This document shows positions 1-64,000 of a DNA stretch of 64,000 nucleotides, piece by piece. The position numbers were made by a program, and so were the translations under genes. Each line of letters begins with the position of its first letter. The stretch's first letter is position 1. The notes below the pieces were generated by a model. The model ran no database searches and was not told the origin of the DNA. It saw only the letters and a list, made by a program, of their open reading frames with translations. Origin of the DNA: Paraburkholderia sp. Tr-20389 (GTDB lineage Bacteria; Pseudomonadota; Gammaproteobacteria; Burkholderiales; Burkholderiaceae); the NCBI RefSeq assembly GCF_017104565.1, contig NZ_JAAGPD010000003.1, positions 282,769 to 346,768 on the forward strand. Reading direction: 5' to 3'.

Positions 1-120
1 GTCGCGCGGGAGCGCCGTATCGTCGAAGCGGCCGTAAAAGCGGTTGTAGCCGTCCCATAGCGGCAGCCATGCTTCGTAGTCGGCGGGAACGACGGGGCGG
101 ATCTTCACGGCTTCGGTCAC
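1..120 (-). CDS. GNAT-family N-acetyltransferase (N-terminal part)
   Basis: This is the first 40 codons of a gene that runs off the left edge. It opens with GTG at 120, seven bases after an AAGGAG ribosome site, and reads MTEAVKIRPVVPADYEAWLP. An opening of the form I-R-P-V-x-x-x-D-Y-E-x-W-L-P-L-W is typical of GNAT acetyltransferases, which move acetyl groups from acetyl-CoA to small molecules or protein amines. The acetyl-CoA binding region lies outside the window, so the substrate cannot be judged. The gene is divergent from the MocR regulator at 223 across about 100 bases, an arrangement in which MocR proteins often control the neighbour. Confidence 0.7.
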   Translation of the reverse strand, partial: MTEAVKIRPVVPADYEAWLPLWDGYNRFYGRFDDTALPRD

Positions 121-222
121 GGCATGCGCTCCTTGCTTATATCGACAGGTATCGTCGAAGCATAGGGTTTCTGTGGCACCATTGTTAGCTCCACGTCGAA
201 AGCAAAATCTGGAGCCACGCAA

Positions 223-1719
223 TTGGACTACGGGCTGTTGATGTCGCGCTTCGCGAGCGAGGCGGCGAACCGCAAGCTCACGCAGCAAACCCTGCTTTAC
301 GAAAGCCTGCGTCATGCCATTCTGAACGGCGATATTCGCCACGGCAGTCAGCTCGTACCGACGCGGGCGCTCGCCGAGCAACTGGGCATCGCGCGCAACT
401 CGGTGCTGTATGCGTACGAGCGGCTCTCCGAGGAAGGTTTCATCGCCGCGAGCCGTCATGGTTCGATCGTCAGCTGTGTGACCTTGCCAGCGGCGAATGT
501 ACAAGCCGCCAGTGCTACGCCCGTCAGCCGCCTGTCCCAGCGCGTCGCAGGCATGCCGGGCGATCGGGGCGCGCGCGGCATGCAGTCGCCGTTTCAGGCA
601 GGCGTGCCCGCACTCGACGAGTTCCCCGTTGCGCAATGGCGTGCGTCGATGGAACGCGCATGGCGCTCCGTCGATGCACGCGATCTCGGCTACGGTTATT
701 ACGCGGGTCATCCGTCGCTCAGGCGCGCGGTGGCCGAATACGTGCGCGTGTCGCGCGGCGTGCGCTGCACGGCCGAGCAGGTGTTCATCACGTCGGGCAC
801 GCATACGAGCCTCGACTTGTGCGCGCGCATGCTGGCCGATCCCGGCGACACCGTGTGGCTCGAAAACCCCGGCTATCACGGTGCGAGAATTGCGTTTCAG
901 TCGGCGGGACTGAACATCGTGCCGATTCCCGTCGACGCCGCCGGCCTCGCACCGACAGAGGACCACTGGCAGCGCACGCCGCCGCGTCTCGTCTACATCA
1001 CGCCGTCGCATCAATATCCGCTTGGCAGCGTGCTGAGCCTGGAGCGGCGCTGGTCGATCATCGACAACATCGTCGAGCGCGGCGCATGGATCATCGAAGA
1101 CGACTACGACAGCGAGCTACGTCACAGCGGTCCGCCGCTGCCGTCGGTGCAAGGGCTGCGCGACGCCGCGCCCGTCGTTTACCTCGGCACTTTCAGCAAG
1201 ACCATGTTCCCCGCGCTGCGGATCGGCTTCATGATCGTTCCCGCGAGCCTCGCGTCCGAGATCGGCGGCGTGATCGGCGAGATGTCGCGGCAAGGGCGCG
1301 TCGCGGATCAGGTCGCGTTGGCCGATTTCATCGAAAGCGGCAGGTACGCCCGCCATTTGCGGCGCATGCGGCGCATCTACCAGCAGCGCCGCGAGGCGAT
1401 GGTCGGCGCGATCCACACGCACATGCGCGATCTCGTCACGGTTTCGTCCGACGGCAGCGGCATGCATCTGACGATGCGGCTCGATGCGCCTTTGAAAGAC
1501 CGCGAAGTGAGCGCCGAGCTTCGCGAGCGGGGCATATCGGTTTCACCGCTGAGCACGTATTGCTATCAGGGAGAGGACGCCGCCCGCTTCAACGGTTTCA
1601 TGCTCGGTTACGCGGGCGTGCGTCCCGACAAGGCGGACCGGCTGATCGCGGAACTCGGCGCGGCGATTCGTTCTCTGACGCGAGACAACCGATACAACCA
1701 ACAGGGAGAAGCACGATGA
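223..1719 (+). CDS. MocR-type (GntR/aminotransferase) transcriptional regulator
   Basis: 498 residues. A GntR winged-helix domain covers about residues 20-90 (VPTRALAEQLGIARNSV region). A class I aminotransferase-like domain follows from about 120 to 485, with an ENPGYHG motif near 214, an EDDYDSE motif near 292 and the PLP-lysine motif GTFSKT (Lys326). This is the MocR/PdxR layout, in which bound PLP or an amino compound controls DNA binding; such proteins bind DNA but rarely act as transaminases. TTG at 223 is preferred because GGAG lies eight bases upstream; ATG at 241 is the alternative. The stop overlaps the ATG of the next gene (ATGA), so the two are translationally coupled. The divergent acetyltransferase is a plausible target. 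The effector is unknown. Confidence 0.9.
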   Translation: MDYGLLMSRFASEAANRKLTQQTLLYESLRHAILNGDIRHGSQLVPTRALAEQLGIARNSVLYAYERLSEEGFIAASRHGSIVSCVTLPAANVQAASATPVSRLSQRVAGMPGDRGARGMQSPFQAGVPALDEFPVAQWRASMERAWRSVDARDLGYGYYAGHPSLRRAVAEYVRVSRGVRCTAEQVFITSGTHTSLDLCARMLADPGDTVWLENPGYHGARIAFQSAGLNIVPIPVDAAGLAPTEDHWQRTPPRLVYITPSHQYPLGSVLSLERRWSIIDNIVERGAWIIEDDYDSELRHSGPPLPSVQGLRDAAPVVYLGTFSKTMFPALRIGFMIVPASLASEIGGVIGEMSRQGRVADQVALADFIESGRYARHLRRMRRIYQQRREAMVGAIHTHMRDLVTVSSDGSGMHLTMRLDAPLKDREVSAELRERGISVSPLSTYCYQGEDAARFNGFMLGYAGVRPDKADRLIAELGAAIRSLTRDNRYNQQGEAR

Positions 1720-2252
1720 ATCTGAACGAAACACTCGGCGCTTTCGAAGGTACGCAGGTCGTGCGCTTCGAACGTCTGCTGCCCGGCCCGATCGAGCGCG
1801 TCTGGGCCTATCTGACCGAAGCCGACAAGCGCAGCCAGTGGCTCGCATCCGGCGCGATGGCGCCGCAGCCCGGCGGCGACTTCATCATGCACTTCGATCA
1901 TTCGCTGCTGTCGGCGACGCCCGAAGTCCCGCCAGAGCCGTATCGGCAGTACGCGGGCGGACATGAATCGCTGCACCGTCTGTTGCGCGTCGAGCCGCCT
2001 CATGCGCTCGCGTTCACGTGGGGCAGCATTCAAGACAATCTCTCGGAAGTGACGTTCGAATTGTCGGAAGCCGGCGATCAGGTGAAGCTCGTGCTCACTC
2101 ATTGCAATCTGTCAGGCCGCGCCGAGCAGCTCGACGTCGGCCCCGGCTGGCACAGCCATCTCGACGTATTGCGCGAGCGGCTGAACGGCCGCGCGCCTGC
2201 ATCGTTCTGGAAGCTCTTCGAGCAGGTCAAGGCGCGTTACGACGCACTGTGA
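1716..2252 (+). CDS. SRPBCC-fold (AHSA1/START-like) protein
   Basis: 178 residues. The N-terminal pattern (V-R-F-E-R-L-L-P-G-P-I-E-R-V-W-A-Y-L-T, then WLASGAM and a central F-x-W-G) is that of the AHSA1/Bet v1-like family, single-domain proteins with a hydrophobic ligand cavity and no common catalytic residue set. The ATG overlaps the stop of the MocR gene by four bases, and a GGGAG site lies inside the end of that gene. The coupling suggests the protein serves the same process as the regulator, perhaps as a ligand-binding or stress-related protein. No specific ligand can be read from the sequence. Confidence 0.85.
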   Translation: MNLNETLGAFEGTQVVRFERLLPGPIERVWAYLTEADKRSQWLASGAMAPQPGGDFIMHFDHSLLSATPEVPPEPYRQYAGGHESLHRLLRVEPPHALAFTWGSIQDNLSEVTFELSEAGDQVKLVLTHCNLSGRAEQLDVGPGWHSHLDVLRERLNGRAPASFWKLFEQVKARYDAL

Positions 2253-2366
2253 GGGGCGTGCGCACATGAGCGGCAAGTCATGCGTCGGGACTCCCAGGCT
2301 GCGTCTGCCTTGCCGCGAGTGCGATAATCGGGATCGCCCCAAATACAGCAGAGCTTGGAGAATACC

Positions 2367-3491
2367 GTGAGCCGCATCGACAACCCCGCACGCGACCAGG
2401 AAGCCGGCGTCGCCGATTCCACCCAGGACACCACGCGCATCGACGACACGCGCATCGGCGCGGTCCGTCCGCTGATCTCGCCCGCGCTTTTGCTCGACGA
2501 GCTGCCATGCCCGCCGGGCGTTCAGACGCTCGTTGAAAAGAGCCGCGTCGAAATCGCCGACATCCTGCACGATCGCGACGACCGGCTGGTGGTCGTCGTG
2601 GGTCCGTGCTCGATTCACGACCACGATCAGGCGATGGAATACGCGCACAAACTGAAAGTCGCAGCCGACGCATTGTGCGACGACCTGATGATCGTGATGC
2701 GCGTGTACTTCGAGAAGCCGCGCACGACGGTCGGCTGGAAGGGCTATATCAACGATCCGCGTCTGGACGGCAGCTTCCGCATCAACGAAGGGTTGCGTCG
2801 CGCGCGCGAACTGCTGCTCGAAATCAGCAGTCTCGGGCTGCCGACGGGCACTGAGTTTCTCGATCTGCTGAGCCCGCAATACATCGCGGACCTGATCGCA
2901 TGGGGCGCGATCGGCGCGCGCACGACGGAAAGCCAGAGCCACCGGCAGCTCGCGTCGGGCCTGTCGTGCCCGATCGGCTTCAAGAACGGCACCGACGGCG
3001 GCGTCCAGATCGCTGCCGACGCGATCGTCGCGGCAGCGGCGAGCCACGCTTTCATGGGCATGACCAAGATGGGCATGGCGGCCATCTTCGAGACGCGTGG
3101 CAACGACGATGCGCACGTTATCTTGCGCGGCGGCAAGAAAGGACCGAACTACGACGCAGCGGGTGTCGAGGAAGCGTGCGCCGCGCTGCGCAAGGTCGGC
3201 TTGCGCGAACAGGTGATGGTGGACTGCTCGCACGCGAACTCGAACAAGTCGCACGAGCGGCAGATCGAAGTCGCGCAAGATCTGGCGAACCAGTTGTCGG
3301 GCGGTGACAAGCGGATCGTCGGCGTGATGATCGAGAGCCATCTGGAAGCGGGTCGTCAGGATCTGAAGCCGGGTGTGCCGCTTGCTCGCGGTGTATCGAT
3401 CACCGACGCGTGCATCGGCTGGGCGCAAACCGAGCCCGTGCTGCAGACGCTCGCGCAAGCCGTCCGCGCGCGCCGTCAGCGCAACGCATAA
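2367..3491 (+). CDS. aroG: 3-deoxy-7-phosphoheptulonate synthase (DAHP synthase, class I)
   Basis: 374 residues. It condenses phosphoenolpyruvate and erythrose 4-phosphate to DAHP, the first step of the shikimate route to aromatic amino acids, in the cytoplasm. Diagnostic AroG-type motifs are present: VVGPCSIHD near residue 85, the MRVYFEKPRTTVGWKG stretch, GARTTESQ, FKNGTDG, VDCSHANS and GVMIESHL. The N-terminal extension before the regulatory helix is slightly longer than in E. coli AroG (350 residues). The start is taken as GTG at 2367, six bases after GGAG; an in-frame TTG at 2355 overlaps that ribosome site and is less likely. Whether it is feedback-inhibited by Phe, Tyr or Trp cannot be told by eye. 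Confidence 0.95.
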   Translation: MSRIDNPARDQEAGVADSTQDTTRIDDTRIGAVRPLISPALLLDELPCPPGVQTLVEKSRVEIADILHDRDDRLVVVVGPCSIHDHDQAMEYAHKLKVAADALCDDLMIVMRVYFEKPRTTVGWKGYINDPRLDGSFRINEGLRRARELLLEISSLGLPTGTEFLDLLSPQYIADLIAWGAIGARTTESQSHRQLASGLSCPIGFKNGTDGGVQIAADAIVAAAASHAFMGMTKMGMAAIFETRGNDDAHVILRGGKKGPNYDAAGVEEACAALRKVGLREQVMVDCSHANSNKSHERQIEVAQDLANQLSGGDKRIVGVMIESHLEAGRQDLKPGVPLARGVSITDACIGWAQTEPVLQTLAQAVRARRQRNA

Positions 3492-3577
3492 GCGCAGGCC
3501 GCCGGCGCGTTTCTTCGATAACGGGCAACATGGCGCAAGCAGTCGCCACTGCCGTGTTGCCCGGCGCATGGAGAGAT

Positions 3578-3901
3578 ATGACTACCGCGAACCAATATTC
3601 GAAGACCGCGCCGAGCCGCGCGGATGTCGACGCCATGGCGGGCGTGACCGTCGTCGAATTCGGCACCGACTGGTGCGGCTACTGTCAGGCCGCGCAGCCC
3701 GTGATCGGCAAGGCGTTCAGCCAGCACGCGGACACGCGTCATCTGAAGATCGAAGACGGTCCGGGCCGGCCGCTTGGGCGCTCGTTCAAGGTCAAGCTGT
3801 GGCCGACGCTGATCTTCATGCGCGACGGCGTCGAAGTGGCCCGCGTCGTGCGGCCAACAGATGCCGCGCAGATCGAAGAGGCGTTCACGGCCGCTGTGTG
3901 A
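3578..3901 (+). CDS. Thioredoxin-family protein
   Basis: 107 residues. A short thioredoxin fold with the active-site motif WCGYC (near residues 31-35) after the usual buried strand V-T-V-V-E-F-G-T-D, and the cis-proline loop as L-W-P-T-L-I-F. It lacks a signal peptide, so it should be cytoplasmic. The GY dipeptide between the cysteines differs from the GP of classical thioredoxin and would shift its redox potential. ATG at 3578 follows GGAGAG; in-frame upstream starts at 3410 and 3530 lie in or just after aroG and are not favoured. It is convergent with the small gene at 3911-4195. Its partner protein is unknown. Confidence 0.88.
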   Translation: MTTANQYSKTAPSRADVDAMAGVTVVEFGTDWCGYCQAAQPVIGKAFSQHADTRHLKIEDGPGRPLGRSFKVKLWPTLIFMRDGVEVARVVRPTDAAQIEEAFTAAV

Positions 3902-3910
3902 GCGGCCGCG

Positions 3911-4195
3911 TCAGCTCTTCGGGAAATCGCCGAACAGGCTGTTCAGGTCTTTCGTCTCTTCCGACAGGTTGTATTCCTTCTGCACGGCTTTGAGCGCGTC
4001 ATTGACGACGCGGTCGAAGCCGATCGCATTGCCGAAATGCTGCATCGTCCAGTTGCAGCCGCTTGCGTCCGCTTCCTGCAATTGCGGACGCGGCACGCGA
4101 ATCTTCACGCCATCCTCGACGACTTCCGGTGCGCGATGAATGCGCCGGCTTACTTCGTCCTGTAGCTGGGATGCGGTGCGCGTCTTGCGTAGCAT
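3911..4195 (-). CDS. Small conserved hypothetical protein
   Basis: 94 residues, basic at the N-terminus and polar throughout, no signal peptide or membrane segment. The sequence (R-T-A-S-Q-L-Q-D-E-V opening, central R-V-P-R-P-Q-L-Q, a WTMQHFGN segment and an acidic C-terminal half) gives no family I can name. Codon use matches the neighbours and the frame has G/C-rich third positions, so it is likely real. It lies between the convergent thioredoxin gene and the glutathionyl-hydroquinone reductase gene on the same strand, with an 85-base gap to the latter. Function not assigned. Confidence 0.6.
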   Translation of the reverse strand: MLRKTRTASQLQDEVSRRIHRAPEVVEDGVKIRVPRPQLQEADASGCNWTMQHFGNAIGFDRVVNDALKAVQKEYNLSEETKDLNSLFGDFPKS

Positions 4196-4280
4196 GTGAG
4201 TCTCCGTACTATCCGAACAACGTTCGCGGACAGTCTAGCGCAACGCGCACCGTGCAATCGAAGGCAATCGCGCTCGCGCC

Positions 4281-5261
4281 TCACTCGAAACGCGCGCGAT
4301 CGTGCGGCGCGTTGAAATCCTGCACGGGCCCGTGCGGCACGATGCCCGTCGGATTCACCGAGCGATGGCTCTCGTAGTAGTGCCGCTTGATGTGCTCGAA
4401 ATTCACCGTCGCCGCCACGCCGCGATGCTGATAAATATCGCGCGTGTAAGCGGACAGATTCTGATAGTCCGCGATGCGTCGCAAGTTGCACTTGAAGTGG
4501 CCGAAGTACACGGCATCGAAACGGATCAGCGTCGTGAACAGGCGGATGTCGGCTTCCGTCAGCCGGTTGCCCGTCAGGAAACGCTGCGTCGACAGTTTCT
4601 GTTCGAGCCAGTCGAGTGTCTCGAACAACGGCATGACCGCCTCTTCGTACGCGGCTTGCGTGGTCGCGAATCCCGACTTGTAGACGCCGTTGTTGACGGT
4701 GTCGTAGACGCGTGCGTTGATCGCATCGATCTCGGCGCGCAGCGGCGGCGGGTAGAAGTCGCCCGGCTCGGCGCCGATCTCGTCGAACGCCGAGTTCAGC
4801 ATGCGGATGATCTCCGACGACTCGTTGCTGACGATCGTCCGCTGATGCTTGTCCCACAGAATCGGCACCGTCACGCGGCCGCTGTAATGCGGGTCTGCCG
4901 CGACATAGACGTCGCGCAGGAACTTCGCGTGATTGAGCGCGTCGGGTACGACGCCGGGGCCTTCTGCGAAGGTCCAGCCGTCGCCGAGCATCAGCCAGTG
5001 CACGACCGACACGCTGATCATGTCCTCCAGCCCTTTCAGCGCGCGCACGATCAGCGTGCGATGCGCCCACGGACACGCGAGGCTCACATACAGGTGATAG
5101 CGTCCTGCTTCCGCTTCGAAGCCGTCGCGGCCGCTCGGACCGGCATCGCCGTCGGGCGTCACCCAGTTGCGGAAGACGGCGTCCGTGCGCACGAAGCGGC
5201 CGCCCGTCGATGCCGTGTCGTACCACTTGTCCTGCCATTGACCGTCGACTAACAAACCCAT
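4281..5261 (-). CDS. yqjG: Glutathionyl-hydroquinone reductase (xi-class GST, YqjG-like)
   Basis: 326 residues. It matches the xi-class glutathione transferases, which use a cysteine to remove glutathione from glutathionyl-hydroquinones. The catalytic motif CPWAHR has its cysteine at residue 63, the same number as E. coli YqjG. The VSVVHWLM segment, the thioredoxin-fold TVPILWDK and the SNESSEIIRML motif are all present, and the C-terminal helical domain begins near 165. GGAG lies just upstream of the ATG at 5261. The gene is divergent from a LysR regulator at 5419 across about 150 bases, which is probably its control region. The symbol rests on similarity to the E. coli family, not on a search. 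Confidence 0.88.
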   Translation of the reverse strand: MGLLVDGQWQDKWYDTASTGGRFVRTDAVFRNWVTPDGDAGPSGRDGFEAEAGRYHLYVSLACPWAHRTLIVRALKGLEDMISVSVVHWLMLGDGWTFAEGPGVVPDALNHAKFLRDVYVAADPHYSGRVTVPILWDKHQRTIVSNESSEIIRMLNSAFDEIGAEPGDFYPPPLRAEIDAINARVYDTVNNGVYKSGFATTQAAYEEAVMPLFETLDWLEQKLSTQRFLTGNRLTEADIRLFTTLIRFDAVYFGHFKCNLRRIADYQNLSAYTRDIYQHRGVAATVNFEHIKRHYYESHRSVNPTGIVPHGPVQDFNAPHDRARFE

Positions 5262-5418
5262 GTTGGTGCTCCTTGTTTTCTTTGCCCGGCGCGCACACGC
5301 GAACCCGCCGCCGCGATATTAGCCGCGCGGCGGAACATCGGCACAAGACCCTATGATGGACCCCCGTCCGCGTTTTGCCGTACGATTTTCCCGTCCATCT
5401 CATTCGACAGGTTCGAAC

Positions 5419-6333
5419 ATGTTGACCGATGAGGAGCTTGCGCTGCTCGAAGCGATACGCGAAAGCGGCAGCTTGTCGCGCGCCGCGGCGCGACTCGGCA
5501 AGGCTCCGTCGACGGTCTCGCACGCGGCGCGCCAGCTCGAAACGCGGTTCGACGCGCTGCTGTTCGACCGCCGCCGCTACCGGCTGCAATTGACGCCTGC
5601 CGGCCAGCTGCTCGCCGAAGAGGCCGCGCGGCTGATGCAGGACGTGTCGCGCATGACGCAGCGCGTGCGGCAGATCGCGAGCGGCTGGGAAGACCGTCTG
5701 TGGATCGTCACCGACGAACTGATGGAGTTCGAAACCTTCATGCCCGTCGTGCACGCGTTCGACGCGCTGCAATCGGGCGTCAAGCTGCGCGTGACGACGG
5801 AAGTGCTCGGCGGCACATGGGAAGCGCTGCGCGACGGCCGCGCGGACGTGATCGTCGGCGCGACCAATGAGCCGCCCGCGATTCCCGGCTTGCGCTGGTT
5901 CGAGCTTGGCGTGGTCGACTGGGTATTCGCGATCTCGCCGCGGCATCCGCTCGCGAACATCAAGGAACCGCTGCGGCGCGAGCAGATCGCGAAGCAGCGC
6001 GGCATCGTCGTCGCCGATTCGTCGCGCGCGAGCGGGCGCGCTTACGGGTTGCTCGGCGGACAGACTTCGCTCGCGGTGCCCAGCATGCGTGCGAAAATCC
6101 TTGCGCAGCGTGACGGACTCGGCGTCGGCTGGCTGCCGCGTCAGCGCGTCGCTTCGCTGCTCAAGCGCGGCGAACTGGTCGAAAAGGACACCGCCGATCC
6201 GCGCGAGCCCAACGTGCTCTATGTGGCGTGGCGCGGCGACCAGGAAGGCCGCGCGCTGACATGGTGGCTCGACCAGTTGCGCGCGCCGCGCCTCGCCGAA
6301 CGTCTGGTGCAGGGGATCGACCAGTTTGCGTGA
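5419..6333 (+). CDS. LysR-family regulator, YhaJ-like
   Basis: 304 residues. The N-terminal winged helix (ALLEAIRESGSLSRAAARLG, then STVSHAARQLE and LFDRRR) is followed by a periplasmic-binding-type effector domain. By memory, several blocks resemble E. coli YhaJ: G-W-E-x-x-L-x-I-V-T near residue 92, T-E-V-L-x-G-x-W-E-A-L-R-x-G-R-A-D-V-I-V near 130, and R-G-I-V-V-A-D-S near 195. YhaJ belongs to the same E. coli neighbourhood as yqjG and responds to quinone-type metabolites, which fits the divergent glutathionyl-hydroquinone reductase here. ATG at 5419 gives the usual LysR start; ATG at 5353 would add 22 unlikely residues. Confidence 0.88.
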   Translation: MLTDEELALLEAIRESGSLSRAAARLGKAPSTVSHAARQLETRFDALLFDRRRYRLQLTPAGQLLAEEAARLMQDVSRMTQRVRQIASGWEDRLWIVTDELMEFETFMPVVHAFDALQSGVKLRVTTEVLGGTWEALRDGRADVIVGATNEPPAIPGLRWFELGVVDWVFAISPRHPLANIKEPLRREQIAKQRGIVVADSSRASGRAYGLLGGQTSLAVPSMRAKILAQRDGLGVGWLPRQRVASLLKRGELVEKDTADPREPNVLYVAWRGDQEGRALTWWLDQLRAPRLAERLVQGIDQFA

Positions 6334-6535
6334 CAGCCGCCCGGAACCATCGGCGGCTGCATGCAACGAATGGAAATGCGACGGAAATTCGCGGCTCGCA
6401 CGTTGAAGGAATAAAGCGGCAGGGTCGGGCGTTCTGTTGATAAGACGATTGCAGTGCGCCCGCTCGCCCGCTCACCGACGCGCCGGCTTGCACATCGCTT
6501 TCGCCGTCCCTACCGACTTCCAACCAGAACGGCTC

Positions 6536-7156
6536 ATGAATACATCGACAACTTCCCGCACGGCCGCGCGCGACGGCATCGAGGCGCTTTCCACGCCGCC
6601 CCATGCGTCCCGCTACACGCGCACGGCGATGATCCTGCACTGGCTGATCGCCGGGCTCATCATCGTGAATGTGGTTCTCGGTCTTTCCGCTGATTCTCTG
6701 CCTGACGACTGGGTGCGTCCCGTCATCGACACGCACAAGTCGATCGGCATCACGGTGCTCGGCCTCGCGCTGCTTCGCTTGCTGTGGCGGGCGTCGCACC
6801 GGCCGCCGCCGTTGCCGCGCGAGTTTCCGTCGTGGGAGCGGATGGCCGCGCATGTCGCGCATTTCCTGCTGTACTTCGTGATGATCGCGCTGCCGCTGTC
6901 GGGCTGGATGCACGACTCCGCATGGAAGGCGGCGGCGACCCATCCGATGCATCTATTCGGCGTGATCCCGTTTCCGCGTATCGGCCTCATCATGAATCTC
7001 GATCCTGCCGTGAAAGAGCCGCTGCACGACCGCTTCGGCATGCTGCACACGTATCTCGGCTATGCGCTGTACGCGCTGCTGGCAATGCATATCGGCGGCG
7101 CGCTGAAGCACGAGCTGCTCGACCGTCATTCCGTCATCAAGCGGATGGTGCCGTGA
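6536..7156 (+). CDS. Cytochrome b561-type di-haem membrane protein
   Basis: 206 residues with four predicted membrane helices. The histidines expected to hold two b-type haems are visible: ILHWLIAG in helix 1, IDTHKSIG before helix 2, AHVAHFLLYFVM in helix 3 and GYALYALLAMHIGGALKHE in helix 4. These proteins move electrons across the inner membrane, often from quinol to a periplasmic acceptor. ATG at 6536 is chosen because the family starts shortly before the first helix; an in-frame ATG at 6437 would add 33 residues. The stop overlaps the ATG of the glycosyltransferase by one base, so the two are co-translated, an unusual pairing. Confidence 0.88.
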   Translation: MNTSTTSRTAARDGIEALSTPPHASRYTRTAMILHWLIAGLIIVNVVLGLSADSLPDDWVRPVIDTHKSIGITVLGLALLRLLWRASHRPPPLPREFPSWERMAAHVAHFLLYFVMIALPLSGWMHDSAWKAAATHPMHLFGVIPFPRIGLIMNLDPAVKEPLHDRFGMLHTYLGYALYALLAMHIGGALKHELLDRHSVIKRMVP

Positions 7157-8694
7157 TGGACATCGATGTGATCGAAGACGTCACGCTGATGAACCCCGCC
7201 CTGGCCGACGTGACATTGCATGATGCCGGCGCGCGACCGAAGCTGTCGCTGCGCGAAGCGCTCGCCGCCGCCTCGCCGCGTATCAACCCGCGCAAGGGGA
7301 CGTGGCAGAGCGCCGTCATTCATGGCAGCGTGACCGCACTGTGGCTGCTGCTGTTCGCGCGCGCGTTCTTTTTGCATGGCGCGCTCGCGTGGTCGACGGG
7401 TATCGCTTACGTGCTGTACGACACGCTGCTGCTCGCATTCGTCACGGTGAAGACGCTGCCGTTGATTCGCCGCTCGTTGCCGGCGCATCGTTCTGCCAGC
7501 GCCGCCAACCTGCCGACGATGGGCGTGATCGTCGCCGCGCACAACGAGGCGGGCGTGCTGCCCGTGACGCTCGCTGCGCTGCTGAGGCAGACGCAAGGTC
7601 CGGCGCAGATCGTGATCGCCGACGACGGTTCCACCGACGGCACCCGCGATCTGCTGACCCGCCGCTTCGGCCTCGTCGAGCCCGCGCTGGGCGAACTGAG
7701 TGCGCCCAGCAGCCGCTATCCGAATCTGTACTGGTTGCGCGTGCCGCACGGCGGAAAGGCGCTCGCGCTGAACGCCGCGATCGAAGTGATGACGACCGAC
7801 ACCGTGATGACCGTCGACGCCGACACGCTGCTCGCCGATGATGCGACGCTCGCGATGCGCGTGGCCTTCGCGCAGTCGCCGAAGCTGGTCGCGGCCACGG
7901 GCATCCTCGTGCCCGTCTGCGATCGGACGGCGAGCGGACGCGTGTTCCAGTGGTTTCAGAACTACGAATACATGCGCAATTTCATCGCGCGTTTCGCGTG
8001 GATGCGGGCCGATAGCCTGCTGCTGGTGTCGGGCGCGTTTGCGTCGTTTCAGCGCAAGGCGCTTGTCGCTGTCGGTGGATTCGACGGCCAATGCCTCGTC
8101 GAAGATTACGAGTTGATTCACCGGCTGCGGCGCTATTCCGTCGATCGCGATCTGGGCTGGGAAGTCCGCGTGGTCGGCGACGCGCATGCGCAGACGGAAG
8201 CGCCCGCGACGCTCGGCGCATTCCTGCGTCAGCGCCGCCGCTGGTTTGCGGGCTTTTTGCAGACGCAGTACTGGAATCGCGACATGACGGGCAATGCGCG
8301 CTACGGCACGCTCGGCCGGCTGATGCTGCCCGTGAAGGCCTTCGACACGATGCAGCCCATCTACGGTCTGACCGCGTTCGCGCTGCTGCTCGGCTTCGTG
8401 TTCGGCGGACATGGGGTGATCGTCGTGTCGATTTTCAGCGTGATTGGCCTGAAGACGGCGATCGACCTCGCGTTCTACGTGTGGAGCATCCATTTGTACC
8501 GCCGCTGGACGGGGCTCACGCGCGGCACCAGTCTGCCGATGGCCGTGGCTGCCGCGATCGCCGAGCCGTTCACCTTCCAGTTGCTGCGCCACACGGGCGC
8601 GGCGCTCGGCTGGCTGCAATTTCTACGCGGCGGGAAGACGTGGGGCAAGCAGCATCGCGCGGGTCTCGTCGGCGCGACGCAGGCCGCGCGTTGA
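7156..8694 (+). CDS. Family 2 glycosyltransferase, membrane bound
   Basis: 512 residues. Two N-terminal membrane helices (about 50-95) lead into a GT-A catalytic domain with IADDGSTDGT near residue 155, the metal-binding TVDADT near 215, LVEDYEL near 315 as the acceptor-site ED, and RQRRRW near 357, the Q/R-x-x-R-W motif of processive enzymes. Further helices follow at the C-terminus. This is the layout of poly-N-acetylglucosamine and hyaluronan-type synthases, but the polymer cannot be named. The gene overlaps the cytochrome b561 gene (TGATG) and is followed by a strong terminator at 8763-8790, so the pair forms one transcript. Confidence 0.88.
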   Translation: MDIDVIEDVTLMNPALADVTLHDAGARPKLSLREALAAASPRINPRKGTWQSAVIHGSVTALWLLLFARAFFLHGALAWSTGIAYVLYDTLLLAFVTVKTLPLIRRSLPAHRSASAANLPTMGVIVAAHNEAGVLPVTLAALLRQTQGPAQIVIADDGSTDGTRDLLTRRFGLVEPALGELSAPSSRYPNLYWLRVPHGGKALALNAAIEVMTTDTVMTVDADTLLADDATLAMRVAFAQSPKLVAATGILVPVCDRTASGRVFQWFQNYEYMRNFIARFAWMRADSLLLVSGAFASFQRKALVAVGGFDGQCLVEDYELIHRLRRYSVDRDLGWEVRVVGDAHAQTEAPATLGAFLRQRRRWFAGFLQTQYWNRDMTGNARYGTLGRLMLPVKAFDTMQPIYGLTAFALLLGFVFGGHGVIVVSIFSVIGLKTAIDLAFYVWSIHLYRRWTGLTRGTSLPMAVAAAIAEPFTFQLLRHTGAALGWLQFLRGGKTWGKQHRAGLVGATQAAR

Positions 8695-8762
8695 GCGTCG
8701 TTGGCGCGCAGATCGGCGACGTATCGCGTCGTTGAGCGCGTTGCGGTCGCAACGAACACAAG

Positions 8763-8790
8763 GGCGGCGCTTCGGCGCCGCCTTTCTTTT
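8763..8790 (+). terminator. Rho-independent terminator after the glycosyltransferase
   Basis: A perfect 8-bp stem, GGCGGCGC (8763-8770) with GCGCCGCC (8775-8782), is closed by a stable TTCG tetraloop and followed by TTTCTTTT. It lies about 70 bases after the glycosyltransferase stop and ends the cytochrome b561-glycosyltransferase transcript. Confidence 0.85.
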
Positions 8791-8969
8791 GCCTGATACG
8801 GACGGACGAGGGGACGGTCCGGTAACGTCTACCGGCACGCGACCTGCGGTCAGCCCTCATGATTCCCGGCGGCGACTTCTAGTAGACTGAAAGGGACATC
8901 GGATTACCAACTATCACACCGGCTCGGTCCCCGCGACCAGCCGACCGTTGTACCCGGGAGGCCTCGTTC

Positions 8970-10094
8970 ATGCATGTAGTCGCTCCGTTGGACAGCAGTA
9001 CCGTCGATAACACCTCTAAACCCGCCGTGCGCGATCTGCGCCGCGTCGACATCCATCCCGATCACTGGTACCCGCTCGCGTGGTCGCGCGAAGTGAAGCG
9101 CGGCAAGACGCACGCCGTGCGCTTCGCCGGCGAGCCGATCGTGCTGGCGCGTACCGAGTCGGGCAAGGTGATCGCGCTGGAGGATCGCTGCGCGCATCGA
9201 CAGGTGCCGCTCAGCGGGGGCGTGGTGGACGGCGAGGCGATCCGCTGCGGCTACCATGGCTGGACGTACGACTGTTCGGGCAAATGCATCGACGTGCCGT
9301 ATCTGGGACGCGAGCGCCTGCCGAATGGCGTGCGCGCGTATCCGTGCCGCGAATCGGAAGGGCTGATTTTCGTGTTTCCCGGTAACGCCGAACTCGCCGA
9401 AACGACGCCGCTGCCGCCGCTCGGCTCCGTTGCGAACAAGGCGTACAAGACGCGCCGCTTCGGCCGCGAGGTCGCTTGCCATTACTCGTTCATGCACGAA
9501 AACCTGATGGACATGAACCATCAGTTCCTGCATCGCAAGCAGATGGGCAAGATGCGCGCGCGTTCGCTAGGCCGGCGGCGCGGCGACGACTGGGTGGAAG
9601 TCGACTACACATTTGCGCGCGAAGCGGGTCAGCAGCCGATCGGCGAAGCGCTCGTGTTCGGACAGAGCCGCAACAGCACGAGGGAAGATCACAAGGACGT
9701 GATGACGATCCGCACGCAATATCCGTTTCAGACGCTGCAGATCCACACGTCGGACGGGACGCGCGTGATGGACCTGTGGATCTGCTATGTGCCGCTCGAC
9801 CGCGAGCAGCGCACCAATCGCACGTTCGGCCTGCTGTCCATCAAGCGGCCGAAGATCGGCGCTTTGCTGGATATCGCCTGGCCGCTGCTGGTGTGGTTCA
9901 CCGAACGCATCTTCGCGGAAGATCGCTGGATCGTCGAACGCGAACAGGAAGCGCACGATGCGCAAGGCGCCGACTGGAATCACGAAGTCTTCCCCGTGAT
10001 CAACGAACTGCGCGATCTGCTGCGCGAGTGCGGTGCGCCAGCCGCGCGGCGGGTGATTCCGATCGAACCGTCGGCGGAGTCGGTGGCCATCTGA
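8970..10094 (+). CDS. Rieske-type aromatic ring-hydroxylating/demethylating oxygenase, alpha subunit
   Basis: 374 residues. The Rieske 2Fe-2S centre is complete: C74-x-H76 and C93-x-x-H96, in CAHRQVPL and CGYHGW. The mononuclear iron site follows as N178-x-x-D181-x-x-H184-x3-H188 (HENLMDMNHQFLH). This layout is that of single-component oxygenase subunits such as vanillate O-demethylase. No reductase or ferredoxin gene lies next to it, so electrons must come from proteins encoded elsewhere. ATG at 8970 follows a GGGAGG site. The gene stands alone between the terminator at 8763 and an SRPBCC gene. The substrate is unknown. Confidence 0.9.
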   Translation: MHVVAPLDSSTVDNTSKPAVRDLRRVDIHPDHWYPLAWSREVKRGKTHAVRFAGEPIVLARTESGKVIALEDRCAHRQVPLSGGVVDGEAIRCGYHGWTYDCSGKCIDVPYLGRERLPNGVRAYPCRESEGLIFVFPGNAELAETTPLPPLGSVANKAYKTRRFGREVACHYSFMHENLMDMNHQFLHRKQMGKMRARSLGRRRGDDWVEVDYTFAREAGQQPIGEALVFGQSRNSTREDHKDVMTIRTQYPFQTLQIHTSDGTRVMDLWICYVPLDREQRTNRTFGLLSIKRPKIGALLDIAWPLLVWFTERIFAEDRWIVEREQEAHDAQGADWNHEVFPVINELRDLLRECGAPAARRVIPIEPSAESVAI

Positions 10095-10273
10095 CTCGAT
10101 GCTGCGTTGCCGCTGCGTCTTGCGGCCATTGATCGGACCTTTAGGCGTTCCAACGTTCGGCGCCGCGCGTATGTCGCGCGCTTCGAACGTTCGACACTTC
10201 GACTATGCACTATGCTTGAATTGTCCGACCGGCTTCGGGCGGACGCTGTGCATCGTTCGAAGGAGGTTGTCTC

Positions 10274-10738
10274 ATGTCCGAGGATGGCGACGCAGTTCCG
10301 CCGATCGCGGATCTGCAAATCGTGTCGACGCGCGTGTTCGATTTTCCGCGCGATCTCATATTCAGCGCCTGGACCGACCCGGCGCACCTCGCGCACTGGT
10401 GGGGCCCCAAGGGCTTCACCAATTCCTTTCACGAATTCGATCTGCGTCCAGGCGGCAACTGGCGCTTCGTGATGCACGGGCCGGATGGCGTCGATTACAA
10501 GAACCACAGCGTATTCGTCGAGATCGTCGCGCCCGAGCGGATCGTGTTCGATCATGTGTCGGGGCCGTACTTTCGCGTGACGGCGACGTTCGATGCACTG
10601 AGCGATGCGCAGACGCGCATCACATTTAGCATGGTGTTCGAGACGCCCGCCGTGTGTGCGCAGGTGAAGACGTTCGCCGTCAAGGCGAACGAAGAGAACT
10701 TCGACCGCTTGCAGAAGGAACTGAAGCGGATGGCTTGA
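10274..10738 (+). CDS. SRPBCC-fold (AHSA1) protein
   Basis: 154 residues. A clear AHSA1/Bet v1-like protein: V-F-D-F-P-R-D-L-I-F-S-A-W-T-D-P, then HLAHWWGPKG, DLRPGGNW and an N-terminal strand pattern shared with the gene at 61864-62355. It has a strong GAAGGAGG ribosome site six bases before the ATG. Members bind hydrophobic ligands or are stress-linked; no catalytic residues can be assigned. It is followed by a hairpin at 10791-10824 and the convergent porin gene. The upstream region 10140-10200 holds AACGTTCG repeats, including the perfect 12-base palindrome TCGAACGTTCGA at 10183-10194, a possible operator. Confidence 0.85.
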   Translation: MSEDGDAVPPIADLQIVSTRVFDFPRDLIFSAWTDPAHLAHWWGPKGFTNSFHEFDLRPGGNWRFVMHGPDGVDYKNHSVFVEIVAPERIVFDHVSGPYFRVTATFDALSDAQTRITFSMVFETPAVCAQVKTFAVKANEENFDRLQKELKRMA

Positions 10739-10790
10739 TGCCTCGTACCGCTTGGCTCTCATGCCGGAATTTCACGCGGTATCAATAGGC

Positions 10791-10824
10791 GACGCCCTCA
10801 CGTTCCGAAGAACGAAAGGGCGTC
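10791..10824. terminator. Hairpin between convergent SRPBCC and porin genes
   Basis: GACGCCCT (10791-10798) pairs with AGGGCGTC (10817-10824), and an inner CGTTC/GAACG stem closes on a CGAA loop. There is no clear T-run on either side, so it is only a likely, possibly bidirectional, terminator between two convergent genes. Confidence 0.45.
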
Positions 10825-10903
10825 GTGGTCCCCTCGCAGGCCCGAGCTACGGCGGATCGATCGTATGCATCGAGCCGCCGCGCCTCGTGTTCGATTAGCG
10901 CTA

Positions 10904-12022
10904 TTAGAAGCGGTGACGCAGACCGACCGATGCCACCGTCTGACGGCGCGACGACGACACGCCCGTCGCGCTGCCGTTGTCGATGACGGCCGGGATCATG
11001 TCGCCAGCCGGCGAACTGGTCAGCACGTACGCGCCTTGTGCGTAGATGTCGGTGCGCTTCGACAGCGCGTAGTCGCCTTGCAGGCCAACCTGGTTTGCGT
11101 GGAAATGGAAGTCCGCAGCCGCGCCGTTCGTGTACGTGTACGCGACGCCCAGGCCCAGAGCCGGCGTCAGGTTGTACTTGGCATTGACTTCGTAGTTGTT
11201 CGTATGCAGCGATGCCGTCGAACCCGTGAAGTTGTCGAAGCGAGCTTGCGTCCAGGCGAGGCCCATAACGGCCGGACCGAATGCGTAGCTTGCGCCGGCA
11301 CCGAACGAACGCTGGCGGAAGGACACGTCGGACGGCACATCGACGAGGCCGGACACGTCGACCAGGTCCGAAGCGCCCTTGCTGTTCACATTCGGGCTGT
11401 TGCGTTGCTGGTAGCCGGCGCCGACGCGCAGGCCTGCGTTCTGATAGCCAGCGCCGAAGCTGTATTCGCGGTTTGCGGCGAAGTTCGAGCTATTGGAGAA
11501 GCCATACGTGCCGCCGAACGAGAAGCCGGCGTAGTTCGCGCTCGTGAACTTGATCGAGTTGTTGGTCGGGACGGCACTGTTGTCGTCCAGCATGTCCAGA
11601 TTGCCCAGGTGCGCGAAGTTGCTGCCGCCCCAGCTGCCCACGGCCGTCACGGGTGCGAGGAAGTCATGCACTGCGTCGTACTGACGGCCGAGCGTGACCG
11701 TACCGGCGTCGCTCGACAGACCGACGAATGCCTGGCGCGAGAACATCTTGCCGGCGCTCGCTGGCGAACCGTTATTCAGGTCGAAGCCTTGCTCCAACGT
11801 GAAGATCGTACGCAGGCCGCCGCCGAGGTCTTCGACGCCGCGCAGGCCAAAGCGGTTTTCGTCGATGGTGCCGCTGCCGACTGCCCACTGCGAGTGGCCG
11901 CCGACGTTGCTGGTGTACGTGATGCCCGCGTCCAGCGTGCCGTACAGCGTGACGCTGCTTTGTGCGTGGGCGACCGAAGCGAACGAGGCAGCCACTGCCG
12001 TTGCGATCAGAATCTTCTTCAT
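10904..12022 (-). CDS. Gram-negative porin (OmpC/Omp32-like)
   Basis: 372 residues. A signal peptide (MKKILIATAVAASFASVAHA) ends at an A-H-A/Q site. The mature chain begins QSSVTLYGTLDAGITY, the hallmark of beta-proteobacterial trimeric porins. Alternating beta strands follow, with the AGKMFSRQAFVGLSS and TVTLGRQYDAVHDF blocks, and the chain ends S-V-G-L-R-H-R-F with the C-terminal phenylalanine needed for outer-membrane insertion. ATG at 12022 follows GGAAG; upstream in-frame starts would spoil the signal peptide. It allows passive uptake of small, usually anionic, solutes. A TATACT -10 candidate lies at 12138-12143 on this strand, and the long AT-rich region upstream probably carries its control sites. 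Confidence 0.95.
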   Translation of the reverse strand: MKKILIATAVAASFASVAHAQSSVTLYGTLDAGITYTSNVGGHSQWAVGSGTIDENRFGLRGVEDLGGGLRTIFTLEQGFDLNNGSPASAGKMFSRQAFVGLSSDAGTVTLGRQYDAVHDFLAPVTAVGSWGGSNFAHLGNLDMLDDNSAVPTNNSIKFTSANYAGFSFGGTYGFSNSSNFAANREYSFGAGYQNAGLRVGAGYQQRNSPNVNSKGASDLVDVSGLVDVPSDVSFRQRSFGAGASYAFGPAVMGLAWTQARFDNFTGSTASLHTNNYEVNAKYNLTPALGLGVAYTYTNGAAADFHFHANQVGLQGDYALSKRTDIYAQGAYVLTSSPAGDMIPAVIDNGSATGVSSSRRQTVASVGLRHRF

Positions 12023-12857
12023 GTGTGCTTCCTTCAGTTCAAGGGGCAATGCGAGGCTTGAATACAAACGGACAGCGATGCATGCCACGTCCTGTACGAA
12101 GCAAGACAACTCAACTTGCCCTGTTTGGGGAAGCGCAAGTATAGAAAGGTACCCTAACTATCGATTGATATTCGAATCGGAAATGGTCTGTTTCCGAAAA
12201 GGAAATAAAAGCGGGTTTTTAAGCTAAAGGGCTGATTTGATTTGTATTTTAATTTATAGATAAGTACGTCATTTTATTGATATAAATATCGACGTTGTGA
12301 TATGGCAACGAAAAACTAAAAGGATTTATTTGAGATAAACCCTGGCCGAAAGACGTGAAACGTTCGTCGCGACAGGTAGCGGAAAAGCGCCAAGGAAACG
12401 AGACAGTTGGGTGATTCAGGCCTGGTAAGCAATGCAGGTAAAGTGTGTCATAAATCAAATTTCGAGGTGAACTTTTTCATATCAATTTTATCGGCGCCGG
12501 TCGACAAATAATTTCAAATCTGGCGGATTTATATTTTCGAGTATAAAAAATGTTGACATCGAAAGCGTGTAATTTTCCTGAATTTGATAGAGATGAAATC
12601 TGGCAATATTTTTTGACGAAAAACAAAAGACGGCAATCGCATGATCGAACACATCAATCGACGAGCAAGCCTCGTGCCGTTTCCATCAGCGGAATGCCCG
12701 CTCGCGCAGCAGACCTTTCCCGCCGGCGTCGGCACTTTGCTAGACTGCCTTCGCCAGCCGACCAACGATCGCTGGCACCGCCCGCCGCGCCACCCGGCTC
12801 ACGAAGTACGGCATCTCTCGAACGCAGCGGCCCCGACAACCGGAACACGGAGTCCTC
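12023..12857. other. Long AT-rich intergenic region upstream of the porin gene
   Basis: About 835 bases without a supported gene. The part from about 12144 to 12640 is far richer in A+T than the rest of the window, with runs such as TTTTATTGATATAAATATC. The porin promoter should lie near 12138-12170 (TATACT on the minus strand). The short open frames at 12249-12458 and 12529-12765 (minus) and 12550-12948 (plus) have no good ribosome sites and no recognisable protein features. From about 12640 the base composition returns to normal as the YCII gene is approached. Confidence 0.6.
12177..12197. promoter_or_regulatory. Inverted repeat upstream of the porin promoter
   Basis: TCGGAAA (12177-12183) and TTTCCGA (12191-12197) form a perfect 7-base dyad around TGGTCTG. 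It sits about 35 bases upstream of the candidate porin -10 element on the minus strand, a suitable place for an activator or repressor site. The binding protein is unknown. Confidence 0.35.
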
Positions 12858-13214
12858 ATGTCTTACATGCTGCTCATCGTCGAACCCACCGAACAACGTC
12901 AGGAACGCGGCGAAGTCGCAGGCCGCGCCGTCTACGACCGCATGCTGAAATACCGCGCTGACCTGCAATCGCGCGGACAGCTGATCGCCGCGGAGTCGCT
13001 GTCGAGCGTGAAGAAGGGCGTACGCCTCGAAAAGCGCGACGGACAGACGCGTCTGATCGACGGTCCTTTTGCCGAAGCGAAGGAAATGATCGGCGGCTTC
13101 TTCCTGCTGAATGTCGATACCTACGAGCAGGCGTTCGCCCTCGCCGAAGAATGCCCGGCCGCCGAGTGGTGCACGATAGAAATCCGCAAGGTCGCGCCCT
13201 GCTACGAGTACTGA
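12858..13214 (+). CDS. YCII-related (DGPF) domain protein
   Basis: 118 residues. A single YCII-related domain: strand M-S-Y-M-L-L-I-V-E, a helix, then the diagnostic DGPFAEAKE motif near residues 73-81 and G-G-F-F-L-L-N-V. The DGPF motif names a family that is repeatedly found beside ECF42 sigma factors. These are small cytosolic dimers whose reaction is mostly unknown; some YciI members have hydrolase activity. It has a GGAG ribosome site (12849-12852). It is first of a same-strand group of two DGPF genes, a VOC gene and the ECF42-type sigma factor. I saw no ECF42-type promoter directly upstream of this copy. Confidence 0.88.
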   Translation: MSYMLLIVEPTEQRQERGEVAGRAVYDRMLKYRADLQSRGQLIAAESLSSVKKGVRLEKRDGQTRLIDGPFAEAKEMIGGFFLLNVDTYEQAFALAEECPAAEWCTIEIRKVAPCYEY

Positions 13215-13252
13215 ATTTCAACTCGACAGGGGTTTTCCCTGGCATCGCCGGA

Positions 13253-13279
13253 TGTCGATCTGACTGCGCGCCGCTCGTC
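13253..13279 (+). promoter_or_regulatory. Putative ECF42-dependent promoter
   Basis: TGTCGA (13253-13258) and CGTC (13276-13279) are separated by exactly 17 bases, which matches the ECF42 promoter motif as I remember it (TGTCGA at -35, CGA/TC at -10). It lies about 55 bases before the second DGPF gene. The same arrangement, including the longer match TGTCGATCTGA and CTCGTC, occurs at 24765-24791. A small hairpin (GAAGCC/GGCTTC, 13290-13308) lies in the leader just after the expected transcript start. Confidence 0.65.
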
Positions 13280-13332
13280 GTGGAAATAAGAAGCCGCCAC
13301 GGGGCTTCCTTTATCCACGAGGAGAGACGGCG

Positions 13333-13746
13333 ATGCGATTCATGATCCTGGTGAAGGCCACGGCAGACAGCGAAGCCGGCAAGATGCCGGAGGAATCGCT
13401 GATTGCGTCGATGGCCACGTACCACGAAGCCTTGCAAAAGGCGGGTGTGCTGCTCGATGCATCCGGCTTGCAACCTAGCGCGAAGGGCTGGCGCGTGCGC
13501 TACGCGAATGGCGGGCGGACCGTGACGGAAGGCCCGTTCGCCGAGACCAAAGAGCTGATTGCAGGCTACACCGTGATTCAGGTGCGTTCGCGCGAAGAAG
13601 CGATGGAGTGGGCGCGGCGTTTTCCCGCGCCATTCGGCGAAAACGCGGACGGCGAGATCGAAGTGCGTCAGATGATGGACCTCGACGACTTCGAGCCGAG
13701 CCAGTCGATGGAGCGCTTTCGCAAGATCGAAGGCGCGAACCACTGA
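13333..13746 (+). CDS. YCII-related (DGPF-type) domain protein
   Basis: 137 residues. Second YCII-domain protein of the cluster; M-R-F-M-I-L-V-K-A-T opening, then EGPFAETKELIAGY near residue 64, where the D of DGPF is replaced by E, followed by W-x-R-x-F-P and an acidic tail ending in the M-M-D-L-D-D-F-E-P segment. A long GAGGAGAGACG ribosome site precedes the ATG. It has its own ECF42-type promoter about 55 bases upstream, so it can be transcribed separately from the DGPF gene at 12858. The reaction is unknown; the sigma factor at 14222 is the likely regulator. Confidence 0.88.
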   Translation: MRFMILVKATADSEAGKMPEESLIASMATYHEALQKAGVLLDASGLQPSAKGWRVRYANGGRTVTEGPFAETKELIAGYTVIQVRSREEAMEWARRFPAPFGENADGEIEVRQMMDLDDFEPSQSMERFRKIEGANH

Positions 13747-13793
13747 TCTCTCCTGCACCCGCAGCGCATCCAGAACCCAACGGAAGAACCATC

Positions 13794-14213
13794 ATGCACA
13801 AGCAGATCTATGTGAACCTGGCCGTCGGCAGCGTGGAGAAATCCATGGCCTTCTTCTCGCAACTCGGCTTCACGTTCGAACCGAAGTTCACCAACGAGCA
13901 GGCGGCCTGTATGGTGATCGGCGAAAACATCTACGCGATGCTGCTCGCGAAGGACTTTTTCCAGACCTTCACGAAGAAGACGCTGTGCAATCCGAAGGAG
14001 AGCACGGAAGCGCTGATCTGCCTGTCGTGCGACAGCCGCGCGCAAGTCGACGAACTCGCCGGCAAGGCGCTCGCCGCGGGCGGCGCGTTGGCGCGCCCGG
14101 CACAGGATCACGGCTTCATGTACGAGCGCAGCATCGAGGATATCGACGGGCACATCTGGGAACTGGTGTACATGGATCCGAACGCCGCAATGCCGGCGGC
14201 GGACGCCACCTGA
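13794..14213 (+). CDS. VOC-superfamily (glyoxalase/bleomycin-resistance fold) protein
   Basis: 139 residues. A single VOC module pair: K-Q-I-Y-V-N-L-A-V at the start, S-M-A-F-F-S-Q-L-G-F, and the C-terminal signature DIDGHIWELVYMDP. Members bind a metal in a beta-alpha-beta fold and include dioxygenases, isomerases and resistance proteins; the closest type by eye is the short lactoylglutathione-lyase-like group common in proteobacteria. It sits 47 bases after the second DGPF gene and eight bases before the sigma factor, so it should be part of the same transcript. The substrate is unknown. Confidence 0.88.
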   Translation: MHKQIYVNLAVGSVEKSMAFFSQLGFTFEPKFTNEQAACMVIGENIYAMLLAKDFFQTFTKKTLCNPKESTEALICLSCDSRAQVDELAGKALAAGGALARPAQDHGFMYERSIEDIDGHIWELVYMDPNAAMPAADAT

Positions 14214-14221
14214 GGCCGGCC

Positions 14222-15514
14222 GTGACGACGGCTGCGACACATCGTGCCATCGAGGCAGTCTGGCGGATCGAATCCGCGAAGGTCATCGCTCACGTCGCGC
14301 GGATCGTGCGCGACGTCGGCGTGGCCGAGGAACTCGCACAGGACGCGCTGGTGGCCGCGCTCGAAACCTGGCCGGACGCAGGCGTACCCGACAACCCCGG
14401 AGCGTGGCTGATGGCGACGGCGAAGAACCGCGCGCTCGACCGCTGGCGTCAGGATGCGCTGCACGCGCGCAAGCACGAGGAACTCGGCGCGGACATGGAC
14501 GCGCGCGAGGCGCATATCGTGCCCGATTTCGTCGATGCGCTCGACGCCGCGCGTGCCGACGATATCGGCGACGATCTGCTGCGGCTCGTGTTCACCGCGT
14601 GTCACCCCGTGCTGTCGAAAGACGCGCGCGTATCGCTCACGTTGCGCCTGCTGGGCGGCCTGACGACGGACGAAATCGCGCGCGCGTTTCTCGTGCCCGA
14701 GCCGACCATCGCGCAGCGCATCGTGCGGGCGAAGAAGACGCTCTCGGCGGCGAAAGTGCCGTTCGAAGTGCCGCAAGCGAACGATCGCGCCTTGCGGCTC
14801 GCGTCCGTGCTCGAAGTGATCTATCTGATCTTCAACGAAGGCTATTCAGCGACGGCAGGCGACGACTGGATGCGTCCCGCGCTCTGCGAAGAAGCGCTGC
14901 GCCTCGGCCGCGTGTTGACAGGCCTGATGCCCGACGAAAGCGAGGTGCACGGACTTGCCGCGCTGATGGAGATTCAGGCGTCGCGCACGCATGCGCGCGT
15001 CGATGCACAGGGGCGGCCCGTGCTGCTGCTCGAGCAGGACCGCAGCCGTTGGGATCCGCTGCTGATCCGCCGTGGACTGACCGCGCTGGAGCGCTCCGAA
15101 GCGCTCGGCGGCATGAGCGGCCCGTACACGCTGCAGGCCGCGCTCGCCGCGTGCCATGCGCGCGCCCGCACAGCGGCCGACACGGATTGGGCGCAGATCG
15201 TCGCGCTCTACGATGCGCTCGCGGAAGTGGCACCGTCGCCCGTGGTCGATCTGAACCGCGCGGTCGCTGTCGGCATGGCGTACGGTCCGACGGCCGCGCT
15301 CGAACTCGTCGAGGCACTCGCCGGCGAGCCTTCGCTGAAGCACTATCACTGGCTGCCGAGCGTGCGCGGCGATCTGCTCGCCAAGCTCGGACGCAACGAC
15401 GAAGCGCGCGCCGAGTTCGAGCGCGCGGCGGGGATGACACGCAACGCGCGCGAACGCGACATGCTGCTCGAACGCGCGCGCGAGATGAGCGGCACGCACG
15501 GACGTATGCAGTAA
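14222..15514 (+). CDS. ECF42-type RNA polymerase sigma factor with C-terminal TPR domain
   Basis: 430 residues. Sigma-2 region (about 10-85: E-E-L-A-Q-D-A-L-V-A-A-L-E-T-W-P, N-P-G-A-W-L-M-A-T-A-K-N-R-A-L-D) and sigma-4 region (about 125-190: L-L-G-G-L-T-T-D-E-I-A-R-A-F) are followed by a long helical extension with TPR-like pairs to the end. This extension, together with neighbouring DGPF genes, defines the ECF42 group, which has no anti-sigma factor and is thought to be controlled through the tail. GTG at 14222 follows GAGG six bases upstream and lies eight bases after the VOC gene. Two ECF42-type promoters (13253, 24765) are candidate targets. Confidence 0.9.
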   Translation: MTTAATHRAIEAVWRIESAKVIAHVARIVRDVGVAEELAQDALVAALETWPDAGVPDNPGAWLMATAKNRALDRWRQDALHARKHEELGADMDAREAHIVPDFVDALDAARADDIGDDLLRLVFTACHPVLSKDARVSLTLRLLGGLTTDEIARAFLVPEPTIAQRIVRAKKTLSAAKVPFEVPQANDRALRLASVLEVIYLIFNEGYSATAGDDWMRPALCEEALRLGRVLTGLMPDESEVHGLAALMEIQASRTHARVDAQGRPVLLLEQDRSRWDPLLIRRGLTALERSEALGGMSGPYTLQAALAACHARARTAADTDWAQIVALYDALAEVAPSPVVDLNRAVAVGMAYGPTAALELVEALAGEPSLKHYHWLPSVRGDLLAKLGRNDEARAEFERAAGMTRNARERDMLLERAREMSGTHGRMQ

Positions 15515-15521
15515 CGGCTCG

Positions 15522-15698
15522 TCAGCTTGTCACGTGGGCGAGCAGCGAGCGCACGAACGGAATCGCGTGCTCGCCCGTGACCATGCCGAGCAGGCCGATC
15601 AGCGCGACGATGGGCGGCGCGGGCGATTTGACGTCGGCGATGTTGTAGAGCAGACCGACGACGACACCCGCCGCCAGCGACACGATATAGGGTTTCAT
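15522..15698 (-). CDS. XapX-domain small membrane protein
   Basis: 58 residues, absent from most automatic calls because of its size. It reads M-K-P-Y-I-V-S-L-A-A-G-V-V-V-G-L-L-Y, then a short polar loop ending in SPAPPIVALIGLLGM and G-E. This is the XapX (DUF1427) signature: two hydrophobic helices joined by S-P-A-P-P. The role of the family is not known beyond membrane location. A GGAG site lies about ten bases upstream of the ATG. It is convergent with the ECF42 gene (8-base gap) and lies just downstream of the quinone oxidoreductase gene on the same strand, with which it may share a transcript. Confidence 0.82.
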   Translation of the reverse strand: MKPYIVSLAAGVVVGLLYNIADVKSPAPPIVALIGLLGMVTGEHAIPFVRSLLAHVTS

Positions 15699-15728
15699 AT
15701 CAGTCTCCGGATCGTGGTGAGCGGTTGG

Positions 15729-16685
15729 TCACATCGTGATGACGACGCGTCCGCGGGTGCCGCCCGCGACGGCCGTATAGGCGTCGCGGGCCTGGTCGAG
15801 CGGGAAGGTTTGCGCGATCGACGGCGCCTGCAATGCGCCGCTGTCGAACACCTCAGCCAGTTCCGTCATCAGGCGGGCGAAGTCCGCGACGCCGAGCTTG
15901 GCGCTGTCGGCGCCGAACAGTTGTGTCTCGTTGTGATAGAAGTCGATCAGATCGAAATCCACGCGCCGCTTGCCCGTTGCGCTGATCTCGACGACGCGTC
16001 CGCGCCACTTCGCGAGCTTCAGCGCCGTTTCGAACGCGACACCGCCGACGGCGTCGTACACGACATCCGCGCCGCCGAGTGCCTTCACGCGTTCGGCGGC
16101 GTGTTCGTCGAGCGGCACATAGTGGTCGAGCAGGCGGCCGGCGGGCGAGTCCGCGTCCGGCTCGCGGCGATCCACCGCGATCACCTGACAGCCGCGCGAC
16201 TTCGCGATCTGCACGACCGCGCCGCCGACGCCGCCGCTCGCGCCGATCACGGCAACCGTTTCGCCCGCGACCAGCTTGGCGTAGTCGACGGCGCCGAGCC
16301 ATGCGACCACGAAGTTCACGCCGATCGCCGCTGCCTGTTCGTGCGTGAGCGCACGCGGCTTGCGTGACAACGCGCCGACGGGAATCCGGATGAACTGCGC
16401 GTGCGTGCCGTCGCGTGTGAAGCCGATGTCGCCGCCCGTGCCCCATACTTCTACGCCGACCCACTCGGCAGGGCCGTCGACCACGACGCCGCTGAAGTCG
16501 CGGCCGGGAATGCGCGGCAAGGTCGTATGAGCGAAGTGGCCCGACAGGTTCTTGACATCGCTCGGATTCACCGAGGCCGCTCTTACCTGCACGACGGCGC
16601 TGTCGGCGTCGGCGGCGGGTGTCGGCAGATCGACGAAGTCGAGGACTTCGGGGCCGCCAAAAGAGTTGAACTGGATCGCTTTCAT
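15729..16685 (-). CDS. Zinc-free quinone oxidoreductase / MDR-family NAD(P)H reductase
   Basis: 318 residues. GroES-like N-terminal domain (about 1-115; A-A-S-V-N-P-S-D-V-K-N, R-I-P-G-R-D-F-S-G-V-V) and a Rossmann domain with V-I-G-A-S-G-G-V-G-G-A-V-V-Q-I-A near residue 150. The zinc-binding cysteines of alcohol dehydrogenases are missing, which places it with quinone reductases and enoyl reductases using NADPH. The chain is of normal family length and starts K-A-I-Q-F-N-S-F-G-G-P-E-V. It is divergent from the DUF429 gene at 16816. Likely role is reduction of quinones or reactive enones. Confidence 0.88.
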   Translation of the reverse strand: MKAIQFNSFGGPEVLDFVDLPTPAADADSAVVQVRAASVNPSDVKNLSGHFAHTTLPRIPGRDFSGVVVDGPAEWVGVEVWGTGGDIGFTRDGTHAQFIRIPVGALSRKPRALTHEQAAAIGVNFVVAWLGAVDYAKLVAGETVAVIGASGGVGGAVVQIAKSRGCQVIAVDRREPDADSPAGRLLDHYVPLDEHAAERVKALGGADVVYDAVGGVAFETALKLAKWRGRVVEISATGKRRVDFDLIDFYHNETQLFGADSAKLGVADFARLMTELAEVFDSGALQAPSIAQTFPLDQARDAYTAVAGGTRGRVVITM

Positions 16686-16815
16686 TGCCGCTCCTGCGGA
16701 ATCTGTCGTATGAACGCAAGTCTAGGTGACCGGTGCGACGGCGTTCAGACAAGTGCTTTCGAATATCGGACAGCGCGTCGCGCGGGTTCGGAAAGGCTGA
16801 CTCGGGGAACCGTGG

Positions 16816-17550
16816 ATGGATCGCAAGAAGACAGATTTGCTCGGCGTGGACGGCTGCAAAGGCGGCTGGTACGCGGTCCGGCAGCACGCGCGAACGGGCG
16901 CGATCGAAACGCGGGTGTGCGAGTCGTTTGCCGCGCTGCTCGCTTGGGCGCAGGCGCCCGCCATCATTGCCGTCGATATGCCCATCGGTCTTTCATCGAC
17001 GGGATTTCGCACGTGCGATGCCGAAGCGCGGAGGCGTCTGCATTGGCCGCGCAGCGCGTCGGTGTTTCAGACGCCCGTGCGTCAAACGCTGGCTGCCGAG
17101 GACTATCAACAGGCCTGCGCGCTCAACCGCGAAGCAACGGGCAAAGGCATTTCTCAGCAGGCGTTCAACATTCTGCGCAAGATCGCCGAAGTCGATGCGG
17201 CATTGCATCGTGACCCGCGTGATGCCTCGCGTGTATTCGAAGTTCACCCCGAGCTTGCGTTCATGCAGCTTCGCGTCGAGCGAGAGGGCGGCGAAGCGAC
17301 GGGACTCGTAGAAGGAAAAACGAAAGAAGCGGGGCATGCGAAACGTAAAGCGTTGCTCGCCCCGGTCTTTGGCGCCGTGTTGCAGACCGCGCTCGACGAA
17401 CGTTTCGCGCGGCATGTGCAGAAAGACGACGTGCTCGATGCGTTCGCGGTGCTGTGGAGTGCGCGCCGCATCGCTTCGGACAGCGCAGTGCGGCTGCCCG
17501 CTGAAGAACCACGCGACAGCGCCGGTCTGCCGATGGTGATCCGCTACTAG
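16816..17550 (+). CDS. DUF429 protein (predicted RNase H-like nuclease)
   Basis: 244 residues. It opens with L-L-G-V-D-G-C-K-G-G-W-Y, continues with I-A-V-D-M-P-I-G-L near residue 52, and has F-E-V-H-P-E-L-A-F near 140 and D-D-V-L-D-A-F-A-V-L near 207. These acidic positions follow the pattern of the DUF429 family, which is related to RNase H-fold nucleases, but activity has rarely been tested. It is a stand-alone gene between a divergent oxidoreductase and the convergent DUF1330 gene. Start at ATG 16816 gives the usual family N-terminus. Confidence 0.85.
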   Translation: MDRKKTDLLGVDGCKGGWYAVRQHARTGAIETRVCESFAALLAWAQAPAIIAVDMPIGLSSTGFRTCDAEARRRLHWPRSASVFQTPVRQTLAAEDYQQACALNREATGKGISQQAFNILRKIAEVDAALHRDPRDASRVFEVHPELAFMQLRVEREGGEATGLVEGKTKEAGHAKRKALLAPVFGAVLQTALDERFARHVQKDDVLDAFAVLWSARRIASDSAVRLPAEEPRDSAGLPMVIRY

Positions 17551-17563
17551 GCACAAACACGAA

Positions 17564-17594
17564 CGCGCGTTGCTGCGACCGGCAACAACGCGCG
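17564..17594. terminator. Hairpin between convergent DUF429 and DUF1330 genes
   Basis: A perfect 9-bp dyad, CGCGCGTTG (17564-17572) with CAACGCGCG (17586-17594), lies between two convergent stop codons. No strong T-run follows in either direction, so it is a probable bidirectional terminator rather than a certain one. Confidence 0.5.
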
Positions 17595-17605
17595 ACGAAG
17601 CGCGC

Positions 17606-17899
17606 TTATTCCGCGCCGCGCACGATCCGCAGATCGCGCTCCGCAGCGTTGCCCAATGCGGCCAGCGCCTTCTTGTATTCGGGGCTGTCGTAGGCTGCGA
17701 CGGCCTGCTCGTACGTCGGGAATTCGATCACGACGGTGCGCTCCTTCAAGCCCTGTTCGCGCGCTTCTTCGGCGGCGCCGCGCACGATGAACTTGCCGCC
17801 CGCCGCTGTGATCGCGGGCAGCGCCAGTTGCGCATAGGCGGCCAGCGCCGCTGCGTCGTTCGTCTTGCGGTAGGAGGTGACCCAGTATCCCTTGCTCAT
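17606..17899 (-). CDS. DUF1330 domain protein
   Basis: 97 residues. A ferredoxin-like alpha/beta barrel domain of the DUF1330 family: K-G-Y-W-V-T-S-Y-R, A-Y-A-Q-L-A-L-P-A-I, G-G-K-F-I-V-R-G, V-V-I-E-F-P-T-Y-E-Q-A and Y-D-S-P-E-Y are all in the expected order. These small cytosolic dimers resemble the EthD and YCII folds; no reaction is known. The start is ATG at 17899; the longer in-frame start at 17980 has no family support. It is likely a single-gene unit, with the AraC gene 130 bases upstream on the same strand. Confidence 0.88.
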   Translation of the reverse strand: MSKGYWVTSYRKTNDAAALAAYAQLALPAITAAGGKFIVRGAAEEAREQGLKERTVVIEFPTYEQAVAAYDSPEYKKALAALGNAAERDLRIVRGAE

Positions 17900-18027
17900 T
17901 TGATGTTTCCTCACAGTCACGTTGAAGGTTTGGCCACGGCGACGATGGCGCGGACCACGATGCGCGTCGCCGGCGACCACGATTCTCGCTCAACGGCAGC
18001 CGACGCGCTTGGCGGCATGCCGAAGCG

Positions 18028-18831
18028 TCACGACTTTATCGCAGCCGATGCAGCCAGCGTCGCGTGCGGATCGAAGTCGGTCGGCGATGCGCCGAGTTCG
18101 CGACGGAACATGTCGCTGAAACTGCTCGGCAGATAGCCGAGTTCGCGCGCGATGCTGCTGACGGGGCGTCCTTCGGCGAGCCCCGACACGGCGACGGCCA
18201 GTTGCACCTGGCGGCGCCATTCCGCGAAGCCGATGCCCAGTTCGCGCGTGAAGAGCCGCGCCAGCGTCCGCACGCTCGCGCCCACGGCCGCGGCATGCTG
18301 TTCGAAGCCGATCGCATTCGACGGATTGTCGATCACAGCGCGGCACAGCGCGTCGAGACGTCGGTCCGAGGCATCGGGCAACGGAATGCGCAGCGACGAG
18401 CGCGGCGCGTGCGTGAGTTCGAGCATCGCGAGCCGATACGCGGCGCTCAGATAGTCCTCGTCGCGCGTCTGCGCCTGCTCGTGCCCGGCGATCGACGCAA
18501 TCAGCTCGCGCATCAGACCGTTGATCTCGAACACGTCGCTGCGCGCGCTCAGATGGCCGATGGCGCGTTCATGGAAATACAGATTGCGCATCTCGACGTC
18601 GCTCATCATGTGAATCGAGTGCTCGGTGCCCGCGGGCAGCCATACCGCGCGTTGCGGCGGAACGACGAGCGCCTCGCGTCCCGCTTCGACCCACATCACA
18701 CCCGACACCGCATACAGCACCTGCGCCCACGTATGCGAGTGCGGATCGATGCGCAGCCCGCGCGGATAGTGCCGCGCGAGCGAATGACCTTCGGCGGCGT
18801 CGTGCAGGACGGGTGGAGTCGCTTTCGTCAT
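18028..18831 (-). CDS. AraC-family regulator with N-terminal cupin
   Basis: 267 residues. An N-terminal cupin sensor domain (H-S-H-T-W-A-Q near residue 32, G-x-x-W-V, PPQRAVWLPAGTEHSI near 58) is joined to a C-terminal AraC DNA-binding domain with two helix-turn-helix units (A-A-A-V-G-A-S-V-R-T-L-A-R-L-F and S-S-I-A-R-E-L-G-Y-L-P-S-S-F-S-D-M-F). The A-V-W-L-P-A-G motif is that of the NimR-type group, many of which control a neighbouring transporter. Its stop and the start of the following gene (18835-19302) are close, but that gene is transcribed towards it, not from it. Target unknown. Confidence 0.9.
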   Translation of the reverse strand: MTKATPPVLHDAAEGHSLARHYPRGLRIDPHSHTWAQVLYAVSGVMWVEAGREALVVPPQRAVWLPAGTEHSIHMMSDVEMRNLYFHERAIGHLSARSDVFEINGLMRELIASIAGHEQAQTRDEDYLSAAYRLAMLELTHAPRSSLRIPLPDASDRRLDALCRAVIDNPSNAIGFEQHAAAVGASVRTLARLFTRELGIGFAEWRRQVQLAVAVSGLAEGRPVSSIARELGYLPSSFSDMFRRELGASPTDFDPHATLAASAAIKS

Positions 18832-18834
18832 GAC

Positions 18835-19302
18835 TCAAGGTGCGTCGCTGCGACGCTTGCCAGCGTCCTTGTCCGCATCGTCGTCGCTTTCGTCGATGAA
18901 CGGCGAGTCGGTATCCTTGCCGCCCGAGCGCAGTTTGCCGCGCGCCTGTTCGGCCAGTTGCTCATAGCGCTTGCGAAAGCGCGTCAGATCCTTTTCATTC
19001 AGCTCTTCGAGATCGAGCAGCGCGTTATGCGCGCCGTCCAGCGCGCGGATCAGTTCGTCGAGCTTGATCTGCATCGCGGCCGTGTCGCGGTTCTGCGTGT
19101 TCTGGATCAGGAAGACCATCAGAAAGGTGACGATCGTCGTCGACGTATTGATCACCAGTTGCCATGTATCGCTGAAATGGAACATCGGCCCGCTGACACC
19201 CCACACGACGACCAGCACCACGGCGATCACGAACGTCGCCGGCTTGCCGGCCATCGTGGAGAGACCGGTCGAGAACTTCGAGAACCAGTTGTTGCTTGTC
19301 AC
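18835..19302 (-). CDS. Low-affinity iron/copper permease family protein
   Basis: 155 residues. Two hydrophobic helices, F-V-I-A-V-V-L-V-V-V-W-G (about 21-40) and N-T-S-T-T-I-V-T-F-L-M-V-F-L-I-Q (about 53-70), followed by QNTQNRDT, match the low-affinity iron permease family, related to yeast FET4 only in this core. The tail after residue 100 is highly charged, ending in acidic and basic clusters. GTG at 19302 follows AGGAG seven bases upstream, and the N-terminus W-F-S-K-F-S-T-G fits the family. Iron transport by bacterial members is little tested. It is divergent from the YXWGXW gene at 19470. Confidence 0.82.
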   Translation of the reverse strand: MTSNNWFSKFSTGLSTMAGKPATFVIAVVLVVVWGVSGPMFHFSDTWQLVINTSTTIVTFLMVFLIQNTQNRDTAAMQIKLDELIRALDGAHNALLDLEELNEKDLTRFRKRYEQLAEQARGKLRSGGKDTDSPFIDESDDDADKDAGKRRSDAP

Positions 19303-19469
19303 TTGGCGCTCCTGTCGTGTGAAGACCAGCCTTGACGATACCGATTCGCTCGTGCCTGCGCCACCTTGCCTCGGGCCGCGAAAATTCCCGCGACGGATTT
19401 TCGCGGCTCGCGCGTTTAACCCTGAAACCGGCCACTTTCGGACCGGAAATCGAATCAAGGGAGAACGCC

Positions 19470-19772
19470 ATGAACAAGCACGAACTCGTGCGTCTGCTCG
19501 CGGCGGGCGTGGCCGCGCTGGGCGCGTCGGCGGCCTTCGCGCAGGCGGTGATCGTCGCGCCGATGGCGCCGCCTGCGCCGCGCACCGAAGTCGTTCCGCC
19601 GCCGCGCGCCGGTTACGCGTGGGATCCCGGCCACTGGCGCTGGGCGGGCGGCCGCTACATGTGGGCGCCGGGTCACTGGCAGGCGACGCGGCCGGGGTAT
19701 CGCTGGGTGCCCGGACATTGGATCGCGCATGGTCCGAACTGGCATTGGGTGCCGGCGCACTGGGCGGGCTGA
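19470..19772 (+). CDS. YXWGXW-repeat exported protein
   Basis: 100 residues. A signal peptide (about 1-24, ending S-A-A-F-A-Q-A) is followed by a proline-rich linker and four degenerate aromatic repeats: Y-A-W-D-P-G-H-W, Y-M-W-A-P-G-H-W, Y-R-W-V-P-G-H-W and W-H-W-V-P-A-H-W. These are YXWGXW repeats, common in periplasmic or outer-membrane proteins of Burkholderiales, with no known reaction. A second, shorter member lies at 24478-24711, at the other end of the sigma factor operon. A TTTAAC motif lies 50 bases before the start, as it does before two other genes of this block. Confidence 0.85.
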   Translation: MNKHELVRLLAAGVAALGASAAFAQAVIVAPMAPPAPRTEVVPPPRAGYAWDPGHWRWAGGRYMWAPGHWQATRPGYRWVPGHWIAHGPNWHWVPAHWAG

Positions 19773-19791
19773 CGGGCGACAGGAGAGAGCG

Positions 19792-19896
19792 ATGAAGAAA
19801 GGATTGTTGCTGGCGTTGCTCGCGCTGCTGCTCGCGGGCTGTGTCGTAGTGCCGGGGCGGCCTTACTACTACCGGCCGGCCGTCGTCGTATATTGA
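19792..19896 (+). CDS. Very small lipoprotein
   Basis: 34 residues, missed by size filters. ATG at 19792 follows an AGGAGAGAG ribosome site. The hydrophobic stretch L-L-L-A-L-L-A-L-L-L ends in a lipobox L-A-G-C with the cysteine at residue 17, followed by a short V-V-V-P-G-R-P-Y-Y-Y tail. It would be lipid-anchored with only about 18 exposed residues. It lies 19 bases after the YXWGXW gene and should share its transcript. Similar tiny, tyrosine-rich lipoproteins are common in proteobacteria; the function is unknown. Confidence 0.7.
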   Translation: MKKGLLLALLALLLAGCVVVPGRPYYYRPAVVVY

Positions 19897-20051
19897 ACGG
19901 GCGCCGGCGGACCGCATCGAAGCGGTTCGCCGCGTTTCCGTAGAGTCTTCGATCAGAACAACAGGGAGCGACAGCAAGTGACGACAGAACACCTCGTCGC
20001 GAGAGATTCCGCGCGACGTGCGCGATCGGCGCAACCGGCTCAATCGGCGCG

Positions 20052-20648
20052 ATGTCCGGGCCGTACGTGGAGCCGCGCGCATTGAGCGAGCGCGATCCGG
20101 ACGCGGAGCTGGTTGCGGGCGTCGGCAGGCAGGAGCCGGCCGCCGTTCGCACGCTCGTCGCGCGCAAGTTGCCGCGTCTGCTGGCGCTCGCCACGCGGAT
20201 GCTGGGAGACCGTATGGAAGCGGAAGACGTCGCGCAGGAAGCGTTCATGCGTATCTGGAAGCAGGCGCCGCGCTGGCGCGAAGGCGAGGCGCGCTTCGAC
20301 ACGTGGCTGCATCGCGTGGCGCTGAATCTTTGCTACGACCGGCTGCGTGCGCATCGCGAAGAGCCCGCCGACGAACTGCCCGATACCGACGATCCCGCCG
20401 CCGCTCCCGATACGCAGCTCGAAGCGCAGTCGCGCGACGCGCGTGTGCGGGCCGCGCTCGCCGCGCTGCCGGCGCGCCAGCGCGAGGCGCTCGTGCTCAA
20501 TTACTACCAGGAACTGTCGAACATCGAGGCGGCCGCGCTGATGGGCATTACCGTCGAAGCGCTCGAAAGTCTGCTGGCGCGCGCGCGGCGCAGTCTGCGC
20601 GCGCAACTGGCGGGCGACGATCCTGCCGGAACGAGGACAAGGCGATGA
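20052..20648 (+). CDS. ECF-family RNA polymerase sigma factor
   Basis: 198 residues. Sigma region 2 (about 25-95) with D-R-M-E-A-E-D-V-A-Q-E-A-F-M-R-I-W and F-D-T-W-L-H-R-V-A-L-N-L-C-Y-D-R, and region 4 (about 130-185) with L-P-A-R-Q-R-E-A-L-V-L-N-Y-Y-Q-E-L-S-N-I-E-A-A. This is the RpoE-like layout. It overlaps by four bases the gene for a one-helix membrane protein (20645) that is the likely anti-sigma factor. ATG at 20052 lacks a clear ribosome site; the frame is closed by TGA at 19980, which leaves few other options. Stimulus unknown; the two downstream genes suggest envelope or metal stress. Confidence 0.9.
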   Translation: MSGPYVEPRALSERDPDAELVAGVGRQEPAAVRTLVARKLPRLLALATRMLGDRMEAEDVAQEAFMRIWKQAPRWREGEARFDTWLHRVALNLCYDRLRAHREEPADELPDTDDPAAAPDTQLEAQSRDARVRAALAALPARQREALVLNYYQELSNIEAAALMGITVEALESLLARARRSLRAQLAGDDPAGTRTRR

Positions 20649-21097
20649 CACCAGAGAGATTTCGCGCAATCGTCGATGCCTACGGCGCCGACGCCCGCCA
20701 TTGGCCCGTAGCCGAACGCACGGCGGCGAGCGCGTGGGCGGACCAGCATCGCAGCGAGGCCGATGCGCTGCTCGCCGACGCCGCGCAACTCGACCTATGG
20801 CTCGCCGGCGATACCGTCGCTGCGCCGGATCCTTCGCTCGTCGAGCGCGTCGTCGCTTCGGCGCCTGCACGCCGCCGTTCGCGCCGACTGTCGCTGGCCT
20901 GGCCGGGCGGCCGCTTGCGGCGCGCGGGCTGGTGGTGGTCGGGCGCGGCCTTCGCAGGCGTGGGGCTGATCGGCGGCGTCGCGGGGGCGCTGGCGGTGTC
21001 GTTTTTCCTCGTAACGGGCAGCCCGTCGCCGGGACCCGAGTCTTCGTATCTGACAACTGGATTTGGCGGCACAGCCGCCGACTGGAGTGGTGAATGA
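20645..21097 (+). CDS. Membrane protein, probable anti-sigma factor
   Basis: 150 residues. A cytoplasmic N-terminal part (M-T-P-E-R-F-R-A-I-V-D-A-Y-G-A-D-A-R-H-W-P, acidic and helical), an Arg-rich stop region, one membrane helix (about residues 99-125: W-W-W-S-G-A-A-F-A-G-V-G-L-I-G-G), and a short periplasmic tail. No ZAS zinc motif is seen. The position, ATGA-coupled to the ECF sigma gene before it and to the metal-sensor-like gene after it (overlap at 21094), makes anti-sigma activity the best inference; the sequence alone does not prove it. Confidence 0.78.
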   Translation: MTPERFRAIVDAYGADARHWPVAERTAASAWADQHRSEADALLADAAQLDLWLAGDTVAAPDPSLVERVVASAPARRRSRRLSLAWPGGRLRRAGWWWSGAAFAGVGLIGGVAGALAVSFFLVTGSPSPGPESSYLTTGFGGTAADWSGE

Positions 21098-21627
21098 GCG
21101 GACGCGCCTGGAAGTTTCTGTTGGTCGGATCGCTGGTGCTCAATGTGTTCCTGATCGGCGGCGTGGCGGGCGGCGCGTATCAGTGGTTCGTCGCGCATGG
21201 CCGGACGACGACGGCAGCCGCCCAGCCTCAGCCGCGCGCGCTGCGTTTCGCGGCGGAAGAGCTGTCGGCGGATCGTCAGAAGCAGTTCGTCACGGCACTC
21301 AAGGATGCGCGCCGCGAAGCGCGCGACTATGCGCGCGAAGGCCGCGAAGAGCGGCGTGAGGTGCTGCGTCTGCTGGGTGCGCCGCAACTGGATCGCACGG
21401 CGCTCGACATGGCGCTGAGCCGTACACGTGAAGCCGATATCGCGTTGCGCTCGCGGGTCGAGCAGGGTGTGGCCGATTTCGCGGCGACCTTGTCGCCCGA
21501 TGAGCGCGTGAAGTTCGCGGAAGGTTTGCGCGAGCGCGGGCAATGGCGGCTGCCGCAAACGCAGGCGCAGCGGCAGACCCCGCAGCGGCAGCAACAGGAA
21601 CAGAACGAACAGCCGGCGAGCGAATGA
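21094..21627 (+). CDS. Periplasmic heavy-metal-sensor-like protein (Metal_resist/CpxP-type)
   Basis: 177 residues. An N-terminal uncleaved anchor or signal (about 8-30: F-L-L-V-G-S-L-V-L-N-V-F-L-I-G-G-V-A-G-G) is followed by an all-helical region rich in Arg and Glu (about 50-145: L-S-A-D-R-Q-K-Q-F to L-S-P-D-E-R-V-K-F-A-E). The last 25 residues are almost all Q, R, P and E. This is the layout of the Metal_resist/CpxP-like periplasmic sensors. The start overlaps the previous gene by four bases, so sigma factor, putative anti-sigma factor and this protein form a coupled module. Classical metal-binding His motifs are not evident. Confidence 0.8.
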   Translation: MSGRAWKFLLVGSLVLNVFLIGGVAGGAYQWFVAHGRTTTAAAQPQPRALRFAAEELSADRQKQFVTALKDARREARDYAREGREERREVLRLLGAPQLDRTALDMALSRTREADIALRSRVEQGVADFAATLSPDERVKFAEGLRERGQWRLPQTQAQRQTPQRQQQEQNEQPASE

Positions 21628-21743
21628 TTTTTCTCGCTCGACGCAAAAAGCAGCGACGGAAAAGCGCCGCACGCTCCGTTTAACGCATATCGAACGACAC
21701 ACGACGGGCGGCCGCAATCGGCTTGCATCGGAGAGGAGTGAGC

Positions 21744-23249
21744 ATGGCGAATTCACCTGCTGCAATGACGGCGGCGCCGTTGAGCGCCGCCGCAATCGCG
21801 CTGAACCGGTTCGGTCTCGGCGCGCGTGCTGATGACACGCCGCCCGCCGATCCGAAGAACTGGCTGCTCGCGCAGTTCGACGCCTATCAGCCGATGCCCG
21901 CCGCATGGGCTGCGCAGCCGACTTCGCTGGCGATCGCCGCACAACTCGCCGATGAGCGCCAGCAGGCGATGGCGAGCGCGACGAACGCTACGAACGCCAC
22001 GGCAAGCGGCGCGAACGCGAGCAGCCAGCCCAACGCCGCCGCCAATCCCGACGACGCGCGCAAAGCCGCCCGCCAGGCAGCGAACAAGGCGGTGCGCATG
22101 GAATCGCGCGACACCTACCGCGCCGCCGTGAATGCACGCGTTGCAAGCGCGCTGACGACGCCCGCACCTTTCGTCGAACGGCTGGTGCATTTCTGGGCAA
22201 ATCACTTTGCCGTGTCGGTCGATAAAGGCGCCGTCGCGCCGTACGCGGGTGCATTCGAAGCGGAGGCGATTCGTCCGCATGTGCTCGGCCGCTTCGAAGA
22301 CATGCTGGTCGCCGTCGAGCGTCATCCCGCGATGCAGCTGTTTCTCGATCAGACGCGCTCGGTCGGTCCCGACAGCGTTGCCGCGATGCGCGCGGCGCAA
22401 CGCAATCCGAACCGCAAGCAAGGCCTCAACGAAAACCTCGCGCGCGAAATCATGGAACTGCACACGCTCGGCGTGCGTAGCGGTTACACGCAGGACGACG
22501 TCACCGAGTTCGCACGTGCGATGACGGGCTGGAGCATTGCCGCCGCGCAAGGGCCGCAACCCGGCAACGCGCCGCCGGGCGCGTTCGTTTTCCGCGCGCC
22601 GCTGCACGAGCCAGGCACGCGGACCATCATGGGCCGCCGCTACGATCAACCCGGCGAAGCGCAAACGCTCGCGATCCTGCATGACCTGTCGACTGCGCCC
22701 GCCACCGCGACGCATATCGCGACCAAGCTCGCACGCCACTTCGTGGCGGACAATCCGCCGCCCGATGTCGTCGATCGACTGGCGACGGCGTTCATGCGCA
22801 GCCGCGGCGATCTGCCGACGGTCTATCGCGCGTTGATCGGCAGCGCTGCCGCGTGGTCGCCCGTCGCCGTCAAGTTCAAGTCGCCGTGGGAGTGGACGAT
22901 TTCGTCGTTGCGCGGTCTCGGCATGCGCGACCCGAACGACGGCGCGCGCGCCGTGCAGATGGCGCCCATTCTCACGCAGCTCGGCCAGCAGGTGTGGCGG
23001 CCCGGCTCCCCCGCCGGTTACGACGACATCGCCGCGAGCTGGGCCGCACCCGATGCGCTCGTGCGGCGCGTCGAGATTGCGCAGCGTTTCGCGGCGCGCG
23101 TCGGCGACCGGCTCGATGCGCGCTCGCTCGGCCAGACGCTGATGGCGGGTTCGCTCAGCGAGCCGACGCAGGTCGCCGTGTCGCGCGCGGAGAGCGCATC
23201 GACGGCGCTTGCGCTGCTGCTCGTTTCGCCCGATTTCCAACGGAGATGA
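21744..23249 (+). CDS. DUF1800 protein
   Basis: 501 residues. The chain begins L-S-A-A-A-I-A-L-N-R-F-G-L-G-A-R, has V-E-R-L-V-H-F-W-A-N-H-F-A-V-S near residue 140, N-E-N-L-A-R-E-I-M-E-L-H-T-L-G-V near 230 and the final S-P-D-F-Q-R-R. These are hallmarks of the DUF1800 family, large alpha-helical proteins nearly always encoded beside a DUF1501 protein; the pair is thought to act in the cell envelope but has no proven reaction. A low-complexity Asn/Ala insert lies near residues 80-105. GAGAGGAG precedes the ATG. The stop overlaps the region of the next start (ATGATCATG). Confidence 0.9.
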   Translation: MANSPAAMTAAPLSAAAIALNRFGLGARADDTPPADPKNWLLAQFDAYQPMPAAWAAQPTSLAIAAQLADERQQAMASATNATNATASGANASSQPNAAANPDDARKAARQAANKAVRMESRDTYRAAVNARVASALTTPAPFVERLVHFWANHFAVSVDKGAVAPYAGAFEAEAIRPHVLGRFEDMLVAVERHPAMQLFLDQTRSVGPDSVAAMRAAQRNPNRKQGLNENLAREIMELHTLGVRSGYTQDDVTEFARAMTGWSIAAAQGPQPGNAPPGAFVFRAPLHEPGTRTIMGRRYDQPGEAQTLAILHDLSTAPATATHIATKLARHFVADNPPPDVVDRLATAFMRSRGDLPTVYRALIGSAAAWSPVAVKFKSPWEWTISSLRGLGMRDPNDGARAVQMAPILTQLGQQVWRPGSPAGYDDIAASWAAPDALVRRVEIAQRFAARVGDRLDARSLGQTLMAGSLSEPTQVAVSRAESASTALALLLVSPDFQRR

Positions 23250-23251
23250 TC

Positions 23252-24418
23252 ATGCTCAGCCGCCGCAGTTTCATACGCGTCGCAGCCGCCGGCGCGGGCG
23301 CGATGCTCGTCGCGCCGCAGATGGTGTTCGCGCGGGCCGCGACCGACCGCCGCTTCGTGTTCGTGATCCAGCGCGGTGCCGCCGACGGCCTGAACATCGT
23401 CGTGCCGTATGCCGAGCCCGCCTACGCGACGCTGCGCGGCGCACTGACCGTCGACACGTCGGCGTCGAGTTCGACGAAGCTCGACGGCACGTTCGCGCTG
23501 CATCCGTCGCTCGTGCAGATCGGGCAGATGTATGGCCAGCGCGAGGCGTTGTTCGTGCATGCGGTTGCGTCGCCGTATCGGGACCGCTCGCATTTCGACG
23601 GGCAGAACGTGCTGGAGACGGGCGGGACGTCCGCGTATCAGGTGAAGGACGGCTGGCTCAACCGGCTCGTCGGCATGATGCCGGGCATTGCCTCGACGAC
23701 GCACGAAAACGCGATCGCGTTCGCGCCGACGGTGCCGATGGCGTTGCGCGGCAGCGCGAATGTCGCATCGTATGCGCCTTCCGGCTTGCCTCAAGCGCCG
23801 GACGACCTGCTCGCGCGCGTCTCTCAACTCTACGAGCAGGACGCGCAACTGCGCCCGTTGTGGGAATCGGCGATGGCGGCGCGCGGCCTCGCGGGCGACG
23901 CGGGCGCGCGCCAGGACCCGGCGAGTCTCGGCAAGCTCGCGGCCGGCTTTCTGTCGCGCGACGACGGGCCGCGCATCGCGATGATCGAAACGGGCGGCTG
24001 GGATACGCACAGCGCGCAGATGCCGCGCCTCGCCGCGCAGTTGAAGGCGCTAGACACGATGCTCGCCGCCTTGCGCGACGGACTTGGGGCCGCCTGGAGC
24101 AAGACGACGGTGCTGGTCGCCACCGAATTCGGACGCACGGCGGCAGCGAACGGGACGGGCGGCACCGACCATGGTACGGCGTCGGTCGCGATGGTGATCG
24201 GCGGCGCGGTGGCGGGCGGGCGCGTGGTCGCAGACTGGCCGGGCTTGCGAAACGGCGACCTGTACGAAGGACGCGACCTGAAGCCAACGGCGTCGCTCGA
24301 TGGGCTGATTACGGGCGTCGCGAGCGAAAGCCTGGGACTCGATCCGCATCGCACCGCGCGCACGCTGTTCGCACAGGCTGGCAATGCGCAGCCGATGACA
24401 GGCCTCATCCGCGCGTAG
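23252..24418 (+). CDS. DUF1501 protein with Tat signal
   Basis: 388 residues. The N-terminus L-S-R-R-S-F-I-R-V-A-A-A-G-A-G-A carries a twin-arginine motif (S-R-R-S-F-I), so the folded protein is exported by Tat. The body is of the DUF1501 family, distantly related to sulfatases and alkaline phosphatases: R-R-F-V-F-V-I-Q-R-G-A-A-D-G-L, D-R-S-H-F-D-G-Q-N near 110, E-T-G-G-W-D-T-H near 248, and T-E-F-G-R-T with G-T-D-H-G near 292-306. The metal-type acidic and His residues are present. ATG at 23252 is chosen over 23246 because CGGAG is then seven bases upstream. Confidence 0.9.
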   Translation: MLSRRSFIRVAAAGAGAMLVAPQMVFARAATDRRFVFVIQRGAADGLNIVVPYAEPAYATLRGALTVDTSASSSTKLDGTFALHPSLVQIGQMYGQREALFVHAVASPYRDRSHFDGQNVLETGGTSAYQVKDGWLNRLVGMMPGIASTTHENAIAFAPTVPMALRGSANVASYAPSGLPQAPDDLLARVSQLYEQDAQLRPLWESAMAARGLAGDAGARQDPASLGKLAAGFLSRDDGPRIAMIETGGWDTHSAQMPRLAAQLKALDTMLAALRDGLGAAWSKTTVLVATEFGRTAAANGTGGTDHGTASVAMVIGGAVAGGRVVADWPGLRNGDLYEGRDLKPTASLDGLITGVASESLGLDPHRTARTLFAQAGNAQPMTGLIRA

Positions 24419-24477
24419 TTCGCACAAGCCGATTTAACAATTACGCCATCAGGCGATTACACAGGGAGAGGATCTCG

Positions 24478-24711
24478 ATGCATGCACTCGACGTGAAATC
24501 CATGAAGTTACGCACGCTGCTGGCAGCCGCGCTTTGCGCGTCGACGCTGTCAGCGTGCTATGTCGCCGAGCCCGCGCGGCCGGCCCAGCCTCCGCCCGTC
24601 GTCGAAGTGATGCCCGCGCCGCCCGCGCCGGGCTACCGGTGGGTGAAGGGTCACTATCGTTGGGAAGCCAATCACTGGCAGTGGGTGCCCGGTCACTGGC
24701 GGCCCGTTTAA
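24478..24711 (+). CDS. YXWGXW-repeat lipoprotein
   Basis: 77 residues. A signal peptide with lipobox L-S-A-C (cysteine near residue 27) is followed by a proline-rich stretch and two aromatic repeats, Y-R-W-V-K-G-H-Y and W-Q-W-V-P-G-H-W. It is the short counterpart of the protein at 19470. ATG at 24478 follows GGGAGAGG by seven bases; ATG at 24502 (M-K-L-R-T-L-L) would also give a normal signal peptide. A TTTAAC motif lies 40 bases upstream. It is probably an outer-membrane lipoprotein of unknown role and may close the sigma factor-controlled block. Confidence 0.8.
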   Translation: MHALDVKSMKLRTLLAAALCASTLSACYVAEPARPAQPPPVVEVMPAPPAPGYRWVKGHYRWEANHWQWVPGHWRPV

Positions 24712-24764
24712 GCAGCACGGTTCGAGCCGGCTTGATCCGGCTCGAAAAAATAATCGGTTGCGCG

Positions 24765-24791
24765 TGTCGATCTGAAGATGGCTTACTCGTC
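24765..24791 (+). promoter_or_regulatory. Putative ECF42-dependent promoter before VOC genes
   Basis: TGTCGA (24765-24770) and CGTC (24788-24791) are 17 bases apart. The site matches the one at 13253-13279 also outside the core, with TGTCGATCTGA and CTCGTC in both. It lies about 70 bases before the VOC gene at 24862 and is the best candidate for a distal target of the ECF42-type sigma factor encoded at 14222-15514. Confidence 0.65.
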
Positions 24792-24861
24792 ATAGTGGTG
24801 AAGACTCGCAGATCGCGAAACTTCGCCACTCATGAACCTCTTCACATCAGGAGACACGATC

Positions 24862-25347
24862 ATGTCCACGCCAGCCGTCAAACCCATCCCGGAAGGGATG
24901 CACACGTTGACACCGCACATCATCGTCGCGGGCGCGGCCGAAGCAATCGAGTTCTACAAGAAAGCATTCAATGCAATCGAGCAGGTGCGCCTGCCCGGCC
25001 CCGGCGGCAAGCTGATGCACGCGTCGCTGAAGATCGGCGATTCCACGCTGATGCTCGTCGACGAAATGCCCGATTGCGGCGGTGGCGCATCGTTCGGGCC
25101 GAAGGCGCTGAAGGGCACGCCCGTCGTGCTGCATCTGTATGTCAACGACGCGGACGCCACGATCGCGCAGGCGGAAGCGGCGGGCGCGAAGGTGACGATG
25201 CCCGCTACCGATATGTTCTGGGGCGACCGCTACGGCCAGGTGGAAGATCCCTTCGGCCACCGCTGGTCCGTCGCGACGCACAAGCGCGATGTCACGCCCG
25301 ACGAAATGAAGACCGCGATGGAGCAGATGGCGCAGGGCCGTCAATAA
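24862..25347 (+). CDS. VOC-superfamily protein (PhnB/glyoxalase-like)
   Basis: 161 residues. V-K-P-I-P-E-G-M-H-T-L-T-P-H-I-I-V at the start, A-A-E-A-I-E-F-Y-K-K-A-F, then M-H-A-S-L-K-I-G-D-S and F-W-G-D-R-Y-G-Q-V-E-D-P-F-G-H-R-W-S-V-A-T-H. This is the common YP_/PhnB-type VOC group with the D-P-F-G-H-R-W signature. GGAG lies a few bases before the ATG. It is followed 80 bases later by another VOC gene, and an ECF42-type promoter lies upstream, so it is probably induced with the DGPF cluster at 13 kb. Reaction unknown. Confidence 0.88.
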   Translation: MSTPAVKPIPEGMHTLTPHIIVAGAAEAIEFYKKAFNAIEQVRLPGPGGKLMHASLKIGDSTLMLVDEMPDCGGGASFGPKALKGTPVVLHLYVNDADATIAQAEAAGAKVTMPATDMFWGDRYGQVEDPFGHRWSVATHKRDVTPDEMKTAMEQMAQGRQ

Positions 25348-25427
25348 CAAGCGTTAAGGGGGCGGCGCTGCGACCCATCGTTTGGTGGATGCGCGCCCGC
25401 CCGTCATGACAACATCAAGGAGATGTG

Positions 25428-25904
25428 ATGGACAAGATTGCGATGTGCCTGTGGTTCGACGGCAACGCGGAGGAGGCCGTCAAGTTCTACACAGGCATCT
25501 TCAAGAATTCCAGCATCGGCGACGTGACCCATTACGGCGATGCCGTGCCGAGCAAAGCCAGCGAGGTGCTGACGATCACGTTCCAGCTGGAAGGCCGCGA
25601 ATTCGTCGCGTTGAACGGCGGCCCGCAGTACACCTTTTCGCCGGCGATTTCGATGTTCGTGAAATGCGACACGCAAGAGGAAGTCGACACGCTGTGGAAC
25701 AAGCTGCTGGAAGGCGGCGGTTCTCCCGTGCAGTGCGGCTGGCTGACGGATCGTTATGGCGTGTCGTGGCAGATCGTGCCGACCGCGATGATGAAGTTCC
25801 TGACCGACAAAGACCCCGCCAAAGTCAAACGCGCGATGGAAGCGATGATGCAAATGGTGAAGCTCGACATCAAGAAGCTCGAAGCGGCGTACATGCAGGA
25901 GTGA
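25428..25904 (+). CDS. VOC-superfamily protein (3-demethylubiquinone methyltransferase-like fold)
   Basis: 158 residues. K-I-A-M-C-L-W-F-D-G-N-A-E-E-A-V-K-F-Y opening, F-Q-L-E-G-R-E-F-V-A-L-N-G-G-P, then C-G-W-L-T-D-R-Y-G-V-S-W-Q-I-V-P and a helical tail. This matches the PhnB/3-dmu-9-3-mt family, named after a methyltransferase annotation but structurally VOC proteins; methyltransferase activity should not be assumed. AAGGAG precedes the ATG at 25428; an overlapping GTG at 25425 is also possible. It is probably in one transcript with the gene at 24862, and so likely in the ECF42 regulon. Confidence 0.88.
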   Translation: MDKIAMCLWFDGNAEEAVKFYTGIFKNSSIGDVTHYGDAVPSKASEVLTITFQLEGREFVALNGGPQYTFSPAISMFVKCDTQEEVDTLWNKLLEGGGSPVQCGWLTDRYGVSWQIVPTAMMKFLTDKDPAKVKRAMEAMMQMVKLDIKKLEAAYMQE

Positions 25905-26003
25905 ATCTGCGTTTCGGCGCGGCGAGCGTCCGGTGCTCGGGGCGTTCGCTTCGGCGCGCGTATCTGCGATGATCTGCGCTTCCCCTCCTGCCAGATACGC
26001 GCG

Positions 26004-26531
26004 ATGAATCCTTCCGCTTTTGAAATCGAAACCGATCGACTGATCTTGCGTCCGCATGTCCGCGAAGACTTCGATGACAGCTATGCGCTCTGGTCCGACG
26101 AGACCGTCACGCGGTTCATCGGCGGCAAGCCGTTTAGCCGTGAAGAGGTGTGGTCGCGGCTGCTGCGCTATGCCGGACATTGGACACTGCTCGGCTACGG
26201 CTACTGGGTGATCCGCGAGAAGGGCAGCGGGCGGTTTGTCGGCGAGATCGGCTTCGCGGACTACCAGCGCGAAATGGATCCGCCACTTGGCGACACGCCC
26301 GAGATCGGCTGGGCACTGATGCCGTCGATGCATGGCATCGGCTACGCGACGGAAGCCGTGCGCGGCGCGCTGACGTGGGCGGAAGCAAGCTGGCCGGCGC
26401 GCGATACGGTGTGCATCATCGCGCCGAACAACGTCGCTTCCCGGCGTGTCGCCGCGAAATGCGGATACGTCGAAGAGCGGCAGACCACCTACAAGGGACA
26501 CCCGACCGGCGTGTTTCGGCACGTCGGTTAG
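26004..26531 (+). CDS. GNAT-family N-acetyltransferase (RimJ/RimL type)
   Basis: 175 residues. Complete acetyltransferase_3 domain: I-E-T-D-R-L-I-L-R-P-H, G-Y-W-V-I-R-E-K-G-S-G-R-F-V-G-E-I-G-F near residue 70, then G-W-A-L-M-P-S-M-H-G-I-G-Y-A-T-E-A-V-R-G-A, which holds the acetyl-CoA pyrophosphate-binding loop (G-I-G-Y-A), and N-x-x-S-R-R-V-A-A-K-C-G-Y. These enzymes acetylate protein N-termini or small amines. It is a single-gene unit ahead of the mazEF promoter region. Substrate unknown. Confidence 0.88.
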   Translation: MNPSAFEIETDRLILRPHVREDFDDSYALWSDETVTRFIGGKPFSREEVWSRLLRYAGHWTLLGYGYWVIREKGSGRFVGEIGFADYQREMDPPLGDTPEIGWALMPSMHGIGYATEAVRGALTWAEASWPARDTVCIIAPNNVASRRVAAKCGYVEERQTTYKGHPTGVFRHVG

Positions 26532-26645
26532 GCTGATCTAAGACCTTTCCCCCTTTCCTATATCTTCCGGCCGAATTGTCGAGGGCCGCCGCCGATGCGA
26601 CATTTGTCACGCGAACGCATCGGTCATCTGAACCACCCATCGCAC

Positions 26646-26707
26646 GTAGATACAACGTTGACACATCAACCCGCGCCGCGTAGTATAGGTATCTACTTTG
26701 TAGATAC
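26646..26707. promoter_or_regulatory. mazEF operator: three GTAGATAC half-sites
   Basis: A perfect dyad, GTATCTAC (26689-26696) and GTAGATAC (26700-26707), is centred over the expected transcript start. A third copy, GTAGATAC, lies at 26646-26653, just before the -35 box. The three sites bracket the promoter at 26658-26686, as expected of an operator bound by the MazE or MazEF complex for autorepression. Confidence 0.75.
26658..26686 (+). promoter_or_regulatory. Sigma-70 promoter of mazEF
   Basis: Consensus TTGACA (26658-26663) and TAGTAT (26681-26686) are separated by 17 bases, one of the best vegetative promoters in the window. The transcript would start near 26693, inside the operator dyad, and lead about 60 bases to the mazE start codon. 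Confidence 0.78.
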
Positions 26708-26750
26708 ATGCGGCGCTTCTGGCCTTTACCGGCTTTGACAGGAGGCAGTC

Positions 26751-27056
26751 ATGTATCTGGATTTTTCGAGCGAAGGTGGGGCTATGGCTATTCAGACAAT
26801 CAAGCGGTGGGGCAACAGTCTTGCGGTTCGTATTCCCGCAAGCCTGGCTGACGAACTGCACCTGCGCGAAGATCAGGAAGTCGACATGGTGGTGGCGGAC
26901 GGGGCGCTCGTTGCTACGCCCGCCATCAGGACGTTCAACTGGGACGAGTATCGCGAGCAACTCGCGGCACGCCCCGAGAACGTGCATCCGACCATCGACC
27001 TTGGCGCCGCGGTGGGTTCCGAGCTTGCCGACCCGACGGGCCAGGACGACTGGTAA
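26751..27056 (+). CDS. mazE: MazE-type (AbrB/SpoVT fold) antitoxin
   Basis: 101 residues from ATG 26751, or 90 from ATG 26784. The AbrB-type swapped-hairpin DNA-binding part is clear: I-K-R-W-G-N-S-L-A-V-R-I-P-A-S-L-A-D-E-L-H-L-R-E-D-Q-E-V-D. The acidic C-terminal tail, with many D and E residues, is the part that would block the toxin. AGGAGG lies five bases before 26751, which favours the longer form, but the family core starts at M-A-I-Q-T-I-K (26784), so both remain possible. It is eight bases ahead of mazF and is probably autoregulated through the operator at 26646-26707. Confidence 0.88.
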   Translation: MYLDFSSEGGAMAIQTIKRWGNSLAVRIPASLADELHLREDQEVDMVVADGALVATPAIRTFNWDEYREQLAARPENVHPTIDLGAAVGSELADPTGQDDW

Positions 27057-27064
27057 GGAGCAAT

Positions 27065-27409
27065 ATGAAGAACGGCGTTCCCGAGATAGGCGATGTGCTG
27101 TGGATCAGACTCGAACCCGTGGTCGGACATGAGCAGGGCGGTGGATATCCTCGGCCTGTCGTCGTTCTGTCGCACCACGCTCATAACGGTCCGACACATC
27201 GGATCGTTGCCGTGCCCTGCACGACCAGGGCACGCGGCTTCGCGACGGAGATTCCCGTTGCCGCGTTGCCGAAGCCGTGCGTCGCGTTGATCGACCAGAT
27301 CACCACGCTCGACTGGGTGGCGCGGCGCGGCGAATTCCGCGAAGAACGGGTTTCGCAGCCCGAGCTCGACGCGATTCGCCGCAGTATGAAAGCATTCCTG
27401 ATGATGTGA
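27065..27409 (+). CDS. mazF: MazF/PemK-type toxin (mRNA interferase)
   Basis: 114 residues. The MazF fold is visible in G-D-V-L-W-I-R-L-E-P-V-V-G-H-E-Q-G-G-G-Y-P-R-P-V-V-V-L-S, where the G-H-E-Q and R-P-V motifs carry the conserved catalytic Arg, and in V-P-C-T-T-R near residue 55. Such toxins cut mRNA at short sequences, stopping growth when the antitoxin is lost. AAGGAG lies eight bases upstream of the ATG. The pair is intact and has its own promoter and operator. The cleavage sequence cannot be read from the protein. Confidence 0.9.
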   Translation: MKNGVPEIGDVLWIRLEPVVGHEQGGGYPRPVVVLSHHAHNGPTHRIVAVPCTTRARGFATEIPVAALPKPCVALIDQITTLDWVARRGEFREERVSQPELDAIRRSMKAFLMM

Positions 27410-27424
27410 CGGCCCGCCGCCGGG

Positions 27425-28144
27425 TCACGTGCGTTGCGCCGCAATACACGTTTGCAAGGTACGCCGCTGCGTGCCTTGCGTGTCGAAGTTCGCGGCATCG
27501 AGCCATTCCGCAAAACCCGCGCGCAGCGCCGGCCATTCGCTATCGATAATCGAGAACCACGCCGTATCGCGGTTGCGTCCCTTGTAGGTGATAGCCTGGC
27601 GGAAGATGCCTTCGAACGTGAAGCCGAAGCGCGCCGCAGCCGTTCGCGACGGTGCGTTCAGCGAATCGCACTTCCATTCGAAGCGCCGGTAGCCCAGTTC
27701 GTCGAATATGCGTTGCATCAGCAGGAAGATCGACTCCGTCGCCATACGCGTCTTTTGCAGACGCCGCGAGAACACGACGAAGCCGACTTCGATCACGCCG
27801 TTCGACTTGTCGATGCGCATCAGCGAAAGCGTGCCGACCGCCTTGCCCGTCGCGAGATCGATCACGGCATAGTGCAGCGGATCGGGCGAAGCCGCGCAGG
27901 TTGCGAGGAAGTCGCGGTATGCATCGGGCGTCTCGAACGGGCCAACGGACAGATACGTCCAGTCGCTGCCATCGGGCGCGGCGCGATAGGCGTCATACAG
28001 ATCGTCGGCGTGACGTTTCACGTCGACCCGTTCCAGCCGGCAATAGCGGCCCGTCATCGGCTGATCGCCGGGTGCCTTTGCCGGCTGCCATTGCGGCATG
28101 GGTTCGCCGATCGGCTGTCCATATTCGTTGACTCGTTGCCCCAC
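27425..28144 (-). CDS. GNAT-family N-acetyltransferase
   Basis: 239 residues. It begins G-Q-R-V-N-E-Y-G-Q-P-I-G-E-P-M-P-x-W, the opening of a family whose members modify other proteins or small amines, and continues with an acetyltransferase_3 domain: Y-C-R-L-E-R-V-D, D-W-T-Y-L-S-V-G-P-F near residue 70, V-G-T-L-S-L-M-R-I, then N-A-P-S-R-T-A-A-A-R-F-G-F-T-F-E-G near 180. GTG at 28144 follows GGGAG ten bases upstream and fits the family start; a longer form from 28162 exists. It is convergent with mazF (15-base gap) and divergent from DUF2252. Confidence 0.88.
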   Translation of the reverse strand: MGQRVNEYGQPIGEPMPQWQPAKAPGDQPMTGRYCRLERVDVKRHADDLYDAYRAAPDGSDWTYLSVGPFETPDAYRDFLATCAASPDPLHYAVIDLATGKAVGTLSLMRIDKSNGVIEVGFVVFSRRLQKTRMATESIFLLMQRIFDELGYRRFEWKCDSLNAPSRTAAARFGFTFEGIFRQAITYKGRNRDTAWFSIIDSEWPALRAGFAEWLDAANFDTQGTQRRTLQTCIAAQRT

Positions 28145-28388
28145 GTCATTCTCCCGTTGCAAGCGCTATTTCGAAGTATGCCAAGCGGGCAAGATACGGC
28201 AAACCCCGCGTGCCCGTAAGAACCAGGCGGGCGCGATTCGATGGAGCCAGCTTCGCACCCCCGCGGCCAGGCCAGGCCTGACCCGCCTGGACCGTTCGTC
28301 ACGGTGGCGCACGGCTTGCGAACGTTTGGAACTGAAAGGCTGTCGATACAGAATCCTTCCGTCGAACTCCATTCCTCTAGAGGTTCTC

Positions 28389-29603
28389 ATGCTCGATGTC
28401 GCTGATGAAATCGCCCGATTCAATGCCGGCCGGGATCCCGACCGTCTCGCGATGAAATACGCACGCATGCGAACGTCGCCGTTCGTGTTTCTGCGCGGAA
28501 CGTGCCATCTGTTCTACAAGCGTCTGTCCAAGGGCACCGTGCTGGACAACTCGCCGCGCGCATGGATTTGCGGCGATATGCATCTCGAGAATTTCGGCAG
28601 CTACAAGGGCGACAACCGTCTCATCTATTTCGACATCAACGATTTCGACGAGGCCTGCCTCGCGCCGTGCCTGTACGAAATGATCCGTCTGCTGTCCAGC
28701 GTGCTGGTGGCCGCCGACGACCTCAAGCTCAGCCGTGCCGAGGCGCTCGCGCTGTGCCACACGGCCACCGACTCCTACGCGGCCGCGCTGCGGTTCGGCA
28801 AGGCGCGCTGGATCGAGGAGGAGACGGCCGAGGGCATGGTCGGCGAGCTGTTTGCCGCATTGCATCAGCGCTCCCGTGCCGATCACCTGAACCGCCGCAC
28901 CGAATTGAAGGGGAAAAAGCGCAATCTGCGCGTCGATGGCAAGAAGGCCTTGCCCGTCGCCGACGAAACGCGCGCCAGGGTCGTCGCGTTCATGAACGAC
29001 TTCGCGAAGCGCGAGCCGAATCCGCAGTTCTACGAGATCATCGACGTGGCGCGCCGGATTGCGGGCACGGGCAGTCTGGGCGTCGACCGCTATGTGATTC
29101 TCGTCGAAGGCAAGGGCTCGCCAGACGGCAATTATCTGCTCGACATGAAGCTCGCGTTGCCGTCCGCCACCGCGCCGAACGTCGGCACGCGGCAGCCCAA
29201 ATGGAATAGCGAAGCCGAGCGCGTCGTCGAAATCCAGCGGCGCGATCAGGTGGTGTCGCAAGCTTTCCTGCATGCCGTCGAATTCGAGCAGCGGCCTTAT
29301 GTGCTGCGCGGCCTTCAGCCTTCGGAAGATCGCGTCGCACTGGACAACTGGAACGGCAAGCTGCCGCGGCTCGAATCCGTCGTGCGCAACATGGCCGAAC
29401 TGGTTGCGTGGGCACATTTCCGCAGCAGCGGACGGCAGACTTCCGCGATCGCCGACGACCTGATTGCCTTCGGCGAAGACAGCAAATGGCAATTGTCACT
29501 GATCGATTTCGCGACGCAATGCGAGGCGCAGGTCGTCAGCGACTGGAAGGCGTACTGCGAAGCGTTCGACCGCGGCGCCTTCAGGCTGAACGCTGGAGCG
29601 TGA
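28389..29603 (+). CDS. DUF2252 protein
   Basis: 404 residues. The family core is clear: A-R-M-R-T-S-P-F-V-F-L-R-G-T near residue 26, W-I-C-G-D-M-H-L-E-N-F-G near 60, Y-F-D-I-N-D-F-D-E-A near 80, G-T-G-S-L-G-V-D-R-Y near 220 and L-I-D-F-A-T-Q-C-E near 370. The G-D-x-H-x-x-N-F and D-x-x-D motifs resemble the catalytic loop of aminoglycoside phosphotransferase/kinase-like folds, so an ATP-dependent reaction is plausible but not shown. It stands alone, with the divergent acetyltransferase upstream and a small gene after it. Confidence 0.88.
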   Translation: MLDVADEIARFNAGRDPDRLAMKYARMRTSPFVFLRGTCHLFYKRLSKGTVLDNSPRAWICGDMHLENFGSYKGDNRLIYFDINDFDEACLAPCLYEMIRLLSSVLVAADDLKLSRAEALALCHTATDSYAAALRFGKARWIEEETAEGMVGELFAALHQRSRADHLNRRTELKGKKRNLRVDGKKALPVADETRARVVAFMNDFAKREPNPQFYEIIDVARRIAGTGSLGVDRYVILVEGKGSPDGNYLLDMKLALPSATAPNVGTRQPKWNSEAERVVEIQRRDQVVSQAFLHAVEFEQRPYVLRGLQPSEDRVALDNWNGKLPRLESVVRNMAELVAWAHFRSSGRQTSAIADDLIAFGEDSKWQLSLIDFATQCEAQVVSDWKAYCEAFDRGAFRLNAGA

Positions 29604-29854
29604 CTTCGCCCGCTCGAACGTCGAGACCCGTAAACGTTCGACAAATCCGAATATGTTGGCGGGCTTTACGGCGATAGGCCAGATGTGTAAATCTGACGAT
29701 GGCGTCGTGGTCAAAAGTGCATCGTGTTTTTCCGGCTTCATTCGCTCTGCAAGTCTCGAACCACATGAACTGCGACGCCGCGAACGGGCGCGCCCGCCCG
29801 GAGGGCATGAACAATGCCTTCTTATGAGTGACTTCCACAACAGGAGACGGCACT

Positions 29855-30181
29855 ATGGAAATCGAAGCGACCGCATGGTTCCCGCTGGATGACTTTGCGC
29901 CCGTGCGAGAAGGGTGGTATGAAGTCCAGCTGGTCAGCGGAGACACGGCATTCGCGAAGTACGCGGAGGGCGGATGGACCGAAAAGCCGCTCCTGGTGTT
30001 CACCCACTGGCGCGGATTGAGCGAAGATCCCGCCCGCGTGGAGGAACCGGAAACCATCGACGCCGAAGCGACGGCAGCCGAGGGTGTGCGTGCCGCATGG
30101 AACGCATTCTTCCCGGGCGCGAACGGCGAAGCACACAAGCCGCTCGACGTCACGCACGGCAAGCCACCGACGACGCACTGA
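29855..30181 (+). CDS. Small hypothetical protein
   Basis: 108 residues, no signal or membrane segment. The sequence (W-F-P-L-D-D-F-A-P-V-R-E-G-W-Y-E-V-Q, F-A-K-Y-A-E-G-G-W, F-T-H-W-R-G-L-S-E) is rich in aromatic residues in the first half and acidic in the second. I do not recognise a family. AGGAG lies well placed before the ATG, and a strong terminator follows at 30209, so it is a real single-gene unit. In the 250 bases upstream, an 8-base dyad TCGAACGT/ACGTTCGA (29614-29641) may be an operator or the end of the DUF2252 transcript. Confidence 0.65.
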   Translation: MEIEATAWFPLDDFAPVREGWYEVQLVSGDTAFAKYAEGGWTEKPLLVFTHWRGLSEDPARVEEPETIDAEATAAEGVRAAWNAFFPGANGEAHKPLDVTHGKPPTTH

Positions 30182-30208
30182 CTTCGCATCCACTCATGCG
30201 GATCGGCG

Positions 30209-30235
30209 GGCGGCGCAACAGCGCCGCCGTTTTTT
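30209..30235 (+). terminator. Rho-independent terminator
   Basis: GGCGGCGC (30209-30216) and GCGCCGCC (30221-30228) form a perfect 8-bp stem with an AACA loop, followed by GTTTTTT. It ends the small hypothetical gene at 29855-30181. Confidence 0.88.
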
Positions 30236-30331
30236 GTCCTGCTTCGCTTGCGACCGCGAGCCGAGGCACACAACGCTCGCGTTTTGCAGGCCTTCGCTAG
30301 AATGCAGCGATCGATATCGCGAAGGTCTCTC

Positions 30332-30916
30332 ATGCAAGCATTCCGGCAACCTGTCGATCTGGCGCGCGCCACGCGCCTTCTGAACCACGGCCCCGTCACG
30401 GTGATCACGAGCGCGCACGACGGCCGCTCGAACGTGATGGCGGCATCGTGGGCCATGCCGCTCGATCTCGTGCCGCCAAAAGTCGTCGTCGTGATCGACG
30501 CGAAGACGTTGACACGGCAACTCGTCGAAGCAAGCGGCGTGTTCGGTCTGCAACTGCCGACGCGCGGCTTCGCCCGCCATACGCTCGCGGTCGGCTCGAA
30601 CGCGGGCATCGAAATCGATAAGATTGCCGCGCTCGAACTCGAAACGTTTCGTGCCGAAAAGATCGATGTGCCGATGCTGGAAGGCTGTGTCGCGTGGTTC
30701 GAATGCAAGGTGATTCCCGACGACAGCCAGCGGCACGATCTGATCCTCGCCGAAGTGGTCGCGTGCTATGCGGACAGCCGCGTCTATTCCGACAACCGCT
30801 GGCACTTGGGCGACGATCACGACATGCGCACCTGTCATTACGTTGCGGGCGGCACGTTCTTCGAAACGGGCGATACCTTCGAAGTCGAAGCCGCGCCCAT
30901 CGGCGGCAAAGGCTGA
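30332..30916 (+). CDS. Flavin reductase-like (DIM6/NTAB family) protein
   Basis: 194 residues. A split-barrel FMN-binding domain: G-P-V-T-V-I-T-S-A-H-D-G-R-S-N-V-M-A-A-S-W-A-M-P near residue 20, F-G-L-Q-L-P-T-R-G-F-A near 68 and H-D-L-I-L-A-E-V-V near 132. This family includes the small flavin reductases that feed two-component monooxygenases, as well as flavoproteins of unknown role. No monooxygenase partner lies next to it. ATG at 30332 is supported by the family N-terminus. A single-gene unit after the terminator at 30209, convergent with the AraC gene at 30952. Confidence 0.86.
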   Translation: MQAFRQPVDLARATRLLNHGPVTVITSAHDGRSNVMAASWAMPLDLVPPKVVVVIDAKTLTRQLVEASGVFGLQLPTRGFARHTLAVGSNAGIEIDKIAALELETFRAEKIDVPMLEGCVAWFECKVIPDDSQRHDLILAEVVACYADSRVYSDNRWHLGDDHDMRTCHYVAGGTFFETGDTFEVEAAPIGGKG

Positions 30917-30951
30917 GGCTGAGGCTGAGCGTCTAACCGTCGCCGCGCGTT

Positions 30952-31797
30952 TCAGTTCTTGAGCGGCAGCCAGATTTCGACGCCGCCCATCCCCGTCACA
31001 GGATTGAACTGCTCGCTGTAGCGCTCGAAGTTGGGCGCGTCGGCGGGCGTGTGTCCGGACTCGGGCAGCCATTTGTTCCAGATCGTGTTCCAGGTGCGGC
31101 GTATCGTCGAGATGTGTTCGTGATGCGTGAACACCGCATAGCGTTGCGCACCGATGCGCACGCGGCTCGACTCATCAGGCAAGCCGGAGAAATCGGCGAC
31201 TTCGACGCCGCACAGATAATCGAAGTTGCCCGAGTCGTCGGCGTTGTAGCAGACGCCGTACGCGACGTTGCCGAGCTGTCCAGGCACATTCCCGAATATC
31301 GAGTTGAAACGCTGCCATTGCGCCGGAATGCCCGAACTGCTTTTGCAGTGATAGCGTTCGCTCGATCCGGCGACGAGCAAGGGTTTGCCGTCGACGAAAC
31401 GCGGCGGCTCCAGTTGAGCGAGAAGTGACTCATCCATTTTGATCGGCTCCACGAGTGCGATGTTGTCGAGATGACCTTGCGCGCGCAACGCTTCGGGCGT
31501 GAGCCCGAACTGCTCGCGAAACGCGCGCGTGAATGCCTCATGAGAGCCGTAACCCGCATCGACTGCGACAGCCAGAATATCCGGCGCGCCGCGTGCGAGA
31601 CTTCGCGCCGCTTCCGTCAAACGCCGCGCACGCACGTAGCGCATCACTGCGTAGCCGGTCGCCGTTTCGAATGCGCGCGATAGATGAAAGCGCGAGACGC
31701 AACTGCAACTGGCGATGTCGTCGAGCGACAGCTCGCGGTGAAAGTGGCTTTCGATAAACCACAACGCTCTTCCGGCAGGGTTTCCGACCAGGTTCAT
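30952..31797 (-). CDS. AraC-family regulator with GyrI-like effector domain
   Basis: 281 residues. Here the DNA-binding part is N-terminal (about 1-110: I-E-S-H-F-H-R-E-L-S-L-D-D-I-A, C-S-C-V-S-R-F-H-L-S-R-A-F, and V-D-A-G-Y-G-S-H-E-A-F-T-R-A-F), followed by a GyrI-like small-molecule-binding domain (about 125-281). This order is that of Rob and the MarA/SoxS/Rob-like ligand-sensing regulators, which often control efflux. Downstream on the same strand nothing follows; upstream lie an NTF2 gene and an EmrB-type exporter, also minus-strand, that would be logical targets. Effector unknown. Confidence 0.9.
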   Translation of the reverse strand: MNLVGNPAGRALWFIESHFHRELSLDDIASCSCVSRFHLSRAFETATGYAVMRYVRARRLTEAARSLARGAPDILAVAVDAGYGSHEAFTRAFREQFGLTPEALRAQGHLDNIALVEPIKMDESLLAQLEPPRFVDGKPLLVAGSSERYHCKSSSGIPAQWQRFNSIFGNVPGQLGNVAYGVCYNADDSGNFDYLCGVEVADFSGLPDESSRVRIGAQRYAVFTHHEHISTIRRTWNTIWNKWLPESGHTPADAPNFERYSEQFNPVTGMGGVEIWLPLKN

Positions 31798-31891
31798 ACG
31801 GACTCTCGTTTTGGCATGAACCCAGCATATCGAGCGAGCGGCTGCTTCATTTGATCGCGCTTGCGGTTCTATTCAATTGGCCATCGACCGT

Positions 31892-32251
31892 TCATGCATG
31901 CAATACGTCTTTCGCGGGCGAACCGAAATACACTTCGACTTCGACGATCTTGCCGTCCTCGACACGAAAGAACTCCGTGTTGCGAAACGCCTCGCGATTC
32001 GCCGGCTTGCACGCGTAGCGCACGAACGCTTCGTTGCCTTCGCTGAACAGCTTCTCGATACGAAAGAACTCGACCTGCTCGTTGAACGGCCAGCAGCGTT
32101 CGAAGTATTCGCGCCGGTCGATATGGTCGTCGCGCGGACTCGTGAAGTGGAAATCGTCGGCGAGGATCGCTTCGATCGCCGCGCGGTCCTTGTGCTGATA
32201 CGCCGCGAAGCAGCGGCGAACGAGATCGGGAACGTCCGTCGTCTGGCTCAT
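31892..32251 (-). CDS. NTF2/SnoaL-fold protein
   Basis: 119 residues. A cone-shaped NTF2-like fold: V-R-R-C-F-A-A-Y-Q-H-K-D-R-A-A-I-E-A-I-L-A-D-D-F-H-F-T-S-P, D-H-I-D-R-R-E-Y-F-E-R-C-W-P-F, then E-A-F-V-R-Y-A-C-K and F-R-V-E-D-G-K-I-V-E-V-E-V-Y-F-G, the typical last strand. These proteins bind small hydrophobic ligands and a few are isomerases. The ATG overlaps the stop of the MFS exporter gene by four bases, so the two are co-translated and the protein may act on the exporter's substrate. Function not assigned. Confidence 0.85.
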   Translation of the reverse strand: MSQTTDVPDLVRRCFAAYQHKDRAAIEAILADDFHFTSPRDDHIDRREYFERCWPFNEQVEFFRIEKLFSEGNEAFVRYACKPANREAFRNTEFFRVEDGKIVEVEVYFGSPAKDVLHA

Positions 32252-33729
32252 CGCGATTGCTCCATCGATTCCTTCATGGTTCCGTCATCGCGTGCCTGCT
32301 GCGCAGCGGCTTGCGCGGCCGCCTGCGAGCCGGGCCGCAGTAACGCGCCGCCAATCGTTGCCGCCATCGCCGCGAAAATCGCGCCGACCAGAAACGCGAC
32401 GTGATAGCCGCTCGTGAGGGCGGCGGGTGTATCGGCTTGCTGCGCGCCGCCGCTTGCCGATTGCGCGGCCGCAAGGCTCGCCAGCACCGCGAGTCCCAAC
32501 GCACCGCCCATCATGAACGACGTATTGACGATGCCCGATGCGAGGCCCGAATCCGCGGGACCGACATCGCTCATCGCGGCGAGCAGCAGCGGATTGAACG
32601 CGACGCCTGCGCCGATGCCGAGCAGCACCATGCCGGGCAGCACGTCGATGGCGAAGTGTCCGTCGACGGGCGCGCGTGCGAACAGCAGCAAGCCGAGCGC
32701 GGCGAGGAACAGGCCCACGGCGAGCGGCCGGCGGATGCCAAAGCGCATCACCATGCGCGCCGACAGGCCGAGCGAGAAGAAGCCCATGATCAGATTCGCG
32801 GGCAGGAACGCGAGACCGACCTGAAGCGGCGTATAAGCGAGCACGCGCTGCAGATAGAGCGCGGAGATGAAGAACCACGCGAACATCGCTGCCGCCCACA
32901 ATACGCCGACCACATTGGCCGTTGCCACGTTGCGCAGCGTGAAGAGCTTGAGCGGCATCAGCGGATGCACGACGCGTGCTTCGATCAAGAGGAAGGCGCC
33001 GAGCAGCGCCAGCGCAACCACGATCAACCCGACCGTTTGCGCGGAAAGCCAGCCGGCTTCGTTACCGTTGACGATCGCGTAGACGGCCAGCATCAGCGAC
33101 GCCGTGACGGTCGCCGCGCCCGCGACGTCGAGCCGTTCGCCATGCGCGTGCCCGCGCCCTGCCGGCAACAGCGCGATGCACATCGCGTACACGGCAATGC
33201 CGATAGGCAGATTGACGAGAAAGATCCAGTGCCAGCTCAGCAGGTTGGTCAGCAGTCCGCCGAGCAGCACGCCGATGCTGCCGCCGCCCGCGCACACGAA
33301 GCCATACACGCCCATCGCTTTCGCGCGCTCGCCCTCTTCGGTGAACAGATTCATGATGAGCGACAGCGACACGGCCGACACGACGGCACCGCCCAGACCT
33401 TGAATGGCGCGCGCGCAAACCAGCATGACCTGCGAATTCCCGAGCCCGCACGCGAGCGACGCGACTGTGAACAGCGTGATGCCCGCGAGAAAGAGCTTGC
33501 GATGCCCGTACAGATCGCCGAGCCGTCCGCCGAGCAGCAAAAAGCCGCCGAAGGTCAGCATATAGGCGTTGACCACCCAGACCAGTGCGGTTTCGGTGAA
33601 GCCCAGATCGGCTGCGATGGATGGCAGCGCGACGTTCACGATGGTCGTATCGAGCACGATCATCAGCACGCCCATGCACAGCACGATCAGTGCGAGCCAG
33701 CGTGTTCGGCCTTCGATGTTATGCGTCAT
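32248..33729 (-). CDS. EmrB/QacA-family MFS efflux transporter
   Basis: 493 residues with 14 predicted membrane helices, the DHA2 layout. Motif A is seen as G-G-R-L-G-D-L-Y-G-H-R-K near residue 67, and motif C-like G-P-x-x-G is replaced by G-G-S-I-G-V-L-L-G-G-L near 150. Helix 1 carries L-D-T-T-I-V-N-V-A-L-P, the DHA2 motif D1. Such proton-driven pumps expel drugs, dyes or solvents. It is coupled to the NTF2 gene after it. The AraC-GyrI gene downstream may regulate it. The substrate is unknown. Confidence 0.92.
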   Translation of the reverse strand: MTHNIEGRTRWLALIVLCMGVLMIVLDTTIVNVALPSIAADLGFTETALVWVVNAYMLTFGGFLLLGGRLGDLYGHRKLFLAGITLFTVASLACGLGNSQVMLVCARAIQGLGGAVVSAVSLSLIMNLFTEEGERAKAMGVYGFVCAGGGSIGVLLGGLLTNLLSWHWIFLVNLPIGIAVYAMCIALLPAGRGHAHGERLDVAGAATVTASLMLAVYAIVNGNEAGWLSAQTVGLIVVALALLGAFLLIEARVVHPLMPLKLFTLRNVATANVVGVLWAAAMFAWFFISALYLQRVLAYTPLQVGLAFLPANLIMGFFSLGLSARMVMRFGIRRPLAVGLFLAALGLLLFARAPVDGHFAIDVLPGMVLLGIGAGVAFNPLLLAAMSDVGPADSGLASGIVNTSFMMGGALGLAVLASLAAAQSASGGAQQADTPAALTSGYHVAFLVGAIFAAMAATIGGALLRPGSQAAAQAAAQQARDDGTMKESMEQSR

Positions 33730-33859
33730 GCGAGCGTTTCCTCCGTGACTGTCGATGCGCTTTCAGTCTAGACAGGGTCGGCGGCCCGCTGCAACCGGAA
33801 ACCATTCGCGCACCGCTCTTCTACACACGACGATCGGAGGCGGCCGGAATCGACACGGC

Positions 33860-34531
33860 TCAGCTCAATAATTCGTATTTGCCGCCGCGTTCGAGCGCGC
33901 GCTGATACGCGGGCCGGGCATGGATCGTGTCGAGAAAGCGCGCGAGGGACGGATATTTCGCATCGCGGTTGCCGCGCGCCGTCGCGGCCTCGAGCGGAAA
34001 GCTCATCTGGATGTCGGCGGCCGTGAACTCGCTGCCCGCGAACCAGCCCGTCGCGCGCAGCGAATCGTCGATGTAACGCATATGCAGCGCGATTTGCGGA
34101 TCGACGAACGTGGATTGCAATGTCGATGCGATCTTTTTCGCGATCGGCTTCGCGAAGAACGGCATCGGCGCGCTGCCGATGCGCAGCGCAACCAGTTTCA
34201 GCAACAGCGGCGGCATCGCCGAGCCTTCCGCGTAGTGCATCCAGTAGCGGAACTTCAGGCGCTCCGCCGAGCCGGCGGCCGGTTCGAAGCGGCCTTGTCC
34301 ATAGCGCTCCAGCAGATATTCGATGATCGCGCCGGATTCGGCGATAGTGTGGCCATCGTCGGTGATCACAGGGGACTTGCCGAGCGGATGCACGGCACGC
34401 AGTTCCGGCGGCGCGAGCATCGTCTTGGGGTCGCGCTGATAGCACTTGATCTCGTATGGCACACCGAGTTCTTCGAGCATCCACAGCACGCGCTGCGAGC
34501 GGGAGTTGTTCAGATGATGGACGGTGAGCAT
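33860..34531 (-). CDS. Glutathione S-transferase
   Basis: 223 residues. An N-terminal thioredoxin-like domain (about 1-80: M-L-T-V-H-H-L-N-N-S-R-S-Q-R-V-L-W-M-L-E-E-L-G-V, H-P-L-G-K-S-P-V-I, E-S-G-A-I-I-E-Y-L) and a helical C-terminal domain (about 90-215). The S-R-S-Q-R-V-L-W opening gives a serine at the catalytic position, as in theta/beta-like bacterial GSTs. It is the last minus-strand gene before the exporter and lies 123 bases after the dienelactone hydrolase gene, so it could be read from the aminobenzoate operon, but this is not certain. Substrate unknown. Confidence 0.9.
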   Translation of the reverse strand: MLTVHHLNNSRSQRVLWMLEELGVPYEIKCYQRDPKTMLAPPELRAVHPLGKSPVITDDGHTIAESGAIIEYLLERYGQGRFEPAAGSAERLKFRYWMHYAEGSAMPPLLLKLVALRIGSAPMPFFAKPIAKKIASTLQSTFVDPQIALHMRYIDDSLRATGWFAGSEFTAADIQMSFPLEAATARGNRDAKYPSLARFLDTIHARPAYQRALERGGKYELLS

Positions 34532-34654
34532 GAGCAGGCGGCGAGGCGCGCGTGAAGGCCGGACATCGGCGGAGCGGACATCATACGAGGCCGCGCGAGA
34601 GGGCGGCCTCTATTCGTCACGATGTCGCGATGTCTCACGCGCTGTGGCCGGGCA

Positions 34655-35878
34655 TCATGCCGACCACTTATCGCCCATCAGTTGATTCGAAGGCAGCTTT
34701 TCATCGAGCAGCTTGCGCGCGCTTTCGATGCCCGCCACCGGTAAGCCCTTCGGATCGAGCAGACCCACCTGCACGAGCACGGAAGCCTGGTCCCAATAGA
34801 TGTGCTCGTTATACAACTTGTCGCCGCGGAAGCAGACGACAGCGAGCATCGGCACCTCGAAGTACTTGCCCGTCGGCGCAACGCCCGGCAGCAGCCAGTC
34901 GATTTCGCAGCTATGCGTGCACGCAAAGATGAATTCGTCGACGATGCGATCGGAGCCGATGGTTCGCGAAATCGGAATCAGCTTCGTGTCGGGCGGATTC
35001 GAGTTGACGAAGTGATTCGTATAGAAGCGCTTGAGATTGTCGTAACCGACGCCGCCCGTCATCGTCGGCACATGGTTGACGTACGGTTGCGCGACCATCG
35101 TCGGCATGACGGATTCGACATCGCGCGTCGCGAACTCGAAGTAGCAGTGCTGTTCCCACAATGTGTTCAGATCGTAGATCGGGCCGAGCACCTTGCGCAG
35201 CAGCGCGAGCGTACGCGAATAAGCCATCATCGCGGCAGGCTTGTCGTACTGCGGTCGCGACGACGACGCGAACGCATGATCGCAGCCGGGATACACGTAC
35301 TGCTCGACTTGCGGATGCGCGCGCAGCGCGACCATGATCTGCTCGCGCACAGGCGGCGGGCAGTACCCGTCGTTTTCGGCGAAATGGAAGACCATCGGGC
35401 AGCGAATGTTCTTCATATCGTCCGGATACGCTTCGAGCCCGACGCCGTAGTAACTCACCGCGCAATCGACGTCCGTGCGCGCAGCCGCGAGCAACGCGAG
35501 CTTTCCGCCTAGACAATAGCCGATCGTTCCCACTTTGCCTTGCTGTTCGGGCAGCGCACGCAATGCGTCGACGGTCGCGGCGATATCCTGCACGCCCAGA
35601 TCGACGTTGAACTTCGCATGAAAGTCGAGCGCGCGTTTCATGTCGTCACCGTCATAGCCGAGCACGACGTTCGGCTGCAGGCGCCAGAACAGATCGGGCA
35701 CGAGCACGACATAGCCTTCTTCGGCGTAGCGGTCGGCCGTTTGCTTCAGATAGTCGTTGATGCCGAAAATCTCTTGCAGCAGCACGAGGCCCGGACCGGA
35801 CCCTTGCGCGGGACGCGCGATATACGCGTTGAAACGGCCGCCATCGCGTGCGGCGACCTCGATAAACGAACCGGCCAT
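34655..35878 (-). CDS. Dienelactone hydrolase fused to an NTF2/SnoaL-like domain
   Basis: 407 residues, twice the length of a plain dienelactone hydrolase. Residues about 1-235 are an alpha/beta-hydrolase of that family: Glu36 in L-L-Q-E-I-F-G, nucleophile Cys122 in G-Y-C-L-G-G, Asp170 in E-N-D-G-Y-C and His201 in G-C-D-H-A-F, the full triad. Residues about 240-400 form an NTF2-like domain (W-E-Q-H-C-Y-F-E-F-A-T-R-D, I-F-A-C-T-H-S-C-E-I-D-W-L-L-P-G-V-A-P-T-G-K). It lies 75 bases after the aminobenzoate-CoA ligase gene on the same strand, so a hydrolytic step in the same pathway is likely but unproven. Confidence 0.88.
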   Translation of the reverse strand: MAGSFIEVAARDGGRFNAYIARPAQGSGPGLVLLQEIFGINDYLKQTADRYAEEGYVVLVPDLFWRLQPNVVLGYDGDDMKRALDFHAKFNVDLGVQDIAATVDALRALPEQQGKVGTIGYCLGGKLALLAAARTDVDCAVSYYGVGLEAYPDDMKNIRCPMVFHFAENDGYCPPPVREQIMVALRAHPQVEQYVYPGCDHAFASSSRPQYDKPAAMMAYSRTLALLRKVLGPIYDLNTLWEQHCYFEFATRDVESVMPTMVAQPYVNHVPTMTGGVGYDNLKRFYTNHFVNSNPPDTKLIPISRTIGSDRIVDEFIFACTHSCEIDWLLPGVAPTGKYFEVPMLAVVCFRGDKLYNEHIYWDQASVLVQVGLLDPKGLPVAGIESARKLLDEKLPSNQLMGDKWSA

Positions 35879-35953
35879 CAGTTGCTCCTCGATGATTGGA
35901 CGAAGGGGACTGCGCGCGTGCGGATTCGCCGCTATCGGATGGAGCAGGGTGCG

Positions 35954-37591
35954 CTACATCGCACGCAGGGCGAAGCGCTTGAGCTTGCCGGTTTCGGTGC
36001 GAGGCAGCGCGTCGATGAAGGCGACTACGCGCGGATACTTGTACGGCGCAACGGTATTCTTCACGAATTCCTGCAACTCCGCGACCAGTTTCTCGTCCGC
36101 GCTATAGCCCTTGTTGAGCACGACGAACGCCTTCACGATCTGGCCGCGCGTGTCGTCGGGGACGCCGATCACGCCGCATTCGGCGACGGCCGCGTGCTGC
36201 ATCAACACGCTTTCCACTTCCGGGCCGGAGATGTTGTAACCCGCCGATACGATCATGTCGTCGGCGCGGGCCTGATAGAACACGTAGCCGTCTTCGTCGA
36301 TATAGACGGAGTCGCCGGGCAGATTCCAGCCGTCGCGCACGAACTTGCGCTGGCGTTCGTCGGCGAGATAGCGGCAGCCGGTCGGGCCGCGCACCGCGAG
36401 CTTGCCGAGCGTGCCGGGAGGTACGGGACGCATGTCGTCGTCGACGGCTTGCACGACATAGCCGGGTACGGCCTTGCCGATCGCATGCGGACGCACGTCG
36501 TGCCCCGCCGACGAGATGAAGATATGAATCAGCTCGGTGCCGCCGATGCCGTCGATCATTTCGATTCCGCTTGCTTCGCGCCACAGCGCGCGCGTCGAAT
36601 CCGGCAATGCCTCGCCGGCGGACACGCACTTCTTCAGCGATGCAATATCGAAGCGCGGCACCAACGGCGCCATCTGCCGATAGAAAGTCGGCGCGGTGAA
36701 CATCACCGTCGCGCGAAAGCGCTCGACGTTTTGCAGCAGTGTTTCAGGCGTCTGCTTCTCGATCAGCACCGTCGATGCGCCGGCGCGCAACGGAAAGCAC
36801 AACAGGCCGCCGAGCCCGAACGTGAACGCGAGCGGCGGCGTGCCGCAGAAGATGTCGTCGGGCGTGGGTTCGAGGACGTGGCGCGGGAACAGATCGCACA
36901 TCGCAAGTACGTCGCGATGAAAATGCATGCAGCCTTTCGGCGCGCCCGTCGTGCCGCTCGTGAAGGCGATCAGGCAGACATCGTCGGCTGCTGTATCGCA
37001 GGCCTTGAATTCAGCGGGCTTCGATGCGGCCAATGTTTCGAGCGAACCGGCTGCATCGTCGTGAAAGACCAGTGTTTGCTTAAGGCCCGCACAGAAGAAC
37101 TCGTCGCCCGGCGTCGTGCAGCGCGCGAGTTCTTCCGTCAGTCGCGTATCGCATAACGCAGCGCCGATCTGCGCCTTGTCGACGATCTGCTTGAGTTCCT
37201 TCGCGCGCAACAACGGCATGGTCGGCACGACGACGAGCCCCACTTTCAACGCGGCAAGAAACGCGACGGCCATCTGCAACGTATTCGGCCCACGCAGCAG
37301 CACGCGATTGCCCGGCTGCAACCCCATTTCGTCGACCAGCACATGAGCGCTGCGATTGACCATCGCGCGCAGTTCTCCGTAAGTGGTCGCCTGCGGTTTG
37401 CCGTCGACGTCGGACCAGATGGCCGGCCGGTCGCGATGGCCGTTGTCGACAGCACGATCGAGCAGTTCAGTGGCACAGTTGAAGCGCGCCGGATATGCGA
37501 CGTCCGGATTGTCCAGTAGAAACACCGGCCATTGATCCTGCGGCGGCAAGTGGTCGCGCGCGAAGGTATCGACGTGAGCTGACGGTTCCAT
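35954..37591 (-). CDS. 2-aminobenzoate-CoA (or benzoate-type) ligase
   Basis: 545 residues. An ANL-family adenylating enzyme with the P-loop F-T-S-G-T-T-G-A-P-K-G near residue 187, the A5-type D-G-I-G-G-T-E near 330, D-D-M-I-V-S-A-G-Y-N-I-S-G-P-E-V-E near 435 and the C-terminal lysine motif R-T-E-T-G-K-L-K-R near 530. The N-terminal D-x-L-P-P-x-x-x-W-P block is seen in benzoate-CoA and 2-aminobenzoate-CoA ligases. Because its operon also holds a bifunctional monooxygenase/OYE protein, 2-aminobenzoate is the best substrate. The ATG at 37591 follows GGGGAG. It commits the acid to the CoA pathway, in the cytoplasm. Confidence 0.88.
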   Translation of the reverse strand: MEPSAHVDTFARDHLPPQDQWPVFLLDNPDVAYPARFNCATELLDRAVDNGHRDRPAIWSDVDGKPQATTYGELRAMVNRSAHVLVDEMGLQPGNRVLLRGPNTLQMAVAFLAALKVGLVVVPTMPLLRAKELKQIVDKAQIGAALCDTRLTEELARCTTPGDEFFCAGLKQTLVFHDDAAGSLETLAASKPAEFKACDTAADDVCLIAFTSGTTGAPKGCMHFHRDVLAMCDLFPRHVLEPTPDDIFCGTPPLAFTFGLGGLLCFPLRAGASTVLIEKQTPETLLQNVERFRATVMFTAPTFYRQMAPLVPRFDIASLKKCVSAGEALPDSTRALWREASGIEMIDGIGGTELIHIFISSAGHDVRPHAIGKAVPGYVVQAVDDDMRPVPPGTLGKLAVRGPTGCRYLADERQRKFVRDGWNLPGDSVYIDEDGYVFYQARADDMIVSAGYNISGPEVESVLMQHAAVAECGVIGVPDDTRGQIVKAFVVLNKGYSADEKLVAELQEFVKNTVAPYKYPRVVAFIDALPRTETGKLKRFALRAM

Positions 37592-37655
37592 CGTGAAACT
37601 CCCCTGCTGAACGTGCGTGATGTGCTTGATGTGTGGGCCTGCGCGCTTCGGGCGC

Positions 37656-38054
37656 CTAGTCGGTAATGACCGCCGTCGCTTCGATTTCAACCTTGGCGTC
37701 GTCTTCGATCAGCGCGACGACCTGCACGGCGCTCATCGCGATGTCGTAATCGCCGATCAGTTCGCGGAACGCATGGCCGATTTCCTTCAGCGCCGCGAGG
37801 TATTCGCGCTTGTCGGTGACGTACCACGTCATGCGCACGAGATGCTCGGGCTTGCCGCCCGCTTCGCGCAGCACCGCGAGCACGTTGCGCAGCGCTTGCG
37901 TGGCTTGCTCGGCGAACAGATCGCTCGTCATGCGCGCTTCTTCGTTCCAGCCGATCTGTCCGGCGATATACACCTGCGTGCCCGTCACTGCGACACCATT
38001 CGCGTAGCCGCGCGGCTTGACCCAGCCAGCGGGCAGAAGCGGTCTTTTCTTCAT
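37656..38054 (-). CDS. RidA-family (YjgF/YER057c/UK114) protein
   Basis: 132 residues. The RidA fold is clear in G-W-V-K-P-R-G-Y-A-N-G-V-A-V, V-Y-I-A-G-Q-I-G-W-N, Q-A-T-Q-A-L-R-N-V-L-A-V-L and H-L-V-R-M-T-W-Y-V-T-D. RidA proteins hydrolyse enamines and imines. The 2-aminobenzoate pathway yields a cyclic 2-amino-enoyl-CoA whose amino group must be lost, so a RidA protein that hydrolyses this enamine is a reasonable inference. However, the catalytic Arg of true RidA (in the C-terminal R-V-E motif) is not seen: here the end reads A-K-V-E-I-E-A. The ATG overlaps the thioesterase stop by four bases. Confidence 0.85.
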   Translation of the reverse strand: MKKRPLLPAGWVKPRGYANGVAVTGTQVYIAGQIGWNEEARMTSDLFAEQATQALRNVLAVLREAGGKPEHLVRMTWYVTDKREYLAALKEIGHAFRELIGDYDIAMSAVQVVALIEDDAKVEIEATAVITD

Positions 38055-38494
38055 GAGCGTTGCTCCTCGGATTGAACGGCGTGCGGCGCGAACGCGGCGA
38101 GCGCGCCGGCGATGTCGTCGGGGATATCGATCGACCGGCCGCTTTCCAGCGACGTCGTCACGAGCACCTGTGCTGCGCGAAAGCGCACTTCGTCGGCGCA
38201 ACGCGCGACGATCTCGATGCCGATCGAGCGGCGTCCGATGCGTGTGACGCCGAGCGCGAGCGTGATGGTTTCGCCCATGCGGCTCGGCCTCGAAAACTCG
38301 CAGTCGAGCTTCACGATGGGCAGCCCGACGCGGCGCGCCTGGATCATGTGGGCGTAGTCGATGGCAAGACGCTCGTTGAACCACTCTTCGACGAGCATGT
38401 TCGTCATCACCAGATACTGCGGAAAGTAGACGATCCCCGCCGGATCGCAATGCGCGAAGCGGATGCGCACCGGCATGTCGAAGGTGGCACTCAT
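38051..38494 (-). CDS. Acyl-CoA thioesterase (4-hydroxybenzoyl-CoA thioesterase type)
   Basis: 147 residues. A hot-dog-fold thioesterase: [19 protein letters not shown], with the catalytic Asp of the 4-HBT family (C-D-P-A-G near residue 17), then [13 protein letters not shown] and [10 protein letters not shown]. In aromatic CoA operons this enzyme frees CoA from dead-end thioesters or releases a product. The start overlaps the acyl-CoA dehydrogenase stop by four bases, and the stop overlaps the RidA start, so all three are co-translated. Confidence 0.9.
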
Positions 38495-39696
38495 GACGCG
38501 TGCTCCTGTTCCTGCTGCGCGGCATGCGCCTTCAACAGATCGCGTCCGACGATCAACTGCTGCACTTCCGTCGCGCCTTCGTAGATGCGCAGCGCACGAA
38601 TCTCGCGATACAGCCGTTCGACGGTCGTGCCGCTCTGCACGCCCATGCCGCCCCACAGTTGCACGGCGGCATCGATCACCTGTTGCGCCCCTTCGCTCGC
38701 GTGCCATTTCGCCATCGCGGCTTCGCGCGTGACGCTTTCGCCTTGATCGCGCAGCCAGGCGGCGCGATACACGAGCAGTGCGCTGCTGTCGATCGTCAAT
38801 GCCATCTGCGCGAGCTTCGTCTGCGTCAGCTGGAAATCGCCGAGCGTCTGGCCGAACATCTTGCGCGACGCGGCACGTGCGAGCCCTTCCTGCAATGCGC
38901 GCCTGGCGAAGCCCAACGATGCCGCAGCCACCGACGTGCGAAAGATATCGAGCGTGCGCATTGCGATCTTGAAGCCTTCGCCAGGCGCGCCGAGCATCTG
39001 ACTGCATGGCACGCGCGCATTGGCGAAATGCAGACGCGCGAGCGGATGCGGCGCGATCACGTCGATGCGCTCCGCGATCTGCAGGCCCGGCGTATCGGCA
39101 TCGACGATGAACGCACTGATGCCGCGCGCGCCCGGCGCTTCGCCCGTTCTTGCGAACACGACATAGAAGTCCGCGATACCGCCGTTCGAGATCCATGTCT
39201 TGTCGCCGTCGAGCACGTAGCAGTCGCCGTCGGCACGCGCCTGCAATGACATGGCCGCGACATCGGAACCCGCGTCGGGCTCCGACAGCGCGAACGCGGC
39301 GATGGCCTCGCCCCCGGCGACGCGGGGCAGATAGCGTGTCTTCTGCTCGTGCGTGCCCGCCAGCGTGATCGCGCCGGAACCGAGCCCTTGCATCGCGAGC
39401 GCGAAGTCGGCGAGGCCGTCGTGCTTCGCGAGCGTTTCGCGCAGCAGACACACGGCGCGCGTGTCGATGGTGTCGCCATGTCCGCCGTATTGCGTGCCGC
39501 CCACGCCGTATTTCAGCCAGCCCGCTTCGCCCAGCGCGCGCACGAGCTGGCGGCAAGTCGCATCCGTGTCGTCGTGCTGCACGTGCGCGAGATGCTGCGC
39601 GGCCCATGCCTCGATGCCTTCGGCCAGTTCGCGATGACGCGCTTCGAAGAACGGCCAGGCCAATGCGCCATGCGGATCGATGTGGTTCGCAGCCAA
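38491..39696 (-). CDS. Acyl-CoA dehydrogenase
   Basis: 401 residues. Acyl-CoA dehydrogenase fold: [14 protein letters not shown] near residue 130 (flavin and substrate contact), K-T-W-I-S-N-G-G near 165, F-G-Q-T-L-G-D-F-Q near 280, and the C-terminal [10 protein letters not shown] with the usual catalytic Glu position of the main family. It would introduce a double bond into a CoA ester of the pathway and pass electrons to ETF. TTG at 39696 is preferred as start, after AAGGAG, two bases beyond the enoyl-CoA hydratase stop; the upstream ATG at 39750 is inside that gene. Confidence 0.9.
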
Positions 39697-39697
39697 C

Positions 39698-40549
39698 TCA
39701 ATCTCCTTCGAACACGGGGCGCGACTTCGCGGCAAATGCGCGATAGGCACGCTCGAAATCGCGCGTCGTCATGCAGATGGCCTGCGCCTGCGCTTCCGAT
39801 TCGATCGCTTCGTCGATGCTCATGCTCCATTCCTGATGCAGCATCTTCTTCGTCACACCATGCGCGAAGGTCGGGCCGGCGGCGAGATCGGCCGCCAGCT
39901 TCGATGCTTCTTCGAGCAGTGCTTCGGGCGCGCACAGGCGGTTGTAGAAGCCCCACGCGTAGCCTTCGTCGCCGCTTGCGGAGCGTCCTGTGTAGAGCAG
40001 TTCGGCGGCGCGCCCCTGGCCGATGATGCGCGGCAGGATCGAACACGCGCCCATGTCGCAGCCGGCGAGACCCACGCGCGTGAACAGAAACGCGAGCTTG
40101 CTGCGCGCGGTGCCGACGCGCATGTCGGAGGCCATCGCGAGGATTGCGCCTGCGCCGGCGCACACGCCGTCGATGGCCGCGATGATCGGCTGCGGACAAT
40201 GCCGCATCGCTTTGACGAGGTCGCCCGTCATGCGCGTAAAGAGCAGCAGTTCGGGCATCGGTAGATCGATCAGCGGAGCGATGATGTCGTGCACGTCGCC
40301 GCCCGAGCAGAAGTTTTCGCCTGCGCCGTGCATGATGACGACCTTCACGTCGGTCGCGTAGGCGAGTTGCCGGAACAGGTCGCGCAATTCCGCGTACGAC
40401 TCGAACGTGAGCGGGTTCTTGCGCTCGGGACGGTTCAGCGTGATCGTCGCGATGCCTGCATCGACGGACCAGCCGAAGTGCTGCGCTTGATACGCGGTGA
40501 GCGTCGTGCGATTGCCGGCCAGCAGGGCGTCGGCAGCGGAACGGGTCAT
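39698..40549 (-). CDS. Enoyl-CoA hydratase/isomerase
   Basis: 283 residues. Crotonase fold: [14 protein letters not shown] near residue 34, the oxyanion hole [11 protein letters not shown] near 75, and [16 protein letters not shown] near 120. The two catalytic Glu positions of classic hydratases are not both obvious (G-A-I-L-A and C-D-M-G-A), so the reaction may be a different crotonase type, for example ring hydrolysis or hydration of the dearomatised CoA ester. The gene lies 28 bases after marR and is translationally close to the dehydrogenase gene. Confidence 0.88.
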
Positions 40550-40577
40550 GAGTGTTTCCTCCTGTGCGGAACTCGCG

Positions 40578-41135
40578 CTAGCTTTTGATCGTATTCAGCA
40601 GATGCTGCTTGAGCTTGCCGAGCTTCTGATGCGTGCGCGATTTCTCGTCGAGATCGAGGCCGCCGAACATTTCGACGACCCATTGCTCATGCGCGACGGC
40701 CATCCGGTCGAACAGCGCGCGGCCTTCGGACGTGAGGCGAACGCTGGTCGAGCGGCGATCGTTCGGATCGGTGTCGCGTGCGACGAGCCCTTCTTTTTCC
40801 AGTTGATCGGTAATGCCGGTGATGTTGCCGCCCGTCACCATCAGACGGCGCGACAGTTCCGTCATCTTCAGTCCTTCGGGATGACGTTCCAGTTGCGCCA
40901 TCAGATCGAAGCGCGGCAGCGTCGTGTCGAACTCGTTGCGCAGGCGCTTGCGCAATTCGGCTTGCACGAGGTTGGTCGTGGTCAGCATGCGCAGCCAGAG
41001 GCGCAAGCCCATGTGACTGTCCGCGCCCGTGCTCATTTCCATGTCCACGACGTTCTCCGCTGGCTTCTCGACACCTTTGCGCGCCGGTTTCGTTTCGGCA
41101 GTGTCGGTGGCTTTCTTCTTCGTTGCGTTGCTCAT
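40578..41135 (-). CDS. MarR-family regulator of the aminobenzoate operon
   Basis: 185 residues. A Lys/Glu-rich N-terminal extension (about 1-40) is followed by a winged-helix MarR domain: [35 protein letters not shown] and the wing [17 protein letters not shown]. Such repressors often sense the CoA ester of the pathway substrate. It is embedded in the operon between SDR and hydratase genes, with overlaps, so it autoregulates if it binds the promoter at 44310-44346, where repeated TTTAGGT and an inverted TTTACTT/AAGTAAA pair are visible. Confidence 0.9.
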
Positions 41136-41911
41136 GTGACTTCTCCGCCTGAAACGGAAATCGATTGACCTGTGATGGATTCGGAACCAGGCATGCATAA
41201 CCACAGCACTGCGTTCGCGACCTCGTCGGGCGCGACGAAGCGGCGCTGCGGATTGTGGCGCACGAGAATGTCGCGTGCTTCCTGCTCGCTGCGCGAGGTC
41301 TTCGCGGTGATCTGGTCGAGCGATGCGCGCAGCAGTTCCGTTTCCGTATAGCCGGGACAGACGGCGTTGACTGTGATGCCCTTCGTTGCGACTTCCAGCG
41401 CGAGCGAGCGCGTGAGTCCGATCACGCCATGTTTGGCCGCGCAATAGGCGGCGACATACGCATAGCCGATCTGCCCCGCCGTGCTCGCGACGTTGATGAT
41501 TCGCCCGTAGCCGCGTTCGAGCATCGACGGCAACACGGCGCGCGTGCACAGAAACACGCCCGTCAGATTGACGTCGAGCATGCGCTGCCAGAGCGCACTG
41601 TCCGTCTGGGCGAAGGGCGCGGCTTGCGCCTGGCCTGCGTTGTTGACGAGCACATCGACCGCGCCCGCGATCGATGCAGCTTCAGAAAATGCCTTGGTGA
41701 CAGCGCTTTCGTCGCCTACGTCGACGCTGATGCATGCGGCGACCGCGCCATATGCGCTCAATGCGTCGCGTTGCGCAGCGAGACGTTGCGTGTCGCGGCC
41801 CATCAGCGTGACGTGTGCACCGGCACGCAAGAGCGCTTGCGCCGTCGCCGCGCCGATGCCGCTGCCGCCGCCCGTCACGACGGCGTGCTTGCCTGCAAGC
41901 GTGGTGTCCAT
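41132..41911 (-). CDS. Short-chain dehydrogenase/reductase
   Basis: 259 residues. Classical SDR: cofactor loop T-G-G-G-S-G-I-G near residue 14, N-N-A-G near 90, catalytic Ser-Tyr-Lys as I-N-V-A-S-T-A-G and Y-C-A-A-K near 156, and P-G-Y-T-E-T. It would act as 3-hydroxyacyl-CoA dehydrogenase or reduce a ring ketone in the aminobenzoate pathway. Its ATG shares one base with the stop of the upstream monooxygenase gene (TGATG), and its own stop overlaps the marR start, so it is co-translated with both. Confidence 0.9.
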
Positions 41912-44283
41912 CAAACGGTTCCTTCCGCGCGCTGCGCGCGTTCGAGCGGCGACAGGCGCGCATTTTCGGCGGCCTGTGCGCGCTCGCGTTCGTAATTGCG
42001 TTCGAGTTGAGATTTGGCGGCCGTGTACTGCTTCGGCCAGTTCACGTCGAAGTAGCCGATCTTCGCGGCTTCGTTCAGCGTCCACGACGGATTCGCCAGA
42101 TGCGGACGCGCCACTGCGCATAGATCGGCACGTCCCGCTGCGATGATGCTGTTCACGTGATCCGCCTCGGAAATTGCGCCGACTGCGATCGTCGCGATAC
42201 CGGCTTCGTTGCGGATGCGATCCGCGAACGGCGTCTGGAACATGCGGCCGAACACGGGCTTTTCTTCCTTGCTGACCTGTCCCGACGATACGTCGATCAT
42301 GTCGGCGCCTGTCGCCTTGAAGGCGCGCGCGATCTCAACGGCATCGTCCGGCGTCGTGCCGCCATCGACCCAATCATGAGCGGAGATGCGCACCGACATC
42401 GGCTTGTCCTGCGGCCATACCTTGCGCATGGCCGCGAACACTTCGAGCGGATAACGCAGGCGGTTTTCCAGTGAACCGCCGTATTCGTCGGTGCGACGAT
42501 TGGTGAGCGGCGACAGGAAGCTCGACAGAAAGTAGCCGTGCGCGCAGTGCAATTCGAGCCAATCGAAGCCGGCTTCCGCGGCCATTTCCGTCGCACGGAC
42601 GAATTGCGCTTCGATGTCGCGCAGTTCTTCGTGTGTCGCTTCGCGCGACCATTGGCTCACGCCGCGCAGATATTGTTGCGGCGAGGCCGACACCAGAGGC
42701 CAGTTGCCGTCGGGCAAGGGCTGATCGATGCCTTCCCAGCTCACGCGCGTCGAAGCCTTCGCGCCCGCGTGGCCGAGTTGCATGCCGATCTTCGCGTCGC
42801 TTTGGGCATGCACGAACTGCACGATGCGGCGCCAGGCGGCGAGATGCTCGGGCGCATACATGCCGGGACACCCCGGCGTGATGCGCGCTTCAGGCGATAC
42901 GCAGGTCATTTCCGTCATCACGAGTGCAGCGCCGCCCATTGCGCGTGCGCCGAGATGCATCAGGTGATAGTCGCCCGCAATGCCGTCGACGGCGGAGTAC
43001 TGCGCCATCGGCGACACGACGACGCGATTCTTCAACGTCACGCCACGCAGGGTGAACGGCGTGAACATCGGCGGAATGGAATGCTTGTGCGGTTCGCGTT
43101 CGATGCCCGCGCGCACCGACAGCCAGTCTTCGAACGAAGCGAGGTAAGCGGCATCGCGCTCGCGCAGGTTTTCGTGCGAGATGCGCTGCGAACGGGTGAG
43201 CAGCGAATACGCGAACTGCTCCGGCTCGAACGACGAATAACGGTCGACATGCTCGAACCATTCCGTCGAATTGCGCGCGGCGTTCTGGATGCGCAGCACG
43301 TCGATGCTGCGCACGTCGGTGTAGTGCTCGAGCGCGGCGGCGAGGTCGTGCGGATGCGCGTCCATGCTGTTCGCAAGTTCGATAGCATCTTCGAGCGCGA
43401 GCTTGGTGCCGGAGCCGATCGAGAAATGCGCGGTGTGCGCGGCGTCGCCCATCAGCACGACGGGCACACGTTTGCCGTCGTCGCGCGTTTTCCAGTGCAC
43501 CCATTCGCGATTGACGACACGCGGAAAGCGGATCCATTGCGACGAGCCGCGCAGATGGCTCGCATTCGACATCAACGGATTGCCGTCGAGATACTTCGCG
43601 AAGAGCCGCTCGCAAAACGCGATGCTGTCTTCCTTGCCCATTTCGTCGAGCCCGGCGGCGCGCCACACGCGCTCAGGCGTTTCGACGATGAAGGTCGAGG
43701 TCTCGTCGTCGAAGCGGTACGCGTGCGCCTGAAACCAGCCCCATTCGGTTTTTTCGAACGCAAACGTGAAGGCGTCGAAGCGCTTCTTCGTGCCGAGCCA
43801 CACGAAGCGGCAGTCGCGCATGTCGATATCGGGCTGATACGTCGCAGCGTACTTGTGGCGGATCGCGCTGTTCAGACCGTCGCTGGCGATGATGAGGTCG
43901 GCGTCGTAATCGTCGTCGTTCGCGACCTGGGTTTCGAAAACCAGCTTCACGCCGAGTTCTTCACAGCGTTCCTGCAGGATGTTCAGCAGGCGCTTGCGGC
44001 CGATGCCGCAGAAGCCGTGTCCCGACGAACGTACCTTCTCGCCGCGAAAGTTGATTTCGATGTCGTCCCAGTGATTGAACGCTTCGAGGATCATGTCGGC
44101 GCTCTTGGGATCGGCGGCACGCAGATTGCCTAACGTCTGGTCGGAGAACACGACGCCCCAGCCGAACGTGTCGTAGGGCCGGTTGCGCTCGACGACGATC
44201 ACCTCGTGCGCCGGATGCCGGCGCTTCATCAACAACCCGAAATACAGGCCGGCCGGGCCGCCGCCGATACAGACGATGCGCAT
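41911..44283 (-). CDS. 2-aminobenzoyl-CoA monooxygenase/reductase (salicylyl-CoA 5-hydroxylase-type bifunctional flavoprotein)
   Basis: 790 residues, two fused enzymes. Residues about 1-385 are an FAD monooxygenase ([10 protein letters not shown] at the start, F-G-W-G-V-V-F-S near 47, [11 protein letters not shown] near 275). Residues about 395-770 are an Old-Yellow-Enzyme domain ([41 protein letters not shown]). This is the layout of Azoarcus 2-aminobenzoyl-CoA monooxygenase/reductase, which hydroxylates then reduces the ring. A salicylyl-CoA 5-hydroxylase would look alike, so substrate rests on context. First gene of the operon, with promoter at 44310-44346. ATG 44283 follows GGGGAG. Confidence 0.9.
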
Positions 44284-44309
44284 GCTGCTCCCCAACGTGT
44301 GTGTTCGTC

Positions 44310-44346
44310 TTTACTTTAGGTTTTGATAGTTTAGGTGTCAAGTAAA
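44310..44346 (-). promoter_or_regulatory. Promoter and putative MarR operator of the aminobenzoate operon
   Basis: On the minus strand TTGACA (44336-44341) is 17 bases from TAAAGT (44313-44318). The same stretch, read on the plus strand, holds two direct TTTAGGT copies (44315-44321 and 44330-44336, 15-base period) and an inverted pair TTTACTT (44310-44316) and AAGTAAA (44340-44346). The promoter is thus wrapped in repeats, the expected layout for repression by the operon's MarR protein. Confidence 0.65.
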
Positions 44347-44518
44347 TTTCCATTGGCCGGCTTGCAGACATTCCGGCGGCTGATCCGACCCGCCGCCGCC
44401 GATCGCAAATGCTTACTGGATGAGCATTGGCACGCTTCTTCCATCGCGAAGACCGCCGATCGTAGTAACGTATCGAAAAATTGGTCTTTCGCCCGGCCAG
44501 TTGATTCTTGAGGCGCTT

Positions 44519-47500
44519 ATGTCCACAGACGCAGACACCACCATGATTGACGAGCAGGTCGCAGCCGTTGCAGACCGCATGACGGAAGAAGGCCGTCTGG
44601 TTTCCCCTGTCACCATCTGGGCGGAGGTTCGCAGCGGCTCGATCGTTGCCGTTGCCGCCGCCTTGCAACGCTGGCGCGACGCGCGCGAGCCGCAGATCCC
44701 GCAGGCGCAGGCCCAGAAGGCCCTGCCGGGCGAGTTCGCGGAAACCTTGATGGAGGTCGCGCGCCGGATCTGGACAGCTTCCCAGGACGATGCGGAGCGG
44801 CTTCTCAACCAGGGTCTCGGCGCGGCGAACCAGCAGGTCGACGTGTTTCGCAAGGAGCGCGACGAAGCGCTCGCCGCCTGGCAGAAGACGGGCGAGGAAG
44901 TCGAAACGGGGCGCGAACGGCTGGACGGCCTGCGCAACGACCTGCGCGCGGTGCAGGATTCCGCCAGCCAGGTGAAGATCGAGCTTGCGGCGGCGACCGC
45001 CCGCGCAGAGACGGCGGAGGCCAGCATCGAGGATCTGAGCCAGCGCGCATCGGCGGGTGAAGCAAAACTGGCCGCCATTCAGACCTCGCTTGAAGATCAG
45101 CATCGGGCCAACGAGTGGCTCGCCGCGACGGTGTCGAGCAAGAACGAAGAGATCGTGCGGATCGGCCGGGAGCGAGACGACGCGCGTCGGCAGGTCGCGA
45201 CGCTCGACGAAGCGTGCCAGGCGAAATCGGAAGAAGCGGAGCGCTTGTCGCAGCAGGCCAGCGAGGCCGTGTCGCGCGCCGACGCCGCGATCGCTCAGGC
45301 GAACGAGAGCGCCGCGCGCCTCGCGACCGTCGAGACCGACCTGAGCGACACCCGCAACTCACTTGCCACCGAGCGCGACGCGGCGCTGGAATATGCCGCC
45401 GAAGTGGCCGCACAGCGCGTCGAACTGGAGCGCATTGGGCGCGATCTGAACGACTCGCGTGCACAGGTCAGCGCGATGACGGAGGCGCAGGCGCTTGCCA
45501 GCGCCGAGCTGGAACTGGCGAAGCAGACCTCATCGACAGCGAACGAGCGTGCGGAGACCGAAGGGCAGCGCGCCGCGCAGCTCGAACAGAGTCTGACGGT
45601 CGAGCGCGAGGCCACGGCGGCGCAGCGTGACGAACTGCTGCGCGTGACGCGCGAACTGGAAGAAGCGCGGACCCAGGTCACTACGCTGACAGAGGCGCAG
45701 ACGGCGGCGAGCGCTGAACTGGCGCGCGTGTCGCAGGATGCATCGGTGGCGAGGCAACGGGCAGACGCCGCGGAGCAGCGTGCGACGCAACTGGAGCAGA
45801 GCCTGTCGGTGGAGCGCGAGGCGACGGCCGCACAAGGCGAAGAGCTTCAGCGTGTCACGCGCGAACTGGACGAGGCACGGTCGAAGATCAGCGGGCTCAC
45901 GGACGCGCAAACGGCGGCGACGGCGGAACTGGCGCGGGTCACGCAAGACGCATCGTCGGCGAAGGAACGGGCGGACGCGGCAGAGCAGCGCGCGGCGCAA
46001 CTGGAGCAAGGTCTCGCTGCCGAGCGTCAGGCGACGGCGGCACAGAGCGACGAACGGCAGCGTGTCGAGCGCGAACTGGACGAAGCGCGTGCAAAGATCG
46101 ACGCGTTGACGGGCGAGCTTGCCGCCGCGGGCGCCGATGTGGCGCGCCTGAGTCAGGAGGCGTCTGCCGCGAAGGAGCAGGCTGCCGGACTGGAGCAGAG
46201 CCTCGCCGCCGCACGGGAAGCGACGGTCATGCGCACCGGCGAGTTGCAGCGCGTGACGCAGCAACTCGAAGAGGCGCGGACGCAGATCAACACCCTCACC
46301 GAATCGCAAACGGCGGCCGACGCCGAACTCGCGCGCGTCAAGCAGGACGTCACCGCCGCGACGGAGCGGGCCCAAACAGCCGAACAGCGTGCCGTCGAAC
46401 TGGAGCAAACCCTTGCAGCCGAGCGGGAGAGCGCCGCAACGCGCAGCAATGAAGCGGCGGCTCAATCCAATGAATTGCAGCGCGTCATGCGCGAACTCGC
46501 GGATGCGGGCCAGCAGATCGCCACCCTGACCGATGCGCAAACGGCAGCAGCGGCGGAACTCGCGACAGTGACGCAAGATGCATCGGCGGCAAAGAGCCGT
46601 GCGGAAGCGGCCGAGCAGCAGGTCACGCAGCTGGAGCAAAACCTCGCAGCAGAACGCGACGCGGCGACGGCGCGCAACAATGAATCGTTGGCTCAACTGG
46701 AAGAAGCGCGTAAGCAAAGCAGCGCGCTGTCCGACGCGCAAGCGGCGGCCAATGCCGAACTGGCGCGGCTGACGCAGGACGCATCCGCTGCGAAAGAAAG
46801 AGCGGACGCTGCCGAGCGGCAAGCGGCCCAGCACGAACAGACGCTCGCGACGGAACGCGACGCAGCGACTGCACGAAACAACGAAGCGTCGGCGCAGAGC
46901 AGCGAATTGCAGCGTGTCACGCGCGAACTGGACGAAGCGCGTTCGAAGATCGATGCATTGACGGGCGCGCAGACATCCGCCGATGCGGAATTGAAGCGGC
47001 TCGCGCAGGATGCATTGACGGCGAAGGAACGAGCGGATGCAGCCGAACGCCAGACCGCGCAACTCGAACAAAGCCTCGCATCGGAACGCGATGCAGCGTC
47101 GGCGCACGGCACGGAAGCCTCTGCGCAACGCGAAGAACTGCAGCGCGTCAAACAGGAACTCGACGAAGCGCGCAAGCAGGTCGACACGCTGACGCAAGCG
47201 CAGACGTCGGCGAGTTCCGAGTTGAAGCGCCTCGAACAGGACGCGTCGGCCGCGAAGGCAAGAGCGGATGCAGCTGAACAGCAGGCGGCTCAATCGAAGC
47301 AGAGCCTCGCTTCCGAACGCGAGGCCACGGCCACGCGCAACGACAAGGCATCGACGCAACTCGACGAGTTGCAACGCGCAACGCGCGAACTCGATGAAGC
47401 GCGCGCGCAGATCAGCGCGATGAGCGAGTCGCAGACGGCGGCCAGCGCCGAACTGGCGCGCGCCACGCAAGACGCGTTTGCCGCGAAGGAGCGGGCGGAT

Positions 47501-47956
47501 GCAGCGGAACAGCGCGCAGCCGAACTCGCACAAAGCCTCGCCGACCGGCCGCGCGTGCAGGTTGCCGCGAAAGATGGCGAACAGCCGGGCGGAATCGATA
47601 TCGCGGAAGAGATCGCGTCCTTGCAACGCCAGCTTGCCGCACAGTCGAAAGCGCACACGAAGGCCTACAACGATCTCCGCGCGAATGCCGACCAGTGGGT
47701 GACGTACGCGAAGGACATCAAGCAGCGGCTCGACCAGGCGAACGAAAAGATTCTCTTCATCGATGCGCGCAGCACGGGCGAAGCCGCGCTGCTACGCAGG
47801 CTCTCGTTCGAACTGGAGCGGCTCAAGCCCGATCACGAACTGGTGTTCCGCGAGGCGCAAAAGAAGCTGATCGGTGCAACGATGGCGCAGCAACTCGCGC
47901 AGAAGGGCTATTCGTACGATCCGGCGACGGCTGTCATGTCGAAGGTTGAGGGCTGA
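44519..47956 (+). CDS. KfrA-like DNA-binding protein with giant coiled coil
   Basis: 1145 residues. Residues about 5-60 match the KfrA N-terminal DNA-binding domain: E-Q-V-A-A-V-A-D-R-M-T-E-E-G-R, V-T-I-W-A-E-V-R-S-G-S and A-L-Q-R-W-R-D-A-R. Most of the rest is a coiled coil, with ten tandem units (45443-47545) of mostly 63, 70 or 77 residues. A separate C-terminal domain (about 1025-1145: S-L-Q-R-Q-L-A-A-Q-S-K-A-H-T-K-A, W-V-T-Y-A-K-D-I-K-Q-R-L, I-D-A-R-S-T-G-E-A) ends the chain. KfrA proteins are plasmid-partition-linked DNA binders; a chromosomal-type homologue of this size suggests a nucleoid or segregation role. ATG 44519 follows GAGG. Confidence 0.85.
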   Translation: MSTDADTTMIDEQVAAVADRMTEEGRLVSPVTIWAEVRSGSIVAVAAALQRWRDAREPQIPQAQAQKALPGEFAETLMEVARRIWTASQDDAERLLNQGLGAANQQVDVFRKERDEALAAWQKTGEEVETGRERLDGLRNDLRAVQDSASQVKIELAAATARAETAEASIEDLSQRASAGEAKLAAIQTSLEDQHRANEWLAATVSSKNEEIVRIGRERDDARRQVATLDEACQAKSEEAERLSQQASEAVSRADAAIAQANESAARLATVETDLSDTRNSLATERDAALEYAAEVAAQRVELERIGRDLNDSRAQVSAMTEAQALASAELELAKQTSSTANERAETEGQRAAQLEQSLTVEREATAAQRDELLRVTRELEEARTQVTTLTEAQTAASAELARVSQDASVARQRADAAEQRATQLEQSLSVEREATAAQGEELQRVTRELDEARSKISGLTDAQTAATAELARVTQDASSAKERADAAEQRAAQLEQGLAAERQATAAQSDERQRVERELDEARAKIDALTGELAAAGADVARLSQEASAAKEQAAGLEQSLAAAREATVMRTGELQRVTQQLEEARTQINTLTESQTAADAELARVKQDVTAATERAQTAEQRAVELEQTLAAERESAATRSNEAAAQSNELQRVMRELADAGQQIATLTDAQTAAAAELATVTQDASAAKSRAEAAEQQVTQLEQNLAAERDAATARNNESLAQLEEARKQSSALSDAQAAANAELARLTQDASAAKERADAAERQAAQHEQTLATERDAATARNNEASAQSSELQRVTRELDEARSKIDALTGAQTSADAELKRLAQDALTAKERADAAERQTAQLEQSLASERDAASAHGTEASAQREELQRVKQELDEARKQVDTLTQAQTSASSELKRLEQDASAAKARADAAEQQAAQSKQSLASEREATATRNDKASTQLDELQRATRELDEARAQISAMSESQTAASAELARATQDAFAAKERADAAEQRAAELAQSLADRPRVQVAAKDGEQPGGIDIAEEIASLQRQLAAQSKAHTKAYNDLRANADQWVTYAKDIKQRLDQANEKILFIDARSTGEAALLRRLSFELERLKPDHELVFREAQKKLIGATMAQQLAQKGYSYDPATAVMSKVEG
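45443..47545 (+). repeat. Ten in-frame coiled-coil repeat units in the KfrA-like gene
   Basis: Units begin at 45443, 45653, 45863, 46073, 46262, 46493, 46694, 46925, 47156 and 47387. Lengths are 210, 210, 210, 189, 231, 201, 231, 231, 231 and a partial last unit, that is 70, 70, 70, 63, 77, 67, 77, 77 and 77 residues. Each starts with an E-L-D-E-A-R-like motif, then L-T-x-A-Q-T, A-E-L-A-R, K-E-R-A-D-A-A-E, A-Q-L-E-Q-S-L and E-L-Q-R-V-T-R. Except for the 67-residue unit, all lengths are whole numbers of heptads. The units have diverged at the DNA level. Confidence 0.85.
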
Positions 47957-48000
47957 CGCGCGTTTCAGCCGGTGATCGATATCGTGCTGCGCGAGAACCT

Positions 48001-48028
48001 GCCGTGAAGCGACGTGGCGCTTCACGGC
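48001..48028. terminator. Hairpin between convergent KfrA-like and VOC genes
   Basis: GCCGTGAAGC (48001-48010) pairs perfectly with GCTTCACGGC (48019-48028) around an 8-base loop, just before the stop of the convergent VOC gene. No T-run follows, so it is a likely but unproven bidirectional terminator. Confidence 0.5.
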
Positions 48029-48034
48029 ATGGCA

Positions 48035-48472
48035 TCACTTCGCAAACAGCTGGCCGATATCCTTGAACGCCTTGAACTCGAGTGCATTGCCGCACGGATC
48101 GAACAGGAACATCGTGGCCTGTTCGCCGACCTGCCCCTGAAAGCGGATGTACGGCTCGATCACGAACTTTGTGCCGAACGACCTGAGCCGCGCCGCGAGC
48201 GCTTCCCACTGATCCCATTCGAGCACGATGCCGAAGTGCGGCACGGGTACGTCGTGACCGTCGACGGGATTGCTGTGCACGCTCTCTTGCGATGCCGTCT
48301 TCGGATGCTCGTGAATCACCAACTGATGACCGAAGAAGTTGAAGTCGACCCACTGCTGGCTGGAGCGGCCTTCTTCGAGCCCGAAGACGCGTCCATAGAA
48401 GTCACGCGCGGCGGGAAGATCGTAGACGGGAATGGCCAGATGAAAAGGCGAAAGGCTCACTGAGTTCTCCAT
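48035..48472 (-). CDS. VOC-superfamily protein (extradiol dioxygenase-like)
   Basis: 145 residues. Two-module VOC protein: [22 protein letters not shown] near residue 8, [15 protein letters not shown] near 40, P-H-F-G-I-V-L near 70 and [14 protein letters not shown] near 120. Histidines and the last Glu sit where metal ligands of glyoxalase and extradiol dioxygenase types lie. ATG at 48472 follows GGAG-like bases at low spacing. It is divergent from a LysR regulator at 48587, across a short AT-rich control region, which is probably where the regulator acts. The substrate is unknown. Confidence 0.87.
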
Positions 48473-48539
48473 TGCGGGTTTTCTGTTGTGGGGCGCATGG
48501 GGCGCCAATAACGCACTGATAATACGCAGCGAGATAGTA

Positions 48540-48561
48540 AAATAAAATCAATATATTATTT
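48540..48561. promoter_or_regulatory. AT-rich dyad between divergent VOC and LysR genes
   Basis: AAATAA (48540-48545) and TTATTT (48556-48561) form an imperfectly spaced dyad with a 10-base centre in an otherwise G+C-rich region, 26 bases before the LysR start codon. This is a plausible LysR operator controlling the divergent VOC gene and itself. Confidence 0.4.
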
Positions 48562-48586
48562 CATCAAACACAAACGGAATTGATCA

Positions 48587-49486
48587 ATGCTCCGTGAGCT
48601 GAAGACGCTGATCGCGGTTGCGCAGGAAGGCACGTTCGCGGCGGCCGGCAGCAGAATCGGCCTGACACAAGCGGCTGTCAGCGCGCAGATGCAACGGCTC
48701 GAAGCCGAGTTCGGCTTTGCGCTGTTCGACCGCGAAGGGCGAACAGCGCGCCTCAATGCGATGGGCCAGCAGGTGCTCATGCAGGCGCAGGAAGTCGTCC
48801 GGCTTTATAACAACCTGAGTTCGATGGCGGCGGACCCGGCGGCCAACGTGCGCGTGAATATCGGCGCGATTGCATCGGTGCAGCGCTCGTGGCTGCCCGA
48901 TGCGTTGGCCCGGTTTCATGCGCAATGCGCCGGATGCAGAACGCGGGTGATTCCGGGCGTGTCGATGGAGTTGCTGAACCTGGTCGATGCGGGCGAGATC
49001 GATATCGCAGCCATCATTCGTCCGCCGTTTTCGTTTCAGAGCGATCTGCGCTGGACGACGCTCGCGCAAGAACCTTTCACGCTCATCGTGCCGCGTAGCG
49101 TGAAGGGCAAGGACTGGGCGGCGCTGCTGTCGGAACAGCCGTTCATTCGTTACGATCGCGCGTCGTTCGGCGGCCGTCAGGTGGATCGCTTCCTGCGCCG
49201 GATGCACTTCACCGTGCGTGAAGTGTGCGAACTCGACGAACTCGAAGCGATCGTCAGACTGGTCGAGAACGGCGTCGGCGTGGCGATCGTGCCGCAAACG
49301 GCGACGTACCGGCGTTGGCCCGCGAAAGTGCGTGCCGTCGACCTCGGGCATCACACCTTTCATCGCGATGTCGGGCTCGTGCATCGCGCGCCGCAGCATC
49401 TGAGCGAACCTGTGAAACTGTTGCTGCAACTCATCGAAGCGCAGGCGCGCAAGAAGCCGTCAGCTCAGGACCATCAGGCGCAGTGA
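48587..49486 (+). CDS. LysR-family regulator
   Basis: 299 residues. N-terminal winged helix (L-R-E-L-K-T-L-I-A-V-A-Q-E-G-T-F-A-A-A-G-S-R-I-G-L-T-Q-A-A-V-S-A-Q-M-Q-R-L-E) and an effector domain with G-E-I-D-I-A-A-I-I-R-P-P-F near residue 140 and V-R-L-V-E-N-G-V-G-V-A-I-V-P near 230. Start at ATG 48587 is the usual LysR start. It is divergent from the VOC gene at 48472 and convergent with the LacI gene at 49497. It should control the VOC gene; the effector is unknown. Confidence 0.9.
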   Translation: MLRELKTLIAVAQEGTFAAAGSRIGLTQAAVSAQMQRLEAEFGFALFDREGRTARLNAMGQQVLMQAQEVVRLYNNLSSMAADPAANVRVNIGAIASVQRSWLPDALARFHAQCAGCRTRVIPGVSMELLNLVDAGEIDIAAIIRPPFSFQSDLRWTTLAQEPFTLIVPRSVKGKDWAALLSEQPFIRYDRASFGGRQVDRFLRRMHFTVREVCELDELEAIVRLVENGVGVAIVPQTATYRRWPAKVRAVDLGHHTFHRDVGLVHRAPQHLSEPVKLLLQLIEAQARKKPSAQDHQAQ

Positions 49487-49496
49487 AGCTGCTGCC

Positions 49497-50528
49497 TCAC
49501 GGAGCGGGCGGCAGATTTTCCTGCAGATAGATCGACATCGGCGTCTGCAACGGAAGACCTGAAGGCGTACCACGGTTGTAGTGTCCCAGTATCGCTTCCA
49601 CGGCGCGCACGGCTTCCACGAATGGGCTTTGATCGAGCACGGCATCCATCACGCCTTCTATCAGCAGCGCGCGGCTGATCTCCGTCAGTTCATGGCCGAT
49701 CAGCACGGTCGAGTGCTCGCGTTTCAATGCCTTGAGCGCGCGTGCAATGCCTTCGTCTCCGACCGATAGATTGTAAATACCTCTTAAATCAGGGTACTTT
49801 TTGAAGGCGTCGCGCGTCAGACGCTCGGTCGATTTCTCGTCTTCGCGGCTCTCGACTGTCGCGACCACCTCGCACGCCGGAAACTTGCGACGCATCACCG
49901 AACGGAACGCGCCTTCGCGTTCCTCGTGGCCGAGATACGTGCGCAGCCCCGCGATCACGATGACCTGCCCGCCGTCGCGGCCAATGAAGCGGCCCATCAA
50001 TTCGCCTGCCGTTCTTCCTGCACAACGGTTGTCGATGCCGACGTACGCGAGCCGTCCCGTATCCGGCAAGTCGCTCGCGAGTGTCACGACGGGAATCTTG
50101 CGCGCGACCCGCGAAATCGCATCGACGACGACGCTGTGCTCGTACGCCACGACGATCATCGCGTCGGCCTTTTGCGATGCCCGATTGATGACGGCCGCGA
50201 GCGATTGCGGTTCGAGATCGTCGAAGAACGTGAGATGGCACACCACGCGATGCGTTTCGAACGACTTCTGCGCCAGTTCGAAACCTTGTTGCAGCGCGAC
50301 GTAATACGGCGACGAAGGCTTTTGCGTGAGGATCGCGATGCGCAGCCAGCGCACCGAGACTTCGCCGAGTGCGCGGTCCATCTTGAGCTTGCGCGCCCAT
50401 TCGAGCACGCGCGATTCCTTCTCGCGCGCGACGCCGCCACGCCCGTTCAGCACGCGCTCGACGGTCGAATAGCTGACGCCCGAGGCCTTCGCGACATCTT
50501 CCATCGTCGGCTTTCGTCTGACGTTCAT
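49497..50528 (-). CDS. LacI-family regulator with sugar-type binding domain
   Basis: 343 residues. LacI helix-turn-helix (T-M-E-D-V-A-K-A-S-G-V-S-Y-S-T-V-E-R-V-L-N-G-R-G-G-V) with E in place of the usual S or D before R-V-L-N, then a periplasmic-binding-protein-like domain (I-A-I-L-T-Q near 65, Y-V-G-I-D-N-R-C-A-G-R-T-A near 163, G-I-Y-N-L-S-V-G-D-E-G near 250). It is divergent from the binding protein gene at 50678, across a perfect operator TTGAGGA-AATA-TCCTCAA at 50543-50560. The ligand is likely that of the binding protein, a sugar or sugar-like molecule. Confidence 0.9.
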   Translation of the reverse strand: MNVRRKPTMEDVAKASGVSYSTVERVLNGRGGVAREKESRVLEWARKLKMDRALGEVSVRWLRIAILTQKPSSPYYVALQQGFELAQKSFETHRVVCHLTFFDDLEPQSLAAVINRASQKADAMIVVAYEHSVVVDAISRVARKIPVVTLASDLPDTGRLAYVGIDNRCAGRTAGELMGRFIGRDGGQVIVIAGLRTYLGHEEREGAFRSVMRRKFPACEVVATVESREDEKSTERLTRDAFKKYPDLRGIYNLSVGDEGIARALKALKREHSTVLIGHELTEISRALLIEGVMDAVLDQSPFVEAVRAVEAILGHYNRGTPSGLPLQTPMSIYLQENLPPAP

Positions 50529-50542
50529 GCCGTGCCTCCAGT

Positions 50543-50560
50543 TTGAGGAAATATCCTCAA
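50543..50560. promoter_or_regulatory. LacI-type operator
   Basis: TTGAGGA (50543-50549) and TCCTCAA (50554-50560) are perfect inverted repeats around AATA, 14 bases upstream of the LacI gene start (minus strand) and 118 before the binding protein start. A further half-site GTTTGAG lies at 50567-50573. The position suits both autorepression and control of the divergent genes. Confidence 0.7.
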
Positions 50561-50677
50561 CAAACCGTTTGAGAGCGGAGATTCGATCAACTAGATTTTA
50601 ACCACCGGAAGCGAACAGGCGTCATCGATAAGACGCTGCACATATGCGCATTCCGTCGATCACAGGAGACAAACATC

Positions 50678-51733
50678 ATGAACAAGCCCCGCTTCCTCGC
50701 ATTCACACGCCCGCTCAAACGCATCGCCGCTGCGCTCGCGGCACTGACGCTGGTCACAGGTCTGGCGGCAAACGGCGCCGCCGCCGAAGAACGCTTCGTG
50801 ATGGTCAGCCACGGCTCGGATTCGAACGTCTGGTGGAACACCGTCAAGAACGGCATGCGCGACGCGAGCGAAGACTTCAACGTGCCCGTCGATTACCGCA
50901 ATCCGCCTACGGGCGATACGGGCGACATGGTGCGCATCCTCGAACAGGCGGCGGCGCGCAACTACTCGGGCGTGATCACGACGGTGCCGAACTTCGAGAT
51001 GATTCAGAAGGGCCTGCAAGGCGTGAAGGCGAAGCATATTCCGCTCGTCACGATCAACGGCGGACCCGACTCGGGCATGAAGCTCGGCGCGCTGATGCAT
51101 ATCGGCCAGCCTGAATACGAGGCGGGCAAGGCGGCAGGCGAGCGCGCGAAGGCAGCGGGCATCCATGAGTTTCTGTGCGTGAATCACGGCGCCGATATTC
51201 AGGCGCTGTGGGACCGCTGCAAGGGTTTCGCGGATGCGATCGGCGTCGACTACAAGAAGGCGACGATGGACAGCGGCGAAGACCCGACGGTGATCGAAAG
51301 CAAGGTCGCCGCGTATCTGCGTTCGCATCCGACGACCCAAGCGATTCTCGCGCTCGGCCCCGATCAGGCGACGGGCGTGCTGCGCGGCGTGAAGGACGCA
51401 GGCATGAGCGGCAAGATCTACGTCGCCACCTTCGATCTTTCTCCCGACATCCTCAAGTCGATCCAGGCCGGGCAGATCGCGTTTGCGATCGACCAGCAGC
51501 CGTATCTGCAGGGCTATCTGTCCGTTGCCGCAATGGCGATAGCGATTCGCGACAAGACCAGCGATCCGGCTCGCATCGTCGCGGCGCTCAAGGACGACAA
51601 GAAGGTCACCGCGCGTCTCGCGAAGTACGACCTGAAGCCGGTCTATACGGGCTCGACGGTCAGCTCCGGGCCGAGCTTCGTGACCCGCGACAACATCGCG
51701 CCCGTCCAGAAGTACGCAGGCTCGTATCGCTAG
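50678..51733 (+). CDS. Periplasmic substrate-binding protein (ABC sugar type)
   Basis: 351 residues. A signal peptide (about 1-36, ending G-A-A-A-E-E) precedes a type I periplasmic-binding fold of the ribose/sugar group: R-F-V-M-V-S-H-G-S-D-S-N-V-W-W-N-T-V-K-N-G near residue 38, N-F-E-M-I near 107, I-N-G-G-P-D-S-G near 128, and D-Q-Q-P-Y-L-Q-G-Y near 273, the usual ligand contact in the family. ABC permease and ATPase genes are not next to it; instead a membrane desaturase follows 55 bases later. It may serve a transporter encoded elsewhere or act as a sensor for the LacI-controlled unit. Confidence 0.9.
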   Translation: MNKPRFLAFTRPLKRIAAALAALTLVTGLAANGAAAEERFVMVSHGSDSNVWWNTVKNGMRDASEDFNVPVDYRNPPTGDTGDMVRILEQAAARNYSGVITTVPNFEMIQKGLQGVKAKHIPLVTINGGPDSGMKLGALMHIGQPEYEAGKAAGERAKAAGIHEFLCVNHGADIQALWDRCKGFADAIGVDYKKATMDSGEDPTVIESKVAAYLRSHPTTQAILALGPDQATGVLRGVKDAGMSGKIYVATFDLSPDILKSIQAGQIAFAIDQQPYLQGYLSVAAMAIAIRDKTSDPARIVAALKDDKKVTARLAKYDLKPVYTGSTVSSGPSFVTRDNIAPVQKYAGSYR

Positions 51734-51788
51734 TCGCATCGGATCCGAATACGGCAACGCACTCCGCACTTCGCGAAGGGATAACGCA

Positions 51789-52790
51789 ATGAACATCGAC
51801 ATGAATTCGTGGCACCGCGTCGACATCGACCGCAAGGCGCTCAAGGACTTTTCCACGCGCTCCGACGCACGCGGCATCTTGCACGCGGGCGGCTTCTTCG
51901 CCCTCGTCGTTGCGACAGGTGTGCTCGCGTGGTTCTCGCTGGGCACGGCATGGGTGATTCCCGCCTTCCTGCTGTACGGAACGGTGTTCGCGTTCAGCGA
52001 GGCCGCCGCGCACGAGCTGGGGCACGGCACCGTGTTCAAGACGCGCTGGCTGAACGAAGCGGTCTACTGGGTGATCTGCTTCATGTCGTGGCGCGAGCAG
52101 GTGTACAGCCGCTGGCTTCACGCGAAGCATCACACGTACACGCATCTGACGGCGGCGCCGTATAAAGACCCGGAACTCGCATTCAAGCATCGCCCGCACA
52201 GCTACATCAAACTGGTGACTGACTTCGTACGCGTGTCACACGGCATGCAGTTTCTCACTGCGACCTTTCTGCATAGCTTCGGCATCGTCACGAAGGGCGC
52301 GAAAGAGGTCGTGCCCGAAGCAGAATACAAGAAGATGTGCGACAACTCGCGTGTGCTGCTGGCCTGCTATGTCGCGGTGTTCGTCTGGGCGGTGCTGGCG
52401 CACAGCTGGCTGCCCGTCATGTTTCTGTTCCTGCCGCGCGCATATGGGACGTGGCTGCACGAGCTGTGTGCACTGACCCAGCACACGGGCCTGAAGGAGA
52501 ACGTGCTCGATCATCGCGTGTCGAGCCGCACGGTCAAGGTCAACTGGGTGGTGCGCTTTCTCTACTGGAACATGAACTTCCATATCGAACATCACATGTT
52601 CCCGAGCGTGCCGTTTCATGCGCTGCCGAAGTTCCATGAAGCGCTGGCGTCGCAAATGCCGCAACCCTACGTGGGACTCTGGTCGGCATGGCGCGAAATT
52701 CTGATGATCTTCGCCAGGCAGCGGCGCGATCCCGAGTATGTCGTCGTGCGCGAATTGCCGGTTGGCAAGCGCGGTAACGTGGTGGCGTGA
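51789..52790 (+). CDS. Membrane fatty acid desaturase/hydroxylase-like protein
   Basis: 333 residues. An integral membrane di-iron oxygenase with all three histidine clusters: H75-E-L-G-H79, H111-A-K-H-H-T-Y-T-H, and N-F-H-I-E-H-H-M-F-P near residue 261, plus H-E-L-C-A-L-T-Q-H near 220. Four or so hydrophobic helices lie between them. Members desaturate or hydroxylate lipids, alkanes or carotenoids, and need a ferredoxin or similar donor, which is not encoded nearby. It is on the same strand as the binding protein, so LacI control is likely. Followed by a strong hairpin at 52809. Confidence 0.87.
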   Translation: MNIDMNSWHRVDIDRKALKDFSTRSDARGILHAGGFFALVVATGVLAWFSLGTAWVIPAFLLYGTVFAFSEAAAHELGHGTVFKTRWLNEAVYWVICFMSWREQVYSRWLHAKHHTYTHLTAAPYKDPELAFKHRPHSYIKLVTDFVRVSHGMQFLTATFLHSFGIVTKGAKEVVPEAEYKKMCDNSRVLLACYVAVFVWAVLAHSWLPVMFLFLPRAYGTWLHELCALTQHTGLKENVLDHRVSSRTVKVNWVVRFLYWNMNFHIEHHMFPSVPFHALPKFHEALASQMPQPYVGLWSAWREILMIFARQRRDPEYVVVRELPVGKRGNVVA

Positions 52791-52808
52791 CAGTCGTCGA
52801 CGCAAGCG

Positions 52809-52837
52809 GTCGCGCCGCGTGCAGAACGCGGCGCGAC
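52809..52837. terminator. Perfect 12-bp hairpin between convergent desaturase and thiolase genes
   Basis: GTCGCGCCGCGT (52809-52820) pairs fully with ACGCGGCGCGAC (52826-52837) around a GCAGA loop. It lies 19 bases after the desaturase stop and 18 before the thiolase stop. There is no clear T-run, yet the stem is long and G+C-rich, so it probably ends both transcripts. Confidence 0.6.
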
Positions 52838-52854
52838 TTCAATGCGGACCGGGA

Positions 52855-54027
52855 TCAGGTCGACAGAATCGTGACGAGCGCGACGGCCGAATCGCCCGCC
52901 AGTTGACCGCCGTTGTTCTCGGCGAGCGCCACCTTCGCCCCCGGCCGTTGCCGCGCGCCCGCCTTGCCGCGCAACTGCTGCGTGAGTTCGACGATCTGCG
53001 CGACACCCGTCGCGCCCACGGGATGGCCGCGCGACAGCAGACCGCCGCTCGGATTCACCGAAATGCGTCCGCCGATATCCGTATCGCCCGAACGGATCAG
53101 CTTCGGCGCATCGCCGGGTGCGCACAGGCCCAGGTTCTCGTAGTGAATGAGTTCCGCGGGCGCGGAGGCGTCGTGCAGTTCGACGACGTGCACGTCCGAC
53201 GGACCGATGCCCGCCTCTTCGTATGCGGCGTTCGCCGCGCGCACCGCGACCAGTTCGCCGGATCCATCCGCCTTCGCCGACACGATGGAACTCGCGCGGA
53301 TGAACACGGGGCGAATGTCGTGCTTCTCCGCATAGTCTTCCGAGCAGATGAATAGCGCCGCGCCGCCGTCGCCGATCGACGAGCACATGAAGAGCGTCAA
53401 CGGATCGCTGACCATCCGGCTCGCGAGCACTTCGTCGACGCTCGTTTCGTTGCGGAATTGCGCATGCGGATTCAACGCTCCCGCGCGGCGGCTCTTCACG
53501 ACGACACGCGCGAAGTCGCTCGCATCGGCGCCCGTCTTGTCCATCCACTTGCGTGCCTTCGCCGCGTAGAGATCCATGAAAAGCGAGCCCGTGCCTGTCG
53601 TCACGCCTTCGGGCAGCGGCTCTTCGAGATCGACGGCCTTCGCGAACGCGCCGAACGAGATCGCCTTGTCCTCATGCGTGAGCTTTTCGACGCCGACGAC
53701 CAGCGCGGTCTCCGATTGTCCCGAAGCGACCGAAAGCCATGCGAGATTCAACGCCGAACTGCCGGAAGCGCAGGCGTTCTCGACATTGAACATCGGCTTG
53801 CCGTCGAGCCCGGTATTGCGCAGCGACGACTGCGCGCGAATCATCTCCTGACCCGTGACGACACCCGCCGCCGCATTGCCGAAGAAGACGCGATCGACGT
53901 CGTTCACCGTGGCGCGCGCATCCTTCAATGCGAGCGACACCGCCTCTTCGGCGAGGGATTTCAGATTGCGATCGAGAAACTTGCCAAACGACGTCATGCC
54001 GACGCCGCCGATAACGACCTTGCGCAT
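52855..54027 (-). CDS. Thiolase-family protein (SCP2/lipid-transfer type)
   Basis: 390 residues. Thiolase fold with the nucleophile Cys86 in N-V-E-N-A-C-A-S-G-S-S-A, and the second active-site H in G-G-L-L-S-R-G-H-P-V-G-A-T-G near residue 340. The usual C-terminal C-x-G motif is replaced by E-N-N-G-G-Q-L-A-G-D-S-A, as in SCP2-type thiolases and related proteins, so cleavage of a beta-ketoacyl-CoA is likely but a standard biosynthetic role is not. It lies 59 bases after the MFS gene on the same strand and so belongs to the pathway described at 55-60 kb. Confidence 0.88.
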   Translation of the reverse strand: MRKVVIGGVGMTSFGKFLDRNLKSLAEEAVSLALKDARATVNDVDRVFFGNAAAGVVTGQEMIRAQSSLRNTGLDGKPMFNVENACASGSSALNLAWLSVASGQSETALVVGVEKLTHEDKAISFGAFAKAVDLEEPLPEGVTTGTGSLFMDLYAAKARKWMDKTGADASDFARVVVKSRRAGALNPHAQFRNETSVDEVLASRMVSDPLTLFMCSSIGDGGAALFICSEDYAEKHDIRPVFIRASSIVSAKADGSGELVAVRAANAAYEEAGIGPSDVHVVELHDASAPAELIHYENLGLCAPGDAPKLIRSGDTDIGGRISVNPSGGLLSRGHPVGATGVAQIVELTQQLRGKAGARQRPGAKVALAENNGGQLAGDSAVALVTILST

Positions 54028-54086
54028 TACTGCCTCCAATGATTGACCTGCTGAACTTGCGATGACCGTGCGTCGAAGTGAGGCGC

Positions 54087-55391
54087 TCAGTCGAGAATCT
54101 TTCCGCGCGTCTCCGGCATCCGCGCATAGACCACGAAGCCGACGACGCACACGGCCGCGACATAGACCCACAGGTATTGCGACAAACCGGAACTCGACAT
54201 CGCGGTGACGATATAGGGCAGCGTGCCGCCGAACAGCGCCGCCGATACCGCATAGGGAAGCGCCACACCCGTTGCCCGCACATGCGCGGGGAACTGCTCG
54301 GCCATCACCGTTGCGCAGGTCGCGGCGAATCCCGACGAGAGCAGCATGCCGATCGTGACGATGGCGGTTGCGCTCCAGAAGTCGTTGCTGAGGAAGTGCA
54401 GCGCGGGCCATGCGAACAGCGCGGAGCCGCCCGCAAAGACGAGCAGCACGGGCTTGCGGCCGATACGGTCCGACAGCATGCCGATGAACGGAATCGCGAT
54501 CAGCGAAACGACGATCGACATCACGCTTGCGCTGAATGCGTCGTGCAGCGGCAAACCCGTACGCAGATGCGCCAGCGTCGGGAACAGCACGAGCCACAGG
54601 TAGATGCACAGATTGCCCGCCATCGCGATACCGATGACGCGCAGTGCCGCGCGCCGATGTTCGCGAACGATCACGAGAAACGGATGGCGTGTGCGCTGAT
54701 GCGCGGCGACGCTCTTTCTGAATGCGTCCGTTTCGGCGACGGCGAGGCGCACCCACAGCGCGACGAAGCCGAGCAATCCGGCGATCGCGAATGCGACGCG
54801 CCAGCCCCAGGACGCCATGCCCGCATGGTCGATCATCGACGTGAGGGTCGCGCCGATCAGCGCCGCCACCAGCACGCCGGCGTTGACCGCGAAGTGTTGC
54901 CACGAGCCCGCAAAGCCGCGCCGCGACGGCGCCGACGATTCGATCAGGAACGTCGACGCCGAGCCGAACTCTCCGCCTGCCGCGAAGCCCTGAATGAGCC
55001 GTGCGAGAACGAGAATGAGCGGCGCAGCGATGCCGATCGATTCATAACCGGGGCACACGGCGATGACGAGCGAACTGCCGGCCATCAATGCGACCGACAA
55101 CGCGAGGCCGTTCTTGCGCCCGTGCCGGTCGGCATAAGCGCCGAGCAGCGCGCCGCCGATCGGCCGCATCACGAAGCCGACCGCGAACACGGCAAATGCC
55201 GAGAGCAGCGAGACGCGATCGTTGTTAGCCGGAAAGAAGTGTCGCGAGAAGAGCGCGGCGAAGGTCGCGTAGATGATCCAGTCAGTGAATTCGACGATGG
55301 TGCCGAGCGTCGCCGCGACGATGGCTTTTCGCTGCGCTCGTGTGAGCGGTGTCGCGGGTTCCTGGGCGACGCCCGGAAGGATGGTGTCCAT
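54087..55391 (-). CDS. MFS transporter of the metabolite:H+ symporter (MHS) type
   Basis: 434 residues, 12 membrane helices. The opening R-K-A-I-V-A-A-T-L-G-T-I-V-E-F-T-D-W-I-I-Y-A is the MHS motif, followed by R-P-I-G-G-A-L-L-G-A-Y-A-D-R-H-G-R-K-N-G near residue 82 (motif A) and R-L-I-Q-G-F-A-A-G-G-E-F-G near 150. Relatives import carboxylates, shikimate, betaine or aromatic acids with protons. The promoter (55527-55561) carries the same 35-bp element as the SDR and CoA-transferase genes, so it probably imports the pathway's substrate. ATG at 55391 gives the family start. Confidence 0.9.
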   Translation of the reverse strand: MDTILPGVAQEPATPLTRAQRKAIVAATLGTIVEFTDWIIYATFAALFSRHFFPANNDRVSLLSAFAVFAVGFVMRPIGGALLGAYADRHGRKNGLALSVALMAGSSLVIAVCPGYESIGIAAPLILVLARLIQGFAAGGEFGSASTFLIESSAPSRRGFAGSWQHFAVNAGVLVAALIGATLTSMIDHAGMASWGWRVAFAIAGLLGFVALWVRLAVAETDAFRKSVAAHQRTRHPFLVIVREHRRAALRVIGIAMAGNLCIYLWLVLFPTLAHLRTGLPLHDAFSASVMSIVVSLIAIPFIGMLSDRIGRKPVLLVFAGGSALFAWPALHFLSNDFWSATAIVTIGMLLSSGFAATCATVMAEQFPAHVRATGVALPYAVSAALFGGTLPYIVTAMSSSGLSQYLWVYVAAVCVVGFVVYARMPETRGKILD

Positions 55392-55526
55392 GTTGTCTCC
55401 GTGTCTCTTTGTGGTGAGCGCGCGCTGGCTGCACGACGCATGCGGAACGTGCGGGATGTATCGCCTGAAACGTGCGACACGGCGTTTGGCCCTGCACATG
55501 GACGCATCCTAGGTTTCGCGTGACAG

Positions 55527-55561
55527 GCCGCGCAAACGACATTTTTTGCGCTGTCGATTGA
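55527..55561 (-). promoter_or_regulatory. Shared 35-bp regulatory element, copy 1 (MFS gene)
   Basis: On the minus strand TCAATCGA (55554-55561), 13 variable bases, then GTCGTTTGCGCG (55529-55540). TTGCGC inside this block serves as -35, with TAGGAT 18 bases further. It matches copies at 55627 and 58301, with a single mismatch across the first 12 of the 14 conserved right-hand bases. Confidence 0.75.
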
Positions 55562-55626
55562 GTTTTTTTGCGTCGAACCCGCAGTCCGCCAACGCGCGGG
55601 CATCGAGTGTTTCGATTGAGGGAAAG

Positions 55627-55661
55627 TCAATCGAAGCCGCTAAAAAAGTCGTTTGAGCGCG
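55627..55661 (+). promoter_or_regulatory. Shared 35-bp regulatory element, copy 2 (SDR-hydratase operon)
   Basis: TCAATCGA (55627-55634), 13 bases, then GTCGTTTGAGCGCG (55648-55661). All 22 fixed bases equal those of copy 3. The end of the element is 56 bases before the SDR start codon. An inverted TCGATTGA lies just upstream at 55612-55619. TTGAGC acts as -35. Confidence 0.78.
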
Positions 55662-55717
55662 GTGCATCGTGCGCCCTAGCATGGAATGCACAGGCTTTCA
55701 TTCCACGGAGACACGCC

Positions 55718-56485
55718 ATGAACGCATCACCCCACAACCCATCCGCCGAGGTCGCCGTCGTCACGGGCGGCGCGAAGGGCATCGGCTTCGGCATCGCGGC
55801 GGCGCTCGCCCGCAGCGGCCAGCGCATCGCGCTGTTCGATCTCGATCGCGTGGCGCTCGATCAGGCTGCAAGTGCGCTCGCTGCCGAAGGTGCGGAGGTG
55901 ATCGGTCTGCCCGTCGACGTGACGGATGGCGCATCCGTGAACGACGCCGTCGAAGCCGTCGCCGGGCGCTTTGGCCGCATCGACGTGCTGGTGAACAACG
56001 CGGGCATCGTGCGCGACAAGCGGATCACGAAGATGAGCGACGACGACTGGGACGCCGTGATCGGCGTGAACCTCAAGTCGCAGTTTCTGTGTTGCCGGGC
56101 GGTGCTCACGCATATGAGCGGCGCGCGCTACGGGCGCATCGTGAACATTTCGTCGCGCGCGTGGCTGGGCGGCGTCGGACAGTCGAACTATTCGGCGGCG
56201 AAGGGCGGCGTGGTGAGCCTCACGCGCAGTCTCGCGCTCGAATGGGCGAGCGCCGGCATCACCGTGAATGCGGTCGCGCCGGGTATCGTCGATACACCGC
56301 TTTTTCAGGCATTCGATGCAGAGCTTCAGGCGCGCCTCAAGCAGTCGGTGCCCGTGCAGCGCATCGGCACGCCGGACGATATCGCGCAAGCCGTGCTGTT
56401 CTTTGCGCAGCGTGAAGCGTCGTACATCACGGGGCAGACGCTGTATGTATGCGGCGGCCGCTCGCTGTCGTCGCCTAGCGTCTGA
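55718..56485 (+). CDS. Short-chain dehydrogenase/reductase (FabG-like)
   Basis: 255 residues. Classical SDR: cofactor loop T-G-G-A-K-G-I-G-F-G-I-A near residue 15, N-N-A-G-I-V near 92, catalytic I-V-N-I-S-S-R-A-W and Y-S-A-A-K-G near 155, and N-A-V-A-P-G-I-V-D-T-P. The likely reaction is 3-hydroxyacyl-CoA or alcohol oxidation using NAD(P). The ATG at 55718 follows GGAG; the longer frame upstream is not coding by family start. It is 11 bases before the enoyl-CoA hydratase gene, forming a two-gene operon with a shared-element promoter. Confidence 0.9.
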   Translation: MNASPHNPSAEVAVVTGGAKGIGFGIAAALARSGQRIALFDLDRVALDQAASALAAEGAEVIGLPVDVTDGASVNDAVEAVAGRFGRIDVLVNNAGIVRDKRITKMSDDDWDAVIGVNLKSQFLCCRAVLTHMSGARYGRIVNISSRAWLGGVGQSNYSAAKGGVVSLTRSLALEWASAGITVNAVAPGIVDTPLFQAFDAELQARLKQSVPVQRIGTPDDIAQAVLFFAQREASYITGQTLYVCGGRSLSSPSV

Positions 56486-56496
56486 AGGAGCGGATC

Positions 56497-57300
56497 ATGA
56501 CCATTCACTACAGCGTGTCGGACCATGTGGCCATCGTGAGCCTGGATCGTCCCGAGGCCCTCAACGCACTCGACCTCGACAGCCTGAAGGCATTGCGCGC
56601 GGCGCTCGCCGAAGCGCGCGACGACGACGACGTGCGCGTGATCGTGCTCACGGGCTCGGGACACAAGTCGTTCTGCGTCGGCGCGGATCTGAAGAATACG
56701 CAGCCGCCGGCAACGAATTTCGGGTCGTCGTTCGTCCGTTCCATCGATCGCGCAGCGGCCGAAGGCATCTATGTGCGGCTGATGGATCTCGGTTCGTTGC
56801 GCATCTTCAAGCCGATCATCGGTGCGATCAATGGCTATTGTCTTGGCGGTGGGCTCGAACTCGCGCTGCAATGCGATTTGCGGATCGCATCGAGCCACGC
56901 GGTGTTCGGCTTGCCGGAAGCCGTTGTCGCGAGCATTCCGGCCGTGTGCGGCATCCAGGCGCTGCAGAAAGCGGTGCCGTCGGCGATCGCGATGAAGATG
57001 CTGCTGACGGGCTGCAAGATCGACGCGGCCTACGCGGAGCGCGTGGGGCTCGTGTCCGATGTCGTCGAACCCGCCGCGCTGATGGACACCGCACGCGAAC
57101 TCGCAGGCACGATTGCGGCGAATGGGCCGCTTGCCGTGCAGATGATCAAGAAAGTCGCTGAAACCAGCAGCAATGTGCCACTTGCACAGGCGCTCGAATT
57201 CACCGAACTGGCGTGGGGCGCCATGCGCGATTCGGAAGATCGTGTGGAAGGGCGCAAGGCGTTCGCTGAGAAGCGCCAGCCGCAATTCAAGGGTCGTTGA
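56497..57300 (+). CDS. Enoyl-CoA hydratase
   Basis: 267 residues. Crotonase fold with both catalytic regions: G-S-G-H-K-S-F-C-V-G-A-D-L-K near residue 55, G-G-G-L-E-L-A-L-Q-C-D-L-R near 115, and G-L-P-E-A near 137, so the two Glu residues of true hydratases are in place. It would hydrate an enoyl-CoA to the 3-hydroxyacyl-CoA, which the SDR before it could oxidise and the thiolase at 52855 could cleave. GAAGGAG precedes the ATG. It is convergent with the LysR gene at 57320. Confidence 0.9.
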   Translation: MTIHYSVSDHVAIVSLDRPEALNALDLDSLKALRAALAEARDDDDVRVIVLTGSGHKSFCVGADLKNTQPPATNFGSSFVRSIDRAAAEGIYVRLMDLGSLRIFKPIIGAINGYCLGGGLELALQCDLRIASSHAVFGLPEAVVASIPAVCGIQALQKAVPSAIAMKMLLTGCKIDAAYAERVGLVSDVVEPAALMDTARELAGTIAANGPLAVQMIKKVAETSSNVPLAQALEFTELAWGAMRDSEDRVEGRKAFAEKRQPQFKGR

Positions 57301-57319
57301 ACGGCGTGCGGTGTGGCGA

Positions 57320-58219
57320 TCAGCTACGCGCTTCGCCGACGGAGAGCAGCCAGTTGCGGAACGCGGCGAACTCGGGATTCGACAGATGGTCGCGCGGATA
57401 GATCAGGTAGTAAGTGAACGCACCCAGATCGAGCACGAAGGAAAAGGGCGTCACCAGCGTGCCGTCGCGCAGTTGATCGGCGACGAGCACGCGCTGCGCC
57501 ATCGCGACGCCGACGCCTTGCGTCGCTGCGAAGTACGCGAGGATGGAGCTTTCGTAGCTGAGACCGCTCAACGGATTGACGCCGCGCACGCCGGCCGCGT
57601 CGAGCCATTTGGCCCAGTCCTCGCGGCGCGCCAGCGAATGCAGCAGCGGCACGTTGCGCAGCGATTCGGGTGTGGCGTCGCTAAGTTCGGGATGCGCGCG
57701 CAGAAACGCCGGACTGCACACGGGCACGAGTTCGTTCGGTACGAGGCGGTCATGACCGACATCCGATGACGGCGCATGCGACAGGCGGATCGCCGCATCG
57801 ACGTCTTCCGTATTGAAGTCGACGGGTTGCAATGAGGTCGTGAGACTGACTTCGATGTCGGGATGCTCGCGATGAAACGCGGACAGACGCGGCAGCAGCC
57901 AGTTCATCGAGAACGTCGTGTAGCCGCGAATCTTGAGCGTGCGGCGGCGGCGCGCTTCCGTGAGGTTGATCGTCGCGGTGCGCATCGTTTCGAAGCCTCG
58001 CACGATGTCGGCGAGGTAACGCTCCCCCATCGGCGTCAGCGCGATCGCGCGATGTCCGCGTTCGAACAGCAGCACGCCGAGCTGATCTTCCAGCAGTTTG
58101 ATTTGCCGGCTGACGGCCGCGGGCGTGACGTTGAGTTCGTTCGCGGCGAGCTGCACGCTGAGCAGTCTGCCGCAGACCTCGAAGGCGCGCAGCGCGTTGA
58201 GTGACGGAAGGGTTCGCAT
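57320..58219 (-). CDS. LysR-family regulator (GcvA-like)
   Basis: 299 residues. The N-terminus R-T-L-P-S-L-N-A-L-R-A-F-E-V-C-G-R-L-L-S-V-Q-L-A-A-N-E-L-N-V-T-P-A-A-V-S-R-Q-I-K-L-L-E and the effector domain with V-D-A-A-I-R-L-S-H and R-E-D-W-A-K-W-L resemble the GcvA/AmpR subgroup. It is divergent from the CoA-transferase gene, with the shared element copy 3 in between, and convergent with the hydratase gene. It is the only regulator in the pathway block, so it is the best candidate to bind the three 35-bp elements. Effector probably a pathway acid or CoA ester. Confidence 0.9.
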   Translation of the reverse strand: MRTLPSLNALRAFEVCGRLLSVQLAANELNVTPAAVSRQIKLLEDQLGVLLFERGHRAIALTPMGERYLADIVRGFETMRTATINLTEARRRRTLKIRGYTTFSMNWLLPRLSAFHREHPDIEVSLTTSLQPVDFNTEDVDAAIRLSHAPSSDVGHDRLVPNELVPVCSPAFLRAHPELSDATPESLRNVPLLHSLARREDWAKWLDAAGVRGVNPLSGLSYESSILAYFAATQGVGVAMAQRVLVADQLRDGTLVTPFSFVLDLGAFTYYLIYPRDHLSNPEFAAFRNWLLSVGEARS

Positions 58220-58300
58220 CCAAAAATGGTAGCACGCGCATCGCGCGGCGCATGCCGGGAAAGCTACGTAGAAAGGCGCTTGCGTTCACTTCAGCAAAAC

Positions 58301-58335
58301 TCAATCGAGCGGGCAGGAAATGTCGTTTGAGCGCG
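58301..58335 (+). promoter_or_regulatory. Shared 35-bp regulatory element, copy 3 (CoA-transferase gene)
   Basis: TCAATCGA (58301-58308), 13 bases, then GTCGTTTGAGCGCG (58322-58335), equal to copy 2 at all 22 fixed bases. It ends 57 bases before the CoA-transferase start. TTGAGC (58327-58332) and TATCGT (58350-58355), 17 bases apart, would form the promoter. Confidence 0.78.
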
Positions 58336-58392
58336 TCTCCAACGCGCCGTATCGTTGGTTCAAAGCAATCTGTGAGACTCAAGGAGACAACC

Positions 58393-60384
58393 ATGCTGAA
58401 CGGTGTGCGAATTCTGGTCCGGGGTGCGCGCGACGCGCTCAGGCTCGGCGCGACGCTGCTCGAACGTGCGGGCGCGCAGGTGACGTTCGGCGAAGCGCAG
58501 CCGTCGGACGGATTCGCGTATGACGTGATCGTCGTTTCGTCGGACGTGAGTCCGCCGAGCGAGCGAAGCACGATCGCGGAGCTGAAGGCGGCGGGCGCGC
58601 ATATCGTGTGCGACATCACTGCTACCGGGCCGCACGGTGCGCGCGCGGGTATGCGCGGGACCGACGCGCAGATTCAGGCGATCAGCGGACTGATGGACAC
58701 CACGGGCTTTGCGCATGGCGAGCCCGCGCGGATCGGCGTGCCGTTCACGGAGATTTCGGCGGCGCTCTATGCGTGCGCCGCGATTGCGGCGGCCGTTCGT
58801 GTGAAGCGTTTGCGCGGCATCGTGCAGAACATCGACGTGACGCTGTTCGGTTGCGCGGCCAGTGCGCTCACGACGTTTCTGCCCACGGCATTTGCGCAAG
58901 GTACGGTGGGCCGCGTCGGCAATCGGCATCCTGCGTGCGCGCCCTGGAACGCATACGTGACGCGCGACGGCTGGATACTCATCTGCACCAGCACGGAAGA
59001 ACAATGGCGCAAGATCAAAAGCGCGGCCCGCGTGCCGCCACTCGACGATCCGCGCTTCGCGACCTTGCGCGGACGTGTCGCGAACGTCGATGAACTCGAT
59101 GCGCTGATCGAGACATGGACTGCCACGCTGTCGACGGAGGAATGCTTGCAGTTGTGCGAGCAGATCGGCGTCGCGGCCGGACCGATCGTGTCCGTCGCGG
59201 AGTTGAGCAGCGAGCCGAATTTCCGCACGCGGCATGCGGATGCGGCGATGCAGATCGACACGCAAGGCATCGATGGCGACACGTATCGCCGGGTGCCGAT
59301 CTTCAACACGTCGCGTCTGACGAAGGACACCTGCGCTGCGCCGCGCATGAGCACGAGCGTGGACCGCACCGCGTACGGACAGCATACGGGTCCGCTTGCC
59401 GGCATCAAGGTCGTCGAGATCGGCCAGTACACGACGGCCCCGCTCGTCGGCAAGCACCTTGCGGCGCTTGGTGCGGAAGTCGTGAAGATCGAGCCGCCCG
59501 ACGGCGAAGTGGCGCGTTCATGGACGCCGGGCCAGGCGGGGACGAGCTACTTTTTCGTGCTCAACAACACCGACAAGCAGACCATCGCGCTCGATCTGAA
59601 GCAGGAAGCCGACCGTGCTCATCTGAGTGGGCTGCTCGCCGATGCGGATGTCCTCGTCGAGAACCTGCGTCCGGGTGCGCTCGCAAAGCTCGGCTTCGAT
59701 CGCGAAACGCTGGGCAAGATCAATCCGCGTCTGATCTATTGTTCGATTTCAGGTTTTGGCATCGCGTCCGCATATCCGGCAAGGCCCGCATTCGACACCG
59801 TGATTCAGGCGATGGGCGGGCTGATGGACCTGACGCGCAGCGCCGGCGAGCCGGTGAAGCTAGGCGCGTCGGGCGCCGACATTCTCGGGGGGCAGGCTGC
59901 GCTGCTCGCGATCGTCTCGTGCCTTGCGGATCCGGCGCGGGAGGACGGGACGTTCGTCGAAATATCGATGCAGGACGTGGCCGCGTGGTGTGCGCTGTTT
60001 GCGTCGGGCAATCGGGAGCCGCAGGGGATCGCGGTCGCGTGCATCGACGGTCATGTGTGGCTCGAAAGCGATCGACATGCCGATGCGGCGGCGCTCGCGG
60101 TTCGTGCACGCGATGCGCGATGCAGCATGCTGACGCGCGAGGCGGCAGTGACGGCGCTGGCGAACGCGGGTATCAGCGCAGTGCCGGTGGCACGCGTGCA
60201 TGAACTGGTCGAAGACGGCAATTTTCTCGCAGACATGCTGAGCGTCGCGCGCGACGGGAGCGGGGCATTCTGGCCCGTCCTCAAGGTGCCGTACCGGTTG
60301 TCGCGCACGCCCGCGCGCGTACGCGCCGTGCCGGGCGCGCCCACGCGAACGGTCTCGGGCTGCTTCGCGACGTTCGCCGTCTGA
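58393..60384 (+). CDS. Class III (CaiB/BaiF-type) CoA-transferase with two domains
   Basis: 663 residues, about 1.6 times a normal member. Residues about 1-330 are a degenerate CaiB-like half (L-N-G-V-R-I-L-V-R-G-A-R-D opening, R-V-G-N-R-H-P-A-C-A-P-W-N-A-Y near 172) and residues about 335-663 are a complete one: L-A-G-I-K-V-V-E-I-G-Q-Y-T-T-A-P, V-K-I-E-P-P-D-G-E-V-A-R, L-V-E-N-L-R-P-G and the catalytic-Asp segment K-L-G-A-S-G-A-D-I-L-G-G near 495. It would move CoA from one acyl-CoA to the free substrate acid, replacing a ligase. AAGGAG precedes the ATG; the promoter carries copy 3 of the shared element. Confidence 0.88.
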   Translation: MLNGVRILVRGARDALRLGATLLERAGAQVTFGEAQPSDGFAYDVIVVSSDVSPPSERSTIAELKAAGAHIVCDITATGPHGARAGMRGTDAQIQAISGLMDTTGFAHGEPARIGVPFTEISAALYACAAIAAAVRVKRLRGIVQNIDVTLFGCAASALTTFLPTAFAQGTVGRVGNRHPACAPWNAYVTRDGWILICTSTEEQWRKIKSAARVPPLDDPRFATLRGRVANVDELDALIETWTATLSTEECLQLCEQIGVAAGPIVSVAELSSEPNFRTRHADAAMQIDTQGIDGDTYRRVPIFNTSRLTKDTCAAPRMSTSVDRTAYGQHTGPLAGIKVVEIGQYTTAPLVGKHLAALGAEVVKIEPPDGEVARSWTPGQAGTSYFFVLNNTDKQTIALDLKQEADRAHLSGLLADADVLVENLRPGALAKLGFDRETLGKINPRLIYCSISGFGIASAYPARPAFDTVIQAMGGLMDLTRSAGEPVKLGASGADILGGQAALLAIVSCLADPAREDGTFVEISMQDVAAWCALFASGNREPQGIAVACIDGHVWLESDRHADAAALAVRARDARCSMLTREAAVTALANAGISAVPVARVHELVEDGNFLADMLSVARDGSGAFWPVLKVPYRLSRTPARVRAVPGAPTRTVSGCFATFAV

Positions 60385-60507
60385 GAACCCTTCTCACCGC
60401 TCTCTCGATCAAACGTTCGTCGGCCGCACTTCTTATGCTTTAGGATATCTGCCACTTTGCTGCACCCACAGCAGCGACGTGTTGCAGTTCCCTATAAGAG
60501 GTGTCGA

Positions 60508-61839
60508 ATGAATGATCGACGGGGACGCACTGCCCGGTCCATCGCGGTGCGACTGACGTGGTGGATCGCGTGTGTGATCGTGGCGCTGAGCATCGCTGCC
60601 TGCGTGATGTCGTTTGCGGCCGCCTATGTCGAGGCGAACAAGCTGCAGGACGGTCACCTTCGCGAGATCGGCGCGCTGATCGATAACGGGGAAATCGTTC
60701 TGAAGCGATCGGCCGCCGCGTGGCACGACCGTGAAGATGCGGATGTGAGGCTCGTCATCACGCGCCTCGACCAGCCTTCGACGGAATCGGACGGGTTAAT
60801 TCCCGTTTCTACGCTGTCCGCGCTTTCAGACGGCATGCATAACGTCGAGGTCAGGAACGAGAGCTGGCGCGTCAGCGTGCGCAGATTGACGAATGGCGAG
60901 CGCATTTCGGTCGCGGAACGTTCGGACATTCGCGACGAAATCGCCAGCGACGGCGCATTGAGAACGTTGCTGCCGATGCTCGCGCTGACGCCTGTTCTGA
61001 TTGTCGTGGTGATCGTGCTGGTTCGCCGGATGTTGTTGCCGTTGCGGCATCTCGCGAAAGTCGTGGATCAGCAGGACGATGCGACGCTCGACGTGCTGTC
61101 CGAGCAGGGCATCCCCAAAGAGCTGCTTCCGTTCGTGACGTCGATCAACCGGCTCATCGGCCGGCTCAAGGACGCCATGTCACAGCAGCGCAGGTTTATC
61201 GCCGACGCCGCGCACGAGTTGCGTTCACCGCTTGCGGCGCTGTCCCTGCAGGCCGAGCATCTCGGTGCCGCGGACAATCCGCATGTGGCGCGGGAACGGC
61301 TCATCCGGTTTCAGGCTGCGCTCCGGCGCACGGTACGGCTCGTCGAGCAGCTGCTTGCACTTGCGCGTTCGCAGCACGGCTCCACGATGGAGCCGGCGGT
61401 CGTGTCCCTTCGGCAACTGGCCAGCGATGCCGTCGTCAATGCCGTCGACATGGCGCAGAGCAAGCAGGTGGATCTCGGACTGGAGACGGTCGACGATGTC
61501 GAAGTGGTCGCCGATGTCCCGGCGCTTGCGGTCGTATTGCGCAATCTCGTCGACAACGCGGTTCGCTACACGCCGGAGGGCGGCAGGGTCGATGTCTCGG
61601 TCACGCGCCGCGCAGGGGATCTGCTCATCGAAGTACGAGACACAGGGCCTGGCATCCCTGACGATCAGAAGCTGCGCGTACTCGAACCGTTTTATCGGAT
61701 GCCGGGTACGGTCGCGGCGGGCAGCGGTCTCGGGCTTTCGATCGTGTCGGAAATCGCGCGGCGCAGCGGCGGTCAGCTTCTGCTGGAGAATGTCGATGGC
61801 GGATTGCGCGCCTGCTATCGGCATCCGCTGCGAAGCTGA
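60508..61839 (+). CDS. Orphan sensor histidine kinase
   Basis: 443 residues. Membrane helices at about 18-40 and 153-175 enclose a periplasmic sensor of about 110 residues. HAMP lies at about 176-225, the phospho-acceptor H-box is F-I-A-D-A-A-H-E-L-R-S-P-L with His236, the N-box is L-V-D-N-A-V-R-Y-T-P-E-G-G, and the G-boxes are D-T-G-P-G-I-P and G-S-G-L-G-L-S-I-V. It belongs to the QseC/PmrB-like group by layout. No response regulator gene is adjacent, which is unusual, since this group is nearly always paired. ATG 60508 follows AAGAGG. Signal unknown. Confidence 0.9.
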   Translation: MNDRRGRTARSIAVRLTWWIACVIVALSIAACVMSFAAAYVEANKLQDGHLREIGALIDNGEIVLKRSAAAWHDREDADVRLVITRLDQPSTESDGLIPVSTLSALSDGMHNVEVRNESWRVSVRRLTNGERISVAERSDIRDEIASDGALRTLLPMLALTPVLIVVVIVLVRRMLLPLRHLAKVVDQQDDATLDVLSEQGIPKELLPFVTSINRLIGRLKDAMSQQRRFIADAAHELRSPLAALSLQAEHLGAADNPHVARERLIRFQAALRRTVRLVEQLLALARSQHGSTMEPAVVSLRQLASDAVVNAVDMAQSKQVDLGLETVDDVEVVADVPALAVVLRNLVDNAVRYTPEGGRVDVSVTRRAGDLLIEVRDTGPGIPDDQKLRVLEPFYRMPGTVAAGSGLGLSIVSEIARRSGGQLLLENVDGGLRACYRHPLRS

Positions 61840-61863
61840 TCGCCGCCTGCGTGACACTCGCGC

Positions 61864-62355
61864 TTACTTCGAGGCGAGTGTGAGCGCGAAGTCGTCGAGT
61901 TGCGTGATGCAGGTGTTCCAGCCGTCGAAGAAACCCAGCTGTTCGTGCCGGTCGCGCGTCGCGACATCGGGATGCATCACGCGCGCCATATAACGGCTGC
62001 CCGCGCCTTCCGCTGACATCGCGATCTCGGCCGTGAAGCCGAGCCACGGCGTGTTGGGGCGCCAGCCCGCAGTGAGCATCGATGTGAACACGATGCGCGC
62101 CTGCGGAACGATGTCGAGAAAGCAGCCTGGGTTGTCGCTTGTACCGCCATCGGGCCCTTGCATGAAGGTGTGGAAGGCGCCGCCTGGACGCAGATCGAAT
62201 GCGCGGACTTCCGTGGTCCAGGGCTTCGGACACCACCATTCCGTCAGCAGATCCGGTTCGGTCCACGCGCGCCACAGCGCGCTCACAGGCGCGCGCAGCG
62301 AGCGCGTGATGACGAGATCGTTCGCGTCAGCGCTTCCGACGGGTTCGTTTGACAT
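61864..62355 (-). CDS. SRPBCC-fold (AHSA1) protein coupled to ArsR regulator
   Basis: 163 residues. AHSA1-type: L-V-I-T-R-S-L-R-A-P-V-S-A-L-W-R-A-W-T-E-P, L-T-E-W-W-C-P-K-P-W, D-L-R-P-G-G-A-F and N-P-G-C-F-L-D-I. It resembles the protein at 10274. It is co-directional with the ArsR gene and its start (ATG 62355, after AGGAG) lies within the last 29 bases of that gene, so the two are co-translated. ArsR plus AHSA1 pairs are common in soil proteobacteria; the AHSA1 protein is usually the target and probably binds the ligand that the regulator senses. Confidence 0.87.
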   Translation of the reverse strand: MSNEPVGSADANDLVITRSLRAPVSALWRAWTEPDLLTEWWCPKPWTTEVRAFDLRPGGAFHTFMQGPDGGTSDNPGCFLDIVPQARIVFTSMLTAGWRPNTPWLGFTAEIAMSAEGAGSRYMARVMHPDVATRDRHEQLGFFDGWNTCITQLDDFALTLASK

Positions 62356-62695
62356 GAGCCTGCTCCTCTTCATGAAGGTGTTCGACGAATTCGACCATAC
62401 GGTCCGACCGTGCTTCCCACACGGCGCGTTGTTCGGCCAGCCACGTTTCGACTTCCGACAGCCTCGCCGGCACCAGCTCGCACGTGCGCGCGCGGCCCGC
62501 CTTGTGCGTGCGGATGAGACCGCTGTGCTCGAGCACGGCGAGGTGCTTCATGAACGAGGGCAGGGCGATGTCGAAGGGCTGCGCCAGCACCGAGACGGTC
62601 TGCGCCCCACGGCCCAGCATGCTGACGATCTCGCATCGCGTCGGATCGGACAGCGCCTGAAACACTTCGCTGATCGCTGCATGATAGTTAGCCAT
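62327..62695 (-). CDS. ArsR-family regulator
   Basis: 122 residues. Winged-helix ArsR domain: I-S-E-V-F-Q-A-L-S-D-P-T-R-C-E-I-V-S-M-L-G-R-G, V-S-V-L-A-Q-P-F-D-I-A-L-P-S-F-M-K-H-L-A-V-L-E and I-R-T-H-K-A-G-R-A-R-T-C-E-L. The metal-binding C-x-C of arsenic or cadmium sensors is absent, so it likely senses a non-metal signal. A perfect palindrome TTAGCCATATGGCTAA (62688-62703) covers its own start codon, so the protein probably blocks its own transcription. Translation of the SRPBCC gene after it is coupled. Confidence 0.9.
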   Translation of the reverse strand: MANYHAAISEVFQALSDPTRCEIVSMLGRGAQTVSVLAQPFDIALPSFMKHLAVLEHSGLIRTHKAGRARTCELVPARLSEVETWLAEQRAVWEARSDRMVEFVEHLHEEEQAHVKRTRRKR

Positions 62696-62703
62696 ATGGC
62701 TAA
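62688..62703. promoter_or_regulatory. Palindromic ArsR operator over the start codon
   Basis: TTAGCCAT and ATGGCTAA form a perfect 16-base palindrome that includes the ATG of the ArsR gene (62693-62695 on the minus strand). TATACT (62703-62708 minus) lies just upstream, so transcription would start at or very near the ATG and the mRNA may be leaderless. Confidence 0.65.
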
Positions 62704-62824
62704 GTATAGTGCAAGAAGATCGATGCAAAAGCACGGAGTGCGTGCGAGGCCTGCCGCTATCGAAACTCTCGCCTAAGCTGTCTGGGTGACGACATGCGTC
62801 GATCGCGACAACAGGAGACGTTCG

Positions 62825-63640
62825 ATGACCACGTCCAACGACACAGGCTTTACCGGCTCGATACCGGACATCTACGAGCGCTACCTCGTGCCCATGCTGT
62901 TCGAACCGTATGCGCGCGATGTCGGCAGCCGTCTCGCGGCGATCGCGGCGTCGCGCGTGCTGGAGATTGCGGCTGGGACGGGCGTCGTCACGCGGGCGAT
63001 GGCGGACGTGCTGCCGCCGCACGTGGAGTTGATCGCGACCGATCTCAACCAGGCGATGCTCGACCGCGCCGCGCAATCCGGCACGAGCAGACCGGTGACA
63101 TGGCAGCAGGCCGACGCGATGCAACTCCCATTCGACGATGGCAGCTTCGATCTCGTCGTCTGCCAGTTCGGCGCGATGTTCTTTCCCGACCGGCCGCATG
63201 CCTTTTCCGAAGCGCGGCGCGTGCTGCGAAGCGGCGGCGTGTTGCTGTTCAACGTCTGGGACCGGATCGAGGAGAACACGGTGACCGAGACGGTTTCGGC
63301 TGCGCTCGACACGCTGTTCCCGGCAGATCCGCCGCGCTTCATGCAGCGAGTGCCGCACGGATACAGTGACACGAACGCCATCGCGCGCGATCTCGCGGGC
63401 GGCGGATTCGACGCGCCGCCGCGCATCGAGACAATCGCAAAACGCGGCTACGCGGAGTCCGCGGAGATCGCCGCGATGGCGTTTTGCCAGGGTACGCCGC
63501 TACGCGGCGAGATCGAGGCCCGGCGGGGCGCGACGCTCGACGAGGCGACCTCGGTGTGCGCGGCGGCCGTCCGCGAGCGCTTCGGGGATAGCGCAATCGA
63601 CGGCAAACTTCAAGCGCACGTCGTCACTGCACAACGTTAA
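62825..63640 (+). CDS. Class I SAM-dependent methyltransferase (UbiE-like)
   Basis: 271 residues. Rossmann-fold methyltransferase with motif I V-L-E-I-A-A-G-T-G-V-V-T near residue 46, the acidic D at the end of strand 2 (I-A-T-D-L-N-Q-A), motif II-like Q-A-D-A-M-Q-L-P-F-D-D-G-S-F-D near 95 and R-V-L-R-S-G-G-V-L near 135. The I-Y-E-R-Y-L-V-P-M-L-F-E-P opening is common among UbiE/COQ5-like and related methyltransferases of unknown substrate. AGGAGACG precedes the ATG. It stands alone between the ArsR unit and the next gene. Confidence 0.87.
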   Translation: MTTSNDTGFTGSIPDIYERYLVPMLFEPYARDVGSRLAAIAASRVLEIAAGTGVVTRAMADVLPPHVELIATDLNQAMLDRAAQSGTSRPVTWQQADAMQLPFDDGSFDLVVCQFGAMFFPDRPHAFSEARRVLRSGGVLLFNVWDRIEENTVTETVSAALDTLFPADPPRFMQRVPHGYSDTNAIARDLAGGGFDAPPRIETIAKRGYAESAEIAAMAFCQGTPLRGEIEARRGATLDEATSVCAAAVRERFGDSAIDGKLQAHVVTAQR

Positions 63641-63794
63641 ACGCGCGAAATTGTGTGTGTCGCGCCGCGTAACGATGGGTCAAAAGCCGCGTCCGCCTTG
63701 TGGGTCGGGCGTTTCGACCGATCCCGGCTGGAAATTGTTACACCTCTTACCGGAGGAGCCGGACGGCGTTACTAAAGGCTTTCAGACGGGCGGT

Positions 63795-63800
63795 TATACT
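63795..63800 (+). promoter_or_regulatory. -10 element candidate before the glycine-rich gene
   Basis: TATACT at 63795-63800 is a good -10 match, 31 bases before the ATG at 63831. No convincing -35 is present at 16-18 bases upstream, so the assignment is weak. The region 63641-63830 holds no gene that I can support. Confidence 0.3.
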
Positions 63801-63830
63801 CGCGCCGTCTCAAAAACTAATGACCTAACT

Positions 63831-64000
63831 ATGTCGAAGCGAATCATTCAGATGGTGGCTATTGCAGCGCTGACGGCTGCGGCATCGTTGCCGGCAATGG
63901 CCGGCGATATGAACAATGCGCTTGGCGGCGCGCTCGGCGGCGTGGCCGGCGCAGCACTGGGCGGCGCGGTTGGCGGCAGCACGGGCGCCGTGATCGGCGG
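63831..64000 (+). CDS. Glycine-zipper exported protein (N-terminal part)
   Basis: First 56 codons of a gene cut by the right edge. A signal peptide (M-S-K-R-I-I-Q-M-V-A-I-A-A-L-T, cleavage near A-M-A-G at residue 25) leads into a Gly/Ala stretch with G-G-A-L-G-G-V-A-G-A-A-L-G-G-A-V-G-G, the glycine-zipper pattern of small outer-membrane and periplasmic proteins. The family cannot be named from this part. The start ATG at 63831 follows a weak ribosome site; ATG at 63820 meets a stop after two codons. Confidence 0.7.
   Translation, partial: MSKRIIQMVAIAALTAAASLPAMAGDMNNALGGALGGVAGAALGGAVGGSTGAVIG

Follow-up and report, generated by a model that had tools for sequence, protein, structure and literature searches.

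A conserved three-part operator predicted for a GcvA-like LysR regulator at an acyl-CoA pathway cluster of Paraburkholderia

Three promoters in a gene cluster of Paraburkholderia sp. Tr-20389 carry the same three-part site, and the LysR-type regulator encoded in the cluster very probably reads this predicted operator. Judged from the DNA and its conservation, the GcvA-like LysR most likely also activates the MFS-thiolase, SDR-hydratase and CoA-transferase genes as one regulon, activation being a further step in the argument. For a kind of switch so well known, the three-part site is unusually clear, and it recurs in related genera. The cluster lies in a stretch of 64,000 nucleotides, hereafter the window, to which all positions refer (Table 1).

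Table 1. Genes, element copies, half-sites and predicted promoters of the cluster
Feature	Position	Strand	Remarks
Thiolase, 390 aa	52855-54027	minus	same strand as MFS gene, 59 nt behind it
MFS metabolite:H+ symporter, 434 aa	54087-55391	minus	target of copy 1
SDR oxidoreductase, 255 aa	55718-56485	plus	target of copy 2
Enoyl-CoA hydratase, 267 aa	56497-57300	plus	same operon as SDR
LysR-type regulator, GcvA-like, 299 aa	57320-58219	minus	Pfam HTH_1 and LysR_substrate
Family III CoA-transferase, two-domain fusion, 663 aa	58393-60384	plus	target of copy 3
Copy 1 (MFS-thiolase operon)	55533-55561	minus	0 mismatches; <=2 mismatches in 26/30 LysR-bearing loci
Copy 2 (SDR-hydratase operon)	55627-55655	plus	0 mismatches; <=2 mismatches in 28/30 LysR-bearing loci
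Copy 3 (CoA-transferase gene)	58301-58329	plus	0 mismatches; <=2 mismatches in 16/30 LysR-bearing loci
Copy 1, degenerate third half-site TCGACGCA	55569-55576	minus	offset -15 peak of MFS class
Copy 2, third (upstream) half-site TCGATTGA	55612-55619	plus	inverted repeat; offset -15 peak
Copy 2, middle half-site TCAATCGA	55627-55634	plus	
Copy 2, downstream half-site (G)TCGTTTG(A)	55648-55656	plus	
Copy 3, degenerate third half-site TCACTTCA	58286-58293	plus	offset -15 peak of CoAT class
Predicted MFS promoter	55507-55535	minus	-35 TTGCGC, 17-bp spacer, -10 CTAGGA
Predicted SDR operon promoter	55653-55681	plus	-35 TTGAGC 55653-55658, 17-bp spacer, -10 CTAGCA 55676-55681
Predicted CoA-transferase promoter	58327-58355	plus	-35 TTGAGC, 17-bp spacer, -10 TATCGT

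The element TCAATCGA-N13-GTCGTTTG has exactly three perfect matches in the 9.0-Mb genome, all at this cluster and at the places given in a preliminary description of the window, which had named scattered genome-wide hits as one result that would speak against its reading; such scatter was not found. The chance expectation at the window's composition is 0.0012, and chance or composition as the origin of the repeats is ruled out by this figure together with the absence of mismatches in the copies. Allowing mismatches adds two places with two, the remainder among the matches listed having three, and an operator profile run on the same genome recovers the three copies, each at E <= 3e-13, with the next match at E 0.08. 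Copy 1 agrees with each of the others at 19 of the 22 fixed bases. The element is an imperfect dyad, since every copy also fits the opposite strand with three mismatches, one base off. The distances of 56 and 57 nt from copies 2 and 3 to their start codons (ATG 55718 and ATG 58393) were borne out; for copy 1 the gap to the MFS start codon (ATG 55391) is 135 nt, and the fixed geometry thus relates to the promoter and not to the start codon.

The two half-sites originally described hold, but the boundary of the element does not: it needs ~15 bp more upstream, where a third half-site, TCGATTGA, had been missed. The offset of -15 is the peak in each promoter class taken separately (SDR 6.63, MFS 4.88 and CoAT 4.57 of 8, with a mean of ~2). 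The upstream and middle half-sites of copy 2 form a 9-bp perfect inverted repeat with a 7-bp gap, which reads TGA-N7-TCA, that is T-N11-A, and is the predicted recognition site. Copy 3 has T-N11-A as TCA-N7-TCA, and the literal motif is not found in copy 1 of the window, where the T is missing. The 13-base centre, earlier described as differing, does vary between copies, but it is not free: 5-8 of its 13 bases are identical between copies of the window, and a CGC plus A-tract, which in copy 2 lies between the middle and downstream half-sites, recurs across loci. The reading of TTG(A/C)GC as -35 is strengthened by a conserved -10 at a spacing of 16-17 bp in 70/70 sites (SDR 28/28, MFS 26/26, CoAT 16/16, all 17). 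Measured from the predicted transcript start (near 55688 for copy 2), the recognition dyad is centred at -65.0 and the downstream half-site TCGTTTGA at -35.5. Relative to that start, a dyad at -65 plus a half-site at -35 is the textbook LysR-type layout of recognition and activation sites, and the predicted positions match the -65 and -35 near which LysR regulators have their sites, as described in PMC5603801 and PMC8407307.

The regulator contains PF00126 (HTH_1, 2.7e-18) and PF03466 (LysR substrate-binding, 4.6e-32), and its gene is divergent from the CoA-transferase gene, with copy 3 in between. GcvA is the closest curated family, and the best solved match is 8y6u, a glycine cleavage system transcriptional activator; however, the score against the GcvA model is 284.8 bits, under the cut-off of 288, and the six genes examined at the locus are not glycine cleavage genes, so that the protein is called GcvA-like and not filed as GcvA. 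The thiolase gene, from its strand and its closeness to the MFS gene, is probably co-transcribed from copy 1. The best solved match of the thiolase is 7pxp, a benzoylsuccinyl-CoA thiolase subunit, and those of the CoA-transferase include 9fn0, a benzylsuccinate CoA-transferase, a likeness to the bbs system of benzylsuccinate beta-oxidation. The bbs pathway proceeds through CoA-transferase, hydratase, SDR and thiolase steps, as in the cluster here. Unlike in bbs, the CoA-transferase is one fused chain, an acyl-CoA dehydrogenase was not found among the six genes at 52855-60384, and the thiolase scores 255 against the BbsB model, whose cut-off is 750.

The presence of the operator follows that of the regulator nearly one to one, which supports the preliminary assignment of the LysR at 57320-58219 as its predicted reader. 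In the own genus, a LysR ortholog occurs in 16/145 genomes, and the operator profile matches in exactly these 16 (47 matches) and in 0/129 genomes lacking it. Among 60 genomes of a Cupriavidus-like genus (LysR in 32, operator in 33, both in 32), the operator is found in 32/32 genomes with LysR and 1/28 without; the profile was trained on 11 of these genomes, and the genomes outside the training set comprise 21 with both, one with the operator only and 27 with neither. Over the 205 genomes of the two genera, 48 of 49 operator-bearing genomes thus also have a GcvA-like ortholog, the exception being the Cupriavidus-like G710, in which a different LysR gene adjoins the operator. Regulators at 79-81% identity accompany diverged operators before the same genes, and in one genome a second LysR (61%) sits in a separate pathway copy with a separate operator. 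Regulator and targets mostly share a cluster, so that linkage accounts for part of this co-occurrence; in two genomes, the operator precedes the MFS gene at a distance of 182 and 285 kb from the sole LysR ortholog detected.

The claim of three promoters of one pathway describes the window well, but the CoA-transferase copy is missing in 13/29 related loci, where the gap between the LysR and CoA-transferase genes is only ~60-90 bp. An operator-like site with no pathway genes next to it occurs in five of the 23 Cupriavidus-like stretches examined (L207-L210, L212); the site of L207 precedes a molybdenum hydroxylase gene set. The P. ginsengiterrae stretch (L075) may serve as a natural control without the regulator: its thiolase, SDR, hydratase and CoA-transferase genes follow one another, and neither a LysR ortholog nor a profile match (E <= 1) occurs on this stretch, although a LysR may lie elsewhere in the genome. 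Two further loci are little informative, containing CoA-transferase fragments only (L082, L083) and, in L083, part of the thiolase gene.

Beyond the cluster, a search of 145 genomes at <=1 mismatch gave 61 matches, 43 of them at the cluster in 15 genomes; the other 18 exceed the 6 of a reversed-pattern control, and none of the 18 reaches E 0.001 with the operator profile. In a set of 299 genomes, 18 of 58 matches fell at the cluster, the Cupriavidus-like genus contributed 14, all of them inspected, and 26 lay elsewhere, vs 16 for the control. In a sample of 300 genomes from 134 genera of the order, profile matches at E <= 0.001 were confined to the own genome and a single Cupriavidus-like one. 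A global regulon is ruled out by this two-genome result and by the absence of a fourth site in the own genome.

The dyad alone is not family-specific, and a TetR, IclR, MarR or different LysR protein might read it while the cluster LysR has another target. A different conserved LysR does lie near the operator in 9/24 Cupriavidus-like stretches, G710 included; these proteins are 77-100% alike mutually (one a fragment) and 27-30% to the window's LysR, and in C. glathei (L078) a 46% relative lies ~1.1 kb from the MFS operator. Yet at 1e-20 neither the 64-kb window nor 31/34 loci contain a match to this different LysR (the three with matches being L078 at 46%, L120 at 31% and L079 at 29%), none of the five Cupriavidus-like MFS operators has it as a neighbour, and the -65/-35 arrangement is characteristic of LysR regulators. 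With the operator accompanying the GcvA-like ortholog in all but one of the operator-bearing genomes, we regard another reader as very unlikely. Recent duplication of one promoter, in place of selected operators, would account for the 22/22 fixed bases shared by copies 2 and 3, the full agreement noted in the preliminary description. The flanks of the two copies match at only 14/40 positions upstream and 7/40 downstream, and class-specific -10 sequences are kept across Paraburkholderia and Caballeronia loci; flanks and -10 sequences together rule duplication out, the three copies also being conserved over related loci, and its likelihood is practically nil.

A less remote, if still improbable, alternative keeps the reader and changes its effect: the LysR could be a repressor at the same sites, freed by inducer. 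A dimer bound at the downstream half-site, which overlaps the -35, could block polymerase, and LysR proteins are able to repress without inducer, according to PMC8407307. The arrangement of recognition and activation sites and the non-consensus -10 sequences CTAGCA, CTAGGA and TATCGT would instead suit an activator-dependent promoter.

As an activator, the LysR protein would read all three half-sites of each operator. The upstream pair, (TCGA)TTGA-N7-TCAA(TCGA), with its predicted centre at -65, would be the recognition site and the third half-site, at -35, the activation site; the A-tract between them probably aids DNA bending, and a LysR tetramer would occupy both sites together. Upon binding of an inducer, presumably an acid of the pathway or the corresponding CoA ester, the dimer on the downstream side would come to rest on the -35 half-site and recruit RNA polymerase, the MFS-thiolase, SDR-hydratase and CoA-transferase promoters being switched on together. 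The putative pathway leads from uptake of an unsaturated carboxylic acid through CoA transfer, hydration and oxidation to thiolysis. The divergent operator pair is spaced, start to start, by 50/52, 60/62, 71, 83-85, 93-95 or 106 bp in Paraburkholderia, Caballeronia and a Cupriavidus-like genus, a change in suggestive steps of ~11 bp. We tentatively consider, as a possibility with rather less than an even chance, that the steps keep the divergent operators on the same helix face and that the intergenic region is bridged by a pair of LysR tetramers, or by a single assembly with a shared upstream half-site, which fires the uptake and degradation promoters as a unit, with an activation half-site sequence-specified and conserved like the recognition site. 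If the phased spacing is real, contact between neighbouring LysR tetramers becomes testable.

Among known systems, PnpR/PnpM of Pseudomonas WBC-3 (PMC5603801) resembles the present case in that one LysR serves several promoters of one catabolic cluster through a T-N11-A recognition site near -65 and an activation site near -35, but its site, GTT-N11-AAC, is unlike the element here. According to the same paper, the activation site had no identified conserved motif; in the present element, by contrast, the -35 half-site GTCGTTTG ranks with the best conserved parts. The cluster thus offers a clean case of a sequence-specified, conserved activation site, in which single half-site swaps can test models of LysR activation. 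The CatR/CatM/BenM regulons of Betaproteobacteria, reconstructed by footprinting, share the divergent LysR gene and the T-N11-A palindrome but differ in their motif, AkACC-N5-GGTAT, and neither GcvA nor caiB is mentioned in the main text of that work (PMC6449761). In the open-access literature searched, no published work on the cluster or operator was found. An unannotated LysR regulator gains a predicted operator, regulon and pathway, all testable, and the operator and regulon assignment carries over to Caballeronia and Cupriavidus.

Eight sister regulators form a group at 47-50% identity. In five of them (L139, L140, L141, L144, L151), TTAA-N7-TCAA-N17-GTCGATTG lies just behind the LysR gene; it was not found in L142, L143 and L152. 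Of three sister surroundings checked, a CoA-transferase-like gene follows in L174 and L175 and was not seen in L173, and the operator profile has no match in L173-L175. Profile matches were obtained in L176, whose LysR is at 51%, with 1e-4, and at a third place in L078, with 2e-4.

The element TCAATCGA-N13-GTCGTTTG occurs in the window in three copies with fixed spacing, as the preliminary description had claimed, and none carries a mismatch. At up to three mismatches, the window holds six matches, which are the three copies and their mirror images on the opposite strand, against a mean of 0.92 and a maximum of 3 in shuffled sequences. The genome-wide search proposed beforehand returned the same three copies as the only perfect matches in the 8,997,065 bases of the organism's own genome, where 0.0012 are expected from the window's composition; the other matches listed have two mismatches at two places and three at the remainder. 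Copies 2 and 3 are identical at all 22 fixed bases, and copy 1 agrees with either at 19 of 22. A duplicated block as the origin of copies 2 and 3 is ruled out because their 40-bp flanks agree at only 14 and 7 of 40 positions, which upholds the earlier view that no recent duplication took place. Gaps of 56 and 57 nt to the start codons were likewise found as described; for the MFS gene the gap is 135 nt. The preliminary description was right on sequence and geometry; the 13-base centre does differ among the copies, but it is not free, since CGC and an A-tract recur across the aligned sites.

Predicted operator copies, genes and related loci
Feature	Location	Strand	Description
Copy 1, MFS gene	55533-55561	minus	TCAATCGA-N13-GTCGTTTG, 0 mismatches
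Copy 2, SDR-hydratase operon	55627-55655	plus	TCAATCGA-N13-GTCGTTTG, 0 mismatches
Copy 3, CoA-transferase gene	58301-58329	plus	TCAATCGA-N13-GTCGTTTG, 0 mismatches
GcvA-like LysR	57320-58219	minus	predicted operator reader
CoA-transferase	58393-60384		663 aa, two family III domains fused in one chain
Divergent-operator spacing	window 55533-55655; L068, L070, L076, L118, L159, L156, L167		loci of the spacing observation
Different LysR	L157, L158, L160, L164, L166, L212-L215		27-30% identity to window LysR
Weaker operator-like site	L207 ~6014		remote locus; counterparts in L208, L209
Weak profile match	L176 4944-4994		1e-4; locus of another LysR, 51% identity

Upstream of TCAATCGA lies a third half-site, TCGATTGA. 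In a gapless alignment of sites at up to one mismatch, its matches reach their maximum at offset -15 in each promoter class separately, scoring 6.63/8 (27 SDR sites), 4.88/8 (26 MFS sites) and 4.57/8 (14 CoA-transferase sites) against a mean of about 2. In the window's SDR promoter the third half-site is part of an inverted repeat whose 9-bp arms match perfectly across 7 bp, and TTGA-N7-TCAA is found in most sites of a second, Cupriavidus-like genus. C. glathei (L078), which has a LysR of 79% identity, keeps TCGATTGA intact as the upstream half-site of its MFS operon, while the middle half-site has decayed. Relative to a predicted +1, which we assume to lie 7 nt past the -10, the half-sites are centred at -72.5, -57.5 and -35.5 and the dyad at -65.0. 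PMC5603801 places the LysR recognition site at -65, a position with which PMC8407307 is concordant, and the activation site at -35, and states that a conserved motif for the latter had not been identified; the -35 half-site of this operator, in contrast, is among its best conserved parts.

Counting the window, the orthologous set comprised 30 distinct LysR-bearing loci, L122 being a repeat of L066. With up to two mismatches allowed, 28 of the 30 conserve the SDR copy, 26 have the MFS copy and 16 retain the one before the CoA-transferase gene; the contig of L067 stops short of the MFS-SDR region, L078 has its sites at three mismatches, and the MFS site is degenerate in L065 and L080. Copy 3 is absent from 13 loci, in all of which the LysR-CoA-transferase interval measures ~60–90 bp and holds no site with fewer than five mismatches. 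In Caballeronia (L068-L070, L072-L074, L077, L079, L081), this interval is ~60 bp long and lacks the operator. The -10 hexamer differs by class (CTAGCA for SDR, CTA(G/C)GA for MFS, TATCGT for CoA-transferase), and TTGnnn stands 16–17 bp from it at every site counted (28/28 SDR, 26/26 MFS, 16/16 CoA-transferase), four mirror-image rows having been excluded beforehand. The hexamers match their class sequence at 5 or 6 of 6 bases, having been sought promoter by promoter with that sequence, so that the independent part is the constant spacing.

Within the window's genus, 16 of 145 genomes carry a LysR ortholog (81–100% identity; G339 has an additional copy at 79%). An operator profile of 59 positions, built from 57 training sites, gave 47 matches at E <= 0.001 in precisely these 16 genomes, seven of which had contributed no training site and nine of which had, and none in the 129 genomes without the ortholog. 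Among 60 Cupriavidus-like genomes, the ortholog (E <= 1e-100) is found in 32, the operator in 33 and both in 32; with the 11 training genomes removed, 21 have both, one the operator only and 27 neither (Fisher p 6e-13, ignoring genome kinship). Of 299 genomes sampled from the family, 11 carry the LysR (E <= 1e-100), and 10 of these have cluster elements at up to one mismatch; G256, with a 79% LysR, has none at that threshold. In the window's genus, the argument from co-occurrence loses force because the regulator is linked to its targets. This objection is itself weakened by two Cupriavidus-like genomes, G286 and G231, in which the only LysR ortholog found would act in trans because it lies 182 and 285 kb from the MFS operator; the thiolase-operon operator is 176 and 291 kb from the latter. 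The earlier naming of the LysR protein as the likely reader of the element is probably correct, its binding being predicted.

The label Cupriavidus-like was chosen because Cupriavidus campinensis MJ1 shares the gene order, the operator and a 79% identical LysR. Of 23 stretches examined around operator matches in this genus, 18 have the operator before the MFS gene or a thiolase-SDR-hydratase operon, the former together with a divergent dehydrogenase pair where seen (identified in L169 and L171) and the latter accompanied by DUF35 and CoA-transferase genes where checked. No pathway gene follows the operator-like site in the other five (L207-L210, L212). The site in L207 is followed by a set of molybdenum hydroxylase genes (Fer2, FAD, MoCo), which may serve an earlier step in this pathway. 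In G706, a second LysR (61%) lies within its own pathway copy and has its own operator.

Nine of 24 stretches (the 23 plus the named L226) carry a different LysR, conserved among them, close to the thiolase-operon operator, one of the nine being a fragment at a stretch end; in L212 it is present although the thiolase operon is gone. One of the nine is in G710, the single genome with the operator and without a GcvA-like ortholog, which at this position lacks the thiolase-SDR-hydratase operon. G710 may be a relic, or it may point to the different LysR as the reader. Against the second reading, a search at 1e-20 for the different LysR came up empty in the window and in 31 of 34 collected loci, and at 1e-60 it gave none beside the five MFS operators of the Cupriavidus-like genus. 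We hold it very probable that the window's GcvA-like LysR reads the operator. Its tetramer would occupy the three half-sites and, on binding a pathway acid or ester, activate all three promoters; that LysR works mainly by repression is unlikely.

The spacing of divergent operators was followed in 38 loci, 33 of which yielded a pair. Start-to-start distances are 50, 52, 60, 62, 71, 83–85 or 93–95 bp in 32 of them, and L167 has 106 bp, measured by hand, to a partner that is a profile match. With six classes drawn by eye, the distances advance by ~11 bp, a regularity equalled by 54–131 of 30,000 random sets (107–213 of 20,000 when a minimum gap is imposed), or by 240–474 of 40,000 (323–566 of 20,000 under the gap condition) for five classes without 106, in a pattern noticed post hoc among related loci. 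It is as if both operators were kept to one helix face, which suggests same-face contact of two bound tetramers; read from the coordinates, the 50-bp spacing would give both operators one upstream half-site in common.

The 299-residue LysR has GcvA as its nearest curated family, scoring slightly below the GcvA cut-off, and the glycine cleavage activator 8y6u as its best solved match. Around it are genes for an MFS symporter, thiolase, SDR oxidoreductase, enoyl-CoA hydratase and family III CoA-transferase. From the steps encoded, we infer the order acid uptake, CoA transfer, hydration, oxidation and thiolysis; as these genes include none for an acyl-CoA dehydrogenase, the substrate is likely an already unsaturated acid. 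The thiolase finds its best solved match in a benzoylsuccinyl-CoA thiolase subunit, and benzylsuccinate CoA-transferase is among the solved matches of the CoA-transferase; of the solved matches listed, a benzylsuccinate CoA-transferase subunit alone has its best stretch in the N-terminal half of the latter. The system looks like an ordinary, well-defined LysR regulon. A literature search, mostly of open-access papers, returned none on the cluster or operator, and both operator and pathway are new as far as could be found.

Sister LysR proteins (49–50% identity; L139, L140, L141, L144, L151) have a related site, TTAA-N7-TCAA-N17-GTCGATTG, directly behind their own gene; of three neighbourhoods inspected, two have a CoA-transferase-like gene after it.
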